From positions 417,647 through 481,646 of the forward strand of contig GG745344.1 of NCBI GenBank assembly GCA_000151295.1: 64,000 nt of DNA, in the 5' to 3' direction. Origin of the DNA: Allomyces macrogynus ATCC 38327. Lineage: Eukaryota; Blastocladiomycota; Blastocladiomycetes; Blastocladiales; Blastocladiaceae. This document shows, in pieces, positions 1 to 64,000 of the stretch. The position numbers and the translations under genes are program-made. A model generated the notes under the pieces. That model was not told where the DNA came from, searched no databases, and was given only the letters and a program-made list of their open reading frames with translations. Position 1 is the stretch's first letter; each line of letters opens with the position of its first letter.

Positions 1-2378
1 GCCGCGCCCGTGGCCCCCGCGCCCGCGCCCTCGCGCCGCCGTCGCCGCCGCGCGGCCGCGTCGCCCGTGCCGACCTACGCCGTCGAGCATGTGCGCGCGC
101 CCGACGGCTCGACGCGCGAAATTGTCGTCATCGACGGCGACGACGACCACGTCGGCATGATGACCGCCGCCACGTCCTCGTACGCGGGCGCCAACGCGCC
201 GCCGCCCAGCAACCCCAACAACGCTCACCAGCACGCGGCCTACGCGGCAGCTGCTGCTACTGCTGCCGCCGCGGCCGCGAGCGCCAACGCGCCGCGGCCT
301 CCTCCTGCGCAAGCGCCCGTTGCGGCGCCGCGACCACACCGCCCGCCCGTGCGCGCGAAGCCGCTGGCCCCGGCCGCGAACGCTCCTGCTCCAGCGCCCG
401 CGCCGCACGCGCCGACGGTACCGCACGCGTACGCCGTGGATCCCGCCACAGAAATGTACCATCTCGCGCCCCCTCCGGTGCCCGCGACTCCCGCGGCCTC
501 GGCGCCCGCCGACGTGGCCGCGCTCGGGTACCACGCGCACGCCGCGGCCGTGGCCGCGGCCACTGCCGCCGCATCCGCGCTGTCCTACCCGGGAGGCGCG
601 AATCCCGCGCACGCGCCGGCCCCCGCATGGCCACCGACCGCCGCGTACGCGGCCGCTGCACCCGCGCCAGCGGGAATCCCACCGCCGGTGCTCCCGCTGC
701 CGGCACCCGCGGGTCATTGCCCGCAGCGCTACCGGCCTCACCACCCGCAAAACGAAGGCGACGCGATCAGGCAGCTGCAGTGGCCGCGGCAGCGGCGGCG
801 GCTGCCGCTGCCGCAGCGGTCACACACGTTGCGGCCCCGCCTGTCACGCCAGCGCACCCGCCGCCGCCGTACGACGACAAGGACGGGCATTATATCGTGC
901 AGCCCAACGATATGCTGCAGGGCACTTGTACGTGTTTTGCTCTCGCGTTGTTGATGACGTGTTTGAGGTCGGAGACGGGCGCGGTGATCACAAAGGAACT
1001 GACCACGTGATGTTGTCCTCCCCGCTTATTTCTAGACGTGATCATGCGGCAGCTCGGGCAGGGCACCTTTGGCAAAGTCGCCGAGTGCGTCGACCAGCGC
1101 ACGGGCCAGCGCGTGGCCGTCAAGATTGTGCGCGCGATCCACAAGTACCTCGAGGCGTCGAAGGGCGAGATTCGCGTGCTCGAGACGCTGCGCAAGGCCG
1201 ACCCGGATAACCGGCACCAGTGCATTCAGCTGGTCACCGAGTTTGACTACCGCAACCACAAGTGCATGGTGTTCCCACTGCTCGGACCATCGCTGTTTGA
1301 TTTCCTCAAGGACAACCAGTTCCAGCCATTCACGCTCGCCGAAGTGCGCGAACTCGCCGTGCAATTGCTCGATTCAGTCGCGTTCTTGCACTCGCTCGAC
1401 ATTGTGCACACGGATTTGAAGCCCGAGAATATCCTGCTCATGTCGGCCGAGGCACGGCAAGTCGCGCCCCCGCTCGCGCACCACGTCTGTGTCTCGAAAC
1501 GCACGCAGCCCAAGCACTTCACGTCGCAAAAGCAGCTAAGGTCGCTCGAGATTCGCGTGATTGATTTCGGGTCGGCGACGTTTGAAAAGGAGTACCATTC
1601 GTCGGTCGTGTCGACGCGGCACTACCGCGCACCGGAAATCATTCTCGAGCTCGGGTGGTCCTACCCGTGCGACTCGTGGTCGGTCGGGTGCATTCTCGTG
1701 GAACTCTTGATTGGCGAGGCGCTGTTCCAGACCCACGAGAATCTCGAGCACTTGGCCATGATGGAACTGATCCTGGGCCCGTTCCCGGAAAGCACCGTGC
1801 GCCGATCGAAGCGCCGGTCGGCGTGGTTCACGAACACGGTCACGGTGAACACGGCCAACGTGCAGTTTGCCAAGGTCGCGTTCCCGAACGCCGAAACCAA
1901 GCGCGACGCCAAGGCGTTTGTCAAGTCGCTCAAGTCGCTGCGCGACATTATCATGCCGTCGCCCGCAGCCATGGCCGCAACGACCGCCGCCGCTGCCGTT
2001 GCGGCCAATATGCTCCCAGGCATGCTCCCGCGCGGTGGGGCCGGCAGCATGGACCCGACGTGCGCGGGGCTCTACCCTGGCGCCGGGATCACCTACGCGC
2101 CGCACGGGTACGGCTCCGCTGCACAGCGCGGCACGCTTCTGTCGCCGCCCAACTCGGCGCCACCGCCACCGCCGCCGCTGCACGACCAGTTCCTGTCGCT
2201 CGTCATGCAGCTGCTCACGTACGACCCGAAGGCACGACTGTGCCCAAAGAACGCGCTCGCGCACCCGTTCCTTGCCGGTATGGTCCCGCCGTCGAACCGC
2301 AGGCACCGCACGACGAGGCTGGCCCGGGGAGGAAAGGTAGGCCCGACGATAAAAAACGGCAAGGGCGGGGTAGAATAG
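1..2378 (+). CDS. LAMMER-type (CLK/Kns1/Lkh1) dual-specificity protein kinase, 5' partial
   Basis: Exons are <1-927 and 1036-2378; the intron 928-1035 is GT-AG. Joining them gives the family's usual lead-in, GHYIVQPND, followed by the P-loop GQGTFGKV, the VAVKIV lysine, HTDLKPEN (the LAMMER form of the HRD loop), DFGSATF, and EHLAMMEL, the signature that names the family. LAMMER kinases phosphorylate SR splicing factors and act in nucleus and cytoplasm. The N-terminal ~230 residues are Ala/Pro-rich and disordered. The C-lobe carries an unusual low-complexity insertion (about 1950-2180) before the last kinase helix (LLTYDPKARL). The reading frame changes from frame 1 to frame 3 at about 714-720 with no credible intron; one missing G in the assembly would repair it. 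The coding region runs off the left edge, so the true start is not visible. Confidence 0.93.
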
Positions 2379-2627
2379 CGAAATAATGAGGTAGGTGTGG
2401 TGGGCGAGGTCTTCAAATGCATGATAGAGATGCAAATGATGAGAGAGAAGAGAGAGGTAGACAGATAATATGAGATCGGTGTGAGAGATATAGATCCTGG
2501 AAGTTGCTAAGAGCAGGATACACGCAGGAGAGAGAACTAGGTAGATAGAGAGCAATAGGGAGACCAGAACATGAAGTGACGACGAGGTAGTGCGGTACGT
2601 GTGGGGTGTAGTCACGTCTATGTCGTT
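2379..2627. repeat. Purine-rich AG/GA low-complexity 3' flank
   Basis: After the kinase stop the plus strand is dominated by degenerate GAGA/AGAT runs up to the assembly gap. No reading frame looks coding. This low-complexity stretch probably caused the gap. Confidence 0.6.
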
Positions 2628-3137
2628 NNNNNNNNNNNNNNNNNNNNNNNNNNNNNNNNNNNNNNNNNNNNNNNNNNNNNNNNNNNNNNNNNNNNNNNNN
2701 NNNNNNNNNNNNNNNNNNNNNNNNNNNNNNNNNNNNNNNNNNNNNNNNNNNNNNNNNNNNNNNNNNNNNNNNNNNNNNNNNNNNNNNNNNNNNNNNNNNN
2801 NNNNNNNNNNNNNNNNNNNNNNNNNNNNNNNNNNNNNNNNNNNNNNNNNNNNNNNNNNNNNNNNNNNNNNNNNNNNNNNNNNNNNNNNNNNNNNNNNNNN
2901 NNNNNNNNNNNNNNNNNNNNNNNNNNNNNNNNNNNNNNNNNNNNNNNNNNNNNNNNNNNNNNNNNNNNNNNNNNNNNNNNNNNNNNNNNNNNNNNNNNNN
3001 NNNNNNNNNNNNNNNNNNNNNNNNNNNNNNNNNNNNNNNNNNNNNNNNNNNNNNNNNNNNNNNNNNNNNNNNNNNNNNNNNNNNNNNNNNNNNNNNNNNN
3101 NNNNNNNNNNNNNNNNNNNNNNNNNNNNNNNNNNNNN
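2628..3137. other. Assembly gap (N run, 510 bases)
   Basis: All bases are N. The 5' part of the following Ala/Gln-rich gene probably lies here. The gap length may be nominal. Confidence 1.
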
Positions 3138-3145
3138 AGAAAAAC

Positions 3146-3676
3146 ATGCTTAGACGAACACGTGCGCAGACAACAGCAGCCACCGCGCACTCCTACTCGA
3201 CCAATTTACGCATCGCGGCGATCGGGTACTCGGCCGCGCAGGCGCAAGCTCAGGCGCAGGCTGCGGCTGCAGCGGCTGCCGCGATCAGCGCGCGCCAGTC
3301 CTCGCACCGCGCGTCGCTCGCCGGGACGTCCGGCGGCGGCGGCGCTGGGAGCCCGTACGGGTATGCGCCACCGGCGGCGGTGCAGCCGGTCTACGCGCGC
3401 GTCGCGCCCCAGCAGTACGCGGCTCAGCCGCAGTCGGTGCAGCCGGTGCAACAGCAGCAGCAGCAGTACGCGTATTACCCGACCTACGCGCCCACGCAAC
3501 CGGCGCAGGCGTACGACGCGGTCCAGCAGCCGGTGCAGGCCGTGCAGGCCGTGCAGGCCCCGCCGCCCGCCGACCAGTACTATTACCCGGCGGCGACTGC
3601 GGCGGCCGCGGTGGCGCCGGCACACGCGTATGGCGCGGGGGCGTATGACGCGGCGGGAACGTGGCGTGGGGTGTGA
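3146..3676 (+). CDS. Ala/Gln/Tyr/Pro-rich low-complexity protein, 3' end only
   Basis: The frame is open from the gap edge to a TGA at 3674. It encodes a disordered tail with an Ala-Gln block, a Q6 run, and repeats of QPVQ and VQAVQA with Tyr-rich ends (YYPTYAP, DQYYYPA). This composition resembles the prion-like tails of fungal RNA-binding or transcription proteins, but no folded domain remains to name it. Codon use and the long open frame in GC-rich DNA favour a real gene. The 5' end is lost in the gap, and the residues just after the gap (about 3140-3200) could belong to an intron. Confidence 0.6.
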   Translation: MLRRTRAQTTAATAHSYSTNLRIAAIGYSAAQAQAQAQAAAAAAAAISARQSSHRASLAGTSGGGGAGSPYGYAPPAAVQPVYARVAPQQYAAQPQSVQPVQQQQQQYAYYPTYAPTQPAQAYDAVQQPVQAVQAVQAPPPADQYYYPAATAAAAVAPAHAYGAGAYDAAGTWRGV

Positions 3677-4635
3677 GGTGGGAAAAGGGGGGAATGGGAT
3701 ACCCGGAGGAGAACGGCGGGCGAGTCGGCCGTGAAGTGATGTGTTTTTTTTTCGGTTTGGTTGACGGGGGGTTCGGAGTTCAGTTTTCGGTTTCTTGTCC
3801 GTGCTTTGCCCTTCGTGTTTGGTGTGTGTTGTGCGTGCCGTGCCTGCCGGTTCGGGCGAGTTGGGGTGGTGACCTGGATCGCGGGCATCTTTTTCTTTAG
3901 TAGTAGGCGCCGTTTCGTTCTCGATGCTTGGAGTTGGTCGCGCTGTTGCCGTCGTCGGCGTGGTCAAGACGGCATGGTCCGTTGAGTGGAGAACGACTCA
4001 GGTCGCGTCTCGCACTGAGTGCGTTTCCACCGCCAATACTCCCACAGCAAGGTCAATTGCCGTTGATCCACGGGCACTACAGAGCGCGGGTCACCGCCAT
4101 TTGCTCGGATCCAGTGCCCACGCCCAATTGTGTTCAGCTGGCCTGCAACGGAATGAACCAACCATCGGAAAATGCACTAAGCTGTTGGTGGACAACCGCG
4201 TTCTTTCGCGATGCAGTGGACGACCGCCACCAGCTGCGCCCAGAATCGATCCCAATGAGCAAGGGAAATGTTCCCCACCCTTTGTTTTCGGGCGGGGAGG
4301 GGCCAATTCATCTGGCAGTGGTGCACGCCACCACCCACATCCAGCCAGCTTGAGACGGCGTGATCAGCATCGTCCTCAGGATCCCGACCGAATCGCGATC
4401 TACCGTGGATCAAGCATGAACGAGACTGGGTGGACGCCTTTATGGCATTTACATGGACAGGACGGCATTGTCAAAGAAAGGATAGGTGGTTAAATAGGGT
4501 GCGGATCAAGGGCGAACAGAAGCGGATGGACCAGCAGCAAGCCAAAAATGAAACTCTAGACAAGCAAAATCTGCCAAACGGGCCACACCTCAAACCAAAA
4601 GTGCAACGCGAGCGCCGTGTGCGGGCGCTTGGCCA
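3677..4635. other. Intergenic, no recognised gene
   Basis: T-rich just after the upstream stop (3730-3900), which fits a 3' UTR. After that there are only short uncompelling frames on both strands. Confidence 0.5.
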
Positions 4636-5020
4636 TCAGTTGCAGGGCAGCCGCGTCGTGTCCATATTCCGCCACTCCTCCAGCTACAACCGCGTTGCTG
4701 ATAGACGTCGACAGACCGAGGGCGTTGCGGAACCGGCGCTAAAGCTTGCCAGCATTCGCGGCGGCCGTGGTGGTCGCGCTGAGCGCATTGGCACGCATCG
4801 CCGGCGACACGCTGGTTGGGTCCTGGCCCGCGTTTGCGTGCGCAATTTGCTGCAGCACTTTGTTAACTTGGAGGAACACCTTGCCAATCTCATTCTTGCT
4901 CTTGTTAATCAAGGCCGCAAATTCTTGCAATGTCCGGCTGGCACCAAACTTGCGGCACGCCAGGAACACGACGACGGCGACGGTCTCGCCCCGTTTCTGG
5001 ATCGGCTGCGCGCTTCATGG
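4636..5020 (-). pseudogene. TFIIB pseudogene: intronless, 5'-truncated, internally deleted
   Basis: The minus strand retains TFIIB sequence closely matching the intact gene ~0.6 kb away: QPIQKRGETVAV, CRKFGASRTLQEFAALIN, then SKNEIGKVFLQVNKVL. In the intact gene an intron splits exactly this point (SKT|EFGKV); here the join is seamless, as expected of a retrocopy. A nonsense TAG follows AGKL, then RRFRNALGLS. About 200 bp covering most of the second cyclin repeat is missing, and the copy ends with MDTTRLPCN-stop, matching the intact C-terminus MDTSRLPAN. Everything upstream of QPI (zinc ribbon, B-finger) is absent. No poly(A) tail is evident, so retroposition is inferred only from intron loss and 5' truncation. 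Confidence 0.85.
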
Positions 5021-5225
5021 CAGAGGGACATCAACGTGGTTCGATCGCTTTTTGGTGCGTATTTCCGTGTTTAGATTGACAACAGGCAACAAGAGAAGAT
5101 CACGTCCAGCCGAAACCACAGCCCCCCAAACGAAACAATCAAAACCGCGCACGCGGTACCGAGCTGCCGCCCGACATGCCCGTCCACCAGCACCAAATCC
5201 CCCCAACGACGCCGCGCCACCGCCG

Positions 5226-6603
5226 TCAGTTGGCAGGCAACCGCGACGTGTCCATCTTCAGCAAATCCTCGGGCAACGCTGCCTCGAGATTGCCGCGCAC
5301 GATGCGGTACGCTTGGCGCACCGTGTTCTCCGTGACCTTGACCATACTTGCAACCGTCTTGGCGGCGACCGGCTGCCCGTAGAGGTGCGTAACCAAGTAG
5401 ATTGCAGCGCCGGCAATCGTGCGCGGGTTGCGCGACGCCATTTCCGTGATCGTGTAGGCGCGGTCGCACACGGCCACGACCGAGTTGACCATGGGCATCG
5501 GCAGGCTGAGGGCGTTGCAGAACCGCCGCGCGAGCGCACCAGCATTGTTGGTGGTCGGGTTCGCGTCGTGGTCGTCGCCCGCGGTCGGTGCGACCGCGGT
5601 CGCCGACGATGCCTGCTGCTGTTGCTGGCTCGCTTGCCGCAGCGTGTTCTTGACTTGGCTCAGCACCTTGCCGAACTCTGAGTGCCGCCAGCGGAAACGG
5701 TGCAATAGCGGCAAAGCGGCGGCGGCGAGCCGGCAAGTGGAGAGGGACATGGACGCGTCGGTCGCAACGTGATTCGATTGCAAGAGCGAGTCATAACAAG
5801 TTTCAAAGTGGCGATCGATCAAGTCGAGAGAGAGAGTTGGCAAGGAAAAGGGAGAACGAGAAGAGTGCACGACGTTGGGTGAGTGCGGGCCAAGGATATC
5901 ATCACGCAGCACTCCACGACCAACCCGCAGGCCACAGCGTACCTGTCTTGCTGATGTTGATCATGGACGCAAACTCCTGCAGCGACCGGTCGGCACCGCA
6001 CTTGCGGCACCCGAGCAGCAGCGCGACAGCGACGGTTGCCTCAATCTTCTTGATGGGCTGACCCGTCTCGGCCATCTTAAAGTACTGTTTGGCGGCCTCG
6101 ATGATCTTGCGGTTTAGCCCCATGCGCTCGCCCATGGCCGTGATCGTGCGGAACCCTTCGAGCAAAATCTTTTCCGACCGCACGACCGACGTCTTGGCGT
6201 GCGTCTTGGCGAGCTCGCGCTTATCGGCATGCAAACCACCACCAATCGACGTTTCAAGATTCAGTTTCGGCCCAAGCAGCCGGTTCTCGGCCCCACCCAC
6301 ACGCGACGGGTCGTCGCCGCCCTCGTCCGACGAAAACGTGCGCCATTCCGACCGCGTATCAATGATGCGGTCCTTGAAGACGGTGCCGCAGTTGCCGCAA
6401 ATCAAGTCGCCCTGCTTGAAGTCCTCGATCAGGTTGGGCACCGGGTCGCGGCAAAACTGGCAAATCAGCTTCACATTCAGGTCGACTTGCTGCTTGGCCG
6501 TGACTTGCCGGTATTTTTGCGCGGCGTGCGCGTCACCGTGCGCGCCCGGCAGGAGGTCCGGCGCCGTGCCCTGCTGCGCGGCGCGGAAAAAGTTGTCGTC
6601 CAT
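5226..6603 (-). CDS. Transcription initiation factor TFIIB
   Basis: TFIIB bridges TBP and RNA polymerase II at promoters in the nucleus. Exons (minus): 6603-5943 and 5677-5226; the 265-bp intron 5678-5942 joins SKT to EFGKV in frame, giving 370 aa. An N-terminal zinc ribbon is present (CQFCRD...CGNCGTVF), followed by the B-reader region (SEWRTFSSDE), then cyclin repeat 1 (KIIEAAKQYFKMAE, ATVAVALLLGCRK, LQEFASMIN) and cyclin repeat 2 (RRFCNALSL, PRTIAGAAIYLVTHL, TENTVRQAYR). A low-complexity linker (QQQQQ, THN-rich) sits between the repeats. The first cyclin repeat reads as complete. The start is the ATG at 6603, which gives MDDNFFRAAQ. An intronless pseudogene copy lies immediately downstream. 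Confidence 0.96.
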
Positions 6604-7851
6604 GGCGGCGGGTCGGTGGCAGCGGGCGAGCGGGCGGGGTCGGCGGCGGCACGGCAGCAGCAGATGCACTGGGGCGTGCGCGCGCGAGTGCAGCCAGTTA
6701 CGGTGCCGGGGTCGGAGTGGGGGACGAGTTACCGCGGCGGCCAGCAACCACAGCACCGAAACATATCGAAGTCGAAGACAAAGAGAGGCAAAGACAAGGA
6801 GCGAAGCAGGGGGTTTAGAATGACTTGGATGAGTTTGCCCCCGAGTCGCCCATCAGGTGATTTTCCCTTCGGGGGAGGCTCCTGGTCGTCGTCGTTTGGC
6901 GCGTTTGGCTACGACTTGACTTCAACTGGATTGGATTTTCTCCGACAGGCCACTGCGACCGGCGACCACCCAACTCGAGCAGCTCGTGCACAACTTGCGG
7001 CATTGTCCCGCCAACCCGTGTTGGCCGACATTTTTCCAACGAACTGAGCTGCAAGTGGATCTGAACCGGACCTGGAACGCGCCTGGGCTGCGTCGTGTTA
7101 TTGGCCGTGACGCGCTGAACCGTACTGTTCCCGCCTCACGCCAGCCGCGTCGACCTTGCTGTATTCTCGACGGTTGGTCCACGTCGCGCAACCGAGTTAT
7201 TTCGGCGACACGCACCGGGGTGTGGACTCTTGCGACACGCAAGTGGTGTGCACGCCAGAGCACGATGGTCAGGGTGCACGCCACGCTCTCGGCTCACCCA
7301 CGCCCGCCCCATTGGCCCGCTCTTGCTCGTCCTGGCGGTGGCCCCTCGCCTGCGCTCGTGCAGTGTACGACGTTGCCTACGCCAACGCACGCACTTGATT
7401 GCCCGTAGCGGCACTGTCACAAGTCTCGGGGCTGCAGCTCTCGCACAACACGGTCTGCCAACCCCAAGTTGTCCTTCACGTCCGGACGCGCAACCTGGTG
7501 CAACCAGTCGACGGGTGAGGCCGCTGTTCGTACGTAGAGACCTTCTCCACGTCGCGCAGCACGACAAGCGCACGCAGATCAAGTCTATTTCGTTCGGGAG
7601 CTGGTCTCCGCGCGGGGCCCTCCCCGCTCTTCGTTCGTTGGGGATGGCGAAAAGCATGTTTGAGGCGCCAACTGACGTGTGGCGAATCGGCCCTGTCGTG
7701 ACGAGTACGCAGTAGGCTAACGCGTCGGCGCAAGGCTGTGCCTTCGATTGTGCCCTGTTCTCCCCTCTCTCACCCCATCCGGCCTCCCTAACGACCGCGT
7801 CCCCACGCACGCCGACCGACTCAAGCGCGCACCGGCGACCATTTTGCGATC
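6604..7851. other. Intergenic between divergently transcribed genes
   Basis: Upstream of both TFIIB (minus) and the F-box-like gene (plus), so it should hold both promoters. I saw no convincing exon, TATA box or RNA gene. Confidence 0.5.
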
Positions 7852-9105
7852 ATGGACCCGCCGTCGCCCGCACACCATCTCCAGCACCAGCACCACCACT
7901 ATAACCATCACCATCATCACCACCCGCCGCGTCGCCCGAGGCTCGACGACCTGCCGTGCGAGCTGCTCGGGCACATTGGCAGCTACCTGAACTGGCACAC
8001 GCTGCTGCTCGCCCTCGCACCGTCGTGCCGCGCCATTCGCGCCGCACTTCTGTTCCGGACGCGGCTTCCATGGCGCGTCTTTGTGCTGCGCGACGTGGTG
8101 CCGCCCCCGTCGCCGCTGGCGATCATGTCCGCTGAGCCAGCCAGTCCACCGTCTCACGGACTCTACGATTTTCGCGTATTGCGATTCCTGCTCGCGACCG
8201 CGCACGCACCGTGGCGAACGGCCGTGACCGTCGTCAACTTGTCGGATACGCCCGTCGCTCATGCAGCGCGCGACACTGTGCGCGCATTCCCAAGCGCCCG
8301 CGCCGTTTCTCTCGTGCGATGCTTTGACCTGCACGTCGCCGCGTCACCCGCGCAACAACCCGTCAACAGTGACGAGCCCGAGTCGGTCGGGCACCGACTG
8401 CTGGCGTGGCTCGCGCGCGCCGCGCAGCAGCCCGCGCCCGCCACACCGTCCCCCGTGACCGCCACTCCCATTGCACCGACGTACATGTCGGCAGTGCCAC
8501 GCATCGAGCGCGTCTACCTCGACGAGACCGACGTATTGACAGCTGACCTCGCCGCGACCCTCCGCGACGCCGGCATCCAAGTCCCGGACGTGCAGCTGTG
8601 CACGCCGTGCCACCAAGTGATTCCAAGCCCGCTGGCCTGCCGGCACTGCGCCGCGCCCGTCGACATTTGTCCCGAGTGCGAAGACGACTCGCTCAACTGC
8701 GACTGCAGCACGTGTGCGACCGACGCGTTTCTTGCGCGCGTCTGCTCGCGGTGCCGCCTTCTTGTGCCGTGGGTACCCGTCGACTTCCCGCCGCCGCCGC
8801 CTGCAACGACCTTGACGGTCCCCGTCGCCGCGATGCGCGCGTGGGCCGCGGCAAATCCGGACGCGCAGCCTGGCGGGCCCAGGTTTGATGAAGCCACGAT
8901 GACCCCGATCCGTGTCGATGGTGGGCTCGGGTATTTTTACTGCCCGCAGCACCGCAAGGCGCTCGCCAATTGCCCCGCGTGTTACCAGGGCTGGGCGTGC
9001 CCGCGGTGTGGCGTCGGGTACTGCTGGTCGTGTTGGAACGATGGCGCCGTACGGCGTGGGCGGCTGTGTGTACGGTGTACCGCCGCGGACCCGATGGACG
9101 CGTAG
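7852..9105 (+). CDS. F-box-like, cysteine-rich zinc-binding protein
   Basis: Single exon, 417 aa, starting at the ATG at 7852. The first 30 residues are His-rich (HHHYNHHHHHH). Residues ~28-60 resemble an F-box (LDDLPCELLGHIGSYLNW), which would recruit SCF ubiquitin ligase through Skp1. The C-terminal half is Cys-rich: CTPCHQ, CRHCAAPVDICPEC, CDCSTC, CSRC, then CPQHRKALANCPACYQGWAC, CPRCGVGYCWSCW and CVRC. The paired CxxC spacing implies several zinc ribbons or a treble-clef array. No catalytic domain is visible. A substrate-adaptor role is inference from the F-box-like segment only. No introns are needed. Confidence 0.75.
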   Translation: MDPPSPAHHLQHQHHHYNHHHHHHPPRRPRLDDLPCELLGHIGSYLNWHTLLLALAPSCRAIRAALLFRTRLPWRVFVLRDVVPPPSPLAIMSAEPASPPSHGLYDFRVLRFLLATAHAPWRTAVTVVNLSDTPVAHAARDTVRAFPSARAVSLVRCFDLHVAASPAQQPVNSDEPESVGHRLLAWLARAAQQPAPATPSPVTATPIAPTYMSAVPRIERVYLDETDVLTADLAATLRDAGIQVPDVQLCTPCHQVIPSPLACRHCAAPVDICPECEDDSLNCDCSTCATDAFLARVCSRCRLLVPWVPVDFPPPPPATTLTVPVAAMRAWAAANPDAQPGGPRFDEATMTPIRVDGGLGYFYCPQHRKALANCPACYQGWACPRCGVGYCWSCWNDGAVRRGRLCVRCTAADPMDA

Positions 9106-10125
9106 TGGAGAAGGGAGATAGGGATTCGCCCGGTCAGGGGCCGCGGGGATTAGTTGTGTGCGTTCGGAGGCCAGGATAGAGTGGCGTGAATAGATGGTGT
9201 GCCTGCGTGGTTTTCTGAGCGGGAGCACTGTGGAGCACAAGGGAACAGACCGAACCAGACCGTCAATCAGGAACCTCCCTCCCAGGCTGGTCCGCCAAAC
9301 GAACCACGAGAGATGGATGACCCCGGGGCTGCTTCTCCACCGTAGTTCGCAAGGATCTGCCCATCGGTCAAACATCGGGCCTTGCTGGATCGACGGCGAC
9401 GCGGCCATGCTTGGTGCGCGCTCGCCGAGCTGGCGTCCATGAGCAGCACTCTTCTTCACTGAACAATATCGCTTGCGCGTCGCGTTCGTGCTGGGCACAA
9501 AGAGCGTCGCAGCGTGACGATGCCGGAAATTGCGCTCAAGTGGAGACTTGTGCTCAGCAAACGTTTCATGGCCATTTCATGCCTCCTTCATGACAAGCAG
9601 GACGCAGTTCAACAACCAACACCACCCCAACCACGACCAAACACTCGCAACTTCAACGACCACCCTCATAGACGGCCCACCATTGCCCGCGCCGCCGCGC
9701 CTCTGCCCGCAATCCGCGCACCCGTCCCGGCGCTATAGACTGTATCGGCGTAGCCGGCCAATTTCCCCGCGACCCAACTCGCTGGCCACACTCTCGAGCT
9801 TCTCCACGGAAACTGCAAGCGACACGCTGCCCTCGCTGCACGCTGGCCGACGAATGCTTCGGCCCCTCTGCTGCGTGCTCCACGCTCCGACACTTTCGTG
9901 AAGACCGAATTCGGCTTGTCGTGCCCCGGGAGTGAGGCCGGGAGCCCGTTGGTGCAGTGGTGCCACTTCTTTCGACGACACGCACGTGCGGGCCAAGACG
10001 AGTCCTGCGCCGGCTGTCGCCACCCGCCAACGCCGACAGCAACCCGACCCAACGATCACCAACGCGCGCGCGTCGTGATCCTGCTCTCGCCTGTGTCCTC
10101 CTCGCCCGTGTTTTCCTCGCCCACC
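9106..10125. other. Intergenic, no recognised gene
   Basis: Open frames here are short and read into the downstream gene's 5' UTR. C-rich sequence from ~9600 to 10125 looks like promoter and leader of the next gene. Confidence 0.5.
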
Positions 10126-11478
10126 ATGTCGTCTCGATACACGCTCGTGCGCCGCGCCGACGGGGTGCCCGCATCGGCGGTGCCCGTACCCGCGGCCGTG
10201 ACCGCCGCGACGATGCCAACCTCGCCGATCTGGCCCACGTCGAATTCGAACGGCGCGCGCAACTTGCAGGCCGCGGCCGGCGGCGTCGTGGACCCGACCC
10301 CGACCGCAACGCTCGGCGCCTCCACAACTTCCACTTCCAACGCGGCACTCTCGACGCCCGCCGTTCTCGCCCTCGCCGTCGTGGTCCCTGCCGTCGTCAT
10401 CGGCCTTGTCGCCCTTGGCGTGACCGTTGCGCGCCGCAACAAGCAGCGGCGTGCGGCCGACACGGTGGCCCCCCCCACGTTGCCCGGGACGCCCTCGTCG
10501 GCCAACCCGCCGTCCCTCCCGCGGTCGGTCCGGTCGAACCTGTCAACCTCTACCAAGTCGTCCAAATCGGCGACTGGCCGGTGGCACACGGTCGCGCGGT
10601 CGATCCGCACGCTCCTTGGCCAGCGCACCACCGACGACGACAACGGCCCCGTCCCACGCACCGGGTCCACAACCCCCACCAGTCCCGGCGCACGCGCCGC
10701 GCCCTCCCCCACCTTCCTCGCATCTGTCGACCGCGCACTCAAGCGTTCAACGCTCGAATCCGTGCAGTCCGTCACGTGGGCGCCCGCATGGGCGCCGTCC
10801 GCGTCGGACGTTGGTCTGTCCCCACGCGTCGTCGTTCCCGACACCCCGACGGCGCCACAGGCGACGCTCGCCGTCCCACGCCGCGCACTGACCGTGCGCA
10901 ACGTGCGGTCGACGTGGGGTGATGGCGCGTCATGCGTGTCGTCGTCGACGGTCACGACCGCGACCACCGCGACCACCGCGTACGAGGGGAGTTTGGTGAA
11001 CAGCGTCTCGCCGCGCGGATCGTCGATTGCCGTCGCCGCCCCGCCCGTCCCGCCCATCCCTGTGGTCGCGCCGAAACTCCCGCCGCTCGCGTTCGAGCTC
11101 GAAAACAATAACGCGCCACCCGTTTCCCCAGTGGCGGCGGCGGCGGGCACGGCCAAGCGCATCTCGGCGGCCGCGACCAACCCGCGTACGTCGCTGTGGT
11201 CGGTCGCTGGGTTGACGGACGCGACCCAAGGGACGATCCAGCGCCCGGACTCGATGATGCCCGCGTGGGTCGATCCGGACGTTGACACGGACCGCGCACT
11301 CGCGCTGTGGCCGCCCGCGGCGGGGCCCGCGCCCACACGCCCGCCGACGTGGGATCCGCGCGCGACAATGCTCACGGATTGTTCGGCGTTTGCCGAGATT
11401 GATGCGCCCGTGTCCCCGCGCGCGGCTGCGGCTTGGACAGAGGTGCCAGTCCCGCCGGTACCGGTGCGCGCCGAGTAG
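10126..11478 (+). CDS. Single-pass membrane protein with long disordered cytoplasmic tail
   Basis: The ATG at 10126 is preceded by CCACC, a good context, and gives 450 aa. Residues 1-75 are Ser/Thr/Pro/Ala-rich, as in O-glycosylated fungal ectodomains. Residues ~78-100 form one hydrophobic segment (VLALAVVVPAVVIGLVALG) followed by a basic stop-transfer cluster (RRNKQRR). The remaining ~345 residues are Ser/Thr/Pro-rich and probably intracellular. There is no cleavable signal peptide, so the predicted topology is N-out/C-in (type III). The layout resembles fungal cell-wall sensors such as Wsc/Mid2 proteins, but the WSC cysteine domain is absent. The function is unknown. The frame is open upstream to 9898, but no ATG lies there. 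Confidence 0.75.
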   Translation: MSSRYTLVRRADGVPASAVPVPAAVTAATMPTSPIWPTSNSNGARNLQAAAGGVVDPTPTATLGASTTSTSNAALSTPAVLALAVVVPAVVIGLVALGVTVARRNKQRRAADTVAPPTLPGTPSSANPPSLPRSVRSNLSTSTKSSKSATGRWHTVARSIRTLLGQRTTDDDNGPVPRTGSTTPTSPGARAAPSPTFLASVDRALKRSTLESVQSVTWAPAWAPSASDVGLSPRVVVPDTPTAPQATLAVPRRALTVRNVRSTWGDGASCVSSSTVTTATTATTAYEGSLVNSVSPRGSSIAVAAPPVPPIPVVAPKLPPLAFELENNNAPPVSPVAAAAGTAKRISAAATNPRTSLWSVAGLTDATQGTIQRPDSMMPAWVDPDVDTDRALALWPPAAGPAPTRPPTWDPRATMLTDCSAFAEIDAPVSPRAAAAWTEVPVPPVPVRAE

Positions 11479-11703
11479 AAGAATCGCGTGCCGAGGAGAA
11501 TTTGTGTTTTTCCGGCCGCGAGGTGCCGTGTCGCCGTGCGACACGGCACGAGATGAGTTTTGCTGATGTGTAGACCTTTCCACCGTGTGTTTCGTTTGCT
11601 TCCTGCTGTTGTCGTGATGGATTGATACAAGACGCTGTACAGGATTCATTTTGCCACCCGCTAAATATCGTGCAACGAAAGCACTACCCGCCCCCAACGG
11701 TGT

Positions 11704-12965
11704 TCACAGCCCTACCACCGCCGCCAACTCGGCCGCGACCACATCCAGCGGGCGCACGGCCAGCGCGAGGTACGTGACGACCTCAACAATCTGGTTTGCG
11801 GCACCGAGCGAGTCGCCAATGACGCCGTCCAGGATTGAGACAATGTACCGGCCCGCAGCAATCGTCGTCAGCGTGCCGAGCACCCAGACCAGCGCCAGAT
11901 GGTAGAGCGACCCCTGCAGCGCCCACGCCGTAAAGGCAAACGCCGAGGCAGTGCCAACCACGAGCCGGATGGGGGTCACGTACAGGACAAAGTGCTTGCC
12001 CGGCGCGGATTGCGCGGCGTCGTCCATGTAGGGGTGTGCGTAGAGGAGGTAGACGCACGCCCACCGGCCCCTAGTGACGACGGAGGTGCGTTAGTGATTG
12101 GGTACCGTATCTGCGCGCGAAGAGGGTGGGGAACGTACATGACGTGCCCCGCGACAAGCACCATCGGCGACAAGACCATGACGGGCGTCGTCACGGGCGT
12201 GAGTCCGCCAAGCAACAGGTTCAGGCCCGACAGTTTCGCGCCGAGCACGAGCACGAGGCCAATGCACCCGTAGGTGCCGAGACGCGAGTCGCGCATGATG
12301 CGGAGAATCTCGGCTTTCCCCCACCCGCCGCCAAATGCGTCAAAGCAGTCGGCGACGCCGTCCTCGTGAAAGGCGCCCGTCAGCCAGACGGTGGCGAGCG
12401 TCGAGAAGAGCACGCCGATCGTCGGGTGCCACAGGAACGCGGCAAACTTGTAGGCGATCGTGCCGAACAGGCCGACGATGACGCCTGAAAAGATGGGGTC
12501 AGGATGGTGAGGGGAGAGAGTGGGTCGGAGCGAGAGCAGGAGCGCGCTCGTACCAATCAGCGGGAAGTAGACGGTGCTTTGCGAGATCCAATACAAATTA
12601 TGATCGACCTGGTCCGCACGAGGGGAACGTGATCAGCAGCAGCGCTTGCTTTGTGCATCGTCGCTTGATCACAATGCAGTAGTAGCACGTACCCAGATCG
12701 GGCACGGCAGCCGCGTAAAGAACATGATGCCCGTCAAAAACGCTTGGTACTCGTGCATCCAAAAAGACATGCCGGCAAGCACATTGTCCGGGATCTGCTC
12801 GTTGAGATACCGGTTCAGGTCGCCGCGGTCGGTCTTGACAGGCGGCGCAAACGGGTCCTCCTCGACGACAGGGGCACTGACGGCACTGTCCGGGCGCTCA
12901 GCGACATCTTGGACGCCATCGGTGCTGGAAGACTTGGCCTTGGTGCCGGCCTTTTTACGAGCCAT
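11704..12965 (-). CDS. CobS-like adenosylcobinamide-GDP ribazoletransferase (cobalamin synthase)
   Basis: CobS joins AdoCbi-GDP to alpha-ribazole (phosphate) in the last membrane-bound steps of cobalamin assembly. Exons (minus): 12965-12693, 12608-12139 and 12070-11704; introns of 84 and 68 bp; 369 aa. Family motifs are clear: FFTRLPCP near residue 85, VYFPLIG, then the acidic signature TGAFHEDGVADCFDAFGGG followed by LRIMRDSRLGTYG, and C-terminally ILDGVIGDSLGAANQIVE. Several hydrophobic helices (GVIVGLFGTIAYKF, VLFSTLATVWL, FVLYVTPIRLVVG, LALVWVLGTLTTIAAG) fit the polytopic CobS fold. A ~70-residue hydrophilic N-terminal extension has no bacterial counterpart. Spliceosomal introns show that this is a nuclear gene and not bacterial contamination. 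Confidence 0.93.
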
Positions 12966-13413
12966 GGTTGCTGGTCCTGGTTCGTGACGATCAACGATGG
13001 TGGGGGATGCTGGGGCCTGGATTGCCGTGTTGATCCTCGTATTGCTGCTCGCGCTGCTGCCGCTCACGCTCGAGTGTTTCCACTCGTCGTCGCTTCTCGG
13101 TGCAAATGGTGAAGTGTTGCGGGGAGAGAGAAAGAGAGACAGAGAACAGCGGTTGACAGGCCTGGGCAAGTCTGTTGGAAGTGTGGCTCGGCCAGTTGCA
13201 AGTCGCGACGTGTCGAGTTTTCCGGTCCCTTCCGCCCCATCTTTTCCTGATCAAGAATGCCGTTGCCTGGCTTCCTCACTTTGCCGACGAAGACGCGACC
13301 GCACCGCAACGATGCCCGGTGGGGAGGGTACTGTTTATTGAGAAAGATACACACCGAGAGCAACGAAACAAACCGAAACCGACCTGCCCACGCCATGCCG
13401 CGCTGTCCGGCGT
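12966..13413. other. Intergenic between CobS-like and Nug1-like genes
   Basis: Holds the CobS-like promoter region and the 3' end of the nucleolar GTPase gene. No exon seen. Confidence 0.5.
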
Positions 13414-15332
13414 CTACATTCGTGCAAACTCGCCAAAATCAAACTCGTTCGCGTCGGCCGGCGCCTCATCCATATCCATGTCGACATCGCCCTGCACCCA
13501 CGCGCGCACGTTATCGCTCATCTTGCCCTCGAGCTTGGCCGCGAGCTTGCGCGCCTGCTTGGCCTGCTTACGCCGCTGCTGGTTGGTGCGCGGGTTGAGC
13601 GCGGCCTCCTCGTCGGTCATGATCATCTGCTTTCGTGCGCGGCCCGGCGCGGCACTATCCTCGCCCTCGGCCGCGCGCAAGAGCGCCGCGTGCTTGCGCG
13701 AACCGGTCGATGCGAGATCCGGAACCACGATCGCGTCAGACGGTGCGCCGTCGTCGCTATCGTCGCTGTCGTCGTCCTCGTCCTCGTCCATGACGTCGTC
13801 ATCGTCGTCCATCATATCCTCATCGTCGTCGTCGCTCACGTCCATACCGCCCTGCGCGTGCCGCGCCGCAAACTCGGCGCCCAGTTCCTGCTCGGACATG
13901 AGCGATGCGAGCCCCGCGTCCAAGTCGAGCTGGTCGGCAAACTGGTCAACGATCGCGGCACCGCCACCCAAATCGCGTTTCGGCGGGACCGAATAGTACG
14001 GAATCTTGCCGTGGTTCCAGTCGTTGAGCACGGCACGCGCCGCGTCCTCGACATCCGGCACCCCGCCGCGCTTCAACTTCCCGCGCGCTTTACCGACATG
14101 GAACAGGAACTCGTTGGTCGAATTGAACGGCGGGATCCCGTAGAGCACGCAGAGGGTCGCGGGCGCGGCGCGGGTCAAGATCAGTTCGACGGGCGTGATC
14201 GGGTCGGCGAGGGACTCGACGCGCATGCAGTTGCGCAATTGCACGGCGGCACGTTCCTGCCAGGTCGCGTCGGCGCGTTCGGGCGAGAAGACGATGCCCG
14301 GGCAGTCGAGCAACTTGATGTTCTTGTCGAGGTGGATTTCTTGCACGACTTTGGTGAGCCCGGGCGTTGCGCCGATCCCGCACACCTTGGCGCGTTTCAG
14401 CGAGTTGATCAAGGACGACTTGCCTACATTTGGATACCCGATCACGCCGACCGTCACCGACGTCTTGATGTCCTGGTTGCGCGAGTAGTTTTTCAGCAAC
14501 TTGACGAGAATATCCGCGCCTACGTGAGCAGTGATGGGATGAGTATTGCGGCACGTCGGACGTCGAGAGTGAGGCCACACGGGGGAAGAGCGTACCAATC
14601 GACTCAGACGACTGCAGCATGGCCTCGGTCGCGTGCTCAATCCGCACGTTCCCCTGGCCCAAATTCCGGCGCTGCGCCTGCGTGCTCGCCTTGAACGCGA
14701 TCGTCGGGAACTCGTGCCGCAAGTAGGCGAGCCACTGCTGCACGTTCTCCTTGGGCACGAGATCCACCTTGTTGAGGACCAAGATCACGCGCTTGCCCGT
14801 GCCGGACTCGAGAATCATTTTCTCGACGTGCACGGCGCGCGTGCCAATCGGGTCGCGCGCATCGAGTACTTGCAAGATCACGTCGGCCTTTTCCATGATC
14901 TTCTGGAATTCGCGGTAGTAGGCACCCTGCGACTGCTTGGTCGACTGTTCCTGCCACTGCGGCTCCTCGGGTTGCGCGCCGGGCGCGTTGGCGAAATGGC
15001 CCGCGGCCGTGCGCAGCGCCGCCTTTTGCATGGCGAGCCGCCTTAGCCGCAGTTGCGCCTTGTTGTCGGCGAGCTGCGCTTGCGATTCCTCGGCTTGCGC
15101 GAGGAGCTTGGCCTTGAACGGCGCGAGATTCGGAATGCCCGGGTCCTTGCGCGCCTCTATTCCGATGCGCGCGCGCGAGGGTCAGCGTCGGGGAACGTAG
15201 GGTGGTGTCCAGTCGTGCAAAGTGCAACATACTGGACCGCAAGTTCGGGTCCTTTTTTTTGGCCTTGCGATCGGCCTCGCGCGTCTTGTTGAGCGCCTTA
15301 GCCTTTTGCTGGGCCGGTTGCCGCTTGCCCAT
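13414..15332 (-). CDS. Nucleolar GTPase of the Nug1/Grn1/GNL3 family
   Basis: This YlqF/YawG-family GTPase is needed for pre-60S ribosome maturation and export in the nucleolus. Exons (minus): 15332-15233, 15156-14596 and 14519-13414; both introns are 76 bp; 588 aa. The order of GTPase motifs is circularly permuted as in this family: DARDPIGTR, then NKVDLV (G4), then GYPNVGKSSLIN (G1/P-loop), TPGLT (G2) and DCPG (G3). The N-terminus is basic (KKKDP, KARKDPGIPNL), and PNLAPFKAKLLAQAEE matches the conserved lead-in of the family. The C-terminus holds an Asp/Glu/Ser acidic tract (13730-13840) and basic KQAKQARKLAAK nucleolar-type sequence. Nug1 is preferred to Nog2 because of the N-terminal lead-in and acidic tail. 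Confidence 0.93.
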
Positions 15333-15877
15333 GGTGGTTGGTGGTGGTGTCGAAAGATGTGGCGCCGATGGATGCGGTTCCGGGTCCAATGCAGTCAGAG
15401 AGCTGTTGCGGTTGCTGTCGCAACGATCGCGCCGTCTCGTCGTCGTCGCTGTGCTCGTCGCTGTCTCCTTGCCGCCGCGAAGTGCGAGCCGGCGACGGTG
15501 GTCGTTGCGCGTCAGGCTCACGTGACCGGTTGCTGCCCCTGAGCTCTACAGAGGGATTGGACTGAATGACTAACACGCGCGTGCAAAATGGAATTTATGT
15601 CAATCATTCGCGCCCCTGACAAACACCCGTTCCCGCCGCCTCGAATCTTCCGCAATCCAACCGCCATGGACCACCAACCCACCACGACACGACGCCGCGC
15701 CCCCCCTCGTGCGCGACCACGCTGCCCAGGTCGAGAATAAACATCCGCAGTGCGCCCCCCGCCAACGCGCTCCTCCTCGCCCGCATCACGACGGATCGGT
15801 TGCGGCAAGCAGCACGCTCCCCCCGCACCTTGGCCTGACCGAATCCCTTCCGACGAGTCCAACCACCAACCACCAAG
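15333..15877. other. Divergent promoter region, Nug1-like / riboflavin synthase
   Basis: The 545 bp separates two head-to-head genes and probably serves both. No TATA box stands out and no coding frame is convincing. Confidence 0.5.
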
Positions 15878-16757
15878 ATGTTCACGGGCATTGTCGAGAT
15901 CATGGGCCATGTCGCCGAAATCATTGAGCACGACACGGACGGCGGCTGGACCATGACGATTGGCGGTGCTGGGGCCATTCTCGGCGACTGCCACTTGGGC
16001 GATAGTATTGCTGTCAACGGTAGGCGTCCAGCGCGCGCATTTGGACGAGCGGTGATCAGGGGCGGTGCTGACGTTGCACACGCTGCCGTCCAGGGACGTG
16101 CCTGACCGTGACGGCCTTCACCGAGTCGACGTTCAAGGTCGGGCTCGCGCCGGAGACCCTGCAGCGCACGAACCTCGGCAAGCTGCAAGTCGGTGCCAAG
16201 GTGAACCTCGAGCGCGCCATGGCCTCGCACACGCGGTTCGGTGGGCACTTTGTTCAGGTATTTGCAAACTGCGGCGCCTTCCGGGGGACCCGTCCAGAGA
16301 GAAGCCATGCTGATCACGTCCTGCCACTATCTAGGGCCACGTCGACGGCACCGCGACCATTTCCAAGATCACGCCCGACGTGAACTCTTTACGGTTCGAA
16401 TTCACTTTGCCGGACCGCTCGCTCCTGCCGTACCTGATCCCCAAGGGCTACGTTGCGCTCGACGGCACGTCCTTGACCGTGTGCGACGTGAACGATGTCG
16501 CGCGCACGTTCACGATCATGCTGGTCGCGTACACGCAAGAGCATGTGGTCATGCCGCTCAAGAAAGTCGGGGATACGGTCAACGTCGAGGTCGATATGTT
16601 GGGCAAGTACGTGGAGCGCGTGGTCGTGGGCATGCTGGGGAGCGCGCCCGAGGCCGAGGAGATCGCGACGGATGGTAGCAAGTCGTCGCTCGGGAATTTG
16701 CTGCAGGCGCACATTGAGCGCGCCGTGGCCAAGGAGCTGGCCAAGCGCGGCGATTAG
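15878..16757 (+). CDS. Riboflavin synthase, alpha subunit type
   Basis: It dismutates two 6,7-dimethyl-8-ribityllumazine molecules to riboflavin plus the pyrimidinedione, the final step of vitamin B2 synthesis in the cytosol. Exons: 15878-16019, 16094-16257 and 16335-16757; introns of 74 and 77 bp; 242 aa, close to the family's usual length. The start is unmistakable: MFTGIVE, invariant at the N-terminus. Two lumazine-binding repeats follow, each with its GTSLTV-like motif (NGTCLTVTAF after splicing, DGTSLTVCDV). RFGGHFVQ|GHVDGT spans the second splice junction exactly. The C-terminus has VNVEVDMLGKYVER. The C-terminal half is one helical tail longer than in bacteria, as is usual in fungi. 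Confidence 0.97.
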
Positions 16758-16799
16758 CCAGCCGTCAATACACGATTACTTTTGCATTCGAATCGACTC

Positions 16800-18076
16800 T
16801 CAAAAAATCTTGATCACTATGTACATGCCGGCCGTGACCCCCATCATGACCAACAACACGAGCACGAGCGTGCACGTCGTCCACCGGCTCGAAGCGCGGT
16901 ACTGTTTCAGCCGGTCGGCCTCCTTGTCCATGCGCGCTGTGTTATTGGCCAAGATCTGCGTCGCGTCGTTGACGACTTGCAAGTCGGTCTGCAAATGGTG
17001 CGAGAAGGCGCGCGCATTGGCCTTGAGGACGGACGCCATCGACGCCAGGTTCTGCACGAGCTCGTCTTGCACCTTGTCGTGAATCTGTAGCGCTTCAGAG
17101 ACGTCCTTTTGGTCGGCGGTGCTGCTGGAGGTGCCGGACCGCGTGTCGCTAAGTTGAGTGGACAAAGCGGGAGCGGTCAGCAGCCAGGTATGCGAAGAAT
17201 CGAGGGAAATGGCAAACGTACCGGCCTGGTGGCCTCCGCTGGCGCAACGACGCATTGGACGCGGCCGAGGCCGACGCGAGCGATTCCAATGTGGGCGGTG
17301 GGATGGATTTCAGGGCTGTGGAGCCGGTTGGCTCATCAGCCGCGCTGCCGGGCAGATCCTAGCGCCGCAAACGACACGTCAGCGGCAGTTTGAGCAGCCG
17401 AATGGATGAGAACAAGGACGGACCAAGAGCTCCCTCCGCTTGGCCTCGTGTGCGTCGCGGTTGCGCTGCACCTGCTGCTGCAACTGCACGAGCAGGTCGG
17501 CGTGCGGCACGTTGGGCAGACGGAACGCTTGGTGTTCAAACTTGGGGAGACCCACGGACGCCTAGCAACAGCAAGGGCAGTGAGTAGCTGGTGGACGCGA
17601 ATGGAGGGATTCATCCCAGTCCGCAATGCACCTTGTCGTGTTGCACGGCGGCCTGCAGGCGACGCAGCCGCTCGGCGTAGTTGACGAGAACCGGATCGTT
17701 GGGAGGGCTACAGGAGCGTTCGGCACCGAGTGAGCACTTTTGTTGTCAAAACGCGGGTGCAGGTCTCCACCATACAGGGACGTCTTGAGCTTGTCGAGCA
17801 CCTGGTGCAAGTCCGCCACGTTCTGCCCGCGTTGCAGCAGATCAGCGTCAATCGTCCGTCGTCGTCCATTGCACGCAACTTGACAGCTAGAATATTTGAT
17901 ACCAGCGCCAGCCATTGTCGCTTGTCGGGATCGTCGAGAAGCGAGTTGAGGTGCGTTTCGAGGCGGTGCAGGCGACGGTCGGTGTTGATGCGCGCGCGTG
18001 TAACGTCGTCAGCGCCCGCGGGGGCGGCGCTGGAAACGAGCGCCGGCTCGGGCTGGATTGTTGCAGCGAGTGCCAT
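16800..18076 (-). CDS. USE1-like Qc/Qb-type SNARE of the ER
   Basis: USE1/p31 is an ER t-SNARE used in Golgi-to-ER retrograde fusion. The last exon (start ~17158) is typical: IHDKVQDELVQNLASMA, a heptad-rich SNARE core (LKANARAFSHHLQTDLQVV), a basic stretch, and a C-terminal tail anchor (VLVLLVMMGVTAGMYIVIKI). Earlier exons encode RINTDRRLHRLETHLNSLL, DADLLQRGQNVADLHQVL, PNDPVLVNYAERLRRLQ, PKFEHQAFRLPNVPHADLL and DLPGSAADEPTG; introns near 17204-17157, 17431-17362 and 17632-17567 join in frame. Two problems remain: a one-base frame break near 17850, and an unresolved junction near 17700-17735. The assignment rests mainly on the C-terminal SNARE and anchor. Confidence 0.75.
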
Positions 18077-18344
18077 GGCGTGTGGTTGCAGAAAGAAGTC
18101 CGTTCTGGAGGGCGCAACCTCGGGTCCTCAGCGGCCGGAACGAGAACGTGGCGATGATGGTCTGGCTTGTCGATTCGTGACTGACATGTGCCGTGGTGCG
18201 AGACGCGGCGCGCTGGTGCGAGACGTTCTCGTCCTCAGCTCCGACCGCCGCGCTGTCGTCCGCGGTGCGTGCGCCCGTCGACGACGACGACGCCAGCTTT
18301 TTCGGTGCACCAACTTGCTGCAAAGCACATAGAGTATCCGCGCC

Positions 18345-19679
18345 ATGGATCCGTCCGGTACCCGCCACGCCGGCAGCGCGCGTCGCCCGTCACTTCACCT
18401 CGCCATGACTCGAGAACCGTCTTCGGCAGCGGCCCAAGCATGGTCCACGTCGTACAGCGCGCTCCCGTCGCCAAGCACGCCGACGAGCGCGCGCGATCAC
18501 CTCCACCGTGCACAAGCGAGCCACCATGACGCCGTCGCGTACAACCACGCAGTCTCGCCGAAGCCGTTCCCACTCACGGGCCCTTGCGAACCAGCTGGCC
18601 GCTCGCCGTGCTGGTGTCACTGCAGCCACTCAAACCACCACGCTGCGCCTCTCCCACCTGGTGCCGTCACAATCAACGTCGGCGGTCACTTGTTCACGAC
18701 GCACTGGTCGACGCTCGCGATGGGCAACGACCCAGAGACGGGTCTCTTCCGCACACTGCACCACCTGTCGGTCCGCGACCCGGCAGACGACGCACCGCCC
18801 GACCCGCCGCTCTTCATCGACCGCGACCCGGCCATCTTCGCTTTCATTCTCGCGTACCTGCGCCGGCGGCACGCCGTCCCGCTAGGCAGCCCCGGATCCC
18901 CCACCGCCCCTTCCTCGGCTTCGCCATCATCCTCGACCACCTCGCCGTCTCGCCGCGCGCGATCTCCACCGACCTCATCCCCCACCAGCTTCTTGTCGGG
19001 CACCCCGCACGACTGGCCGGACCCGCGCCCACTCTGCACGTACCTCTCGCTCGCACACGAACTCGACTTCTACGGCTACCTCCACGACGCCAAGGTCGTC
19101 CTCGCACAACACCGCCGCCTCGCCACCACCGCGTCCCAGCCGACCCCGGCGCTCGTCACCGTCCGTGTCGCGTGGACTGCCAAGGAAGAACGACTGGTGC
19201 CTGAAATGGCGCGTCGCGCATACGGCATCGGCGTGCGCTCTGCAACCATCGAAGTTTCGGAGCTCGCCATGATGGTGGAGATCTACCCGGCCGAGTTCCG
19301 CGCGAGAGTGAATACGGATCCGCCGTGGCCGTACCCCGGACGGCTCGTGTTTCTGGAAGGCGGTAGTGGCGGCGCAAGGGGCGGAAACGTGATTGGCGAT
19401 GTTGGGCAGACGAATGCGCTGATGCGCGCGCACGTGGTCGCGCTGCTCAACCAGGTCATGGACTGCGGGTACGCGCTGGCGAATCCGAACGAGGTCGCGG
19501 AATTGAAGTGTAAGGTGCAGACGCCAGCGGTCAGGGAGACACCCGTCGTGTTTGTTCTGACACGGAACGTGCCGACAGTGGAGACGGGTGCGGGTGGGGC
19601 GACGGCGGTCGCGATGGCGATGGCGGCGATGGCAGGGCCGGTGAGGGGAGCGAGGGGTGGATTGGAGTACTTGTGGTGA
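18345..19679 (+). CDS. BTB/POZ protein with potassium-channel T1-type (KCTD-like) domain
   Basis: Single exon, 444 aa. The first ~105 residues are low-complexity Ser/His/Pro. The T1-type BTB fold begins at about residue 106 with VTINVGGHLFTTHWSTLA, the hallmark strand of this subfamily, and continues through FIDRDPAIFAFILAYLR. It is interrupted by a Ser/Pro-rich insertion (about 18890-19010) before CTYLSLAHELDFYGY. Such proteins usually assemble as homo-oligomers and act as Cul3 adaptors or channel-like scaffolds; no transmembrane segment is present, so a channel is unlikely. The C-terminal ~200 residues (LVTVRVAWTAKEERLV onward) match no domain I recognise. The start is the ATG at 18345. Confidence 0.83.
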   Translation: MDPSGTRHAGSARRPSLHLAMTREPSSAAAQAWSTSYSALPSPSTPTSARDHLHRAQASHHDAVAYNHAVSPKPFPLTGPCEPAGRSPCWCHCSHSNHHAAPLPPGAVTINVGGHLFTTHWSTLAMGNDPETGLFRTLHHLSVRDPADDAPPDPPLFIDRDPAIFAFILAYLRRRHAVPLGSPGSPTAPSSASPSSSTTSPSRRARSPPTSSPTSFLSGTPHDWPDPRPLCTYLSLAHELDFYGYLHDAKVVLAQHRRLATTASQPTPALVTVRVAWTAKEERLVPEMARRAYGIGVRSATIEVSELAMMVEIYPAEFRARVNTDPPWPYPGRLVFLEGGSGGARGGNVIGDVGQTNALMRAHVVALLNQVMDCGYALANPNEVAELKCKVQTPAVRETPVVFVLTRNVPTVETGAGGATAVAMAMAAMAGPVRGARGGLEYLW

Positions 19680-19845
19680 GGACGTCGAGCAAGAACTGGA
19701 TCAGACGAGCGAAACGACTTGCAATAAGGCAATAAGACGAACTGGGCCCTGGGGTATTGTTGCGGGCAAGATCAATGAATATTGGAAGACCAGTTTCATT
19801 CATTTTTCCCATGCTTCTGCATCTTTATTCACTCCATTCCCTTGC

Positions 19846-22800
19846 TCACCCCCGGCCGCCTCCTCCGCGCCCGACACTGCTCGCTGACGACCGGCGCGAC
19901 GCGCTCACCAGCGGCGCCATTTCCAGCGACCCGGACCGCGGCGTCACCCCACGCAGCGACGCGGCCGCAGACGAGACGCCGCTATTCACCCCGGACCGCG
20001 CGAGCGCGAGCGACAGGACCGACCCGTGCGGGCCGAGGTACAGGCCCGACCCAGGGATCGCGGGGAACGCCGCGAGGTGCTGGGCGCCGCCTGTTGATCC
20101 GGGTGGGAGGCCCACAGCGACCTGCGCGTGGTCAGCGTGCGCGTCGTACTCGGGTGGAGGGGTCGCTGCGGCCGCGGCCATGATTGCGGAAGCAGCCGGT
20201 GCAACCGTTGCCGCGGGCGCAGGCGGGGTCAGTGTCGGCGGGTCCGGCGCGAGTGGCGGTACGGCTGGTGCCGCGACCGGCGGCACCAGTGTCGTGTCCG
20301 ACCCCGTCACGTGTTCAGCAACCGCCGCGTCCGCGTCGCGCACGGCGCGCAAGTCGACGTGCCCCATGGTCGCGACCGACAGTCGCCGCGTAAATAGAAC
20401 CCTCGCGTACTCCGGCAACCCCTCCTCATCCGCATCCAGCGGCTCGAGCATCCCCGCGGCAGCCGCGGCCACATCCGCGGTCGAGTTCCCCGTCGGCAAG
20501 ACGATCTCGTCCTCCCAGACCCAATCCTCATCATCCTCGTCTTCCTCGTCCGCCTCAACCGGCACCGCACACGCGTCCCCCGCGCGCCGCGGCGCGACCG
20601 CGAATCCTCCCAACGTCCCAAACCGCTTCACGCCCTTGCCGTACAAACGTCGATCGTGCGGCCGCCACCACGCGCGGCGGACCGGTGNNNNNNNNNNNNN
20701 NNNNNNNNNNNNNNNNNNNNNNNNNNNNNNNNNNNNNNNNNNNNNNNNNNNNNNNNNNNNNNNNNNNNNNNNNNNNNNNNNNNNNNNNNNNNNNNNNNNN
20801 NNNNNNNNNNNNNNNNNNNNNNNNNNNNNNNNNNNNNNNNNNNNNNNNNNNNNNNNNNNNNNNNNNNNNNNNNNNNNNNNNNNNNNNNNNNNNNNNNNNN
20901 NNNNNNNNNNNNNNNNNNNNNNNNNNNNNNNNNNNNNNNNNNNNNNNNNNNNNNNNNNNNNNNNNNNNNNNNNNNNNNNNNNNNNNNNNNNNNNNNNNNN
21001 NNNNNNNNNNNNNNNNNNNNNNNNNNNNNNNNNNNNNNNNNNNNNNNNNNNNNNNNNNNNNNNNNNNNNNNNNNNNNNNNNNNNNNNNNNNNNNNNNNNN
21101 NNNNNNNNNNNNNNNNNNNNNNNNNNNNNNNNNNNNNNNNNNNNNNNNNNNNNNNNNNNNNNNNNNNNNNNNNNNNNNNNNNNNNNNNNNNNNNNNNNNN
21201 NNNNNNNNNNNNNNNNNNNNNNNNNNNNNNNNNNNNNNNNNNNNNNNNNNNNNNNNNNNNNNNNNNNNNNNNNNNNNNNNNNNNNNNNNNNNNNNNNNNN
21301 NNNNNNNNNNNNNNNNNNNNNNNNNNNNNNNNNNNNNNNNNNNNNNNNNNNNNNNNNNNNNNNNNNNNNNNNNNNNNNNNNNNNNNNNNNNNNNNNNNNN
21401 NNNNNNNNNNNNNNNNNNNNNNNNNNNNNNNNNNNNNNNNNNNNNNNNNNNNNNNNNNNNNNNNNNNNNNNNNNNNNNNNNNNNNNNNNNNNNNNNNNNN
21501 NNNNNNNNNNNNNNNNNNNNNNNNNNNNNNNNNNNNNNNNNNNNNNNNNNNNNNNNNNNNNNNNNNNNNNNNNNNNNNNNNNNNNNNNNNNNNNNNNNNN
21601 NNNNNNNNNNNNNNNNNNNNNNNNNNNNNNNNNNNNNNNNNNNNNNNNNNNNNNNNNNNNNNNNNNNNCCGGGTTCGGTCGCCTTGGTTTGGTAGTCGAT
21701 CGCCGCTGCCGCCTCGTGTAGTTCCCATTCGCCGTTCGCAATCAGCGCAATCAGTGCAGCGGCCATGACGATCGTCCGGGATCAGAATCACCTGCGACAG
21801 CGTCGAGTCGAGACTGCCGTCGCTCGCGCGGCCGCGGAAGGTGCCAAACGACTGCGCGAGCGCGTCGGCCGACACGACGGATTTCGGCGGGCGGAGGGAA
21901 CACGCGCCGTCGACACAGGTGCCAAATAAACAGTCCCCCGTGCTATTGCACGGCGCGTTCGGCACACGCGCGACCCCCGCCGTGACCACGCGTCCATTGC
22001 GGCACGTCCCGCCCGGGAAATAGAAATTCTGCGGCGCGGCGAGCTCAAACGACATTGGGAAGCGTGCGACTTTGGCCACCGCCGTCCCGCCGAGCTCGAG
22101 CGACGCGAAATCCGCCGGGATCCCCGCGGGGACCGCGGCGGAACTTAGTTCCCCCGAGTCTCCCGCGGCCATGCGCGCGGGCTCGCACGCGGTTCCCGCG
22201 GGGGCCGTGAGCAAGCACACGCCGACGCGCCGCGCGGCGTCGTTTGGCGGCGCTTCGCCCGACGTGAGCCGCGCCTGGTACTTGGCGAAATCCGCGGCGA
22301 GGGACGCGTCGGCGTCGGGCGGGGCTCCACCGAGGAGGACGCCGTTACCGACGATAGGCGGGACAGACGTGAGCGAGATATTGGCGGTGCGTATCGCAGG
22401 CGAGTCGAGGTCGACGCACGACAGCGAATGCGCGGCAAGGTACTGGTCGGTGCACTGCGTGCGCGCACAGACGTGCAGTTGTTCGGCGGCGACGAGGACG
22501 GTAGTTGCCTGTGCGGAGGTTGAGGTCGACCGGAAGACCATGATCGCGGCCTGCAGGTCCGAGATGGCCGACGGGCACTCGGACGCCTGGCATGCCATCA
22601 GGTCGGCGTCGAACCGCGGCAGGCATGCGGGGGAGGCCGTCGCGGGTGGCGCCGAGGTGGTATTGTTCGTCTTGACGGGATTGCCCGGCTCCAGATTGGC
22701 CGTGCCGTCGTTCAGCATCCTGCGGGAGGTTGCGGTTGCGGCGACGGCCGCGGCGGACGGACGGCATAGCGCATAGACGAAGGGGTTGGCCGCATGCAGG

Positions 22801-22988
22801 TCGCCGAGAACGTCGGCAATGGACGTGCCCGCCAGCCGCGCGGGCTTGACCGTGTCGCGGAAACTCGCCGGTGTCGGTGTCGCCGACGCGGACCGCGTCG
22901 ACGTGCTGGTGGGCGACGCAGTGGAGAGCGACGGCGTCGACATGCCGGTGCGGAGATCCGGGTGCAGGGCAAAGGTGTCGCCGGGCAT
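19846..22988 (-). CDS. Cys-rich, probably surface protein with long C-terminal tail; interrupted by a gap
   Basis: From the ATG at 22988 the first ~400 residues are Ser/Thr-rich then Cys-rich: CLPRFDADLMACQASECPS, CARTQCTDQYL, GVCLLTAPAGTACEP, and CRNGRVVTAGVARVPNAPC followed by CLFGTCVDGACS. Closely spaced cysteines fit an extracellular, disulfide-rich domain, but no signal peptide is visible at this ATG; one could lie in an upstream exon. Near 21770 the frame becomes uncertain: one frame reads ILIPDDRHGRCTDC, another MAAALIALIANGEWEL. The gap (20688-21668) follows. Beyond it, a frame with acidic DEEDEDDEDWVWED and an Ala/Pro-rich tail ends at 19846. Whether both sides belong to one gene is inference from strand and continuity. 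Confidence 0.55.
20688..21668. other. Assembly gap (N run, 981 bases)
   Basis: All bases are N. The gap interrupts the Cys-rich surface-type gene, and any transmembrane segment could lie here. Confidence 1.
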
Positions 22989-24038
22989 ACAATATCCCGG
23001 TCAACGGGCCAGCAGGGCGCGTGTCGAACGAGCGAGCAAGGGAGCGAGATCGATTGGTGTCGCGATCAGCGCAACGGCAAGCGACGCGAAAACGGATGCG
23101 AGTGAGCGATGCTTGGGCGCACCGGCACGAGCGCAGGCATGCGCGTGGAGAGAGTGCTCAGGTAATCGCAATCAATCGCAGCCTCGGCAATCTACCGTCG
23201 ACGCTCTTTCGCGGCCTGGTGTTCTGGAGCGGGTCGGCCTCCGCTTCGAGAGTCGGGCACAGACGCTTCTGCGCTTGGCTCTGTATGCCCTGCGTGCTCA
23301 GCGGTGGCAGGCAGATCGCGAGTGCCAGGGACGGGCGCAGTGCAGCGTGCAGCCGCCACCGTACGGGTTGGTTGTGCCCAGCCGGTGCAACACAGTCTGG
23401 TCGAGCGTGGCCGGGGCGTTGGCGATACACGCGTGGGGCTGATCCGGTGCGATGAACGGCAGCCAGCAGGATCGATGCCTGTGCACTTCGCGGCGCTGGG
23501 ACCCGGGGTGAGCGGAAATGGACGTGGCGGGCAAAGAAGATGGGTGCACGGCGACGATGCCGCGTTGATGTCGCTGCTCTGGTGCTCCTATGCTGCTGCT
23601 GGCGCTGCTGTTGGATGCGGAGCAAGACGCTGAATATGCTGTTGCTGATGGCTGGCTGTCGGTGGTGGGCAGTGCTTTTCTCTTCAGAGAAGGCAGTGGG
23701 AGCGGGCAGTTGGCTGATCGTTGGCGCCGCTCCGGCAGAGTGAGGAGCCAGGGCACATGGCAACCGCTGAGCGTGTTCTCGCAACGCGCCGTGTGCCCGC
23801 ACATGACCGATCGCGCACTGCCACCCGCCCCCCGCCGCACCCGCACCCGCCGCCGCCGTGTCGTTCGCCGTTGACCCGCTCGGCATCGCAGCGACAAGCG
23901 GCCATCCCGTGTTTCTGGACCAATCGCACGGGCTGCAGCACCCGACCCGTGTCCCCTGGGCACCCATCATCCGACCGCTGCGATCTCGTCCCGTTTCACG
24001 ACCAGCACCGCGATCGCGACCACCACCCGCTCCACGCC
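22989..24038. other. Intergenic, divergent promoters
   Basis: Lies between the minus-strand Cys-rich gene and plus-strand Enp2. The plus-strand 23860-24038 is C-rich leader. A 5' exon of the Cys-rich gene may be hidden near 23000-23160 (hydrophobic frame ASLAVALIATPIDLAPLLA on the minus strand). Confidence 0.45.
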
Positions 24039-26142
24039 ATGGCGCTGGCTGTCAGCAACCCCAACAATGTCAAGGTCTACCGCGTCGGCGGCTCGGCGCG
24101 CAACGTCACGCTGCCCGAGTGGCTCACCGAGCGCTCAAAGTCGGCCTTGAAAAAGGACCCAGGTATATATTGTCCCGTCCTGCCCGTTTCGCAACGGCTC
24201 GCTCTCATTCCCGCGCGCGAGCCTGACTCTCGACCCTCGCCCTTGTCCACCAGAATGGCGCAACCGCATCGAGCTGATTCAGGACTTCGAGTTCCCCGAG
24301 GCCTCGTACCGCATCAAGCTCACGCGCGACGGGAAATACGCCATGGCCACGGGCGTCTACAAGCCGCAGATCCGCGTCTACGAATTTGCCGAAATGGCCA
24401 TGAAGTTTGACCGCCACTCGGACGTGGAAAACGTGAATTTCGTGATTCTCTCGGACGACTGGACCAAGTCGGTGCACTTGCAGGCCGACCGCTCGCTGCA
24501 GTTCCACACGCAATTCGGCGTGCACTACTCGACGCGCATCCCGAAATTTGGACGCGACTTGCAGTACCACTACCCGTCATGCGACTTGCTCGTGGGCGGC
24601 GCCTCGTCCGACATTTACCGGCTCAATCTCGAAGAGGGCCGATTCTTGAACCCGCTCGTGACCGACTCACCCGGGATCAACAAGATCGAGATTAACCCGG
24701 CCAACCAGTTGTGGTGCTTTGGCGGCGACGACGGGTGCGTCGAGTTCTGGGACCCAAGGATCCGATCGCGCATCGCGCGCATCGACGTGCAGCCCGCACT
24801 GCGCGAATACCTCGACTCGCCCACTTCCCGCCCCGAAATCTCGGCGCTCGCCTTCCGCAACGATGGGCTGCACCTCGGTGTCGGTACGTCCTCGGGCCAC
24901 GTGTTGCTCTACGACTTGCGTCACCCGGCACCGAGGCTCGTCAAGGACCACCAGTACGGGCTCGAGATTCGCAACGTGGCCTGGCACGACCGGTCGGAGA
25001 ACGTGATTTCGACCGACCGGAAAATCATCCGCATGTGGAACCGCGAGTCGGGCGCGCTGTTCACGTCGATCGAGCCGCCCAACGATATCAACGACGTGTG
25101 CGTCGTGCCCGACTCGGGCCTGCTGTTTGTCGCGGGCGAGGCCGTGCAAATGCACACCTACCTGGTCCCCGACTTGGGTCCGGCGCCGCACTTCGCGGCG
25201 TTCCTCGAGAACCTGACCGAGGAAATGGCCGAGACGCAGGCGGCGGTGCTCTACGACAACTACAAGTTTGTGACGCGCAAGGAGCTCAAGAAACTCGGAC
25301 TCGAGCAGGTTGTGGGCACGGCGGCGGCCAAGGCGTACATGCACGGGTACTTTATCGACCAGCGGCTCTACGAGCGCGCCAAGCTTATTGCGAATCCGTT
25401 TGCGTTTGAAGAGTACAAGCAACAGCTTATCAAGGAGAAACTCGAGGCCAAGCGCGGGTCGCGCATTGCCGCGAAGCCGAAAGCCAAGGTCAATTCCAAC
25501 CTGGCCGCAAAATTGGGCGGGACCGATGCGGTCGACGATCGGTTCAAGGCGGTGTTTGAGAATCCCGAGTTTGCGATCGACGAGTCGTCGGACGCGTTCA
25601 AGCTGCTCAACCCGTCGACGAAGCCGACGGTCGCGAGGAAAAACGCGATTTACGAGTCGTCCGACGAGGAGGATTTGCGCAAGGCCACGGGCGCAGCGTC
25701 GGCCGACGAGATTTCCGACGCGAGCGACGAGGACAGCGACGATGACGCCATGGACGTCGACGAACCCTCCCCCTCGTCGTCAGCGCCCGCCAAGGGCAAG
25801 GGTAAGCGCGGCGACGGCACCGCCGACCCGATCCTGGCCCCGCGCGCGTCGGCGCGCGCCGCGAAACCGCGCAAGTCGGCGGAACCGGCACCGCCTAAGG
25901 GGCCGAGTATGGTCGAGGTCAAGTCGCTCGAGTCGTTGCGGCGCAAGCAGACGTTTGCCGCGCGTGTGCAGGCCGAGACGGGCGAGCATGTCGCCAACAC
26001 GCGATCGACGTCTGGTGGGATGGAAATGAGCTTTGCCCTCGGCGGGAAGAAGGGTCGCGGTGGTAGTCGTGGCGGCAGCAGTGGTGGCAGCGGGCGCGGT
26101 GGGACACGAGGAGGCGCGCGTGGCGGCAGGCGGCGCGCGTGA
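24039..26142 (+). CDS. Enp2/NOL10 WD40 ribosome-biogenesis protein
   Basis: Enp2 is an essential nucleolar SSU-processome component. Exons: 24039-24162 and 24254-26142; the 91-bp intron (GTATAT...CAG) joins KKDP to EWRNRIELI in frame; 670 aa. The conserved N-terminus VSNPNNVKVYRV and LPEWL, then EWRNRIELIQDFEFPEAS and YKPQIRVYEFAEMAMKFDRH, are diagnostic of NOL10. WD40 blades follow (GGDDGCVEFWDPR, GTSSGHVLLYDLR, KIIRMWNRESG, INDVCVVPDSGLLFVAGE). After the propeller come NLTEEMAETQAAVLYDNYKF and the conserved NOL10 central helices (KLIANPFAFEEYKQQLIKEK). The C-terminus is acidic then Lys/Gly-Arg-rich (RGGSRGGSSGG), RGG-type nucleolar sequence. Confidence 0.96.
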
Positions 26143-26489
26143 GTGGCAGTTGCTTTGGGCGTGTAGAATACAATGTATCTTGGGCAGATCATTTTGGTAT
26201 CGGGTAGTTCGTGCGCAAAGAAAAAGAGTTCAGACCGCGACGTGCGCATGTGATCCCTCATCCTCGCGGTCCACCCTCGCGCATTGCCTGTACCCGCGCT
26301 GCAACGTCACGGTTCGACGACATGGCCCAAATCGACAAAACAGACGGAATGAGACACAATCGAGGGTCCGTTAGCGTGCGACAACAAAAAAATTTTTTTG
26401 ATGCGCGTAGTTGCACAGATTGGCGGGCATAAAAGATTCAACAAAACAGAGCGGCCAACGCGCTCCCTCCTCACCCTGCTCGTCCCATT
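26143..26489. other. Convergent intergenic region
   Basis: 3' flanks of Enp2 (plus) and the Mpv17-like gene (minus). It contains an A-rich run near 26386-26398; nothing coding. Confidence 0.5.
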
Positions 26490-27397
26490 TCATGACGACC
26501 GCGGCTGCGACCTGCGCTTGCCGCCGTCCGACAGGCGGCGCCGTCGCTGTGCATTCTTGACCTGGTACGAGACGTAGACACCAAAGACGAACCCGACGGC
26601 CTGGAAGAACGGCAGCCACAGGTCCGGGCGCAAGAACTTGATCGCGATCAGTTGCACGACCGGGAAAATGCTCCACGTGAGTTTCACTGAGAGAGCGTGG
26701 AGGGTCGTGGTCAGCTGGGTTGGAGAAAGACAGCGATAACGAGTCGGATCGCGTACTCAAGGGCCAGAAGCCGCGCTTGACCTCGGCGACCACGTCGCCG
26801 CCCGAAATCAGAGCCATGGCGGCGAGGTACACTGGAATACGGAGCAGGAAATGGTGAGTTCACTTGTCCACCGCAGCCGAATTCGACGCGACGATGCGAC
26901 AGAAGGACGAACCGGCATTCTGAATCGGCACAACGAAAATATTGGCGCCGACGAGCTGGCCAATTTGGTGGCCAAGCGACGTGCCGGAAAACACGCCGTT
27001 CAAGATCGCGTAAAGGAAGTGGCCGAGCGGGCCGCCAATCGTGAAGCCTGGAAAAGAGCATCGGATCAGTTTGGAGCCCGCCGGTATGGGATCGAACCGC
27101 ACTCGGCCAACGCACCGTATGTGCCCATTTTGAGCGCCTTTTCCAGGACAATGCCGCGGTCCTGGCGCGGGTTCGTCATGACTTGCGAGATGGTCTCCTG
27201 CAACGTGTTCAGGAACGCCGACGTCGCCGCCTCGAGAAATTGATACCGAATCGCGCGTGTTAGTCCCTGTGAACGTTGACCGCACGCGTTGCAAAGCATT
27301 GAAGGTCGCTCACCTTGGTCAGGACCGGCCGCGCCGCGAGCATCGCGACGTAGGCGGCCCACCACCCGCGGTTGGCATGCTTGGATTGGACGGCCAT
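26490..27397 (-). CDS. Mpv17/PMP22-family integral membrane protein
   Basis: Mpv17-family proteins are four-helix membrane proteins of mitochondria or peroxisomes; some form channels. Five exons (minus): 27397-27314, 27266-27116, 27047-26913, 26831-26757 and 26686-26490, separated by introns of 47, 68, 81 and 70 bp; summed length is 642 nt, giving 213 aa, the usual family size. Motifs in order: WWAAYVAMLAARPVLTKGL, then QFLEAATSAFLNTLQETIS, FTIGGPLGHFLYAIL (the family's GP..H..Y core), VGANIFVVPIQN, and WSIFPVVQLIAIKFLRPDLW with VGFVFGVYVSYQVKN. The C-terminus is basic (RRRRLSDGGKRR). The target organelle cannot be decided: there is no clear mitochondrial presequence. Confidence 0.85.
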
Positions 27398-27980
27398 GGC
27401 TGGTGCTGGAGTTGCTAGATCGTTCTGCGTGCGGTTGCAGCGCGATTGCTGGAACTTATGCTGCTGATTGTCGCTGCTCTTCAACGTTGTCAAAGAGGAC
27501 GTTGTCGACAGTGGCCGTCGGTGGAGGAGGTGCAGATGGCCGGCAGGGTCGGCCGAACCATGGACACCGCAGATCGCGACCCACGTGCCAGACAACGAAG
27601 GCTGAAAATATGGTCATGCTAGATCGCAAACTCGCTGCTGGAATCCTTCCCGAATCCCTGCTGCAAGTGCTGATCTCGCGCACCAAAAACAGGGAAACCA
27701 AGACACCGAACCCATGGCCAGCTGCAATCAAACGCAACTGGCATTACTAGACCGCAAAAAAGTCGTGCATCACGAACTTGGCCTACTCGATTGATGCTCA
27801 GTCGAGCTGGAGGTGCTCGATCCATGCTCAATCGACCCTCGATCAGCCAAATCAAACTTGATTTGAGAATGCGGGAGGGGAGAGGGATAGCAAAGTCCTC
27901 ATTTTGTCAATTGAAAAGGCGCTCCCGTCTATTTCGGTTACGTTTGAGCAAACTACGTCTGAATTGACGCTCTTCCAAGT

Positions 27981-28041
27981 CAATTGACCTGAACCCGTGC
28001 ACGATTGACCTGAACCGATGCTCGATTGACCTCCATCGACC
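27981..28041. repeat. Three degenerate 21-bp tandem units (GATTGACCTGAACC core)
   Basis: Units begin at about 27981, 28002 and 28023. Each starts with C(A/G)ATTGACCT; the first two continue GAACC. Looser relatives (GATCC/GATCGACC words) are scattered at 27790-27840. Confidence 0.7.
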
Positions 28042-29458
28042 ACCGTCCTCACGAAAATGATGGTCGCTCATCCGTCCTCTCTTGGCCATAGACTATAGGA
28101 TTGGTGGAGCATTGGGCACTGTCCGCCTGCAATTGTGCATGTGCTGGTTCAGCTTGCTTTGCTTTCAACATGACAGAAACGGTAGGCATTTTCAAGCGCA
28201 GTCGCACGCACCATCCAGCTACAGGCCACTATTCCGCGCCACACAAAGAATTGCTCGACCAAGTTGGAGGCGTGGGGAAGGGGGTCGCGTTCGTAGAAGG
28301 TTTCTAACTCGCTGATTGGTCGGATGTGTGGTGCCAGGCCGCAAGTTATGACGGCCATGATTGAATCAGACATGTACTGTGTCAGGGCAGTGACATAGAG
28401 CATAGGCCCTGACCGAGATGTATCAACACATTGATGAAAAAATAGGTGGAGAGAGAAGGAAGGGCAGATAGAACACAAAAGAAGCAAACGAAATCAAATG
28501 AAAAATGAGGTTTATGGATCCACAAGAGGGCATGTGTCAGTGGGTGTGGGTGACCCAGACCAATTGTGTGAGCACCATCAGCTCGTGAGCTCTGTCAGAT
28601 CGTGGATCTCTTCGGATGCGGATGCGTTAATCAGCGTCGAGAGTGCACCGGAAGCGTGCCGTGCGAGCAGAGCGATCAGGGTTTGGGCACAGTGGGGCTG
28701 CATGTGGGATAACCAGGAGCAAGTGAAAGTCGTGAGGGCCCAGAGTGATGCTGACAGTCAATTTCTGCGCCTTGTAAACGACGGCGGCTTCGAGAGCGAC
28801 TCGAAAGAGGAGAGCAGACGAGAAGTGGCTTGGTGCATGTGCATCAGATGGGCCAGTTGCTGTGCAGGGTGGACTGGAATTCGTACATGGAAATGAGCAT
28901 CAAAATTGCTTGCACATTGTCGGGCTCGCGGCATGCATGTCGTGTTGCGTCCGTAACGTCGCAAACTTGCGCGGGTTGGGTTTAGCAGTGCTGCCGTTGA
29001 TGTTTTTGCAGTCATTTCCAGCCTCAGTGTCAATTGTCAAACCTGCTGCATGATGATGTGTGAGTGCAAGAACCGCACCCATGCCGCCCGCACAAGAAAT
29101 GTCAAAATGAAAATGAGAAAGCGACCAGGAAAATATCATTCTAAAAGAGATGAGGACAATGCGCCGCCGGCCGATAGCAGGCAAGAGGCGGCAGAGAACC
29201 ATGGGCGCACTGAACAGGGCAAGACAATCACTAATGGGGAGAGGCACTGCAGCAGCAACCCTGACCATCAAGGCGGTCGCGAGGTCGAGGAAAGGATAAG
29301 GACGCTGACCAATAAGGATAGGTGAGCTAAAACCGTCACGAATAAGTAAGCCGCAGCTGTGACGAAAAGGAACCTCCAAGTCTTGACAACAGCCACTGGA
29401 ATGCGCTGGGCTGGTGAGCGAGAGCACACTCCATGCCAAAACCGTCGTCCACTCCTGC

Positions 29459-29508
29459 TTTGAACGTGCTCTTGGTCTCTGATTTTGAACGTGCTCTTGG
29501 TTTCTGAG
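29459..29508. repeat. Two-copy 25-bp direct repeat
   Basis: The unit TTTGAACGTGCTCTTGGT followed by (C/T)TCTGA occurs twice back to back, with one mismatch. Confidence 0.85.
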
Positions 29509-30282
29509 CCCAATCTAATCCATTGAGCGATTCGGCCGCTCCACTCATGGGTCGACAAGGTTCAAGAGGCCATGGACAATCCCACGCCCATGATGGAGTG
29601 TGCACGCAAGACTATGTTGTCCCACAATCGTTCCCGCACGCGCGCAGCGTAATTGTTTTTTTTCGCGCGACCGCACGGTCTGCAGGTGCTGCTAGTCGTG
29701 AAAGAACCTCGTTTTCGGTACGCAGGTTATTACACACCACATTGAGCATGACTATTCCAAACTGTCCAAGAGTCTGGCCTGGTGACTCGGCTCTAGACGC
29801 GTTATTAGGCGGGCGCGTTACCATCTTCTCCACGATTCAATGGCGAGATTCTTTGCCGCAAAGGTGTAAGCGTGTTGGTTTGCGTTGGAGTACTTGGAAT
29901 GTCTTTGTGCACTAGCATTTGGCGTGATGGGTGATGGATCTGTGCTGAAGCGAGCCGCTACAACACCTGTTTCTGTCGTCGTTGTCGCGCTAGCAATTTT
30001 ATTTGTCACACCATCTAAATATGTGTTGTCGAATGAGTTTGGTCAGGAATGCCATGGACATACCTGCGGACTTGAGATGCGGTTGATCTCTTGCACGCGC
30101 CGTTTTGCAAGTGAGATCCAGCTGGTAGGCAAGTCGAAAATCATTTGTTGAGCTTCATGTTTCCCTTCGCGTTGGTGATGCATACACGAAAACTGTTGTA
30201 AGTCACGAAAGTGAAGGTCAGTCAGTCTTCACTTGCTGGCCATGTTGGTTGCTGTTTGCCCACATTTGGTTGTTGGTGCTAG

Positions 30283-32296
30283 TTGCTGGCTGGCCGCACA
30301 GGCCGCACAGACATACAAGATACTCCTCCACTCCAGCACCGCACTCAGCACGGCACGACTTCGTGCACAGTTATCAAGACTTTGACCACAATAAGAACTT
30401 GCTCGACGAACCTGTCATGCTGCCAGCTCGGACAGGCGCAACCAAAGCCCACCCATTCTACGTGTAGCGCAACGCAAGGCGCGCGACTCGACACGCTGCC
30501 TTATGACGTCGTTGCTCTGCTCGTCAAGACCATCCTTCATGCATACGACGATGGATTTGTTTGGCTCCCCCATTTGGCCCTGGTGTCGCCTGCACTCTTT
30601 GCACCCGCCATTCGCGCTGTCATCGAAAGTGACAACTTTGTTGACACGTACTTTCGGGGCGACAATGTATCGAACCCGCTGCAAGATGGATCCGATGAAC
30701 GCATCTACAACTTAGTTCGGGGACGTATATGAAGCCGGGCATCTTCATTACCACCAACTGTTGAGACTTGCGTATTGGCCGCACGAAATGGCGCCTGGTC
30801 CTGCCAGCTTGCACGCACGGCCGCCATTACATTGACGACCTCAAGACGGCCAAGAGCACGTTTAGTGGCCGGTGGTCGACGATTCCAGTGCCATTGCACC
30901 AGTTTCGGCACATGGTCATTGACCGCGACACTGACGAGTTGCTTACCTTGCCGCTTCCATGCGCATGTCGCCATCTAACAATCTATGCATGTGGCTACTT
31001 TGCGCTGGAGACTTGGCCACTCTACCCGAACACGCTCACGTCGCTACATCGAGAAGGCCTTTTTGTTGAGCCGCCCTTGATATTTGGTGTCCTTGAGCAC
31101 TTGCCACCAGGAATTCGCACCCTCCTGCTCAACATCAACGATATCGAAAATGACGAGGGATTACCGGGCTTGTATGATCGCATCCCATTGACGCTCTCCA
31201 AGTTGACAGCGCAGTTGTGCTCAGAGATTGCAGAATTTGTGGGAGTAGCAACGTTAGCTGGTAGAATCCATGCCTTGACGAAAAACCTGGCGCGCATGCC
31301 TGATTTGGTGTCGTTGGAGTTGGACGGCGTTCTTTGTTATGCAAACGTTGCGCCCGTGCTCAACGCACTAGTTGCCGCTCAATCCTCAAACGCGGTGCAG
31401 GGTGCAAGGCGTAGAATGCAGTCACTCAACCTTGGCGTCATTATCCCGCGCGACCAGAGGCGTGTGACGGATTGTCCGAAAATGGTCGACGACATTGCAA
31501 CGCAATTGCATGTCGATCACGCTCGGCCGAGAGTTGGTGGACCACGCCAGGTCGACTGGCAATGGCCCGATCATTTCTCCCACGTCCTGGTGCGCCTCCC
31601 CGTTGCAACTACGTCGCTCCGTCTCCTTTTGCCGTACTGGACCAAAACGTTTATCGAGGAAGTGCTTGACCACATTGTCGCACCGACTCTGACCACGCTG
31701 GAGCTCAGTGGTGCTCAAGTCACGCCCATGTGGCCGTTCCCGATCCCTCGCCCTCAATCCATTTAAGCTGCCGCGCTCGCTCACGTCGCTGACCTTGAAC
31801 AAGTGCTTTCCCAGTCACCTTGTTGCTGCCTTGCCCGAAGACGTCGACTGGAGTTTTCCGACATCGGTCACGCGTCTCTCACTCGCCGATAATGCCCTAG
31901 CGGCGTCAGACCTTGCGTTTCTCTGGCCACGGCTGCCGTTGAACCTGCGCCACCTCGACCTATCGTCCAACGCCTTCCACACTCTCCCCACTGCTGCATT
32001 CGCTCAATGTCTCATGCACTCCGACTCTCTCTGACCACTTGCGCCCGCACGAGTGGATCGATGCGCTCCCGCTGACGCTGCGTAAGCTCAACATCGCGCA
32101 CTGCGCGCTCAAGTCTAATGTGGGCAAGCAGCTCGTGGTCGCGCGCCATCGTGCAGGATTGACAAATTCTGGTTGTGCGAAATTGCAGGTCGAAGCCACC
32201 GTGGATCGGGATAAGAAGCTGCCCAACCGGTTTTCGAACAGTATATTTGCTGCAATTGTGGATCCTTTCCTTGATGCAGCAGATTTGGCCCATTGA
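30283..32296 (+). CDS. F-box-like / leucine-rich-repeat protein, with one frame break
   Basis: The N-terminal part looks like an F-box (LPYDVVALLVKTIL, then LALVSPALFAPAIRAVI). LRR-type repeats follow: LTSLHREGLF, TLLLNINDI, LVSLELDGVL, TLTTLELSGAQ, RSLTSLTLNKC, VTRLSLADNAL, LRHLDLSSNAF, LRKLNIAHCAL. Two very short GT-AG introns restore the frame: 30725-30765 (41 bp) and 31719-31767 (49 bp). Near 31975 the frame changes (HLDLSSNAFHT to SPLLHSLNVSCTP) with no possible intron, so a one-base indel, either mutation or assembly error, is likely. No in-frame ATG exists upstream of the F-box, so the first exon is unresolved; the start given is only where the frame opens. The gene could be a recent pseudogene. 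Confidence 0.6.
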
Positions 32297-33635
32297 CCGG
32301 GCCACGGATGATGTGGGTTTGATGTTCTGTGCTTTCAATTATTTTTAGCGTATTCTTTACGACAAGGCATAGTATAACCGCTCGCAGTCGTTGTTTTTAC
32401 GAGAGAACACGATGCAATGCCATGTGGCCATGTGAATGTGAGAATCATGCCGCGTACTGGTTCCCGCCATTGGGTAAGAAACCATGAACGTTCTCTGTTG
32501 TTGCAGCAAACGACGGCGATTTGGGTGCTCCTGCTGCGCCGAGACAATAGGTGCTGTCGTTTGAAGGGCCTCTGAATTGGTACAAGTCGACCAGGTTCTT
32601 CAAAGGTTTTTCGTTTCTATCTCGTTGTTCCCTGCCCATGAGTGTTCATGTTTGCCGCTGCTTTCAAGATGCCATGAGTGTACTTGGCCAAATTCAATTT
32701 CTCGCCCTTTCCAGGGTGTGTCCATGCTCGTTTGCCTCGCGTTGCGCCTTGACTGAGCTACTTTCCCTGACGTTGCTCGCGAAAATCACTCGCTCAAAAT
32801 GCAGGTGCAGGCTGGTAGCGAGTGCAACGTATGGCAAGAAAACAAGCAGCACCGTCCACCTGAATCATGGTGGTCATGAAATGAGAAATGAAGGGCATTG
32901 TAAACAGATTATATTGCTTTGCACACGGGGCCGCGAATGGTTTCCAACCGGTGAACGATATCAAACTTGTGGGTCCTCCTTGCGGGTCGGGTCGAGAGTC
33001 GAGTGTTGTCCTTGACGCTGCAGTTGTTGATGTGTGCAGGTTGCAAATCATGGATGTTTCACCCTGTTTAGCGCTCCTGGTTTCACTCCACATGGATGGC
33101 GGATCAAGTGCGCCAAAAGGGTCAGACTGCCAGAATGTGCAGGAAAAAGTGCGAAAACGGCCGAGGCACCTCCCTGGAATCCACGCCAGCCTGCTCTGTG
33201 CTGAGACATTTCCTCCTCCGGGCCGCGATGCTTGCTGCCGACGCTGCGACCGCGACTTGATCAAGGCTAATTAACTCCAGCATGCAGTTGCTGTCGCAAT
33301 CAATGTACAAGCGAGTCAATGAAGTAGTTTCTGTAAAAGAATCAAATTCTCACAGCGACGTGGACCTGAAATGTTGGCGCCTTTTTGGCAGCCACACACA
33401 TGCTCGTTGCAACTGACTGACCAACCGTGTAATGGCTTGCTATTCTTCTGGCTGGCTGTCATCATTTTGTCCTGTCGCCATTTGTTTTGCTCTTGCGCGT
33501 GTTTACGCTTGCAGCTCAATATGCCCACAATGAACCAGACGCAGTGAATTGAGGAGCTAAACAGATCTTTGCAGTCTACCAGAACCGTCATCATCATCAT
33601 CGTTGCCCACCATTCTCAAAGTCTCCTCACAGTCG
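32297..33635. other. Intergenic, no recognised gene
   Basis: AT-richer than average with only short frames. No RNA gene or repeat identified. Confidence 0.5.
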
Positions 33636-35042
33636 TCACGGAAGGCCCGTCAGCGCCACCAGTGCCGGTGCTGGATGAAACGGTCCCATGTCCGTGACCC
33701 GCCCGAGCCCGGCGACGGACCGATCCTGCATGGCACCGGCCGCAAGCGATCCATCGCGCGACATGCTCGTACTGGTCGCCTGCGACGACGCGAGCGACGC
33801 CGAGAGCCCCTGCGTGCGGCGCGACAAGTACGCAACCGCCGTTTCCGTACTATCCACCTCCCACTCGAGCAGCGAGTGCAAATTCGTGCGAAACACGAGC
33901 AACCGCTCCCCGAAATGCAATTGATCCGCGACCTCGTCATCAAGTGCCGCGTGCATATCCGTGAGCGTGCCGCGAATCTCATGCACCAGGTCGTCGAGCG
34001 TGCGGATCAAATCGGCCGTCTTGGCCGCCCAGTCGTCCGAGACGATATGGTCGTCGCTGACCGACCTGAGAAGCGCAAGACTCGGCGTCGGGGTCGTGAA
34101 ACTGCACGCCGACTCATACAGTCGCGGATCGCTCGTGCCAATCGTCGATACCGCGTGCGATGACCCACCCTGCAGCGGCGTGCGCACGGAATTGCACGAC
34201 GAGTAGACGCTCGACCGACCAAGCGTCTCGCTCGATCCCTTGAGCGGCGCGTGTCGCACCGAGTGTGCACTTACGAGAAACGGCGCGTCGAGGTTATCGG
34301 ATGCATGCCGTGCGCGACCGCCCATTGGCGCCAAGTGTCCGAGACTTCCGTGCGGGCTGCCAAGTTGGATCGATTGCGCGGTGGAGAGCGGCGACATGGG
34401 CGGTGGCTGCTGCGGCGCAACGGCGCGCGACGCGAGCATGCGGTGCTGCGGGTTGGAAAAGATCGACGCGAGCAGGATGCCTTGTGGGCGCACGGCGAGA
34501 CCGACCGGTGCGCGCGTCGCGCCGAGAAAGAGGCTCGCAGAAATGAGCGGCTCGCCAGCGGGCCGCAGCTTGCTCGGAGACGCGCCGTCGCGATCAGGGA
34601 GAGAATACGGCGTCACACTGCCGAATTCGGTTGCCATTGCCGTTGGTGACCGCAGCGGGTCCACGTCCGCCCGAAAGCTGGCGAGCGACTCATTGCTCGC
34701 TGTGACGTCCTGGCGCTTACGAGACGCATCCTTGGCGGCGAGTTGAGATGCGTTCGAGTTGAAACCCGCCGTTGCGGCGAGCGCGGCAAAGAAATGGCCA
34801 ATCCGACGGTTGGAGAGCCAGCCTGACGGTGACGACGGAGCAACCGGCGAAGCGTGGTCCCGAGCGAGCCGAGCCGAGTTGTCGGATGATGCAGCGTCGA
34901 AATGCAGTGGCTCGAGAGACGGCTGTCGTCTACTGGAAGAATGGCGCGGCGAGGAAGTGCCGGACGTGTCGGCTTGCCCTGTGGAGCTCGTTGTCGTGCC
35001 AGTCGTGGGGCGGACGGACGCGATGAGCGAAAATCCCGCCAT
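33636..35042 (-). CDS. Hypothetical Ser/Pro-rich protein with C-terminal helical region
   Basis: Single exon, 468 aa from the ATG at 35042. I do not recognise the family. Residues ~1-330 are Ser/Thr/Pro/Ala-rich and probably disordered (SSTGQADTSGTSS, QPPPMSPLSTAQS). Residues ~335-420 are predicted helical and acidic (DDWAAKTADLIRTLDDLVHE, DMHAALDDEVADQL, LEWEVDSTETAVAYL), with heptad-like hydrophobic spacing suggesting a coiled coil. No signal peptide or membrane segment. The frame remains open upstream to 35216 without an ATG. It lies divergent from PIG-S, with 406 bp between the starts. Confidence 0.7.
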   Translation of the reverse strand: MAGFSLIASVRPTTGTTTSSTGQADTSGTSSPRHSSSRRQPSLEPLHFDAASSDNSARLARDHASPVAPSSPSGWLSNRRIGHFFAALAATAGFNSNASQLAAKDASRKRQDVTASNESLASFRADVDPLRSPTAMATEFGSVTPYSLPDRDGASPSKLRPAGEPLISASLFLGATRAPVGLAVRPQGILLASIFSNPQHRMLASRAVAPQQPPPMSPLSTAQSIQLGSPHGSLGHLAPMGGRARHASDNLDAPFLVSAHSVRHAPLKGSSETLGRSSVYSSCNSVRTPLQGGSSHAVSTIGTSDPRLYESACSFTTPTPSLALLRSVSDDHIVSDDWAAKTADLIRTLDDLVHEIRGTLTDMHAALDDEVADQLHFGERLLVFRTNLHSLLEWEVDSTETAVAYLSRRTQGLSASLASSQATSTSMSRDGSLAAGAMQDRSVAGLGRVTDMGPFHPAPALVALTGLP

Positions 35043-35448
35043 GTTGCTGAGAAGAGACTGGTTCGGCTGGCAGGAAACGGGGTTGATCAGGACCCAGCGA
35101 CGGCAGTCGACATGTCGATGCCCGGCCAGGCAAATGGCGCAGCGGATCACGTCAGCGAGACGCCGGCTCGTTGGCGTCAGTCGGACGCTCGTTTGATTGC
35201 ACACAGTTTTGGGCACGGCACTCGCGGAAGATCAGTGGGCAGTGTGGATATGTGGCTGCAAGCGGAGATGGGGAAGCGCGAGGATTGAAGTCTTGAAGTG
35301 CGTGGTCAAGGCCAATACTTTTGACAGGTTTGAATCACTCCATTTTTGTTCGCGTTTTTCAAATTCGGCTCTTCATTTCTCGTTCACCAGCACGTCTTTC
35401 GAGAGGCAACAGTCTCCACCAACAATTGCTCGACGGCAAGGACCAGAC
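35043..35448. other. Divergent promoter region, hypothetical gene / PIG-S
   Basis: 406 bp between opposed start codons; no distinct element recognised. Confidence 0.45.
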
Positions 35449-37435
35449 TGATGGCAATCGAATTCCCGGGTATGGGCACGATTTTGCAACGGCCCTACCG
35501 ACTTGCAGCTTTCGAACACGAGCAGTCGCCTTGTCGCGGCCCTGATCGAAAGTTGGACGACCATCAACCATGACCTCCAATAATTGACAACGCTGCAATT
35601 CCGGCAACCTTGCGTTCAAATCACGACCAGAATATTCACGGAGGTGGCAGCGCACGATTCTCGCCGCGTACCTCGCTGCGTTCCTGCTCGGCGTACCGGG
35701 ATGGTGGTCGTTGACGCGCGTGCAGCGATCATCCTTGCCCAAGCATGACGTTTTTGCTGCTGGAGAAGCAAGGGTGGAGATCAGAATTGGAGTCGTGCAG
35801 CTTTGTCGAACGGTCAGCTTACCCGTTTTGCTTATGGTAGACCGTGGCAGTGCCGTTCGCGTACCGCATCGGATCCGACGCGCAGTGTCTCCTCGCTGGC
35901 GCCCAGCCACTCAAAGTGGCCGCGCCGGCGTTACAAGCTGACCTGATCGCTGAGATTGACCGGATTCTGCCCCACGCACACGTTTCTCTCGTGCGGTACC
36001 CGGACTGGACGCTTCGGATTGAGCCGCACGTCCACGCTGAAAACGACGCGGTCGAAAATGTGCCGATTCTCTGCCATGCCGAGGGCAAGGAGCGTCGAGT
36101 CGTGTTCAACAAGAACGCGATCTTGATCTCGGGCTCGGCGAGCTTGGAGTGTCCGTCGACTTTCTCTCTCGCGATTTGGCCTGCCTTCCGCGACAACAGG
36201 CTTACCGTATTCCTTGCTCTCCTCTTCACCAGATGCGACGCGTCTCGCACACGCGACCGTGCATTTGGCCCAGCTCGCAGCCAACGCACAGGAATCAATC
36301 CCGTTCTCTCGCGAGTACGAGATTCTCGCGAGCCTGTTCATCGAGGACCCCGCTGCCGTCAGCTCGCTCGGGTACCGGTCGACCTGGTCCGTGGGCCCGT
36401 CTGCGCTCGAGAAGTACATTCGCCCCTTTGTCGACGCCCTGTTCCCGACCCGCGCCAATGGCACCTCGCCCGTCCACCTCGCGTCGCAGGTCCGGTACTT
36501 TGTGCAGCCCGGCGAGGGTGTGCTGACCGAAACCGACCAGAACGCGACCGAAGTGCGGATCCCACGCGACCGGCTGCCGCACCTGGTTGGGTCAGATTGG
36601 CCCGTCGCGCCGTCGGCGGCGGCTCCGCATCGATCGGTCGTACATCTTGTCACGTACGTACCGGCGACGCCCATGGTCGTGCTGGATGGGGACGATGTGG
36701 AGTCGGCCACGCCGTCGCCGTTCAACGACTTTGTCGTACCACGGTGGGGTGGGGTTGTGGTGCACAACATGCGCGACCAGGCAACGCGCCCGCAGGAAAT
36801 GATTGTGCCTCTCGGCGATGAGCGGAAGCTTGCCGAGACGTGGATCACGCACCTGCGCGACGCGTTTGGCGTGCGGCGCGTGCAGGGATCCGTGCAGGTA
36901 CGCTTTTTCACTGCCCACTCAATTCCTCGACAATTTGAACTGACACGCTGGCGAAATTCAATGCATTCAGATAGACACGACGACCCTATCCTTCCCCGAC
37001 GCCGGTACCGTCACCGGCATCTCGGCCACCGAACGCGCCGTCTACCACCTCTCCTCTGCCGTGACCCACACCGTCGAGACCATCCAGACCCTCCAAGCGC
37101 TTGTGCGGCTCGTCGACCAGCAAACCAACTTGCCCGTGTCCCCGACGATCGCGCGCGAAGTGCAGACGGCGTTGCGCGGTGTCACGTCGCGCCCGACCGC
37201 CGCATGGAGCGATATGCACGCGCGTGCTCGTGCAGCGCGCGCGCAGGCCGAAGCGGCCTTCTTTGACCCGGATATGGTCGGGCTCATGTATTTCCCAGAC
37301 GAGCACAAGTACGCCGTGTATATGCCGCTGTTTGTGCCCGTCTTGGTCACGGTCCTGAGCGTGGTCGTGCGCGAGCTGCGCGTCTGGCAGAAGGAGCGCA
37401 AGGTGTGTATCGTACCGGTGCAGAGGGCGGCGTAG
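35449..37435 (+). CDS. GPI transamidase subunit PIG-S/Gpi17
   Basis: PIG-S is an ER-membrane subunit of the complex that attaches GPI anchors to proteins. Proposed exons: 35449-35467, 35631-35773, 35841-36150, 36233-36897 and 36971-37435; the sum is an exact 534 codons (533 aa, near the family's usual length). An N-terminal transmembrane segment with the conserved LLGVPGWWSLTRVQRSSLP (residues ~17-37) is diagnostic. The lumenal part includes LGYRSTWSVGPSALEKYIRP, HLASQVRYFV, and PFNDFVVPRWGGVVVHN, which is highly conserved. The C-terminal anchor is FPDEHKYAVYMPLFVPVLVT followed by a basic cytosolic tail. The 19-nt first exon (MAIEFP) and the intron at 36151-36232 are the least certain parts of the model. 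Confidence 0.9.
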
Positions 37436-38029
37436 GCGTGGGTTTGGGGGTTGGGGGCCGGATCGGTATCGCTTTGAACGTGGAGATTTCAATTTTGCTC
37501 GGATTCAGGTCATGGAGGGTGAGGTTGCTCGTGTTGACGCGGGAAGTCGCGCTCTTCCATCCATTCGCTTCTGACAATGCATGACCTTGGAAATAAGGAC
37601 GAGCCGAGAACTCTCCACCCGGTCGGCAAGTTTAGCGAGAACGTCATTTTGGACGGGCAACGTGCGACCTGTCATGGCCTCCAGTCTCGCACACAGGCCC
37701 GACGGTTCCAGCCAAGCGGCATCACCCTCCTCGCTCAGCGCCATCGCTCACCGTCGTGGTGCCTGACCCATACCTAATACAGGTCCTTGCCACGCGCCAG
37801 CGCGCTGGAGGTGCACCGCCGCCATAGTCCCTGTCCTCACTAGTCCACGGGGACCGGACTCACGATCGCGCAGCGCCAGCCCCGCCGACCCCGCGCGCGA
37901 GACAGCGGGCCGTGCAGGTCGTTCCGCTGCGCGACCGCCACAGTCGAGCGCAAAAGGAAATCTACCACCAATGTTCACTCATGAATTACAAACCACACCC
38001 CACTCACCCTCCCACTTCCTCCCTGTCGC
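37436..38029. other. Intergenic, holds a dispersed gene fragment
   Basis: The only notable content is the inverted fragment listed at 37760-37943. Confidence 0.5.
37760..37943 (-). pseudogene. Diverged fragment of the 3' end of the RSEVGG-repeat gene (54.5-54.7 kb)
   Basis: The minus strand reads GGRAAERPARPAVSRAGSAG and LALRDRESG; the gene at 52.7-54.7 kb reads GGRAAERPARPAVSRARSAG and ALRDREYGS near its C-terminus. The similarity also holds at nucleotide level through to GGTATGGGTCAGG versus GGTATTATGGGTCGGG. The fragment has frame breaks, no start and no other part of the parent gene. Confidence 0.85.
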
Positions 38030-39474
38030 TCAAAACTCAAACTGCATCGACTTTTGCAACAACGCCATGTCAGGGACCGCGCCGTGCTCCAGCAACAACG
38101 GGACCAAGTCGGCCTGCCGCTGCACGGCCTCGGGCGCTGCTGCCGCTTTCCCGCGCGAGTACGCGCTCGACATGACTTTCGACCCGGGCACGTGGCCCTG
38201 CTTCTGAGCGGTCGCCAACAGAAGTGTCACTTCGGCCCGCGTGAGTACCTGCGGGTAGGCCTTGACGGCGGAGATCAGCGCGGCGTCGCGTACGGGGCAG
38301 TTGGAGGCCAGGAAGAGGGAAGTGTAGGGGTCGCGGACCGTCGGTGCGGTGGAGGAGCGCGTGGGGGATGTGGATGGGGTGGGGAGACCGCGTGCGCGCT
38401 TGGTGCTCATTGCGTCGGTTGGAGAAGAGTCGCGCGCGCGTTTTCGGCTGAGATCTGTAGTTTCGACGGGTGGAGAAGCGTCCGCGGGTTGCGTTTGGTC
38501 GGCGACGTAGGCGGCGAGTGCCTCGGTGAGAGCTGATTCCACGGGTCGGTACCCGGAACGGAGCAGCAGCTGGAGCACGTCGAGCCGGCGATTCTAAAAC
38601 GATCAAAATCGTGAGCACCTCGCCTAGGACGTTCTCGAAGCGAGCAAAAGGCACGTACCCGCACGGCCACTTCCCCGGCCTTCCCCTCGCGCACATTCAC
38701 ATCAAATCCGCGCGTGATCAGTTCCTCGAGCACAGGAACACACCCCTGTTGCACGGCCTTGAGCAGTGCGAACCCTTTATCTTCAGCCATCCCGCGATCA
38801 AACAACTGCTGCATGAGCATGAACCGCGGCCCGTCCGGTGCAGGTTCAGCAACGACCAGCGTCACGAGCCATCGCGGTACCGAGCACTTTTTCCCGGCGG
38901 GCACGACCACTTTCGCATCCACGCGCCCCGTGCACCGCACGAGTTTCGCATCCAAGTGCCGCAGCGTGCCGAGGTCGAGGACGGGGTACTTGAACCCGAG
39001 CTCGAACGCGGCCTGGACCAAGGCGGAGCCCGCAAGTTCGACGTCCTTGTCCGTGTCGTTCTCGTTGTCGGTGGTCTTTTTCTTGCTCGACTCCTTCTTT
39101 TGCTTCTTGAGCGCGCGCTTCTCGGCCTTGGCCACCTGAGCGACGCGGTACTGCTCCTGCGCAAGCGCAAGCAGGTACCGCGCCTTGATCGCGGACGGGA
39201 CGTGCGCGGCGGGGAGCAGCGATGCGGCCAGGGACCGCGAACATTCGGCGAGGCATGGTGCCAGCGAGTGGATGAGCAGCTCGTAAATGATGTCGTCCGG
39301 AAGCATGGCGAGGTTGAGCTGGGAACGGCGAGGAGTTGGGGCCGTGCAGGAAGCGTTGGCGGCCCAGGAGCCGAGCGCGAGCCCGGCGTGCAGGGTCTTG
39401 CCGGCCGGGACGGGCTTGGTGGAGGTGGCGGCAGCAGCGACGGCGGCAGCGGCTGCTCGGCTGCGTTTGCCCAT
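38030..39474 (-). CDS. Ankyrin-repeat-like protein, function unknown
   Basis: Exons (minus): 39474-38659 and 38593-38030; the 65-bp intron joins GEVAVR to NRRLDVLQLLL in frame; 459 aa. The N-terminus is basic and Ala-rich (MGKRSRAAAAA). LNLAMLPDDIIYELLIHSLA at about residue 52 could be an F-box-like helix pair. A Lys-rich helix follows (EKRALKKQKKESSKKK), a plausible nuclear-localisation signal. ALLKAVQQGCVPVLEELITRG with FDVNV and RRLDVLQLLLRSGY are ankyrin-type helices, and a third pair near the C-terminus (DLVPLLLEHGAVPD) is similar. The family is not recognised beyond ankyrin-like repeats. The start MGKRSR is the only ATG of the open frame. Confidence 0.75.
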
Positions 39475-39779
39475 GGTTGCGTGTAATGAATGCCGCGAGT
39501 TGGGGGTTGATCAAGAGCGGCTCTGACGTGAGGGTGGTGCAGGACGAGGGAGGGTGAGTGCTCCATCTTGCTTTTGGTCGTTTAATGTTCGAACAGCACG
39601 TCCAACTTTTCGCTCATCCAAGCTCATCCAGCTCGTCGTCCAACCTCGCGCCAGGCCCTCTTTCATTCATCCACACGAACAAATTTCGGCGACAATTCAA
39701 GCTCAATCCAGGCTACAGAACAAAACCATTTATGACACTCCAATCACCCGCTCGCACTCCATCCCTTCACGCCGCTCCA
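39475..39779. other. Intergenic between ankyrin-like and SYO1 genes
   Basis: 305 bp; 3' flank of SYO1 and promoter region of the ankyrin-like gene. Nothing else seen. Confidence 0.45.
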
Positions 39780-42056
39780 TCACGACCGGTACTCGGCTAC
39801 CTTGTACTTGATAAACTCGCGCAAGTTGAGCACAGCCTCGTCGCACGCATCGCGCAACGCGCGCTGCTTCCGGCGATCGATCCCCTTGGCGACCGCACGC
39901 GTCCCGTCGAGCGCGGCCTTGAGCACAGCCAATGCATCCGACTCGCGGAAAAACACGTCGTAGTCGAACGACTTGTCGCCGTAAACATCGAACACGGCGT
40001 TTAGCACTTCGACGAGCACGGCCGCAGGGAGCGTCTTGGGCGTACGCATCAGCGAGAACAGGTGGGCACCAATCACGCGGTTGGCCTCGAGATGGCCCGG
40101 CTGCCGCTTCCCGACAACACCAAGAACACCAATGACCTTGACTTGCACGTCGGCGGTCGCGGACGGCGAGTAGTAGAGCTGGATGAACCCATTGATGTGG
40201 TCGATCGGGATCGCGGCCCACGTCGCCGCGCCCATGTCGACGGGCGAATCAAAGTTCTTCAGCAGCCCCCAGATTGCACCGAGCGTCATCGACAGCAGTT
40301 CCGCGAGCGAGTCGCTGTTCGATTCCGCATTCGAGGCAACGGCCGCCTCGGGCGCGAGCGCTGTCAGTGCCATCAACAGCTGCACGAGAGTGTTGTAGAG
40401 CTCCTGCGTGACGGCGCGCGGCGACGCGCCCTGTGGTGGCGGCGGGAGCAGGTTGAGCAGCGGGAACGGGTGCGTGCCGCGCTTGCTTGCCGGCAGCGCA
40501 AGCACGCCAAAGAACAGGTTGTTGAGGACCGCGAGTGCGCGCACGCGGAGGCCCTGTGCCTGCGCGAGCAACGCCGTCTTGTTGGACGTAATTTCCGCGT
40601 CGGCCGCGGGCCTTGGCGGGGCCTTACCAGCAATCGCCAAGAGCGTCGGGAGCGTTTGCGCAAACAGGACTTGCAGCGGCGACCGCGTCGCCTCCACGTA
40701 CTGGATGATGGCCGCGTCGTTGGTCGAGGCCGCGTCGATCCGGTCGACTTGCGCCACGTCCTGCATCGCCGCGATCACGGCCTCGTCGTCCTCATCGGCG
40801 ATATCGGCGTCGTCCACATCGCCCTCGGCCACGTCCTCCTCCTCGTCCATCCACTCGTTGGCGTCCTTGGAGTCGGGCTCGACGACGTGCGTCGTCAGGT
40901 TGGCCAGCAGCTCGAGCGCGGTCCCGACCGACCCGGCGGTCGAACTCAGCCGGTCGTAGACCTTGTCGACCTGGCCCTCCACGGGCACCTGGTCCTTTTG
41001 GTTGGAGTCGTTGACCACGTCCATCATCACGTCGTCGGCGGCGAGCGGCGCGGCCGCGTCCATGTACTTGGCGACCTCGGCCAGCAGCTGCTCGTGTTCC
41101 GAGGCCAGCACACGCTGGACGACCGAGAGCACGCGCGCGATCCACGCCTCGTCCTCGGCGAGCGATCGCAGGTTGTAGAGAATGCCCGCGGCAGCGACGG
41201 CTACGTGCACGTCAGCGTGGTCGACGAGTGCCGTCACGGCCGCGCGCACCTCGGGCGCGATCTTGCCGTAGATCGCCTCGTTGTCTTCGGTCACAATCTC
41301 GAGCAATGCCGTCGCCGCAGCAACCACGGGTCGCTGGAACTTGTCGGCGGCCGAGACCACCTCAAACAGCACCGCGAGCGACTGCGGCGCCTGCGAGACG
41401 GCGGCAACCGCCCGGCGCGACGCGACACACAGCACATTCAGCAAACTGAACGCATTCGTCAGCAGCGGACCGACGAGATTGCGCGCGTCCTCCTCGTCGG
41501 TGTTGGCCGGTGCGCGGCCAGCAAATTGTGCCTCGAGCAGGCCGCGGCACGTCACGAGCAGTTTTTCGAGCCCGACGACAACCCCCTTTTGCCCGAGTTC
41601 GTTGGCCTGCGTGCTGTCGGCGAGAACCAGGTTGCGCAGCGCGCCGGTCACTTCGAGCAGGACTTCCGGGTGCGTCTCGTTTTGCAGGCGTTCCAAGAGC
41701 GCGGTCGTCAGGCCCTTGGAGAGCAGGATCTTGCGGTTGCCCGCGTCGTGGACGAGATTGGCGACGCCTGCGGCGGCCCACACGCGGTCGCCAGGTGCGG
41801 ATGCGACGAGCTAGGATAGATCCAGAGCGTCAGTGTCCGTGGAAACTGGCGGCCGGAACGCATTCTTGCCATCTTTTACCTTGGAGATAAGCGGCAGCGT
41901 GGCGGCGGCCGACTTGAGCGGCGTGGCCGGCGAGTCGGCTGCGTCGTCGGTATCCATCATCTGGGCGTCGGCACGCGCCATGTCGGCGGCCGACGGGACG
42001 CCCGTCGGGTTAGCGCGCTTCTTGCCTGTGTGCTTCTTAGTCTTGATCTTGCCCAT
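39780..42056 (-). CDS. Symportin SYO1/HEATR3, ribosomal-protein co-import chaperone
   Basis: Syo1 binds uL18/uL5 (Rpl5/Rpl11) and delivers them with 5S RNA to pre-60S particles in the nucleus. Exons (minus): 42056-41880 and 41810-39780; the intron 41811-41879 (69 bp) is a multiple of three, stays open in frame, and ends in TAG, so reading straight through would give a stop after DALDLS. Spliced: LPLISK|LVASAPGDRVWAAAGVANLV; 735 aa. The N-terminus MGKIKTKKHTGKKRANP is a basic nuclear signal. ARM/HEAT helices fill the protein (LLERLQNETHPEVLLEVTGA, AAAGILYNLRSLAED). A central acidic loop (DEEEDVAEGDVDDADIADED) matches the acidic loop of Syo1 used for Rpl11 binding. The conserved C-terminal NLREFIKYKVAEYRS is present. 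Confidence 0.88.
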
Positions 42057-42450
42057 GTTCGACTCGTCTCGTCTCGCAGCGCGCGGGATGTGATCAGGGC
42101 AAAATGTCGATGGCGAGCAATGCAGCAGGCCGCTGTTGACAAGGTCAAGTGATGGCACTGGGAACGTTGCCGTGCTATTTGTCTCGCGTTTCGCGCCGTT
42201 GGTGTCTCGCGCCCGATCGCCTCGCCGCTTGGCTGGAGTTGCCACATCCGTCCCCCCCGACCACCCATCGTCGGCCACAAGCACCCCGCATCGTATGTGC
42301 GCACCGCCAGCACGCAACCTGCTGCAATCTTCTCGCTGCGCCGTGTTCAGCCCGTGCTCCATGCGCCGGACCGACCAGCTCACGACCAAACGGCTCACCC
42401 GCCCGCCGCGGCCCTATCATATATCATAGCCCCTCCCTCTACCCCCAAGC
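42057..42450. other. Divergent promoter region, SYO1 / RAB5IF-like
   Basis: 394 bp between opposed starts. A TATCATATATCATAG stretch at about 42413-42428, ~25 bp upstream of the RAB5IF-like ATG, is AT-rich in an otherwise GC-rich region and may be a core promoter element. Confidence 0.5.
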
Positions 42451-42819
42451 ATGGCCAGCCCCAAGTCCCAACCCCGCTCCGCCGCCGCAGGCACCACCAC
42501 CACGACCAAGTCGGCCATGACCGCGTCCACCAAGATCCATCCGTTCGTGACGCACAGCAAGCTGATCACGGCGGTCGTTGCCGGCCTCATTTTCGGGTGG
42601 TACAACCTGCAGGGCGGCAACACGCTCGTCGGGTACATGTCGCTCGCCAACTTTTTTGGGATTTTGACGGCCACGTTTGTGGGCGTCGACGAAGAGGCCG
42701 TCGGCGGTAAGTACAAGATCATGCTCGAGGGCGTGATGCCGTCGACCGCCCTGTTTGTGCTCATCTGGACGGCGACGAGTAATTTGATGCACGGTGCCGT
42801 GACGGTGGCGGCAGTTTGA
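42451..42819 (+). CDS. RAB5IF/OPTI-like (EMC6-family) ER membrane protein
   Basis: Single exon, 122 aa. Residues ~30-115 match the EMC6/Rab5-interacting fold: helix 1 (LITAVVAGLIFGWYNL), helix 2 (YMSLANFFGILTATFV), the loop VDEEAVGGKYKIMLEG, and helix 3 (STALFVLIWTATSNLMH). The loop (DEE..GG......EG) is closer to RAB5IF/OPTI than to EMC6. RAB5IF pairs with TMCO1 in the multipass translocon of the ER and assists insertion of membrane proteins. The N-terminal 25 residues are Thr/Ser-rich and variable. It lies head-to-head with SYO1. Confidence 0.82.
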   Translation: MASPKSQPRSAAAGTTTTTKSAMTASTKIHPFVTHSKLITAVVAGLIFGWYNLQGGNTLVGYMSLANFFGILTATFVGVDEEAVGGKYKIMLEGVMPSTALFVLIWTATSNLMHGAVTVAAV

Positions 42820-43045
42820 GATGCGTGGGTGGGTTGGTTTGGTTGGCCATAGACATTGTTTCCTGATTTTACGGTCGTGTGTTGGCCCTGACTGCACTCG
42901 TATCTGGCAAAGGAACCATAACGAGCGTTACACAAGGAGCGAAGACGAGAAAAAAAAATAACGGATTCGTTTCGTATCGTATTCCCTGCCTCCCCCGTCC
43001 ATGGGCGACCCGCGCTCACAAACGACTCGCGCCCACGCGCGCACG

Positions 43046-43247
43046 CTAAATCCCAATCTTAATGGCCTTCATGACAATTTCGCCAAGCAGCACGACCACG
43101 TCGACAGCAATCAAAATGATGATCACGTAGGTCAGATAGTCCATCTTCGACGAAGTTGTGTGCGACGAAAGCATGTCGAGCAGGTCCGAGAGCACCGACG
43201 CTACGATCGTGGGCCGGCCCAGGTCAGAAACAGAGCCAACTGGGTGG

Positions 43248-43304
<57 letters not shown>

Positions 43305-45331
43305 GCACCTCGGAGGTTGAGCGTCGACGCGCGCTGCGTGATTTCGAGGTATTTCTGCACGGCGCGGTAGAGCGGTTGCCCTACATCCACGAACCCAACA
43401 ACGTGAGCCATTCGCGATCTTTCTCCCAGCCCGACACCAAAGAACAGAAACGTACACCTCGGCTCGGTCCAAAAGAAATCCGGCGTATCGAGCACATTCG
43501 ACACCAAATTCACGTCCATGCGCAATCGGTACAACTGCCCCATAAGCATCGTAATCTCATGCGACGACAAGTGCACCATGCCCGTCTGCGCCAAACTCTT
43601 GGGGATCCCGCGCGTGCGTTCGAGCGTCGTCTCCATCAGCACTTCAAACTGGAGCAACTTGCAGCTTTGCGCGATCCCGTGCGAGATCGTCACCTTGGTC
43701 ATATGGTTGCCATTCGTCAAGGTGATAATATCGTTGAACAGCCGCGCCTTGCCGTGCCGCCGCGTCTCGTACTGCACGTGGAACTCTTCTTGCACAATGT
43801 CCTCGAGATCGGCCGGGTCGAGCAGGGCTTCGTCGGCCGCCGCGTCGTCGCTCGGAGAGGTGCCGTCGCGGTCCTCGTGGAACGGGCGCAGTTGCCGCAG
43901 CAGCCACCGCTCCTCCTTTTCGGTCATGCCCCAGCACACGACGACGCCGTACTCGAACAGACACACTTCGCCGTACGGCAAGATTGGCGGGTCCGGGCTG
44001 GTTGCCGCGGTTGCGCCGTTCGAAGACGACGCGCCCGTGAACAAATTGTCGGCCGTGACGGGACCGTCGTACAGTTCGCTGCCGGGTGCGACGGGCCGCG
44101 CGGGCGGTGGCGGCGGGACGGCCATGGTCGCATAGGCCAAGTGGGCGACGCTATCCGGGCCAACCGTGGTGGGCAAGTCGACGAGGTGCGACTGCGAGAG
44201 CGACTTGGCGCGGCGCAGATCGGTCGGGGTCGAGCTCTGCGGCGGAACCACGGGTGACGCGGGTGCGGGTGTTGCTGGCGGCAGTGGGGTCGCGTAGAGC
44301 GGCGCGTGGCAGAATTGCGGGTAGATGGCGTAGAGGCACTCGTCGTAGGCGCGCACCTGGACCTTGTGCTTGGTGACTAGGAAACTATATGTCGAGCGTG
44401 ATCAGCGAATGATGCCCTCAAAGCGGAGCAAGAACACAAGAAAGTCGTACTTGATCAAGTCGGCAAACCGGTACTTGTTGGCCGTCACATACGCCGCGCA
44501 CCGCGGCATCCACCGGCGGTCCTCCTTGGGCAAGTTTTCGGCCACCGTGCGCGCGCGTTCGCTCGACAGTTCCTGGATGTGCGTGCGGTGGTGCTGCTGC
44601 TGCTGGAACGACCGTTGCCGGCGCAACGTGTTGGTCGACTCGTGGAGTGGCGGTTGGTCGCCCGCATCCGCCCACGTCGCGGGCTCGCCTGGCGTCGGAC
44701 ACGTGTCGGCGTGCACGTGCTGCGCGTCGTCCTCCACAGACGCCCGTTCAGGCGACGCCGTGCGCGACGCAGCCGGCAGCGGCACGTCGGCCGGATTGAT
44801 CCCCGCCTCGGCACGCGTGGGCGTGCCTGGCCCGAGATCCTCGTCGTCGGCGTCATCCCCACTCAGCTCGCCATCGTCGCTGTCCGGTAACAGCACCGTC
44901 TTGGGCGTCGGGTGCGCGAGTTTGGACGAGGTCGTGCGCTGCGCGACGCGTGACGCGACGCCACCGCCACTTCCGAATTGCGGTGGGGGCGGTGGCAGGG
45001 GGAGGTCGGCAAACGTGCCGAACCCGGCGGGCCCAATGGGGGACAGCGGCGACATGCCGCCGCCGCTACCGGGCAGGACACGTGCGGCCGCGGGCGAGGG
45101 GGACAGGTGCGGCGAGGTGTTGGGCGTGGCGCGGCCGACGACGTTGGGGGGCGTGATGATGCGGTACCGCACGGCCGAGGCGCCACCAGCGCCGATGGTG
45201 GACGACGACCCGGTGCGCTTGGCGGCGCTGGGGGCGGTGGGCCGTGGGGTCGTGACGGGCAGCAGCGGGTCGGACGGCGCGGTAGTGCGCGCAGACTGGC
45301 CGGTGCTGCTCGCGTGGCCGGGCCCGGACAT
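43046..45331 (-). CDS. RMD1/Sif2-family (DUF155) membrane protein
   Basis: Yeast relatives (Rmd1, Rmd8) are cytosolic or membrane-associated and needed for sporulation-related nuclear division; human RMND1 is mitochondrial. Exons (minus): 45331-44451, 44384-43456, 43380-43309 and 43200-43046; introns of 66, 75 and 108 bp; 678 aa. The long N-terminus is Ser/Pro-rich. The DUF155 core is strong: CLFEYGVVVCWGMTEKEERW, EEFHVQYETR, RLFNDIITLTNGNHMTKVTI, HGIAQSCKLLQFE, NLVSNVLDTPDFFWTEP, and YLEITQRASTLNLR with SVLSDLLDMLSSH. A C-terminal hydrophobic anchor is present (YVIIILIAVDVVVLLGEIVM). The third intron contains a 56-base homopolymer. The start is the first Met that avoids overlapping the divergent SRP68 promoter. 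Confidence 0.9.
43248..43303. repeat. 56-base poly(A) tract (poly(T) on the gene's sense strand), intronic
   Basis: Uninterrupted A on plus from 43248 to 43303, inside the last intron of the RMD1-family gene. On the coding strand it is a T56 tract 8 bases after the donor GTGCG. The true length is hard to sequence and may differ. Confidence 0.95.
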
Positions 45332-45728
45332 GGTGGTGGCTGGTTCCGGTTCAAGCTTGTGCTTGCGAATCCGGGTGGAGAGCGCGGCTCGGTCCCGCTC
45401 GAGTGCGGGGAGTCGCGGTGGTGCGGTACAGGCGCGAATCAGCGTGCCAGATTGCGCGCGGTCGCGGACGACAGCGACTGGAGGTGGTGCAGACTTGCGT
45501 GCTGGAGAGACGCAAGCCGACGACGAGCAAGCGTCCTCGCGGGGGACACGGCCACGACCCGCTCCGACAGCCCTGGCATGCGTTCCGTGTGCCCAGCCCA
45601 CCGCACGCTCCAGCCGGTTGCTCATGCCCACGCTCGCCACCACGGCCACCCACCCACCACCCCCGCGTCGTCGACCGCGATCCGCCGCCGATCCACGCGC
45701 TCCAGACCCCGCACGGCTTGCTGCAACC
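45332..45728. other. Divergent promoter region, RMD1-like / SRP68
   Basis: 397 bp between opposed starts, GC-rich. The RMD1-like frame stays open through it, which is composition rather than evidence of coding. Confidence 0.5.
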
Positions 45729-47719
45729 ATGTCGGCCACCGCCCCCGCCGCGCTGGCGCTGCTCGCCACGCTCGCTGACGCGCGTGCCACCTACGGCCTG
45801 CGCCACGACGACTACGCGCGCTACCGCGCCTTTTGCACGCGCCGTATCCAGCGCCTGCGCGCCGCCTCGGGCATGCGCCAGGCCAAGGGCCGTGCCGGCA
45901 AGTACGATCCGAAGCCGATCACCGCCGAGACCGCCAACGACCTCAAGCACGTGCTCGCGCTCGTGTTCACGGTCGACCGGTACTGGGCCTACGCCATGGA
46001 CCTGGCCGAGCAGGCCAAGCTCGTCGACGAGGTCTCGGCCAACCAGAAGCGCCGCCACATGCTCAAGAAGCTCAAGCTGGCCGCGAGCTCGGCCGAGCAC
46101 TTGGAACAGGTGGTCGTGGAGCTCGCCAAGCAGGCCAAGAACACCGACGGTGGTGAAGACGCGACGCTCCTGTTCAACCTGACCGACGTACTCGAGGTCC
46201 GCGCCTACGCGCACGAAATGCACGGACGCTACCTGTTTGAAAAGCACCTCTGGCAGGAGGCCCTCGACCATTTCTTGGGCGCCAAGTACGTTCTCTCGAT
46301 ACAATCCCCCCCCCCCCCCCCCCTTAAAGGATCAAAACTGACCCGAACTCTCCCAGGTCGATCTACGAAAACATTGCCAAGGTCACGCCCGACGCAACGC
46401 ACGCGGCCCTGTGCCAATCGGCCATGGACGTGCTTGACCCGCAGCTGCGGTACTGCACCTACCACCTGTCCAAGCGCGGCCATGACGTCGACGCCCTAGT
46501 CGAACTCATCGCCTCGGGCCGCCGCGCCGCCGTCGACGCCGACCACTTCCAGCGCGAACTCGACGCGCTGCTCGCGACGTCGGACAATACCGACTCGGCG
46601 GCGACCACCCTCACCTTCCTCGAGACCACCGTCACGGTCCGCAACGCCGCAGTCGCCCGCGCCATTGCGCAGGCGCGCGACCTCGCCGACTCGGTCCCGC
46701 TCATCGACGCAAACCAGCGCGTGCCCGTGCTACAGACCTTGATCACAACGCTCCTGGCCGCCGAAAAGCTCGCGCGCAAGGACCTCGACGCTGACCAGGC
46801 CGCCAAGCAAAAAGTGGCTACGTCCACGGCCGACTCGACCACGCGCGGCCTGCAAGTCACGCACACCTACCTCGCATACGCGCGGCGCATCTTCACCGCG
46901 CACCGTAACCTCGCGCTGCTCGCGGACCGCGCCGCCGAAGACGCCGACCGCGCGCGTGCCGCAGCGCTTCCTGCCGCAGCGTTGACCACTGCACCGTCGG
47001 CACCGACCACCAAGAAACGGCTCGCCGAGAACGTGCGGCTCTACGACAACATCCTGGCCAACCTGGCCGAAGCCCGCGCGTTGCCGCATGTCGCGTCCGA
47101 CGCGCGCGCGTGCGCCGCGATCGACGTCCGCACCGCCGAATTCCGCGCACGCCGGGCGCGCGACCTCGCCCTGGCCTACGTGAGCGCCGGCAAATACGCT
47201 GACGCCAAGGCCGTTTCTGCCCGTGGGATCGAGCACCTCGACTCTGTCGAGGAAACCGAAGCGGCCGAGTGGGGCGACGCGCCGGCGCTCCCGACCGCCG
47301 ACGAGGATGTCGCGACCCTCCGCGCGGATCTTGAGGGTTGTGGACCCTGGACCGACGCGATGCGTGTGCTCGCGCCCGTGCGTGACGCGCCGGTCCCGCC
47401 GGTGTCGCACGCGCCCGTCGCGGCACGCGCGGTGCTGGACGGCGCGAGTAATACGATGCCAGTGGTCCGCGTGCACCCGTTGCCGGTGCCGGCGAAGCCA
47501 GTCTTCTTTGATTTGGCGTTTAATGCAATCGAGTTCCCGGACCTTGGTGCGGGCCAAGAGGCGGAGAAGCGGGTGGAGACGAAGCGGGCGGCCAAGGCGG
47601 CGGATGCGGTCAAGGTGGTCGAGGAGGTGGTGGTGGAAAAGGAAGAGGTAGTGGTCGAGAAAGAGGGGGCCAAGCCGTTGCTGGCGGGTTGGTTTGGCGG
47701 GTTGTGGGGGCGCAAGTGA
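45729..47719 (+). CDS. Signal recognition particle subunit SRP68
   Basis: SRP68 forms the S-domain heterodimer with SRP72 and binds SRP RNA. Exons: 45729-46285 and 46357-47719; a 71-bp intron (46286-46356) joins GAK to SIYENIAKV in frame; 639 aa, the family's usual length. The N-terminal RNA-binding TPR-like domain contains DDYARYRAFCTRRIQRLRAA, the FTVDRYWAYAMDLAEQAK helix and QKRRHMLKKLKLA. The C-terminus has the conserved PKPVFFDLAFN-type strand, FPDL, and ends with LLAGWFGGLWGRK, the SRP72-interacting and signature tail. The intron carries an 18-base poly(C) run (46306-46323). Confidence 0.96.
46306..46323. repeat. 18-base poly(C) tract, intronic
   Basis: Uninterrupted C18 within the SRP68 intron, 20 bases after the donor and on the coding strand, so it is a pyrimidine run upstream of the TCCCAG acceptor. 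Confidence 0.9.
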
Positions 47720-48499
47720 GCAGAGCCGGCGTGCAGGGAAGCAGGTGCGAGGTTGGTGATTTTTTTGATGAGGGAATAGAGACGTTTTTGTGGATCTATG
47801 GTTGGATAAGAATCGTGGTGGTGCGCCGTTTGGTGGTCGTCCGTGCTCATGCGCGATCAGGACGAGGGAGACCCCTGGGAACTGCTCGCCGCGCCGAGAC
47901 ACGCGTGGTGCTCGCTGGACGCGTGACGGTCGCTGGACCACGCCGTGATCTGTGGAGAAGTGGAGACGCCCTCTCCCGCGTACCGTGACCACGGGAGACT
48001 GGCCTTAGAGCTTTGTTTGCGAGTCTGCAGGTTGCCATCATGGCAGGTCGGCAATCCGTCGGGCGACGCCGGCGGCCGTGCATACCCGCCAATAATGACT
48101 GGAATTGATCGAGGCGTGCTCGGGCGCACCGGTTTGCTGAGATCAAAAATCCAGGAACGGTCGTGATCAAGAACCGATCAGAGCGGCCGGTCGAGGACGA
48201 CAGCCGAAACGTGACCGCCTCTCGGGAGACGGCTCTCGACACGCCTCGACGCGTCGCACGTCACGAACGTCGACCACCACTTCATTTTCCGCACCAAAGC
48301 CATGAAATCGAGCACGTGCAACTAGCTGTACTCGTCCGCACGAACTGACCATGGTCGACCGCCGTGGACGCGGTCGCGGCCGCCGTGAGCAGCCCGCCCG
48401 AGTATAAATACCACGCTCCCCCGCGCCAGTCGGGACCTCCATCGAGTTCCACTCGCTCCTCCTCTCCACTTCCACCGTCAACCAACCAGGAAAGCCAAG
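47720..48499. other. Intergenic with promoter of the Gln-rich gene
   Basis: Nothing coding; the TATA box at 48403 is the salient element. Confidence 0.5.
48403..48410 (+). promoter_or_regulatory. TATA box
   Basis: TATAAATA stands alone in GC-rich sequence, 90 bases upstream of the ATG of the Gln-rich gene. It is the clearest core promoter in the window and suggests a strongly or conditionally expressed gene. Confidence 0.75.
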
Positions 48500-48916
48500 A
48501 TGGGTCGCACTCAGAACGCGCAGGCCAAGACCGCCGCCGCGCCGGCGCTCCAGCAGCAGGCCTCGGTGAAGAACCAGCAGGTGCAGGCCAAGAACCAACA
48601 GCAATTGTCGCAGCAGCAGCAGCGCACGGCGTCGCCCCCGAACAAGAACCAGCAGAACCAGCAGCAGTCGCAGCAGCGCCCGTCGTCGCCCTCGAACAAG
48701 CAGCAGCAGTCGCTGAACCAGCAGCAGCGGCCGGCCTCGCCGTCGAACAAGCAGCAGCAGCAGAACTCGCAGCAGCAGCAGCAGCAGCAGCAGGAGCAGC
48801 AGCAGCAGAAGCAGAAGCAGAATGCGCCGGCCAGCAAGCAACAACAGAGCCAGCAGCAACAGCAGCGTCCGGCGTCGCCCACGGGCAAGCGCGCGCCGTC
48901 GGCCTCGCGCAAGTAA
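48500..48916 (+). CDS. Gln-rich basic protein with repeated SPxNK motifs
   Basis: Single exon, 138 aa, lying behind a TATA box. Over 40% of residues appear to be Gln (Q runs up to 8), with no hydrophobic core. A motif recurs four times: RTASPPNK, RPSSPSNK, RPASPSNK and RPASPTGK, separated by Q/N blocks, so it forms a regular array. The composition (many K/R, almost no D/E) makes it strongly basic. S/T-P-x-x-K/R motifs occur in DNA-binding tails of histones and HMG proteins, so nucleic-acid binding is possible, but this is inference. The family is not recognised. CAG codons dominate the Q runs and may be length-variable. Confidence 0.72.
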   Translation: MGRTQNAQAKTAAAPALQQQASVKNQQVQAKNQQQLSQQQQRTASPPNKNQQNQQQSQQRPSSPSNKQQQSLNQQQRPASPSNKQQQQNSQQQQQQQQEQQQQKQKQNAPASKQQQSQQQQQRPASPTGKRAPSASRK

Positions 48917-50247
48917 ATTGCTGCGCGCGTTCGGAACGTGCACACGGATTGTGTGCAGCATGTCGTGCCGCGTTTGAGTGGATCTTTATACCCTTTTCCC
49001 CTTTGTCGCCGGACACTATGGAATTCTAGTCTAGTAAAAACCGTTCTTCATGTCCGGTTTGATGCTGTCTTGCATAATGTTGCTGTCGGCCTTGATATCC
49101 TCTGCGCCTCGACCCTTCATATCCCACTCCGACGGCCAAATGAGCGGGCGCGCTGTCCCCTGCAAACGACGTTTTGAAGACCGGAGCGAGCAAGTTATCG
49201 GCCAGGGGTGACGCGTCGCGAATTAAATCTGCGTCGCACTGCGGATATGCAAGACCGTGTCACAAAATTTGCGGTAACAATCAGCGAAACGCCGTGGCAG
49301 ACAAACAAATCGCGACCAACCCGGGTGAAACCAGCCAAGCTTGCAGCTTGCGGCGTGAAGTTGCGCTGAGGGGATCCAGAAGCTTGCTTGCACCGGCCAG
49401 ATCGAAGTGTGCGCGCGGTCATGGTTTGTTGGTGGAGAGTCTTGCGGCCATGCAGGATGAGACGATGATCGTGACAGAAGCGCAAGGGGTTAGCACGTCC
49501 GAGAAGCACGCGCTCGGCCGTCGCCAGGGGATCTCGCCGTTCGCGTCGTGCCTTCACCACGTAAGCAGGACGAGGCGGGGCCACCCAGGTCTCGCCGATG
49601 CTCGACGATTCCGCGTTGTCGCTCGACGCGCGCGACGCGCTTGACGCGCGGCCAACCGCGAACCACCGACGCGAGGGAGCTGGTGCCAAGACGTGCCCCA
49701 CCCCCATACAAAAGCTCAAGTGGTGCACTTTTTGGTGAGTCGGCCGTGCATGTTCTCCACCCGAGAACGCGCCCGCACGATCGACTTTTCCATCAGTTCG
49801 TGGGGGTCAGCGCGCGGCCAGCCTTCTCCACCACTTCTTGCGCCACCGCAGTTCCTGGCTCGCGCGCCGCCGAGTGTACGTACTGTGCCATCTATATGGC
49901 GTGGGCGAAAGCCCCGACGGCAATGTTCCACCCGTTCAACTCATGCCCTGCGAGTCGAGGACCGATGATCAGTCCAACGTCGAGGCGGCAAGCAATGGCT
50001 TGTTACGCCGTTCTTCCGGTCGCCTTTGCTCTTGTTCGAACTGGCGCTCATCAACATCTATATCCCCCACGCGACCATTTTCCCTCCCTTGCTCGTCGTC
50101 CAGGGGCACATTCTTTACGACGGTGGTCCCCCACAGAACCGCGCTAGTTACTCCCTCAACCGTTCCACGACCGTTCTCGCCGTCAACACGATCCTTCCAA
50201 CTGCTGCAGCCATAGCCGACACGACAGCAACGACCACGACAAGCACG
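48917..50247. other. Intergenic upstream of the MADS-box gene
   Basis: 1.3 kb without a convincing exon on either strand. It should hold the MADS gene's promoter and leader; no CArG box was verified. Confidence 0.5.
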
Positions 50248-52216
50248 ATGGGCCGCCGCAAGATCAAGATTGCTCGCATCACCGAGACTCGCGCACGAAA
50301 CGTACGTGGATCCTCTGTTCGCTGGTCGAGCGAAGCAAACTGGAACCGATTTGCGCCGGGCATCGTGCACGCGCACGAAGCGAGAACGAACTCGCGCTTG
50401 CTCACGCGCGGCAGACGCGCGTGTTTGCAACACGGTCCACCACCCTCCGCGCGCGTGCGTACGCGCGCGCGCATGGCCAGCCGATTCAACCCGAGTTGCA
50501 ACGAAAAAGCGCCGGAACGACCGTTCGTCCCTCTCGCTTTTGCGCTGCTGCGGTTGGATGCTGCCCATGACTCTCGTGCGCCATGGGGCCATGTCAAATG
50601 AGGCGCCGCGCGTGCAAAGTAGGATGGCGTCTCGGCGTGTTGCAGCACGCGCGGATTATGTTCCAGAGCATTCGATGCACTCAGCCTCGCTGTGCATCGG
50701 GCTTGTCGTGTCCCTGTGAGCTGCAAGCACCTGTGCATGCTTTCCACCTTGTTGCTCACCATGTCCGATGTCGCGCATCCGTTATCTCACTTGTAGGTGA
50801 CATTTCAGAAGCGCAAGGCCGGTGTGATGAAGAAGGCCTACGAGCTGAGCGCGCTGTGCGGCGCCGACGTGGCCTTGATTGTCATGTACGAGGGCAAGGC
50901 CGCGTATTTCTCGTCTCTCGACGATGTGGACGCGCTGCTCGCCAAGTTTGCGGTGCACCGGCAGAGTGGGCGGCCAATGGAAGTGCGCACGAACGACGAG
51001 GTACGCGGTGTGGGTGGAGGCATGGGTGCGATGCGCGGACAAGGACTGATCGTTGCCGTGATTGTACCGGTCCCCTTAGTTTGCCGCGCTGTGTGCGCGC
51101 GGGCACGACACGCACGACGACGGCGACGAGTCCGAGGAGCTCCACCTCCCGCCGGTGCCCTCTGTCCCCTACACGGGTGGGTTCGCTCAAGGACCGTTTT
51201 CACCAACGCATCTGAACGCGACTCGCGGGTTCCTTCACGATCCACCAGCAAAACGAGCTCGGCCCAATTCGGCGTCGGCACGTCGTGATTCTATTGTGTC
51301 GTTGAGCGCTGCTGGAAAACCGTCGTCGTCGTGGGTGCCGCCGCCCGATCATGGTACCTTGGCGACCGCTCCATTTCATTGGCCATCATCTCCGCGCTCG
51401 GCTCCGCCACTTCCACCAAGTGCCATTGCACACGAACGTGTCGGCGTGCCGGAAAGTGGGCGACCGAGTTCTTCTCCTGCCGCAGGGCCGATGGTTCCAG
51501 TATCGTTCGTTGCAGTACCACTACCACCACCGCCAGTGCCTGCGCGTCCGACTGGACCTACGCGACCAGCACCAGTCGCTACTGCCGCGACGAGAATCGC
51601 AATGAGCGGTGCCGTGCCCATGTTCTCCACCGTGCCCAACATGTCGTTTGTGTTATCGTCGATCCCGGCACCAGTGTCCACGGTCGCGATCCCGATGACC
51701 GTTTCCACCGACCCGGCCCGCCCAGGAACTACACTGCCTGCACCATTGTCATGGCCCGGGCACGCGGCACCTCCACCGGCCGTGTCCGCGCCGGTGGCCA
51801 CCCCCTCCGCCATCGATGGCGGGGCATGGACCATGGTCGCTACTGCACCCACCACCACCGCTTGGCCGCCACCCGCCGCGACCCATGTCGCGATGCCTGC
51901 CGGGTGGGAAGTGACAACGCTCGCGACCATGCCCTCGTCGGCCGAAGTACCGGCTGGGGCTGTGCTCCCAACGCCCATCGACCTGCGGGCTGATCCGGCA
52001 TTTATCGCGGCGAGTCACGCGCGGCGTGCATCCATCATGTCGTCGCCGTCGAGCCTGATGGTCGCAATCCAAATGCCGCCACCATCACCGGCGTCGGCTA
52101 CGTGGACGGCCGGCACGCCGGGCCGGACGACCCCGCCCAACACGCCGCCGGCGGTCGCTGGTCATGGCGGTGATGCAGGGTGGGCGCGTGGTCGGGTGGA
52201 GGGTGGTGGTAATTAA
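50248..52216 (+). CDS. MADS-box transcription factor, type II (MEF2/Rlm1-like)
   Basis: Exons: 50248-50301, 50797-51000 and 51080-52216; introns of 495 and 79 bp; 464 aa. The MADS domain starts at residue 1: MGRRKIKIARITETRARN, then after the long intron VTFQKRKAGVMKKAYELSAL, CGADVALIVMYEG and KAAYFSS. VTF.KRK.G.MKKAYELS.LC and the N-terminal position favour the MEF2-type class over the SRF type. MEF2-class factors bind CTA(A/T)4TAG-like sites as dimers; the yeast homologue Rlm1 works in the cell-wall integrity pathway. The rest is Pro/Ala/Ser/Thr-rich, disordered, with PPAKRARPNS as a possible nuclear signal. The first intron is by far the longest within a gene here. Confidence 0.93.
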
Positions 52217-52677
52217 CGTCGCTCATCTTTTTGTGTCAGTCTTGAATATTGTTTCCGGGTCGTGATTTGTGATTGTTATGCCCGGCCCGTTGCTGGGTCG
52301 GGCGGCGTGAAGGATGTGTATGTGAACAGCGCTATTTTGTTGGGTTCGTGCGCTTATTTGCATCAAGCGTATGCAAAATGAAGGCTGGACGCGTGTACAC
52401 TCATCGCGCTCGCCACACAGGCGCGACACGCCCACGAGCGGCAAGGGACCCGCCCGTCACCAGCAGTGGTACTCGTGCCTCCTTGCTTCTCCCCCGCGCT
52501 CAAGCTTGAGTGACCTTGAGCAGCAGCAACCAGCAGCCCCCAGCAATCCAGCAAGCAAGTCCAGCGAGCGCCGCTCGAGGCCAGCCGACCTCCTGCAACA
52601 TCTGCACCAGCACCAGCACCAGCACCAGCACCAGCACCAGCACCAGCACCAACCCGCCATCGCCGGCCCACGCAACC
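52217..52677. other. Intergenic and 5' leader with a CACCAG microsatellite
   Basis: 461 bp; the leader of the next gene carries the repeat at 52605-52650. Confidence 0.5.
52605..52650. repeat. (CACCAG)n microsatellite, about 7.5 units
   Basis: Perfect hexamer tandem repeat 28 bases upstream of the ATG at 52678, so probably in the 5' UTR. Copy number is expected to vary. Confidence 0.9.
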
Positions 52678-54710
52678 ATGGACGGCCAGTACGCGCGCGC
52701 CGCCCCCCGTCCGCCGCGTGACGGGCACCGTATCCCGCGCCCGGAACGCACCGAGTACTCGAGTTCACGCCCGGCCCGCCCGCGCAGCCCGAGCCGTACG
52801 CGCGGGTACGCGTCCGACGTTGGCACGCCCGGCACGCTCGCGCCGATGCCGCCTGCCGGTGGCACGCCGCAGCCGTACACGCTGGGCCGCGCGCGGCCCT
52901 CGGTCGAGGCCGAACCCGTTCGTCGTCCGCCGCGCCCGACTCGTGGAGCCAGTGGTCCTGCGGCAACGACGATTTCGCGGTCCGAGGTCGGCGGGTATTC
53001 GTCGCGGTCGGAAGTGGGCGGGTTCTCGTCGCGGTCCGAAGTTGGCGGAGGGGGTTACACGTCGTCGCGCTCTGAAGTGGGTGGAGGGTATGGCGCCTCG
53101 CGGTCGGAAGTCGGCAGCAGCGGCGCGCCCGCGTACTCGTCGTCGCGGTCCGACGTCGGCGGTGGGGGCTATTCGTCTCGGTCCGAAGTTGGCGGCGGCG
53201 GATACTCGTCGCGGTCCGAGGTCGGCTCGTCCTCGACATCTCGCCCCGCAATCGCAACCGAACGCGTGCCGCGTCCAGAACGTCCACCGCCCTCGCTTCG
53301 CACCAACAGCGACCCACCCGCTCTCCCCGCTCGCTCTGAGCGTCGTGCACGTGCCGTAAGTCGTCCACGCACTCCCGCAACTGACCCAGACGTGCCGATT
53401 GCGCGGCCCGACAAGCCCAAGACGATCGACATTCCGGGCAAGACTATCGACTACCGCGTCTCGCGCGTCGTGATTCTGTGTAAGGATTGTGGTCGCGATG
53501 TCGGCTTTTACCCAGCGCGGCACAAGTGCGGCCAGCCGAATGTCGACGAGGATGAGCTGGCCCCACCCGTCCCGCCTGTGCCGGTCCCGCCGGCACGGCC
53601 GTCGGGTGAAGCGTCGAGCGACGTGAGCGCGACGCACTCGGACACGTCGGCGCCGCGGTCTGCGGGCGCGAATTGGGGTGGGTCGCTGTGGAGTAAGCTC
53701 AAGGAGAGTGTGGCGACAGGCGCCGCCAAGAGAACCTCGGGTACGTTTACGTCCTCTTGCCCCTTTTTTAATTCAGAGTGGTCTGTCGCTCACTCGTCAT
53801 CACTCCCTTTCCATTCCGCTTGGTAGGCGATGAGGCCTCGCATGCGGCCACTCCGCCCGCGGCCGAAGGCGACAAACGCGATTCCGGCGATCACGCTGCC
53901 GGTGGCCACGAGAACGGGAACGGCGGCGCCGCAGCGACTGGCATGTGGGGTGTTTGGAGCAAGCTCAAGCAGCAAATGGCTGTGGCCACGACCAAGAACA
54001 ACGAGGACGAAGGTGCGCTCTTTATTCCCGCTCTCTCCACCCTCTCGCAGAACCGTTCGCTCACTGCCGTGCCCTCCTCTCCAGACTCGGACCCGGAGGA
54101 AGTCTCCAAAGCCCTGCGCGACTACTACGCCAAGAAAGGCGGCCCGGTCCCCGACTTCCTCAAGGAGCAAGCCAAGGAAAAGGTCCGCGAAGATGACCTG
54201 GCCAAGTTCGACCGGCTCGCCGTCTCTGGCGGCCCGGACCGCCGCCCGTCGAACACGTCCACGGACCCGTCGCTCGTCGGTGGTCGCCCAAGCATGGACT
54301 CGCGGACGGGACCGACCTACCCGCGCCGCACCGACTCGCCGATGCGTGTCGACGACCGAGATCGTGCCCCGCCGACCCCGCGCCGGTCCGAGGATACGCG
54401 CGGGTACGGTTCGGCCAGTGCGCGGTATGACGATGACGGGGGTTACTACCGCGGCCGGTCGCGCGACGCCGCGCCCCCGGCGCCACCGGCAGCGGATCCG
54501 TATTATGGCGGTCGCGCAGCGGAGCGGCCCGCACGGCCAGCAGTTTCACGCGCGCGGTCGGCCGGGCCAGCTCTGCGTGATCGCGAGTACGGGTCCCCGC
54601 GGCCGAGCGAGGATCGGTACTATGGTGGTGCGCCGCCGGCGCCCGCAAGTTCTCGCGGCGAGGATCGGTATTATGGGTCGGGCGCCGCGACGGTTGGTCG
54701 GCGGCGCTGA
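52678..54710 (+). CDS. RSEVGG-repeat, zinc-ribbon and WSKLK-motif protein (possibly Mso1-like)
   Basis: Exons: 52678-53740, 53827-54012 and 54085-54710; introns of 86 and 72 bp; 624 aa. Residues ~98-188 hold eight copies of SR-S-(E/D)-VG followed by Gly/Tyr/Ser spacers. At about residue 260 a CKDC...HKC cluster (LCKDCGRDVGFYPARHKCG) suggests a zinc-binding site. Two short WSKLK motifs occur (SLWSKLKESV, VWSKLKQQMA), followed by LRDYYAKKGGPVPDFL. A W-K-L-K motif plus YY..KG.P.P..L resembles the Sec1-binding and lipid-binding segments of fungal Mso1, an exocytosis factor, but this is a tentative match. The tail has YYGG/RDREYG repeats. The second intron is in frame, so retaining it would add 24 residues. 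Confidence 0.65.
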
Positions 54711-55194
54711 GCGAAGAGGGTGATGGCAGCTTGGAATGCTGGAAATTGTTTGCTGTTTTTTGGTGCGCTACGTTGCACGCACCGAGGTGTATTTCTTCGC
54801 CGACTGTATATTTGTGGGAATGGATTGCGGATCTTGTTCACCGCGTCTTGCTGAGGCTCTGTCGTGCGGATGCGAAAGACTGCGAGAGGCCGCCAGGACC
54901 CATGTACAACAACGATATGGCCGTCGGCGTCATGACCCTGTCGCCATCTATCTTCACCGCGCGTCGTGGATTGATTCGCCCTACCGCTCCAGCGGTCCAG
55001 CTTTGGCTTTCCGGGCGATACATTTCGGCGACGGGCCCTGGTGAGCGCAACGGATATGTTGAGAGGAATGATGGGGAACGATCTCTACATGTCCGTCCCT
55101 TCCTGCTTCTGAATGGCCAATGCTGTCGTGCCCACATTGTCGGCGCCACGTCGCGTTCCAGGCGTAGAAACATCAGTCTCGACCTTTCACGTTT
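54711..55194. other. Intergenic, no recognised gene
   Basis: 3' flank of the repeat protein, then the start of the decayed arginase-like region. Confidence 0.5.
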
Positions 55195-56520
55195 TTGATC
55201 CTCTTCGACGTGGGACCATACGGTGCGGCCGCTTTTTCATGTAACCTGACGATCCCACTCTGGTGGCTTCGGCTCGTGCAGCCGGGATATCATTGGAGTG
55301 ATGGAATGTTCTCCGCGTTTCCACCATTTTGGCAGGGCGTCGCGCGCAACCCCAAGGGAGGCCAGCTTGGAACGGCTGATGGGCCTGCTGTGGCGCTGAC
55401 CGAGATTTACTCGGCGGGGCCCATTGTCAATTCCGAGACCAACGTCGATTAGCGGTACTTATACTCTTGCTCGGGCCCGGCTATCTTTGGCTCAGAACGG
55501 CGCTTGCTGATCGGCGCGGTTACACGCGCAACACTTAGTCCCCGTTTTTGTGTGTACACGATCCAGATCGTGTTCGCCGGTCATATCGGCAATAACAGTG
55601 TGAAGCCGCTGTCATTTGACGATGCGCACGCTCAGCTACAAGCGCGCGTGCAAAACGCGCTGCAGAGCGGGTTCATCGTGTTTGTGATTGGTGGCAGCGG
55701 CGACCAAGCGCTCAGCAACACTCGTGCACTCATGGCATGGCCGTGTCGCCCGCGTCGATGCGCATGACGGTCATCAACGTGGACGCGCGCCTGGATGCGG
55801 CCGAAATCTCCGTGTCGCATTCCGAAATCATGTACCGTGGGCTGCTCAACGACGCCAACTTCCAGGCGGGCAATGGGCTGCTGGTCGGGTATGCGGCGCA
55901 AGGGGTCGATTGCTCAGCACAGCAGCTAGCATACTTGCGCACTCGCGATCGCATTATCCAACCGCGCAACACGCCCATATGCACCTGGATCTACCTGGCG
56001 TGGCTCTCGGACTAGACCACGGAACCGGGCATTTTTCAGAAACGCTTCCTGTGGTACCTCAATAGCCAAGACTCCCTCGCGGGCGACTGGGCGGGTGCGA
56101 TTTCGTTTGACTTGAGTGCAATTCGTGCGTCAAATGCTCCGGTTCGTGTTTGCATTGTGTTCCAGCTCTTCGAGTTGGGGCGGATCATGGCTGACTTCAT
56201 TTGATTTGCAATATAAGGGCGTCTCGAATTTGTCTTCGCATGGCCTGAACGCAGAGCAGGCCATGGTTATTTGCAACGTCGCTGGAATGCATGGAAAGGT
56301 ACGCATTTTGTCAGCGGGAAGAGGTTACGCCGGTCGCATCTGGCAGCTGGAAAGACTCATGCGTGTGCTCGATCCTCATCATCATCAGGTCAAGGTCATG
56401 GACATCAACAAGTTCAACCCGCAGATTGAAAAGCACCAGACGAGACGGCTGGTCGCTCGAATGTTCTATCTTTTTGCCTTGGTGTCGCGATTCGTTGAAG
56501 GGTGCGATATGTCAATTATC
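55195..56520 (+). pseudogene. Arginase/formimidoylglutamase-fold pseudogene, copy 1
   Basis: Ordered remains of a ureohydrolase: GVARNPKGGQLGTADGPAV (the GV.RN.GR.GA..GP entry motif), IGGSGDQALSN, INVDARLDAAE, HSEIMYRGLLN, ISFDLSAIRASNAP, GVSNLSSHGLNAEQAM and DINKFNPQIEK. Introns survive: APG|VSNL is restored by splicing 56147-56220ish, and HGK|VKVMD by splicing from 56300 to CAG at ~56388. Against function: a frame break near 55735, in-frame stops near 55450 and 56013, and loss of metal ligands (DARLD for DAHxD, GGSGDQ for GGxH, SFDLS for SxDxD). The family assignment is solid; formimidoylglutamase versus agmatinase is not resolved. Confidence 0.75.
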
Positions 56521-57415
56521 TTGGTTCATGATTCAATCCTCAATTCACTCCCATCACGCTGCGTTCTACATTAACAAGTGAATGTGATTGAATCTCTGCA
56601 CAGGCGCCAGTTTGCAACAGATCCTGGCCAAAACAATCAAAGTCGTGGACGTCAGCGCAAAAATGAACTGCGCCAGATGGGTCCGGCTAGTTGGTGGCTC
56701 CAATGTTCGATAATCATATCGGTTTTGCCCTGGTGTTGCTTGGTGGACGCTGTATCATGGTTGCGCGAAAATTGATTCTGCTTCGAGTGCAGGATTTTGA
56801 GGTGGAAGGCGTTGAAGGCCCGTGTCACTGTTGAGCACACACTTCTTACAATATGTGAAAACCGTGCGTCGCAGCCAGCGTGCAACACTGCTCGTTGTTG
56901 GCGGGTCCAGGACGCTGCAACCATTGCCACTGCTTGCGCGCCACGGCCCACCATCCCTTGCGCACGCGGTCTGCATAACCCACGTTGGGGACACAAGAAC
57001 AGACAGACGGAGGGGGATGATGGCGGCGGACGCCGCGAACTGGGATTCCCGGTCAGTCGCTTGATAAGGCAAGCGTCGCCAGTACCGGGTTGAGGAGGCC
57101 AAGCATTTTTCTGCCCGAATGCTTGCGATTTGACTGCTTTTGGTGCCCGACGGTTGGTAAGCGCATATGTATTTTACCTGCCCGGCGACGTCGATCCTGT
57201 TTGTGGAAACGGATTCCGTGTCTCGTCCACCACGCCCGACGTGAATGATGCTCATTCATCATGCCGAATGCTGACTGGTTGTGGCCATACCGCGGTCCAT
57301 GACCAAGGATGTCGTCTCTGTTATCACATCATACTGCGTTCAGCTCTCCCACAATAGGCATGAGCGAGCGGCAGGATTTCCAGCGATTTGCTCGTTTGAT
57401 ACTGTAGTCTGCAAA
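56521..57415. other. Spacer between the two arginase-like copies
   Basis: No recognised gene; only weak short frames. Confidence 0.45.
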
Positions 57416-57720
57416 GCGATTTCGTTTGACTTGAGCATGCGCAACCGCGCACGGCCAACACTTGATTTTGAATTTCATGATACATAACCGACCATGCTTT
57501 GCGATAATGTTGTGCACGGCATTTCGGTTCTGTATCGGCGAGGCCTACTACGGACCAGGACATGATTACTTCCAACGACGCTGGAATGCATGGCAAGGCC
57601 GACACGTATTTCCACACCAAGAGCCAGTTTGAACGGCCAAAGGCGGGCTGGTTGGTTGCCCGCATTTTCCATTAACTTTGCCTTGGCGTTGCAATACGCC
57701 CGATTTTGGTGGTGCGTGAG
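57416..57720 (+). pseudogene. Arginase-fold pseudogene, copy 2 (short fragment)
   Basis: GCGATTTCGTTTGACTTGAG at 57416 is identical to the copy-1 segment at 56097. CGCTGGAATGCATGGCAAGG (~57571) closely matches copy 1 (~56280), and GGTTGGTTGCCCGCATTTTC mirrors copy 1's GGCTGGTCGCTCGAATGTTC. The order is conserved, but the intervening sequence is shortened and shifted. Confidence 0.7.
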
Positions 57721-58486
57721 TAGTCGATATTCGCCCATGGTCGTCCTGTTCTTGCAAGAAAGTCCGCCATGCTCATGGTCAAAGCACGGCGTGGTGTTGG
57801 TCATCTTCACTTGTGAGCGCTGGTGACAAGATGCGATGAAGTGCCAAATAAGCAAGCCCGTGGCATGAATTTGCTGATCACGTTTACCATGGCGTTTGGC
57901 ACTCGCGCTCTCTCCAAACGTCGGACGGGCAGGTCCGGTCATCATGGTCGTACTCTGTCCGCCCAGTATTCATGTCAGCGGGGGTCGACGCCAGCCGATT
58001 GATTGTCAGGGATACGCTCTCTGCATCAGTCGCACGTCGGAGCCCGCTTTGCTCAGTCGACCAACAAAGTTTCAGCAAATGGGTTCTTATCTTCCCCTGC
58101 AGCTATTCAGTTCCACATTGGTTTGGCCTCGGTGGGCCGCCGCCAGCAATCATGCTTGCGATGAGAAAACGCAGGTGACGCTGCCACATTTCCTTCAAAG
58201 ACAAGCAAAGAGGGAGAGGCAGGCAAACATCATCAACAAAGATTGGTACCATTTCAACAAAAACGACATGAGACAAAAAGCGCGGGCGCGATGATTGATT
58301 GAAGAGACGAGCGAGGGAACAGCAAACAAAACGTAGAGATTGTTTTTCAGCGATTGGATGCGGCAAAGCGCGAGGAAAGAAAAGACTCCATATGCCAAAA
58401 TGAAATACGGTGGAAAGGTTGCTGGAAGATGGAGGGAAAACAAACATGCAAGCGAGCGACGCTCATCATGACGACACGGCGGTAAC
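57721..58486. other. Intergenic, no recognised gene
   Basis: AT-richer; the last ~250 bp is the 3' flank of the GTPase gene. Confidence 0.5.
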
Positions 58487-61400
58487 TTAGTGGCGGTGCA
58501 CCGAGTAGTAGCGCTCGAGGTGCGTGACAACGGCAGACAGCTTCTCCGTCGATGCGACAACATTGGCCGTCGCCGACGACGACGACGAGGTCACGACCTT
58601 GGACGACGAGCTCGTCTTGGTCACGGTCGTCGAGGTCGTCTTGGATGTGGTGGTCGTTGCTGCACTCGCGCGCGCCGACCGGCGCAGGACCGACCGCGCC
58701 AGACTGCGGTACGCGTCCTGGACCTCGAGGAACAGGTCGAGCGGCATGCGGTCCTCGCGTACGGCCAACACGCACCGTTCCAGCACGGCAACGCGCGACT
58801 CGTACTCGGCAAGCAGACGGCGCTCCTCGCCAAGGGCGCGCAGCACCTGCTGCAGCTCGGCGCGGTGCCGGACGAGATGCTTCTCGACAAGGTCGCGGGC
58901 CGCGTGCAGCCGCGTGATCGCCGACGCGTACCTGTCGCGGCGCGTTGTCATGAACTTGGCCGTGATGCCCGTGCCGCGCGCACCGCGCGCGAGGAGCGGG
59001 ACTACCGTCGCGGCCACGTCCGCGACCAGCAGGTAGTGCCGGCGGTCCGGCGAGAGGTGCGCGCCGCGCACGCGCACCGAGCCTGCGGGGAGCGCGAGCG
59101 TCACGTGCACGTCGCGGATCTTGGTGCCGTTGGGCGCCTCATAGTGAATAAAGACCGGATGCGTCGCGATCTGGCAGTGCGGGCACGACGAGTGAACACG
59201 CGCAACGGCCCAGTCCTTGGGCTTGCCGTGGATCGGGCAGGGTGGCGCCGTGTTCGGTCCCATCCCAAACTGCGCGGCCAAGGCAGGCGGCGCCGGGACG
59301 GCCGACCGCGCATCGATCTCAACCTGGTCGTTGGTGTCGCAGTAGGCGAGATCGGCATCGACGCGCTGCTTCTCGGCGCGCAGCTGCGCAATCTTGCCGG
59401 CGGCGTCGATCAGGCGCCGTTCCTTGTCGGACTTGGAGAGGCGCACCATATCGCTGCGCACCTGCGCAATCGTCGCCTGCAGGTGACGCTCGACGTGCAC
59501 GTCCATGTCGCGCAAGATCGGCACCTTGGTGAACTGCACACGCTCGATGGGCGTCGGGACCGTGGCCGTCGCCAGCTGCTCGAGCACATCGAGCAAAACA
59601 TGCATGCCCTCGTAGCAGACGGCCTGCAGACCGGCGCGCGCACCGCGCGGAACGACATTGTCCATGGGCACGTGGATCGGGGTCACGTCCGGGAAGCCGA
59701 GCTCGGCGAGCTTCTTGTTGAACTCGGACGCGCGCACGCCCAGATCGAACAGGGCAAACTGGTCACCCTGGGTCTGTGGCACAGGTTGCACGCACCCGCC
59801 GGGGCCGGCCATGATGCTCTGCACCGGCACAGCGCTATTGCCCGCGTTGATGCCGCGCTTAGCCTGGTCAATGGCCTTGTGCACGTTGTAGGACGAGTGG
59901 ACAACGACCAGGTTGGTGCACAGGTCACGCAGATTGGTCAGGTACGTGGTCAGCGCCGCGAGCGAGGCCGAGTCGTACGGGCGGTCGGCGTTGATCACGT
60001 AGACAATGGCCGTGACCGACCCGGCGCGCTTGACCTGGTCGAGAATGCCCGTGAGGTGGTCGAGGTCGACAAACGGGTTGGCAAACGCAGCGCTGTCGAG
60101 CAGTCCAGGCGTATCGATCAGATCCAAGCACAGACGCGGGCGCGGCGAGGGCCGCGTCAGGACCAGCTCGAGACCGCGGTCGTGCATGAGGTCCTCGACT
60201 TGCTCGAGATACTCAAACTGGGCCTCGTCGCGCGTCATACCGCCCTGCGCCATGACGCCCTGGTAGAGCGCGCCCAAAACCTGGTGCAGAGACTGCGGAC
60301 CGAGCGACGCAGCGGCCACGGCCGTCGACAGGGCCGTTGACGTGGAAACGACCGAACTGCCGTCGTCGCACGAGCAGACGGCCGACGAGCACGACGAGCA
60401 CGACGAACGCGACGAGCGCGACGACACGACCGAGTGGTTGTCGTGGAAATTCTGCTGCTGGAACTGCTGCTGTTGCTGGAACTGCAACTGCTGCTCCTGC
60501 TGCTGCTGGTGGGACACGTAGAGACCCCCACCAATCGCAGCCTGGAGGGCCACGTCGGTCGCAAATTTGGTGATGTTTTGGTCCATGTTTGCGGTCACCT
60601 GCCCCTGCTGCTGCTGCTGGCCCTGTTGGCCTTGCTGCTGCGAGGTCGTCGCGTTAACGGCATAGTACGACTGGTCACCAGCCATGCCGATCGACGACAT
60701 GCCCGAACCCGTGTTGTACGACGCGGTCGTGCGCTTGGACGTGGCCGTGGTCACCTTGGTCGTCTTGCGGACCTGCTTGCCGTTTTCCATGACATAGTCG
60801 GTCTTGGTCGTCGTCTGGATCTGCGGCTCGTGGAAGTGCTGGATGCGGCCGTTGCTCGCGTTGGCACTGTTCGCAAACGTGGTCGTCACCTGGTGCTGTT
60901 GTTGCTGCTGCGACTGCTGCTGCTGCTGCGCCGACGCCGTGACCTGGTACTTGGACGTCGAGGAATTTATGTCCATGCCAAACAACTGAGCCTCGAGCGA
61001 CGCGCCCTTGTGGTCGCGCGGGACCAGAAGCGCCTGGCGGTGCGGCACGCGCAAGAAAAAGCGGCGCGCGGCCTTGGTCTGCGAGTTGACGCCGTCGCCG
61101 ACGCGCAGCTCGGTCGGGTCGTATGCGGCCTCGCAGTACTCGTGCAGGAATTGGATGAGCGTCGTCTAGGTAAATCGCACCGCAATGGAACCAAAGCGTC
61201 AGCATGCAGGCACTTGGTCAAGCACAGAAGAAGAATCCCAGCCCCGAGAAAACGCGTCGTTTACCTTGCCCGCCTGCGACGTGCCAATGATCGGGATGAC
61301 GGCCGTCGGCACCCCACCGCCCGTGCGCGGGACAAACGGCGCCGACGTTGCGACGGTCGTGGTCGTGACCATGGTCGCGGCATCGTCGACCTGGAAATCA

Positions 61401-61582
61401 GCCGTGTAGGACGAGCCCGAGGACGACGACGACGACGACGAAATGTAGTCACGCGACGAGACGACTGAGACGGACGACGACGGCGCGACCGACGAGTAGT
61501 TGGAGGCCTCGGTCACCGACGAAATGGTCGAGAGCGTACGGGCGCGCACAGCGCGCGCGGCGGGGTTCGAACGCGACGACAT
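58487..61582 (-). CDS. P-loop GTPase-like protein with Gln-rich insertion and C-terminal coiled coil
   Basis: Exons (minus): 61582-61265 and 61165-58487; the 99-bp intron splits the P-loop (GTSQAGK|TTLIQFL); 998 aa. Residues 1-95 are Ser-rich. The Walker A motif is followed by FLRVPHRQALLVPRD, then by a ~240-residue insertion of Gln runs and Ser/Cys repeats (SSCSSCSSAVCSC) before the switch-2 motif LDLIDTPGLLDSAAFANPF. The remaining G-domain reads AIVYVINADRPYD and LVVVHSSYN; the canonical NKxD is not visible. A CPIHGKP...CPHC pair could bind zinc, and long helices (LVEKHLVRHRAELQQVLRAL) follow. The C-terminus is Ser/Thr-rich. It resembles the AIG1/septin-like fungal P-loop families; the cellular role is unknown. 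Confidence 0.8.
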
Positions 61583-62706
61583 GGCGAGATCAGCGAAAGA
61601 ATAAACTGGAGCCAAGCGAAAGGGGAGAATTGATTGAGCCTTGGTTCGGGTCCGCGTTTTGCTGGGCCAGACCGTTGCTACCGGGCTGCTCTGCCGTTCG
61701 GGCACGGGCTCCGCGCTTCATTGGCGTACCTTGGAGGAGCAAGAGTTCAAGGCGCAACCGGCAGCCGAGTCCGGGTTCGTCGCGACTTCACCAAAACAAG
61801 CGAGGATCGAGACGCAGCGTCGCGTATGGGTCGGTTTCTCGATCGGCTGGCGAGAGCAGCACGCAGACAAGCGGGGGCAGCTGGTCCAGGAGCTCGTTTG
61901 TAGAGCAGGGAGCGGGATTATTGAGCGAATGCACGCGCTCGTGGCGATATCACCGGGCGTCGTTGGTAAACTCAAGTCGTGTTGGTCGCGAGAGCAGCAC
62001 ACGCGCGCGACGTCGGCGGGAGGTTTGCAGCGAGCTCTTGGAGGGCGCGCGCGAGGAGAGGTTACTAACGCGGAAGGTGGTCGGCCAGCGTCATGGTGGG
62101 CGCCAGGCTGGGCGATGCTGGCCGATGGTTGCGCCAGGTATTTCCACAGCAGAAGTGTAGAAGCCACTGCCAGGCAAGCGACTGTGCGCACGCCACGCCG
62201 AACTGCTCAGCCAACGGTCCTTCCACGTTGGGTTCCGTTGGGCTGCTCCAACGCTCTGTGTCGTTTCCCGCTAGTCTCCCACCGCCGTCGAAACGGATCG
62301 ACAAACAAGGAACCGTGCCGACGGGTCCCTCAACCTGCGCTGCGGGGTTGTGCGGCACGCCCGGCGACGGCGACGCGTCGCGACGCGGTTAAAGTGCAGT
62401 GCAAATCAATGGACATGCCTGACTACAGAATGATATGTGACCGTTCAAGGAAAAGACAGGTGGACAGCATCCTTTGACTCGGCAATGGAAGGAAGAGGAC
62501 GTATTGTGGTTGCCAGAATGGGCTCGTCGGCAAGAGCAGGCAAAAATGAGTGTCGTCTTGTGTTTCAAAGGGCGGTCATGGACAAAAATGCGCCTAGCAC
62601 GGCAACAAAAATGAACATCAAGCAAAGACTGCGCGATCGTGGCCAGTGCTGGTGATCAGTGCTCGGTTGGTCAGCGCGAGCGAGCAAAGCGCAGAATGAA
62701 ACGCGG
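61583..62706. other. Intergenic, 1.1 kb
   Basis: Contains the GTPase promoter region (61583-61640) and the downstream flank of the coiled-coil gene. No convincing exon. Confidence 0.5.
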
Positions 62707-63670
62707 TCACTCCTCGTCGGCATCGTCAGCCGCATCCATATCGGCCTGTGCCTGCAGGTCCGCGAGCGCCGTGCCCGCTGCCACAGCAACCTTCTCCACC
62801 ACATCCACGGCCACGACAACGGCGCGGCGGTACGTGGTCGCATCGGCCATGGCCGCAATGCCCGCGACCAGCGACTCTTGCACGCGCGTGAGCGCGACCA
62901 CAATACCGTGGTTGGCCGGCAGACCCAGTGTGCCCGCGGCCAGCTCGAGCAGCCGGTCAATCTCCGTCTTGACGTCGAGGAACGTCTCGGCCGTCAGGGC
63001 CATGGCCAGTTTGTAGGTGTCGGTCGGCGCAATCTTGCTCCACCCGAGCCGCAGCTGGTTGAGCCCAAACACGAGTGTATGCGTTGTGACCTCGGTCGCG
63101 TTGGCCGTGAGCGACACGGCGTCGACCACGTCGCAAACAGGTGCCGTCTCGACAGCGTCCTGCACGGTCGGGCGCATCGCCTGCACCCACCGGTCGTCAG
63201 CAAACTCGGCGGGAAGCGGCTGCGGACGGCTGCGCGCCTCCTTGGCCTCGGCCTTGATCTGCTCGACAACGTGTTCCGGGAATACGGGGGGCACGTACGC
63301 GACGTCGGCAGCCTCAATGGCCTCGGTATCTGCGTCCTCGTCGCCCTCAACGGCCACGGCCAGGTCGTCGATGAGCCCGAGCCGCTCGAGATCGGCGTTG
63401 AGCTCGGTCAGTTGCGGGTCGTCCGGGTCGGCCTCGCCCGTGAGCCATGCCTCGGTCTGCTCGGCACGTGCAATCGCTTCGAGCTGTTCCTTGAGCAACG
63501 CGAGTTCATCTGGATAAAGCAAGCACGCTTCGGTCAGAGGCCTGCTTCATTGGTTGAACAATAACGTCGATGGTCAGACCTTCACGCGCACGAAGCTCCT
63601 CACGCAGCGTCTCCACGCGGTCGCGCTTGATGGTAATAAACTTGCTCAGCTCGACTTTCTTCTCCTCCAT
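62707..63670 (-). CDS. Coiled-coil, helical acidic protein, function unknown
   Basis: Exons (minus): 63670-63580 and 63509-62707; the 70-bp intron joins RARE to DELALLKEQLEA, extending one heptad pattern (KKVELSKFITIKRDRVETLREEL... onward) without a break; 297 aa. The first ~60 residues form a coiled coil, then an acidic linker (EGDEDADTEAIEAAD), then a helical, Val/Ala-rich C-terminal half (TNATEVTTHTLVFGLNQLRL, VVVAVDVVEKVAVAAG). No enzyme motif, signal peptide or membrane segment. The family is not recognised. The start MEEKKVEL is likely, but an upstream ATG (63853, MADEAESS) followed by a GTACAT donor could provide an alternative first exon. Confidence 0.7.
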
Positions 63671-64000
63671 GGTCGCTGTCGTGAAGCGGTTGGCCAGTAA
63701 CGCGGCCTAGCACCATCGCCGACGCAAACACGACCTGGTCATCAGTTTGGTGCCGTTCTTTCGCATAAACGGGCACCGAGGATGGTTCAGCGCGGCGCAG
63801 GTCGATGAGTATCCATTGCGATCATGTACCGAGCTCTCAGCTTCGTCTGCCATGGTGTTGGTGGTTGTAATGCGGATAGTTGATGGGTGGTTCAAGGGAG
63901 CGCGGGAGACTGGTGCGGTTGGTGTCGGTCGTGCGCTGCAAGTCGGCCAAGGCCGTATTGTGCGGCGTCTGTCGCGTCGTGAAAAGGTTTGCCGCGCGTT
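63671..64000. other. Upstream flank to window end
   Basis: Promoter or possible first exon of the coiled-coil gene (see MADEAESS at 63853). Nothing else supported. Confidence 0.4.

What the first reader, a model, noticed from the sequence alone, without database searches (positions are those of the whole stretch)
11704..12965. Nuclear, intron-bearing cobalamin synthase (CobS) in a probable fungus
Seen: three exons encode both CobS signatures (GAFHEDGVAD, IMRDSRLGTYG, and GVIGDSLGAANQ) with spliceosomal introns and eukaryotic neighbours. Known: nearly all fungi neither make nor use B12, and CobS belongs to the nucleotide-loop branch of the pathway. Inference: the organism may attach or remodel the lower ligand of scavenged corrinoids, which would imply B12-dependent enzymes such as MetH or methylmalonyl-CoA mutase. 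The ~70-residue hydrophilic N-terminal extension could be a targeting or regulatory region.
Basis: partly seen in the sequence, partly recalled or inferred. Interest (0 to 1): 0.88.

Follow-up and report, generated by a model that had tools for sequence, protein, structure and literature searches.

The report
Fungal vitamin B12 tail-attaching gene, CobS
A water-dwelling fungus (Allomyces) carries, as ordinary intron-bearing nuclear genes, two of the enzymes that attach the lower part of vitamin B12, so it can probably convert scavenged look-alike vitamins into the B12 its own enzymes need.

Summary
The gene is real. On the minus strand, 12965 to 11704, four exons (not three) encode a 346-aa CobS (Pfam E 5.9e-42; both loop motifs intact). 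A diverged copy on another contig keeps the three introns in place with other lengths, under purifying selection (dN 0.030, dS 0.43). The host is an Allomyces: nearest protein A. arbusculus, 97%. CobS of 13 named zoosporic fungi forms one clade with it, 100/98: an old fungal gene, not contamination. The genome also encodes CobT, MetH, methylmalonyl-CoA mutase, adenosyltransferases and MetE. CobU (two models), CobY, BluB, CbiZ and CbiB were not found. Most likely use: remodelling scavenged cobamides with external dimethylbenzimidazole (DMB), as proposed for Chlamydomonas. B12 use by such fungi is published (PMC8085122); I found no paper on their CobS or CobT. The missing CobU is the open point. 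The boldest reading is base exchange by a reversible CobS without CobU; it predicts growth on pseudocobalamin plus DMB but not on cobinamide plus DMB.

The parts
12693..12965 (-). CobS exon 1 (273 nt): start codon, N-terminal extension, start of the conserved core
   Evidence: same exon in homeolog
12609..12692 (-). intron 1, 84 nt, GTACGT...CCAG, phase 0; 80 nt in the homeolog
12554..12608 (-). CobS exon 2 (55 nt), VDHNLYWISQSTVYFPLI
   Evidence: residues aligned across fungi
12139..12484 (-). CobS exon 3 (346 nt), core of the CobS domain
12339..12368 (-). HEDGVADCFD, the HxDxxxDxxD loop motif found to matter for CobS function in Salmonella
   Evidence: motif from PMC8092220, passages; coordinates read off
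12267..12299 (-). IMRDSRLGTYG, second conserved stretch
   Evidence: coordinates read off
12071..12138 (-). intron 3, 68 nt, GTACGT...CTAG, phase 2; 56 nt in the homeolog
11704..12070 (-). CobS exon 4 (367 nt) with stop codon
11803..11826 (-). GVIGDSLG, the GxxGDxxG loop motif of CobS
   Evidence: motif from PMC8092220, passages; coordinates read off

Best explanation
This is a working nuclear cobS gene of an Allomyces fungus. Its product, probably a membrane enzyme, joins an activated lower-ligand nucleotide (alpha-ribazole or its 5'-phosphate, made by the fungus's CobT from dimethylbenzimidazole taken up from outside) to the corrinoid ring. The genome also has B12-dependent methionine synthase, methylmalonyl-CoA mutase and adenosyltransferases, but no detected CobU, BluB, CbiZ or CbiB. 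The likely purpose is therefore to convert scavenged cobamides with an unsuitable lower ligand into cobalamin, as proposed for Chlamydomonas and other algae. Shown here: the gene, its conservation and its partner genes. Inferred: activity, substrates, membrane location and remodelling. The first two rivals below are two ways in which it could get its substrate.
For: Spliced protein matches Pfam CobS, E 5.9e-42. Both loop motifs tested by mutation in Salmonella (PMC8092220, passages) are intact in the window copy and the homeolog; among 13 named fungal proteins the first is present in 13 and the second in 12, the exception being a partial sequence. Homeolog: 95.7% aa identity, dN/dS about 0.07 by NG86 (0.024/0.70 by YN00), three introns in the same places with different lengths. 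Partner genes in the same genome: CobT, MetH at two places plus a fragment, methylmalonyl-CoA mutase, PduO-type adenosyltransferase, 8 exon matches at 4 places. Fungal CobS is one clade, 100/98, and so is fungal CobT with one unnamed row inside, SH-aLRT 99. CobS and CobT share a contig length in 3 of 8 fungi where both were listed, with consecutive locus tags in Quaeritorhiza. Algal precedent: C. reinhardtii and P. lutheri have COBT and COBS and use pseudocobalamin plus DMB; O. tauri and T. pseudonana have neither and do not appear to remodel (PMC4850488, passages).
Against: No CobU/CobP by two models, the second at E up to 1, with no first-look candidate in either, and no CobY-model match at E <= 0.001 (2 candidates scored), so the known supply of the CobS substrate adenosylcobinamide-GDP is missing. 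The five NCBIfam hits are all CobS models but all fall below their curated cut-offs (best 191 of 273 bits). In the algal paper A. anophagefferens uses pseudocobalamin at very high DMB although CobS was not identified in it, so CobS may not be the whole story there. CobC was not tested. No transcript, enzyme or growth data were available; what I read of the algal work shows no assay of COBS itself.
Confidence: 0.75

Rival explanations
1. CobU-free base exchange: CobS itself strips the unsuitable lower ligand by running backwards (cobamide + GMP gives cobinamide-GDP + the old nucleoside or nucleotide) and then attaches the CobT-made one, so that two enzymes suffice for remodelling.
For: CobU, CobY, CbiZ and CbiB not found while CobS and CobT are kept. 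Chlamydomonas, which has COBS and COBT and in which cbiZ and cbiB were not identified, regained growth on pseudocobalamin plus DMB but not on cobinamide plus DMB (PMC4850488, passages): what an exchange without CobU predicts.
Against: Reversibility of CobS is my inference from phosphotransferase chemistry; I saw no report of it. Whether Chlamydomonas has CobU I did not test, and the paper's main text does not mention it. A divergent or unrelated kinase and guanylyltransferase would explain the same absence. Poor cobinamide uptake would explain the algal result.
Confidence: 0.2
2. Conventional salvage: the fungus has an unrecognised CobU substitute and assembles cobalamin from scavenged cobinamide plus DMB.
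For: CobS and CobT are present, and in bacteria CobS works on the product of CobU (recalled).
Against: No CobU by two models and no CobY match; the Chlamydomonas mutant did not grow on cobinamide plus DMB.
Confidence: 0.2
3. Contamination: a bacterial cobS assembled into a fungal contig.
For: CobS is found in many prokaryotes (10 of 14 control genomes).
Against: Three introns, eukaryotic neighbours, a mostly colinear homeologous region, and a 97% identical protein in A. arbusculus with other fungi next.
Confidence: 0.01
4. The protein is of the CobS family but has moved to another phosphotransferase reaction, for example on lipid head groups.
For: It scores below the NCBIfam naming cut-offs.
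Against: The motif residues that matter in Salmonella are kept; CobT and B12 enzymes co-occur; the only Pfam family matched at E <= 0.001 is CobS.
Confidence: 0.05

Closest known systems
Algal COBS/COBT cobamide remodelling (Helliwell et al. 2016, PMC4850488; passages read)
   Same: Nuclear eukaryotic CobS and CobT; no cbiZ or cbiB identified; host has METH and, as in Chlamydomonas, METE.
   Different: A heterotrophic fungus that also has methylmalonyl-CoA mutase; fungal CobS is a clade of its own beside the algal one; no growth data.
Bacterial cobamide synthase CobS (motifs from PMC8092220; passages read)
   Same: Pfam family, both loop motifs, predicted helical protein with hydrophobic stretches.
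   Different: Spliced gene, N-terminal extension predicted disordered, no CobU partner detected.
B12 use in early-branching fungi (Orlowska et al. 2021, PMC8085122; abstract, section 6, first of two parts of section 9 and passages read)
   Same: B12-dependent enzyme families present in Blastocladiomycota.
   Different: Its main text does not contain CobS, CobT or CobU, and it leaves the source of fungal cobalamin open.

Membership tests
CobS (adenosylcobinamide-GDP ribazoletransferase) | match to the curated family model over the whole domain | tested here: met
   PF02654, 144.6 bits against cut-off 23.2, model positions 2-207 of 207
CobS (adenosylcobinamide-GDP ribazoletransferase) | HxDxxxDxxD loop motif | tested here: met
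   HEDGVADCFD at residues 149-158; motif from PMC8092220
CobS (adenosylcobinamide-GDP ribazoletransferase) | GxxGDxxG loop motif | tested here: met
   GVIGDSLG at residues 307-314; motif from PMC8092220
CobS (adenosylcobinamide-GDP ribazoletransferase) | polytopic membrane protein | tested here: inconclusive
   several hydrophobic stretches and a mainly helical model of the A. arbusculus protein, mean pLDDT 72; topology not determined
CobS (adenosylcobinamide-GDP ribazoletransferase) | score above the naming cut-off used for prokaryotic proteins | tested here: inconclusive
   5 of 5 listed NCBIfam hits are CobS models, none above its cut-off (best 191 of 273); the cut-offs serve to name prokaryotic proteins
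CobS (adenosylcobinamide-GDP ribazoletransferase) | transferase activity | not testable with these tools
   needs an enzyme assay
CDP-alcohol phosphotransferase family | match to a CDP-alcohol phosphotransferase Pfam model | tested here: not met
   CobS was the only Pfam family at E <= 0.001
Algal-type COBS/COBT remodelling | CobT and CobS in one nuclear genome | tested here: met
Algal-type COBS/COBT remodelling | no CbiZ and no CbiB | tested here: met
   no match at E <= 0.01; a profile search can miss a divergent gene
Algal-type COBS/COBT remodelling | growth on pseudocobalamin plus DMB | not testable with these tools
   needs culture
Bacterial nucleotide-loop assembly pathway | CobU/CobP or CobY activating cobinamide | tested here: not met
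Bacterial nucleotide-loop assembly pathway | CobC phosphatase | not tested
   left out, as it belongs to a broad phosphatase family (PMC4850488 gives the same caution)

The most novel reading that the evidence does not exclude
Zoosporic fungi, and perhaps algae by shared ancestry, remodel cobamides with only two enzymes, CobT and a reversible CobS: CobS uses GMP to remove the wrong lower ligand, giving cobinamide-GDP, then adds the CobT-made nucleotide. No CobU, CbiZ or CbiB would be needed, and cobinamide could not be used.
Probability: 0.2. Interest if true: 0.8.

Novelty: new member of a known kind. Interest (0 to 1): 0.6.

Why it matters
Fungi were held not to use B12; a 2021 genome survey argued that early-branching fungi do, and left the source of their cobalamin open (PMC8085122). 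CobS plus CobT in these fungi gives a concrete, testable answer: they may not need finished cobalamin but can rework the wrong kind. It would tie fungi into the exchange of corrinoids in water and soil. It suggests (inference from two trees) that tail-attaching enzymes were present before the chytrid and blastocladian lineages parted, and it makes the missing CobU a sharp question.

Tried and rejected
Contamination was considered and dropped because of the homeolog, introns, neighbours and fungal clade. Recent transfer from bacteria was dropped for the same reasons; an ancient one before the fungal split is not excluded, since all eukaryotic rows together have only 88/81 support. A different phosphotransferase family was dropped. 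Fold comparison led nowhere: no solved relative by sequence and no Foldseek match at E <= 0.001, the best being 0.15 to a halorhodopsin, from a middling model. I looked for a pathway gene near CobT: of five ORFs scanned in a 10-kb stretch holding CobT (two of them overlapping on opposite strands), one is a mitochondrial carrier and four gave no family at E <= 0.01; ORFs under 180 aa and spliced genes were not looked at. A second CobT copy was not found; as parts of the assembly read N, that means little. Rows dropped before counts: the careful CobS tree (46 rows) leaves out 26 of the 72 rows, 3 bacterial and 23 unnamed, among them the 4 unnamed metagenome proteins that fell inside the fungal clade. 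The CobT tree uses 49 of the 120 listed hits plus the window genome's CobT, and leaves out the shorter of two Catenaria proteins. Homologue lists show only the best 120, so absence of a fungus from them is no evidence. One paper looked up by DOI was not held.

Full report
What is there. The window lies in contig C59 of a genome held as 54 Mb in 75 contigs. On the minus strand a gene runs from 12965 to 11704. Its four exons (273, 55, 346 and 367 nt) and three GT-AG introns (84, 69 and 68 nt; phases 0, 1, 2) give a protein of 346 residues. The second copy of the gene, on contig C67, settles it: there the three introns sit at the same places but measure 80, 86 and 56 nt, while the coding sequence is 89.5% identical and the protein 95.7%. 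Of 109 nucleotide differences over 346 codons, 84 are at third positions; dN is 0.030 and dS 0.43 by NG86, 0.024 and 0.70 by YN00. Both copies have therefore been kept by selection.

What it encodes. The spliced protein matches Pfam CobS with E 5.9e-42 over residues 80-326, and no other Pfam family at E <= 0.001. Five NCBIfam hits are all adenosylcobinamide-GDP ribazoletransferase models; all lie below their curated cut-offs, the best 191 of 273 bits. The loop motifs HxDxxxDxxD and GxxGDxxG, which matter by mutation in Salmonella CobS (PMC8092220; passages read), are intact in the window copy and in the homeolog. Among 13 named fungal proteins the first motif is present in 13 and the second in 12; the exception is labelled partial. 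An AlphaFold model of the A. arbusculus protein, from an 11-row alignment, is mainly helical with mean pLDDT 72; residues 1-56 and the first motif's loop are below 50. The first 70 residues of the window protein hold 9 K/R and 11 D/E, unlike a classical mitochondrial presequence; that comparison is from general knowledge.

Whose genome. The nearest protein in the database is from Allomyces arbusculus, 97% identical and also 346 residues. The next named proteins are from Catenaria, Blastocladiella, Paraphysoderma and chytrids. Neighbours in the window are a GNL3L/Grn1-type GTPase, NOL10 and TFIIB. The window from 3.2 to 20.4 kb is mostly colinear with the 20 kb of C67 that I fetched, at 75-89% nucleotide identity, with two out-of-order matches. 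That points to a duplicated, perhaps allopolyploid, Allomyces genome; which species it is I do not claim.

Partners in the genome. Present: CobT at one place, modelled with two introns as 376 residues; the activation domain of MetH at two places and a fragment at a third; methylmalonyl-CoA mutase (1131 bits to NF006944; one locus of the two best B12-binding matches was scanned); PduO-type adenosyltransferase, 8 exon matches at 4 places; MetE at two places. Not found: CobU with PF02283 and with NF004469 at E up to 1, no first-look candidate in either; CobY TIGR00454 (two candidates scored, none at E <= 0.001); BluB TIGR02476; CbiZ and CbiB, both at E <= 0.01. Each of these searches rang in some of the 14 control genomes; the CobY and BluB models are unspecific, being over cut-off in only 1 and 3 of 14. 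Multi-exon genes such as CobS, CobT and PduO were found by the same method, so the misses are informative but not proof. CobC, CblC, CblD, class II ribonucleotide reductase, the anaerobic DMB pathway and uptake genes were not tested here. A. macrogynus is reported to have a CBA1-like uptake protein and METH (PMC10828217, passages).

History. together list CobS proteins of 13 named fungi; one search lists 13 CobT proteins of 11 named fungi (some names are cut in the output; one CobT reading 'Blastocladi' I take as B. britannica). Eight fungi are in both lists. In 3 of these 8 (Paraphysoderma, Polychytrium, Quaeritorhiza) CobS and CobT come from contigs of the same length, which I read as the same contig, and in Quaeritorhiza the locus tags are consecutive (HK102_011747 and HK102_011748); in the other five the contig lengths differ. 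In a careful tree of 46 CobS rows the 15 fungal rows form one clade, bootstrap 100 and SH-aLRT 98. Within it 8 chytrid rows group (100/96); Quaeritorhiza, a chytrid by recall, instead joins the Blastocladiomycota rows (96/87), while in the quick tree it is unresolved and in the CobT tree it lies outside the other fungi. In the larger quick tree of 72 rows the fungal clade has SH-aLRT 99 and also holds 4 unnamed metagenome proteins. Fungal CobT is likewise one clade, 99, with one unnamed row inside, in a tree of 50 rows. Fungi, green algae and stramenopile or other protist rows together are one side of a branch with only 88/81: a common eukaryotic origin is suggested, not shown.

How it probably works. 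In bacteria CobT makes alpha-ribazole phosphate from DMB and CobS, with CobC, attaches the activated base to GDP-cobinamide (PMC4850488 legend). The fungus has CobT and CobS, at least two B12-dependent enzymes to serve, and no detected BluB, CbiZ or CbiB. The best reading is remodelling of scavenged cobamides using DMB or its nucleoside from the environment. The gap is CobU. A B12-dependent Chlamydomonas mutant, from a species with COBS and COBT but no cbiZ or cbiB identified, grew on pseudocobalamin plus DMB yet not on cobinamide plus DMB (PMC4850488, passages). That is odd for a pathway through CobU and natural if CobS works in both directions and exchanges the base on a complete cobamide; poor uptake of cobinamide is an alternative, and whether the alga has CobU I did not test. 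In the same paper A. anophagefferens, without an identified CobS, used pseudocobalamin at very high DMB, which does not fit a strict need for CobS. The exchange idea is mine; I read of no test of CobS reversibility.

What is known. B12-dependent enzymes in non-Dikarya fungi are published, in 50 of 59 proteomes analysed there, with the whole set in Blastocladiomycota (PMC8085122; abstract, section 6, first of two parts of section 9, passages). Individual fungal proteins already carry automatic names such as cobalamin-5-phosphate synthase-domain-containing protein. I saw no paper on CobS or CobT in fungi among the titles and abstract openings listed by my searches (listed of found: 20 of 113; 20 of 86; 7 of 7; 5 of 5; 12 of 17; 15 of 16; 12 of 15; 0; 2 of 2); they cover only an open-licence library, and one search was cut well short. 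One review says in passing that all eukaryotes can make adenosylcobalamin from exogenous cobinamide (PMC8123684, passage), which the algal result contradicts. A title on remodelling in Chlamydomonas (Baum et al. 2020) was seen only in a reference list; the paper is not held.

Verdict. A real, conserved fungal gene of a known enzyme family, in an organism that plausibly uses it to remodel B12; a new member of a known kind, with one open mechanistic question that could make it more.

Noticed in passing
L013 1357-2772 and L014 1366-2772 (contigs C75 and C73): Two similar proteins with a B12-binding domain (sequences). L013, the one scanned, also has a radical SAM domain (PF04055); its best NCBIfam hit is TIGR04013, 69 bits, far below cut-off. 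Such enzymes are, from recall, mainly prokaryotic, so a fungal pair is unusual.
   Followed up: partly
window about 15.9-16.8 kb, plus strand: By eye, a riboflavin synthase gene in about three exons (MFTGIVE......RFGGHFVQ, GHVDGTA...) lies about 3 kb from CobS (motifs recalled). The ORF of the first exon gave no Pfam match. DMB derives from flavin in bacteria (recalled), but no BluB was found, so the closeness is probably chance.
   Followed up: partly
L010 around 1501-1665 (contig C72): A fragment of MetH, about 55 residues of the activation domain, lies apart from the other two places.
   Followed up: no
G000 contigs C30, C51, C67, C70: Adenosyltransferase exons lie at four places, which could be two kinds of gene in two homeologous copies; not compared in detail.
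   Followed up: no
P0006 and P0130, P0004 and P0127, P0005 and P0128: CobS and CobT share a contig length in Quaeritorhiza, Paraphysoderma and Polychytrium, suggesting a linked gene pair in some early fungi; the contigs themselves could not be fetched here.
   Followed up: partly
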